DNA of 6,208 nucleotides from Candidatus Desantisiibacteriota bacterium (GCA_016209155.1 JACQWU010000050.1:1-6208), one strand, 5' to 3'; counted from the stretch's first letter, positions 1 through 6,208 are shown. Notes: a model not told the origin generated them from the letters alone. Translations and numbers: made by a program.

Positions 1-2274
1 AAAGAAAATACTAAAGAAAGTTTAGGTTATGATCATTCTGATATGCATGATGAATCAACTGTAATTAAATATGTATTAAATAAAATTATTTCCTTTTTAC
101 CTCAAGATATTTCACCACCTCAAAATGCTTCAGTAACTATCAATAATGGATATGAGTCAACCAATACAATTGAAGTCACACTTACACTTTCTGCTACTGA
201 TGATAAAGGTGTAACTGCCTATTATGCTTCTGAAAATTCTTCTAAACCATCAGCTAATAGTGATGGATGGAAAAATTTTGCTGAGTCAGCATCTTTTATT
301 TTAAGCAGTGGTGAAGGGAATAAAACAGTTTATGTTTGGTTTAAAGATGAAGTGGGAAATATTTCAGAAATTACCAGCGATAGTATTAATTTTGTTCGCT
401 CATTTTTTCTATTTAAAGATAATGCAAAGAATGGATTGCAAAATTGGGTGCCGGAATCCATATGGAATATTGAAGAAAATAATGGAATTACATTCTTTTC
501 TGATAGCCCGGGAAGTAATTATCAAAATCAAAGTAATGTTTCTTTAACTTTAAAAAATTCTATTAATTTAACTACTATGATTAATCCTAAATTAACAATA
601 GTTCATTATTATGAGTTAGAAGAAAATTATGATTATGGTTATATAGAAATTTCAAATGATGGGGTAGAATGGACAGAGTTGTTAAAGGTAACAGGGACTG
701 CCCCATATACAAAAACACGTCATCAATTAAGTTTAAGCAATTACAAAACTTATTCAACTGCTAAAATTAGATTGCGACTATTTTCGGATAGTAATACTAC
801 AAACAACGGATGGCATATTTATGAAATTTACATACATGAAAGTGATGATACCCAATCTCCCAGCATAGATAATATAGAAATTAGTAATAATATAAATATA
901 ACGAATACTATTTACATTAATGTGAATTTATCCGCCATAGATAATGGATTTATTACAGCTTATCTTATATCTGAGAATCCGGAAGTTCCAGGTTTTGATT
1001 CTGATCAGTGGAAATATATAAAGTGGAGTTCTAACATTGAAATAAATACAGCTTTTGCTCTTAGTATGGATGATGGACAAAAAACTATTTATGTCTGGGT
1101 AAAAGATGGTTCTAATAATATTTCCAATAGCAAAAATACTAATATATATTTACAAAAAACATTACCTCAAAAAATAGTATTTGTTGGTAAAGATAATGGG
1201 AATAAAGATATTTACAGTATGAATCTGGATGGTAGCGATCAGAAAAAACTTACGGATGATATATCAGATGATATATTACCTTGCTTATCTCCTGACAGAT
1301 CTAAAATTGCTTTTGTTTCAACGCGTTTATCTAATAAGGATATCTACATATTAAATCTTGATTCAACTTGTGTAAGATATACATACAATACATTAGACGA
1401 TGCAATGCCGGCATGGTCACCTGATGGTAAAAAAATTGTTTTTAGTAGATCATCAGGGCAATATTATCCTGATATTTATACAATTGATTTTGATGGTACT
1501 AATGAAAAAAGACTTACTACTACTCAAAATGATTTTTTCCCTCAATGGTCACCTAATAGCGAAAAAATTGCTTTTATTTCTAAAAGAGATGGAGATAATG
1601 AAATTTATTTAATGAATAAAGATGGAACAAATCAAATAAATTTAACTAATAATTCTGCTTCTGATCAACTGCCGGTTTGGTCGCCAAATGGTGAAAAAAT
1701 AGCCTTTGTTTCTGATCGGGATGGTAATAATGAAATTTATTTGATTAATAGTGATAGTACAAATTTAAAAAGATTAACAAATAATAGCGCATCAGATGGA
1801 GGATGGTTAAGTTTTTCACCGGATGGGCAGAAAATAGCTTTTGAATCCGATCGAGATGGTAATATAGAAATTTATATTATAGATATAACAGGAGAAAATG
1901 AAGTAAATATTACTAATAATACAGCAAATGATACATTCCCTAATTGGACTATTTTGCAAAATAAAATATTTTTCTGTTCTAATCGGGATGGAAATAATCA
2001 GCAAATTTATATTATGGATTTAGATGGGAATAATGTTACAAATATTTCCAATAATCAAATGGAAAATTTTCTGCCTTCATATTCTCCTATTACTGAAAAA
2101 GGCGGAGGATGTTTTATTACCAAAATTCTCAATCACAATCACGCTTCAAATATGATTAAAATATTGACTAAATTTAGAGATAATTATTTATTCAACAATT
2201 TTTTAAGTAAATCATTTGTTTCTTATTATTACAAAATATCTCCACGATTATTAAATTTTATTTTAGAAAAATAA
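1..2274 (+). CDS. Multidomain surface/secreted protein: Ig-like, immune-inhibitor-A-like, PD40 propeller, CFI-box-like tail (5' partial)
   Basis: The frame is open from base 1. The first ATG (43) has no Shine-Dalgarno sequence, so the gene starts upstream; 757 residues are visible and no signal peptide can be judged. Domains by position: 1-105, tail of an unidentified domain (GYDHSDMHDEST, then a hydrophobic helix); 106-405, Ig-like module ending TVYVWFKDEVGNIS; 406-843, beta-sandwich with DSPGSNY, YDYGYIEIS and NGWHIYEIYI, the pattern of MAM-like domains in immune inhibitor A (M6) proteases and relatives; 847-1160, second Ig-like module (TIYVWVKDGSNNIS); 1171-2097, seven PD40/TolB repeats; 2101-2271, GGGCFI tail. 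Known of these families: Ig and PD40 modules bind proteins or glycans outside the cytoplasm. I infer an exported or surface-attached binding protein, perhaps with an enzyme domain upstream. No protease active site is visible, so catalysis cannot be claimed. The tail is degenerate and ends before the usual hydrophobic helix. Confidence 0.88.
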   Translation, partial: KENTKESLGYDHSDMHDESTVIKYVLNKIISFLPQDISPPQNASVTINNGYESTNTIEVTLTLSATDDKGVTAYYASENSSKPSANSDGWKNFAESASFILSSGEGNKTVYVWFKDEVGNISEITSDSINFVRSFFLFKDNAKNGLQNWVPESIWNIEENNGITFFSDSPGSNYQNQSNVSLTLKNSINLTTMINPKLTIVHYYELEENYDYGYIEISNDGVEWTELLKVTGTAPYTKTRHQLSLSNYKTYSTAKIRLRLFSDSNTTNNGWHIYEIYIHESDDTQSPSIDNIEISNNINITNTIYINVNLSAIDNGFITAYLISENPEVPGFDSDQWKYIKWSSNIEINTAFALSMDDGQKTIYVWVKDGSNNISNSKNTNIYLQKTLPQKIVFVGKDNGNKDIYSMNLDGSDQKKLTDDISDDILPCLSPDRSKIAFVSTRLSNKDIYILNLDSTCVRYTYNTLDDAMPAWSPDGKKIVFSRSSGQYYPDIYTIDFDGTNEKRLTTTQNDFFPQWSPNSEKIAFISKRDGDNEIYLMNKDGTNQINLTNNSASDQLPVWSPNGEKIAFVSDRDGNNEIYLINSDSTNLKRLTNNSASDGGWLSFSPDGQKIAFESDRDGNIEIYIIDITGENEVNITNNTANDTFPNWTILQNKIFFCSNRDGNNQQIYIMDLDGNNVTNISNNQMENFLPSYSPITEKGGGCFITKILNHNHASNMIKILTKFRDNYLFNNFLSKSFVSYYYKISPRLLNFILEK
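1171..2097 (+). repeat. Seven tandem TolB/PD40 beta-propeller repeats (protein level)
   Basis: Seven units of about 43-45 residues start with K-I-(A/V/F)-F at 1171, 1303, 1432, 1564, 1696, 1831 and 1963. The consensus is KIAFVSDRDGNNEIYLMNxDGTNxxxLTNN, then a short Asp-containing stretch, then PxWSPDG. The order of elements matches the PD40 repeat of TolB-type propellers. Seven blades would close one complete propeller. Units 4-6 are the most alike; unit 7 has lost the WSPDG signature (YSPITE), as expected for the last blade. Repetition is clear in protein but diluted in DNA by synonymous differences. Confidence 0.9.
2101..2271 (+). other. Degenerate CFI-box-like C-terminal tail of the surface protein
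   Basis: The tail begins GGGCFI directly after the propeller and continues with KILTKFRDNYLFNNFL and SFVSYYYKISPRLLNFI. This follows CFI-box-CTERM tails, whose usual form is GGG-C-FIATAAYGS, then a LREFRDxxLLTN-type stretch, then a YYxYSPPxADFI-type stretch. Here the ATAAYGS part reads TKILNHN, the SPP reads SPR, and the protein stops at ILEK, where family members normally carry a final hydrophobic segment. None of the three forward frames after the stop (2275 on) encodes such a segment; each ends within 5-13 codons. The match to the family is from memory of its consensus, not from a search. Confidence 0.6.
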
Positions 2275-2310
2275 ACACCTATTTTGTAAATACCATAAAT
2301 TAAAAATTTC

Positions 2311-2339
2311 TTGACAGCTCTATTTTTATATGGTTAAAT
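2311..2339 (+). promoter_or_regulatory. Candidate sigma70-type promoter for the methyltransferase-nuclease pair
   Basis: A perfect -35 hexamer TTGACA (2311-2316) is followed by a 17-bp spacer and TTAAAT (2334-2339), which matches 4 of 6 positions of TATAAT. It lies 79-107 bases before the methyltransferase start, in the only sizeable spacer of the window. A second A+T-rich stretch (TATATATAAA, 2362-2371) could be an alternative -10, but it has no good -35 at the right distance. A+T richness makes chance -10 matches common; the exact -35 and ideal spacing are the real support. Confidence 0.5.
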
Positions 2340-2358
2340 TAAATCATCGTTTTAATTT
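2336..2358. repeat. Inverted repeat overlapping the predicted -10/transcription start
   Basis: AAATTAAA (2336-2343) and TTTAATTT (2351-2358) form a perfect 8-bp inverted repeat around the 7-base centre TCATCGT. It overlaps the candidate -10 and the expected transcription start, where a repressor or autoregulator would bind. The arms contain only A and T, so it would be a weak hairpin, and such a palindrome can occur by chance in DNA this A+T-rich. It could be an operator or nothing; a terminator is unlikely without G-C pairs. Confidence 0.25.
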
Positions 2359-2417
2359 TCCTATATATAAATTATTTCAAACTTTCTATTGATTACAAGA
2401 AAAAATCGTGGTAATCT

Positions 2418-5321
2418 ATGAATAAAATATTTTCTAAAGGATTAGAAACGCTGGGTTTTGATATAGACGATGATGCTTTTGTTTTAAACAATAGCAACAA
2501 AAAATTATCAGATCCGCAACTTGAATTTCATATAAAAAAAGCAGAAAGCTTTCAGGCTACAGCTGTTTATTTGAGAAAACAGCTTAATGGTAGTTATAAG
2601 CCTCAGGTTTACTTGTATGACTATACGGGAAAAGGTTTTAATTCAAACGAACTTACTAAAATTCAAAAAAAAATATGGAGCAGTGGTGATGCTCCATTAG
2701 CCTGTATATTTTATAGCACCGAAATAAAAATATTAGACTGTACAAAACATATCAAAGATGATAATACCCCTGAATACTTGATCGAAAGCCTCAAATTAGC
2801 CGGCAAGACTCATGAATTATATAATAAGCAATTTGCTGTAAAAGTTAAAAGTGGAGTTTTTTGGGAGGAAGAGGAAAATAAAAATAAATTTAAGTTTACC
2901 AACTCTGCGTATGATAAATTAATTAACAATATTAGAATTATTATTGGGAGACTCAAAAAAGGGTACAATGATTTACACGATGAGTTAATCAATAAATTAA
3001 TTATTCAATCAATCTTAATTAAATATTTAGAGGAAAGGATAGACGATAATAACAATAAGCTTTTATCAAATAAATTTTTTAAAAAATATGGTAGAGCAGG
3101 CACCTTTAATGATGTGTTGAGAAAAAAGGGAAAAATAGTTGAATTACTAATAGATTTAAATGATAAAGAAATAGGATTTAACGGCAACATATTTTATTGG
3201 GATGAAAAAGAAAAATCAGTTCTTAAGGGGCTGGATTTATCTGTCTTAGCAGAGTTGCTTGAAACAAATAGTTCATCAGAATCAGGTCAACTCTATTTGT
3301 GGCGATATTTTGAATTCAAATATATTCCGGTAGAGCTTATTAGTAGATTATACGAAGAGTTTTTAGGCAAAGACAAAAGGAGCGAAGGTTTATATTACAC
3401 GCCGTCTCATTTAGTCCAGTTACTGGTTGATGAAGCCCTTCCATTAAAAAAATTCAAAGAAATAGATTTAGATAATTTCCAAATTTTAGACCCTGCCTGC
3501 GGTTCAGGTATTTTTTTAGTAATTGTTTTTAAACGGCTTGTTCAAATATGGCGATTACAGCATAAAATGAATCTGCCTGGATTATCTGACTTAAAAAAAC
3601 TGTTAAAAAATATTTATGGTATAGACAAAGAAAAGCAGGCAGTACGTTTAGCATCTTTTAGTTTGTGCCTGGCATTATGTAATGAATTAGAGCCTATAAA
3701 AATTATTAATGACCTTAAGTTTGATGATTTAAGAGAAACAAACATTATTGAATCTGATTTTTTTATTGAACATAAACTAAAAAACAAAAAATTTGATTTG
3801 ATTATTGGCAACCCGCCTTTTAATATAGGAGCTCTGAAAAATTACTCAAAATTTTGGGATTACGAAGACGAAAAAGTTAAAATACCTCAAGGACAAATTG
3901 CCTTAAAATTTCTTTCTGATTCTTTAAATTATTTACAAGAAAAAGGGCTGCTATGTTTGATAATTAAAGCATCTAGTTTGCTCTATAATCACACATCTGA
4001 AAAATATAAACAACTATTGTTTTCAAAACTAAATGTAATTCAGGTTTTAGATTTTACCGCATTAGCTAGCAATAATTCATTATGGGAAAATGGGGCAGAT
4101 GTGGCTACAGCAGCGATTTTTATTAGAAAGGAAAAACCTGATTTTCATAAAAACATTCTTCATCTAACTTTTAGAAGAACAAAGGCAACCAAAGAAAGAA
4201 TTGTTTTTGAAATTGACGAATACGATTTACATTTTATTAATAGACAAACGGCTATTGAAAATAAGGTTGTGTGGAAAAACAATTTATTGGGCGGTGGAAG
4301 AATAAAGAGTATTGTTGATAAAAATAATATTGAGAGCTTTAAAAAATATTTAGTGAAAAATAATTGCAAAGCAGATGAGGGATTCAAAGTGGGTTCTAAT
4401 GGGAAATTGAGTCCCAAGTTTATTTATGAAATGCAGACACTACCAACGGATGCAATTGACGAGGATAATGTAGATTTAAGTAAACTGGGAAATGTAAATA
4501 AAAGTATTAAATTTGAAAAGATACCAAACAAAGTAGTATTTACTGCCCCTAATATTTTAATTAAAGAGAATATCGGGGTAAAAAGACTACCAATTCACTT
4601 AAATAAAAAAGCATCATTCTCATTTCAACATAAAATAGTTGGAATTTCACACTGGGAAAACGATATAATAGTCTTAGCCAAAATTATTAGTTCTTTTGAA
4701 AAATACAATGATTTCTACAGATTTTATATTTTTGCTACCAGTGGACAGGTTTTAGTAAATAAAAATACTGCTATATTAAAAACAGACATAATGCAAGTCC
4801 CTTTCATCGGGATAGATGACAATATAACTTTTTCAGATTTTGATAATAATATTATTAATGATGTTAATATATTTATGCAAGATTTTATTAGGCATGGCGA
4901 AAATTCTGAAGCAGTAAAACAAATCTCAAAAAAAAACTTCAAGCAAATTCTACAAATTCTAAGCCATTATGGCAATGAATTTTCTAAAGTTTTAAATCTA
5001 ACCTACGAAAACAAAAATAAAAAATTTAGGTTAAGTGATGTTGTTAAACTTGATAATTCATTTATTGCTACGATTTTTAAATACGATAATATTGAATCAA
5101 AAGACCCGATTTATCATGAGGATAATTTAGAATTAAATTTAAAAGAATTAAGCAATGAAGAAGTTTCAAAGCATTTAAACATCAACAGAATAATAAAGTT
5201 ATATTCTCGAAAAGACACTATTATTTTTATTAAACCAAATCAATACAGGTATTGGCTTTCCCTAATTGCTTATAGGGATGCCGATAAATGTTTTTCTGAT
5301 TTAGCTAAATTGGGATACTAA
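2418..5321 (+). CDS. N6-adenine DNA methyltransferase (gamma class, Eco57I/TaqI-like) of a restriction-modification module
   Basis: 967 residues. Start: an in-frame TAA at 2412-2414 rules out any earlier start; the Shine-Dalgarno is weak. Predicted role: transfer of a methyl group from S-adenosylmethionine to adenine N6 in a specific DNA site. Domains: 1-125, alpha/beta region with IWSSGDAPL (W87) and no clear nuclease motif; about 160-310, mostly helical, like the N-terminal part of HsdM-type enzymes; YYTPSH (326-331), motif X; DPACGSG (358-364), motif I that binds the cofactor; YGID (400-403), acidic end of the next strand; NPPFN (465-469), catalytic motif IV. The order X, I, IV, then recognition region defines the gamma class. 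About 600-800 resembles the TaqI-like C-terminal specificity domain (APNILIKE at 710-717, VPF near 794-796). Residues 830-967 form an extra segment with KPNQYRYW (939-946) and RDAD (953-956). No helicase motifs. It overlaps the nuclease gene by one base. The specificity cannot be predicted. Confidence 0.93.
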   Translation: MNKIFSKGLETLGFDIDDDAFVLNNSNKKLSDPQLEFHIKKAESFQATAVYLRKQLNGSYKPQVYLYDYTGKGFNSNELTKIQKKIWSSGDAPLACIFYSTEIKILDCTKHIKDDNTPEYLIESLKLAGKTHELYNKQFAVKVKSGVFWEEEENKNKFKFTNSAYDKLINNIRIIIGRLKKGYNDLHDELINKLIIQSILIKYLEERIDDNNNKLLSNKFFKKYGRAGTFNDVLRKKGKIVELLIDLNDKEIGFNGNIFYWDEKEKSVLKGLDLSVLAELLETNSSSESGQLYLWRYFEFKYIPVELISRLYEEFLGKDKRSEGLYYTPSHLVQLLVDEALPLKKFKEIDLDNFQILDPACGSGIFLVIVFKRLVQIWRLQHKMNLPGLSDLKKLLKNIYGIDKEKQAVRLASFSLCLALCNELEPIKIINDLKFDDLRETNIIESDFFIEHKLKNKKFDLIIGNPPFNIGALKNYSKFWDYEDEKVKIPQGQIALKFLSDSLNYLQEKGLLCLIIKASSLLYNHTSEKYKQLLFSKLNVIQVLDFTALASNNSLWENGADVATAAIFIRKEKPDFHKNILHLTFRRTKATKERIVFEIDEYDLHFINRQTAIENKVVWKNNLLGGGRIKSIVDKNNIESFKKYLVKNNCKADEGFKVGSNGKLSPKFIYEMQTLPTDAIDEDNVDLSKLGNVNKSIKFEKIPNKVVFTAPNILIKENIGVKRLPIHLNKKASFSFQHKIVGISHWENDIIVLAKIISSFEKYNDFYRFYIFATSGQVLVNKNTAILKTDIMQVPFIGIDDNITFSDFDNNIINDVNIFMQDFIRHGENSEAVKQISKKNFKQILQILSHYGNEFSKVLNLTYENKNKKFRLSDVVKLDNSFIATIFKYDNIESKDPIYHEDNLELNLKELSNEEVSKHLNINRIIKLYSRKDTIIFIKPNQYRYWLSLIAYRDADKCFSDLAKLGY

Positions 5322-5977
5322 TGATTGCAGAAGAATATCAAAATAGCTATCAACCAAATTCAAGTATTTCAAAAGGATCCACTGTAAAATTAATTATTAA
5401 ATCCTTTATTGAAACAACTCCAATTTTCAAAGCGCATATTAAAACATTTACGGTCAAAACACTCAACGAAGAAGAACAAACGCAAGAATTTGTTAACATT
5501 ATGAGAAGAAAAACTCAATATTATCCTTTTCTAATCGGACAGGAGAAAAAAGACCTTTACCATGGCGCAAAAGGAAAACCTGACTTTTATTTTTATAGCA
5601 GGGAAGAATCAGAAAGCACTGAATCACTTTTTGATGTTGAAGCTAAACGTTTACCAAGTCCTCCGCCCAAAAGTAGGGAAAAAGAATATGTTATCGGAGA
5701 TAAAAGTAATGGAGGCATAGAAAGATTTAAAAACGAAAAGCATGGCAAAGGTTTATCGGAATGTGGCATGCTTGGTTTTATCGAGACAGAGGATTCAAAT
5801 TTTTGGTTAGCAAAAATCAATGAATGGCTTGAAGAATTATCAAAATCTAATGAAAATTGGGTTAAAGATGAAACATTAAAAGAGATTAAAAATAAAATAG
5901 TTTACACTTATCTGAATTCTATTGTTCATACAATATCTAAGCGAGATTTAAAATTACATCATTTTTGGATAAAATAG
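5321..5977 (+). CDS. Putative PD-(D/E)XK restriction endonuclease subunit, partner of the methyltransferase
   Basis: 218 residues. I do not recognise the named family. The start ATG shares its A with the methyltransferase stop (TAATG), with GGGA five bases upstream, so translation is probably coupled. A PD-(D/E)XK signature is visible: P87-D88 (GKPDFYFY) on a predicted strand, then F104-DVEAK-109 on the next, giving D88, E107 and K109 as candidate metal-binding/catalytic residues; a helix around EEEQTQEF (50-57) could supply the preceding Glu. Later come GGIERF (131-136), a strand LGFIE (151-155) and the C-terminal end HHFWIK. There is no signal peptide, membrane segment or obvious DNA-recognition domain, so site choice probably comes from the methyltransferase. 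Inference: it cuts DNA that its partner has not methylated. A non-cutting accessory subunit is possible. The short length fits the nuclease core plus little else. Confidence 0.75.
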   Translation: MIAEEYQNSYQPNSSISKGSTVKLIIKSFIETTPIFKAHIKTFTVKTLNEEEQTQEFVNIMRRKTQYYPFLIGQEKKDLYHGAKGKPDFYFYSREESESTESLFDVEAKRLPSPPPKSREKEYVIGDKSNGGIERFKNEKHGKGLSECGMLGFIETEDSNFWLAKINEWLEELSKSNENWVKDETLKEIKNKIVYTYLNSIVHTISKRDLKLHHFWIK

Positions 5978-5994
5978 TTTTGAAATTTTTTCGT

Positions 5995-6000
5995 AAAGGT
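5995..6000 (+). promoter_or_regulatory. Ribosome binding site of the trmN6-like gene
   Basis: AAAGGT lies 8 bases before ATG at 6009 and 11 before the second ATG at 6012. It is the clearest Shine-Dalgarno in the window and supports the start at 6009 or 6012. The spacer from the nuclease stop is only 31 bases, with no terminator hairpin and no convincing promoter, so read-through from the upstream operon is possible. Confidence 0.6.
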
Positions 6001-6008
6001 CATAGCTT

Positions 6009-6208
6009 ATGATGGAATCTGTTAAGGTATATGAGGATGAGTGTGTGGATTTTCTCACAAAAAATCAATACCGGATCATCCAGAAAAAAGATGGATTCCG
6101 TTTTTCTCTTGATGCTGTTCTTTTGGCAAGTTTTTGTCAGCTGAAAGATGGAGACAGAATTATTGATCTTGGGACAGGAAGCGCTATTATTCCTCTAAGT
6201 ATTGTTAA
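6009..6208 (+). CDS. tRNA1(Val) (adenine(37)-N6)-methyltransferase family protein, TrmN6/YabB-like (3' partial)
   Basis: 66 codons are visible before the right edge cuts the gene. The N-terminus reads like the COG4123 (TrmN6/YfiC, B. subtilis YabB) family: an acidic DECVDFL stretch, YRIIQ (22-26), then GFRFSLDAVLLASF (29-42), then the SAM-binding motif I DLGTGSA (53-59) and IIPL. In this family the enzyme methylates N6 of A37 in valine tRNA; YabB homologues have less well-defined targets. Starts at 6009 and 6012 are adjacent ATGs; the ribosome site fits either. The third glycine of motif I is Ala59 where the family usually has Gly. The visible part has about 36% G+C (73 of 200 bases by hand count), distinctly more than the methyltransferase upstream, which suggests this is resident chromosomal DNA beside an accessory module. 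Gene symbol withheld because orthology to trmN6 is not proven by 66 residues. Confidence 0.82.
   Translation, partial: MMESVKVYEDECVDFLTKNQYRIIQKKDGFRFSLDAVLLASFCQLKDGDRIIDLGTGSAIIPLSIV

What the first reader, a model, noticed from the sequence alone, without database searches (positions are those of the whole stretch)
2418..5977. Compact two-gene restriction-modification-like module without motor or specificity subunit
Seen: a 967-residue gamma-class adenine methyltransferase with its own TaqI-like recognition region is fused by a TAATG overlap to a 218-residue PD-(D/E)XK protein. Known: Type I and III systems need a helicase/ATPase; Type IIG enzymes carry nuclease and methylase in one chain; simple Type II endonucleases usually recognise their own site. 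Inference: here the large protein supplies recognition and modification and the small one only the cut, a split version of a Type IIG-like enzyme. That layout is less well described and may be a distinct anti-phage system.
Basis: partly seen in the sequence, partly recalled or inferred. Interest (0 to 1): 0.62.

Follow-up and report, generated by a model that had tools for sequence, protein, structure and literature searches.

The report
Split restriction enzyme: methylase plus nuclease
Two overlapping bacterial genes encode a DNA-marking enzyme that also reads the target sequence and a small DNA-cutting partner; the pair stays together in about ten bacterial phyla and looks like a restriction enzyme split into two parts, a layout for which I found no description.

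Summary
In detail: window 2418-5321 is a 967-aa gamma-class adenine methyltransferase, 5321-5977 a 218-aa protein, overlapping at TAATG. [quoted passage not shown] no Pfam or PADLOC family describes it. No motor or specificity subunit is conserved; a small ribbon-helix-helix gene lies upstream in about 60% of loci. The methyltransferase chain lacks a nuclease motif. In several close pairs the predicted recognition domain has diverged to about 50% identity while the rest of the enzyme and the nuclease stay near 90%, so recognition most likely belongs to the methyltransferase and the nuclease only cuts. Split Type IIG-like systems are known (Blow 2016), but the printed examples carry translocases and other nucleases. 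Verdict: new, motor-less variant of a known kind; cleavage and phage defence untested.

The parts
2418..5321 (+). Gamma-class N6-adenine DNA methyltransferase with built-in recognition domain (967 aa)
   Evidence: Pfam N6_Mtase/Eco57I; PADLOC REase_MTase_IIG profile, residues 77-747; AF2 model pLDDT 76.4, pTM 0.82; CamA Z 28.5, BrxX 24.8, MmeI 23.8, DrdV 22.4
2418..2795 (+). N-terminal domain (residues 1-126) in the place of the Type IIG nuclease domain; lacks the D...ExK residues (inferred pseudo-nuclease)
   Evidence: helix 33-44, strands 49-54 and 60-68, helix 76-89, strands 94-98 and 102-107; DrdV alignment starts at 44/44; no conserved [DE]xK in 32 orthologues or 28 diverse N-termini
2898..3329 (+). 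Helical connector (residues 161-304, boundaries approximate)
   Evidence: alignments to MmeI, BrxX, BsaXI and BpuSI start at residues 162-166
3330..4247 (+). Methyltransferase catalytic domain; SAM motif DPACGSG at 3489-3509, catalytic NPPF at 3810-3821
   Evidence: D358, C361-G364 and N465-F468 invariant in 32 sequences
4260..4892 (+). Predicted target-recognition domain (residues about 615-825), hypervariable between close relatives
   Evidence: covered by CamA/MmeI/DrdV structure matches
4905..5318 (+). Conserved C-terminal domain of the methyltransferase (residues about 830-967)
   Evidence: KPxxxRxW...RDAD conserved
5321..5977 (+). Small PD-(D/E)XK protein (218 aa), predicted DNA-cutting subunit; its ATG overlaps the methyltransferase stop (TAATG)
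   Evidence: AF2 pLDDT 84.8; restriction-enzyme matches EcoT38I, Bse634I, McrC, SgrAI, EcoRV, DrdV nuclease chain, Z 4.9-6.2; conserved downstream of the methyltransferase
5468..5470 (+). Putative catalytic Glu50 (first core helix)
   Evidence: invariant in 35 sequences
5582..5584 (+). Putative catalytic Asp88 (KPDFYF), start of strand 89-93
   Evidence: matched by eye to the IDL of the other orthologues (MAFFT misplaces this loop)
5639..5647 (+). Putative catalytic Glu107-x-Lys109 (EAK)
   Evidence: E-x-K-R-L-P in 86 of 86 orthologues

Best explanation
This is a two-gene restriction-modification system, in effect a Type IIG enzyme whose cutting domain is a second protein. The 967-aa protein binds a specific DNA sequence through its C-terminal recognition domain and methylates an adenine there, protecting host DNA (by homology). 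Where the site is unmethylated, the 218-aa PD-(D/E)XK protein, made from the overlapping gene and docked on the methyltransferase, cuts the DNA; it has little or no sequence specificity of its own and needs no ATP-driven motor. The methyltransferase's N-terminal domain sits where the nuclease domain lies in Type IIG enzymes but lacks the catalytic residues; it is a plausible docking surface. Shown: gene pairing, catalytic motifs, predicted folds, recognition-domain divergence independent of the nuclease, absence of a conserved motor gene. Inferred: complex formation, cleavage, docking on the N-terminal domain, phage defence.
For: Pairing: in nuclease-first searches every locus with enough upstream DNA has the methyltransferase directly upstream on the same strand, apart from one remnant contig. 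Methyltransferase-first searches of about 1,830 genomes, plus two plasmids: 38 of 38 assessable relatives are followed by a D...ExK protein, closest in-frame start -20 to +12 nt from the stop. Co-inheritance: pairwise distances of the two proteins correlate at r 0.94 over 70 non-redundant loci, against at most 0.38 in 2000 permutations. Catalysis: E-x-K-R-L-P in 86/86 orthologues; nuclease fold. No nuclease motif in the methyltransferase, whereas single-chain relatives carry one. Recognition: L052/L076 are 86-98% identical outside the recognition domain, 52% within it, nuclease 85%; L048/L060 are 90-95%, 53%, 87%; partial correlation of nuclease with flanks given TRD 0.81, with TRD given flanks 0.32. 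No conserved motor in 60 non-redundant neighbourhoods.
Against: No biochemical evidence of cutting or methylation. The nuclease fold matches are weak (Foldseek none below 1e-3; Z at most 6.2 for a nuclease, below the tool's own caution level, with unrelated Rep15 on top). The partial correlation of nuclease with TRD is small but not zero. Recognition-domain divergence shows changed sequence, not proven changed specificity. Linkage alone would also be expected of an ordinary Type II pair. Of the weaker methyltransferase hits on plasmids only five were opened: two have the small gene, two are short methyltransferases without it (L094, L096), one is a single-chain Type IIG (L095).
Confidence: 0.75

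Rival explanations
1. An ordinary Type II pair: the small protein recognises the same short sequence by itself and cuts it, and the large methyltransferase only protects it.
For: 218 aa is a normal size for a Type IIP enzyme and the fold matches include Bse634I, SgrAI and EcoRV; tight linkage is typical of R-M pairs.
Against: Nuclease sequence does not follow recognition-domain divergence. The methyltransferase has full Type IIG layout (N-terminal nuclease-like domain, connector, MTase, TRD) and is about twice the size of M.TaqI (about 420 aa, PMC3874165).
Confidence: 0.15
2. A defence system that does not cut at the methyltransferase's sites, for example BREX-like exclusion, or a small nuclease that attacks modified or otherwise marked phage DNA.
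For: The methyltransferase is a structural relative of BrxX/PglX; some neighbours are defence genes (AbiH, Shedu, TIR, SIR2).
Against: No conserved BREX partner in the neighbourhoods; the nuclease keeps its active-site pattern in 86/86.
Confidence: 0.06
3. A regulatory or orphan methyltransferase whose small neighbour is not a nuclease.
For: Closest solved fold is the orphan methyltransferase CamA.
Against: Near-absolute linkage and invariant catalytic residues of the small protein.
Confidence: 0.04

Closest known systems
Type IIG / IIL restriction-modification enzymes (MmeI, DrdV, BpuSI, Eco57I)
   Same: Gamma-class adenine methyltransferase with N-terminal nuclease-like domain, helical connector and C-terminal recognition domain in the same order; 32/32 orthologues hit PADLOC's REase_MTase_IIG profiles
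   Different: No catalytic PD-(D/E)XK in the chain; the nuclease is a separate protein of roughly 206-275 aa
Type IIG-like systems with separate endonuclease (AchA6III, OspHL35III, MexAMORF1192P; Blow et al. 2016, PMC4752239)
   Same: Methyltransferase with TRD lacking PD-ExK; endonuclease on another peptide
   Different: Those carry a translocase and PLD, GIY-YIG or HNH nucleases; here there is no translocase and the nuclease is a small PD-(D/E)XK protein
Haloferax volcanii HVO_A0006 / HVO_A0237 (PMC4389544)
   Same: Proposed split Type IIG made of a PD-(D/E)XK fragment and a methyltransferase lacking it
   Different: Unlinked fragments of one broken gene; here a conserved adjacent pair with a different small nuclease and a retained degenerate N-terminal domain
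Type IIH / Type 1 1/2 systems (AhdI; PMC4081073)
   Same: Separate nuclease with a gamma-class methyltransferase
   Different: AhdI has a separate S subunit and a Type IIP-like REase
R.BspD6I heterodimeric endonuclease
   Same: From memory: a small nuclease subunit directed by a large subunit that does the recognising; its small subunit is among the structure matches (2p14, Z 4.6)
   Different: Its large subunit is a nicking nuclease, not a methyltransferase (from memory)

Membership tests
Type IIG restriction enzyme | Nuclease and methyltransferase in one polypeptide | tested here: not met
   No D...ExK in the methyltransferase N-terminus; nuclease on a separate ORF; no single ORF matched both profiles
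Type IIG restriction enzyme | Gamma-class NPPY/F adenine methyltransferase with C-terminal recognition domain | tested here: met
Type IIG restriction enzyme | Cleavage at fixed distance from the site, SAM-stimulated | not testable with these tools
   Needs purified proteins
Type IIG-like split systems of Blow et al. 2016 | Methyltransferase/TRD lacking PD-ExK plus a separate endonuclease peptide | tested here: met
Type IIG-like split systems of Blow et al. 2016 | Translocase, present in the printed separate-nuclease examples (AchA6III, OspHL35III, MexAMORF1192P) | tested here: not met
   No flanking gene family recurs in more than 5 of 60 non-redundant loci, apart from one 18-locus family that is likely a shadow frame of the upstream regulator region
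Type I R-M | HsdR helicase-nuclease and separate HsdS | tested here: not met
   Neither is conserved beside the pair
Type III R-M | Res subunit with helicase plus nuclease | tested here: not met
   218-aa nuclease without helicase; no conserved motor gene nearby
BREX | PglX accompanied by PglZ and BrxC-type genes | tested here: not met
   No recurrent partner genes; PglX models score 31-52 bits against cut-offs of 400-900
[quoted passage not shown]
   fold matches to restriction enzymes are consistent but weak
Type IIP restriction endonuclease with own specificity | Nuclease recognises the site without the methyltransferase | tested here: inconclusive
   Recognition-domain divergence test argues against it; no biochemistry

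The most novel reading that the evidence does not exclude
A distinct Type II layout, R + M~S without a motor: a small nuclease with no specificity of its own is positioned by the methyltransferase's catalytically dead nuclease-like domain, so that one recognition module governs both activities and the same nuclease serves many specificities.
Probability: 0.4. Interest if true: 0.72.

Novelty: new variant of a known kind. Interest (0 to 1): 0.56.

Why it matters
It is a compact restriction layout, found in roughly 0.3-4% of genomes in the class or phylum samples searched here, whose nuclease family has no Pfam or PADLOC model, so annotation sees only a 'Type IIG' methyltransferase or 'N-6 DNA methylase' next to a hypothetical protein. 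If the mechanism holds, a nuclease without specificity works in trans with recognition domains that diverge or are swapped in nature: a natural example of modular sequence-directed cutting, and a clean test of how Type IIG, Type I and Type II systems are related by gene fission and fusion.

Tried and rejected
Pfam, NCBIfam, PADLOC and PHROGs for the small protein: no usable hit. PDB sequence searches with the small protein and its profile: nothing meaningful. Foldseek on the nuclease: no match below 1e-3; VIA gave restriction enzymes but at middling Z, with unrelated Rep15 on top. Pfam on 28 N-terminal domains of the methyltransferases for an HsdR-like signal: none, so the pseudo-nuclease reading rests on predicted topology and a DrdV alignment range only. 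A three-sequence alignment of single-chain Type IIG N-termini was too poor to use. Second copy in the window's own genome, or a copy in 97 other sampled genomes: none found. Phage genomes: no nuclease match. Literature searches found no description of the motor-less two-gene form; only open-licence papers are held, and the supplementary tables of Blow et al. could not be read.

Full report
WHAT IS THERE. The window holds a 967-aa ORF (2418-5321) and a 218-aa ORF (5321-5977) on the + strand that share one base at TAATG. The first is a gamma-class adenine methyltransferase: Pfam N6_Mtase and Eco57I above cut-off, DPACGSG and NPPF motifs, and a model (pLDDT 76.4, pTM 0.82) whose best structural matches are CamA, BrxX, MmeI, DrdV, BsaXI, BpuSI and M.TaqI. 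The second has no match in any family library but models well (pLDDT 84.8) with the PD-(D/E)XK order helix-strand-strand-strand-helix-strand. E50, E107 and K109 are invariant in 35 sequences. The window's catalytic Asp is most likely D88 of KPDFYF, at the start of a strand; the aligner misplaces this loop, so D88 is my reading. Structure matches are mainly restriction nucleases (EcoT38I, Bse634I, McrC, SgrAI, EcoRII, BstEII, EcoRV, the DrdV nuclease chain, BspD6I small subunit), but at modest Z (up to 6.2; unrelated Rep15 scores 6.7), so the nuclease call rests on motif, topology and genetics together.

IS THE PAIR REAL? Nuclease-first: a scan of GTDB species genomes gave 80 loci whose record titles name Pseudomonadota, Bacteroidota, Planctomycetota, Verrucomicrobiota, Acidobacteriota, Armatimonadota, Syntrophobacteraceae, Hydrogenedentota, Poribacteria and a cyanobacterial MAG. 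Wherever upstream DNA is present the methyltransferase lies directly upstream on the same strand. Of 87 measured gaps (the window is counted twice), 85 lie between -4 and +15 nt; the others are +77 (L090) and +304 (L004, where the frame is open from close to the methyltransferase stop, so the start codon chosen is probably wrong). Exceptions are a contig edge (L071) and one apparent remnant without the methyltransferase, present in two collections (L088 = L091). Plasmids: the 20 records with a nuclease homologue are the same 20 that head the methyltransferase search.

Methyltransferase-first: profile searches over about 1,830 genomes gave further orthologues and a sister group of more distant methyltransferases. 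All 38 assessable loci, plasmid L092 and L093 included, are followed at once by a protein with a D...ExK motif, the closest in-frame start codon lying -20 to +12 nt from the methyltransferase stop. In one of them (L128) the automatic motif match fell at the wrong place, but RFDIKF...GVEAKNL is visible in the sequence. L125 and L147 end at the contig edge and in L143 the methyltransferase frame is broken. Of the weaker plasmid hits only five were opened: L092 and L093 have the pair, L094 and L096 are short methyltransferases without it, L095 is a single-chain Type IIG. Sister nucleases are homologous to the window's family by profile comparison (probability 99.1, E 1.3e-18). The two proteins' pairwise distances correlate at 0.94 over 70 non-redundant loci (permutation maximum 0.38); this shows that they travel together, as linked genes would.

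IS THERE A MOTOR OR A SPECIFICITY SUBUNIT? Clustering flanking ORFs in 60 non-redundant neighbourhoods gave no third conserved gene: after one 18-locus family whose example looks like a shadow frame over the upstream regulator region, the next families occur in at most 5 loci and read as recombinase, transporter, conjugation and integrase genes. A small gene that reads as ribbon-helix-helix lies upstream in 49 of 82 loci, mostly Proteobacteria, but not in the window. Some plasmid copies sit beside defence genes (AbiH, Shedu, TIR, SIR2).

WHERE IS RECOGNITION? Among orthologues I compared identity domain by domain. In L052/L076 the N-terminal, connector, catalytic and C-terminal regions are 92, 86, 92 and 98% identical, the recognition domain 52%, the nuclease 85%. 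L048/L060: 91, 95, 90, 90, TRD 53, nuclease 87. L081/L085: 94-98, TRD 75, nuclease 95. Over 3,132 pairs the nuclease follows the flanks (partial correlation 0.81) far more than the TRD (0.32); these pairs are not independent, so the numbers are descriptive. If the nuclease read the sequence itself it should change with the recognition domain; it does not. This is the best evidence that the large protein recognises and the small one only cuts.

WHY CALL IT SPLIT TYPE IIG? Structural matches to MmeI, BrxX, BsaXI and BpuSI begin at residues 162-166, i.e. at the helical connector; residues 1-126 precede it where Type IIG enzymes carry their nuclease. This segment is predicted as helix-strand-strand-helix-strand-strand and the DrdV alignment starts at residue 44 of both, but no D...ExK is conserved in it in 32 orthologues or 28 diverse members. 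Single-chain relatives met in passing keep the motif: L095 PDWLVYLEPGGTPYFLVEDK, L013 second enzyme VEVGATVIEVK, L018 second enzyme RPDYAITVQKALVGFVELK. I infer a decayed nuclease domain, possibly the docking site of the active one; Pfam finds no HsdR-like signal there, so this part stays an inference.

KNOWN OR NEW? Reviews define Type IIG by an R domain in the same chain as the methyltransferase and list R~M~S and R~M + S layouts (PMC3874165, PMC4081073). Blow et al. 2016 reported Type IIG-like systems with MmeI-like methyltransferases lacking PD-ExK and separate nucleases, but the printed examples include a translocase and PLD, GIY-YIG or HNH nucleases (PMC4752239). A split PD-(D/E)XK/methyltransferase pair was suggested for H. 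volcanii from unlinked fragments (PMC4389544). I found no description of the motor-less two-gene form with a small PD-(D/E)XK protein; the paper library is partial and REBASE itself could not be searched. PADLOC labels the methyltransferase 'REase_MTase_IIG' in 32/32 orthologues and has no model for the nuclease, so current annotation may miss the cutting half. I file it as a new variant of a known kind.

Noticed in passing
window 1-2274: C-terminal part of a large protein with PD40/TolB-like beta-propeller repeats and a CFI-box-CTERM domain; unrelated to the finding.
   Followed up: no
window 6009-6206: Start of a small methyltransferase gene with weak TrmN/PRK14968-type matches, continuing beyond the window in L120.
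   Followed up: partly
L119 (genome G391, same genome as L010): The Prevotellaceae MAG with the closest relative of the window's pair carries a second, diverged copy of the pair.
   Followed up: partly
upstream of the methyltransferase in 49 of 82 loci, e.g. L002:2610-2804: About 65-aa protein that reads as ribbon-helix-helix (LNFKV...FKGFAV..GI.M..LLKEGF), a likely regulator of the module.
   Followed up: partly
L013:6607-9633 and L018:1-2505: A single-chain Type IIG-like gene with intact PD-ExK lies next to or near the split pair in the same locus.
   Followed up: partly
L090: The pair occurs on a contig classed as viral in IMG/VR.
   Followed up: no
L088/L091 603-1343; L094:3866-5146; L020, L021, L030, L040, L143: Decayed copies: a nuclease without methyltransferase, a short methyltransferase (about 426 aa) with the small upstream gene but no nuclease, and several copies with broken methyltransferase frames.
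   Followed up: no
L092:5526-6215 and L109:1633-2343: A branch whose small protein has EAK without the KRL and YVxxGMxRF motifs of the rest, partnered with longer (about 1,075-1,100 aa) methyltransferases.
   Followed up: no
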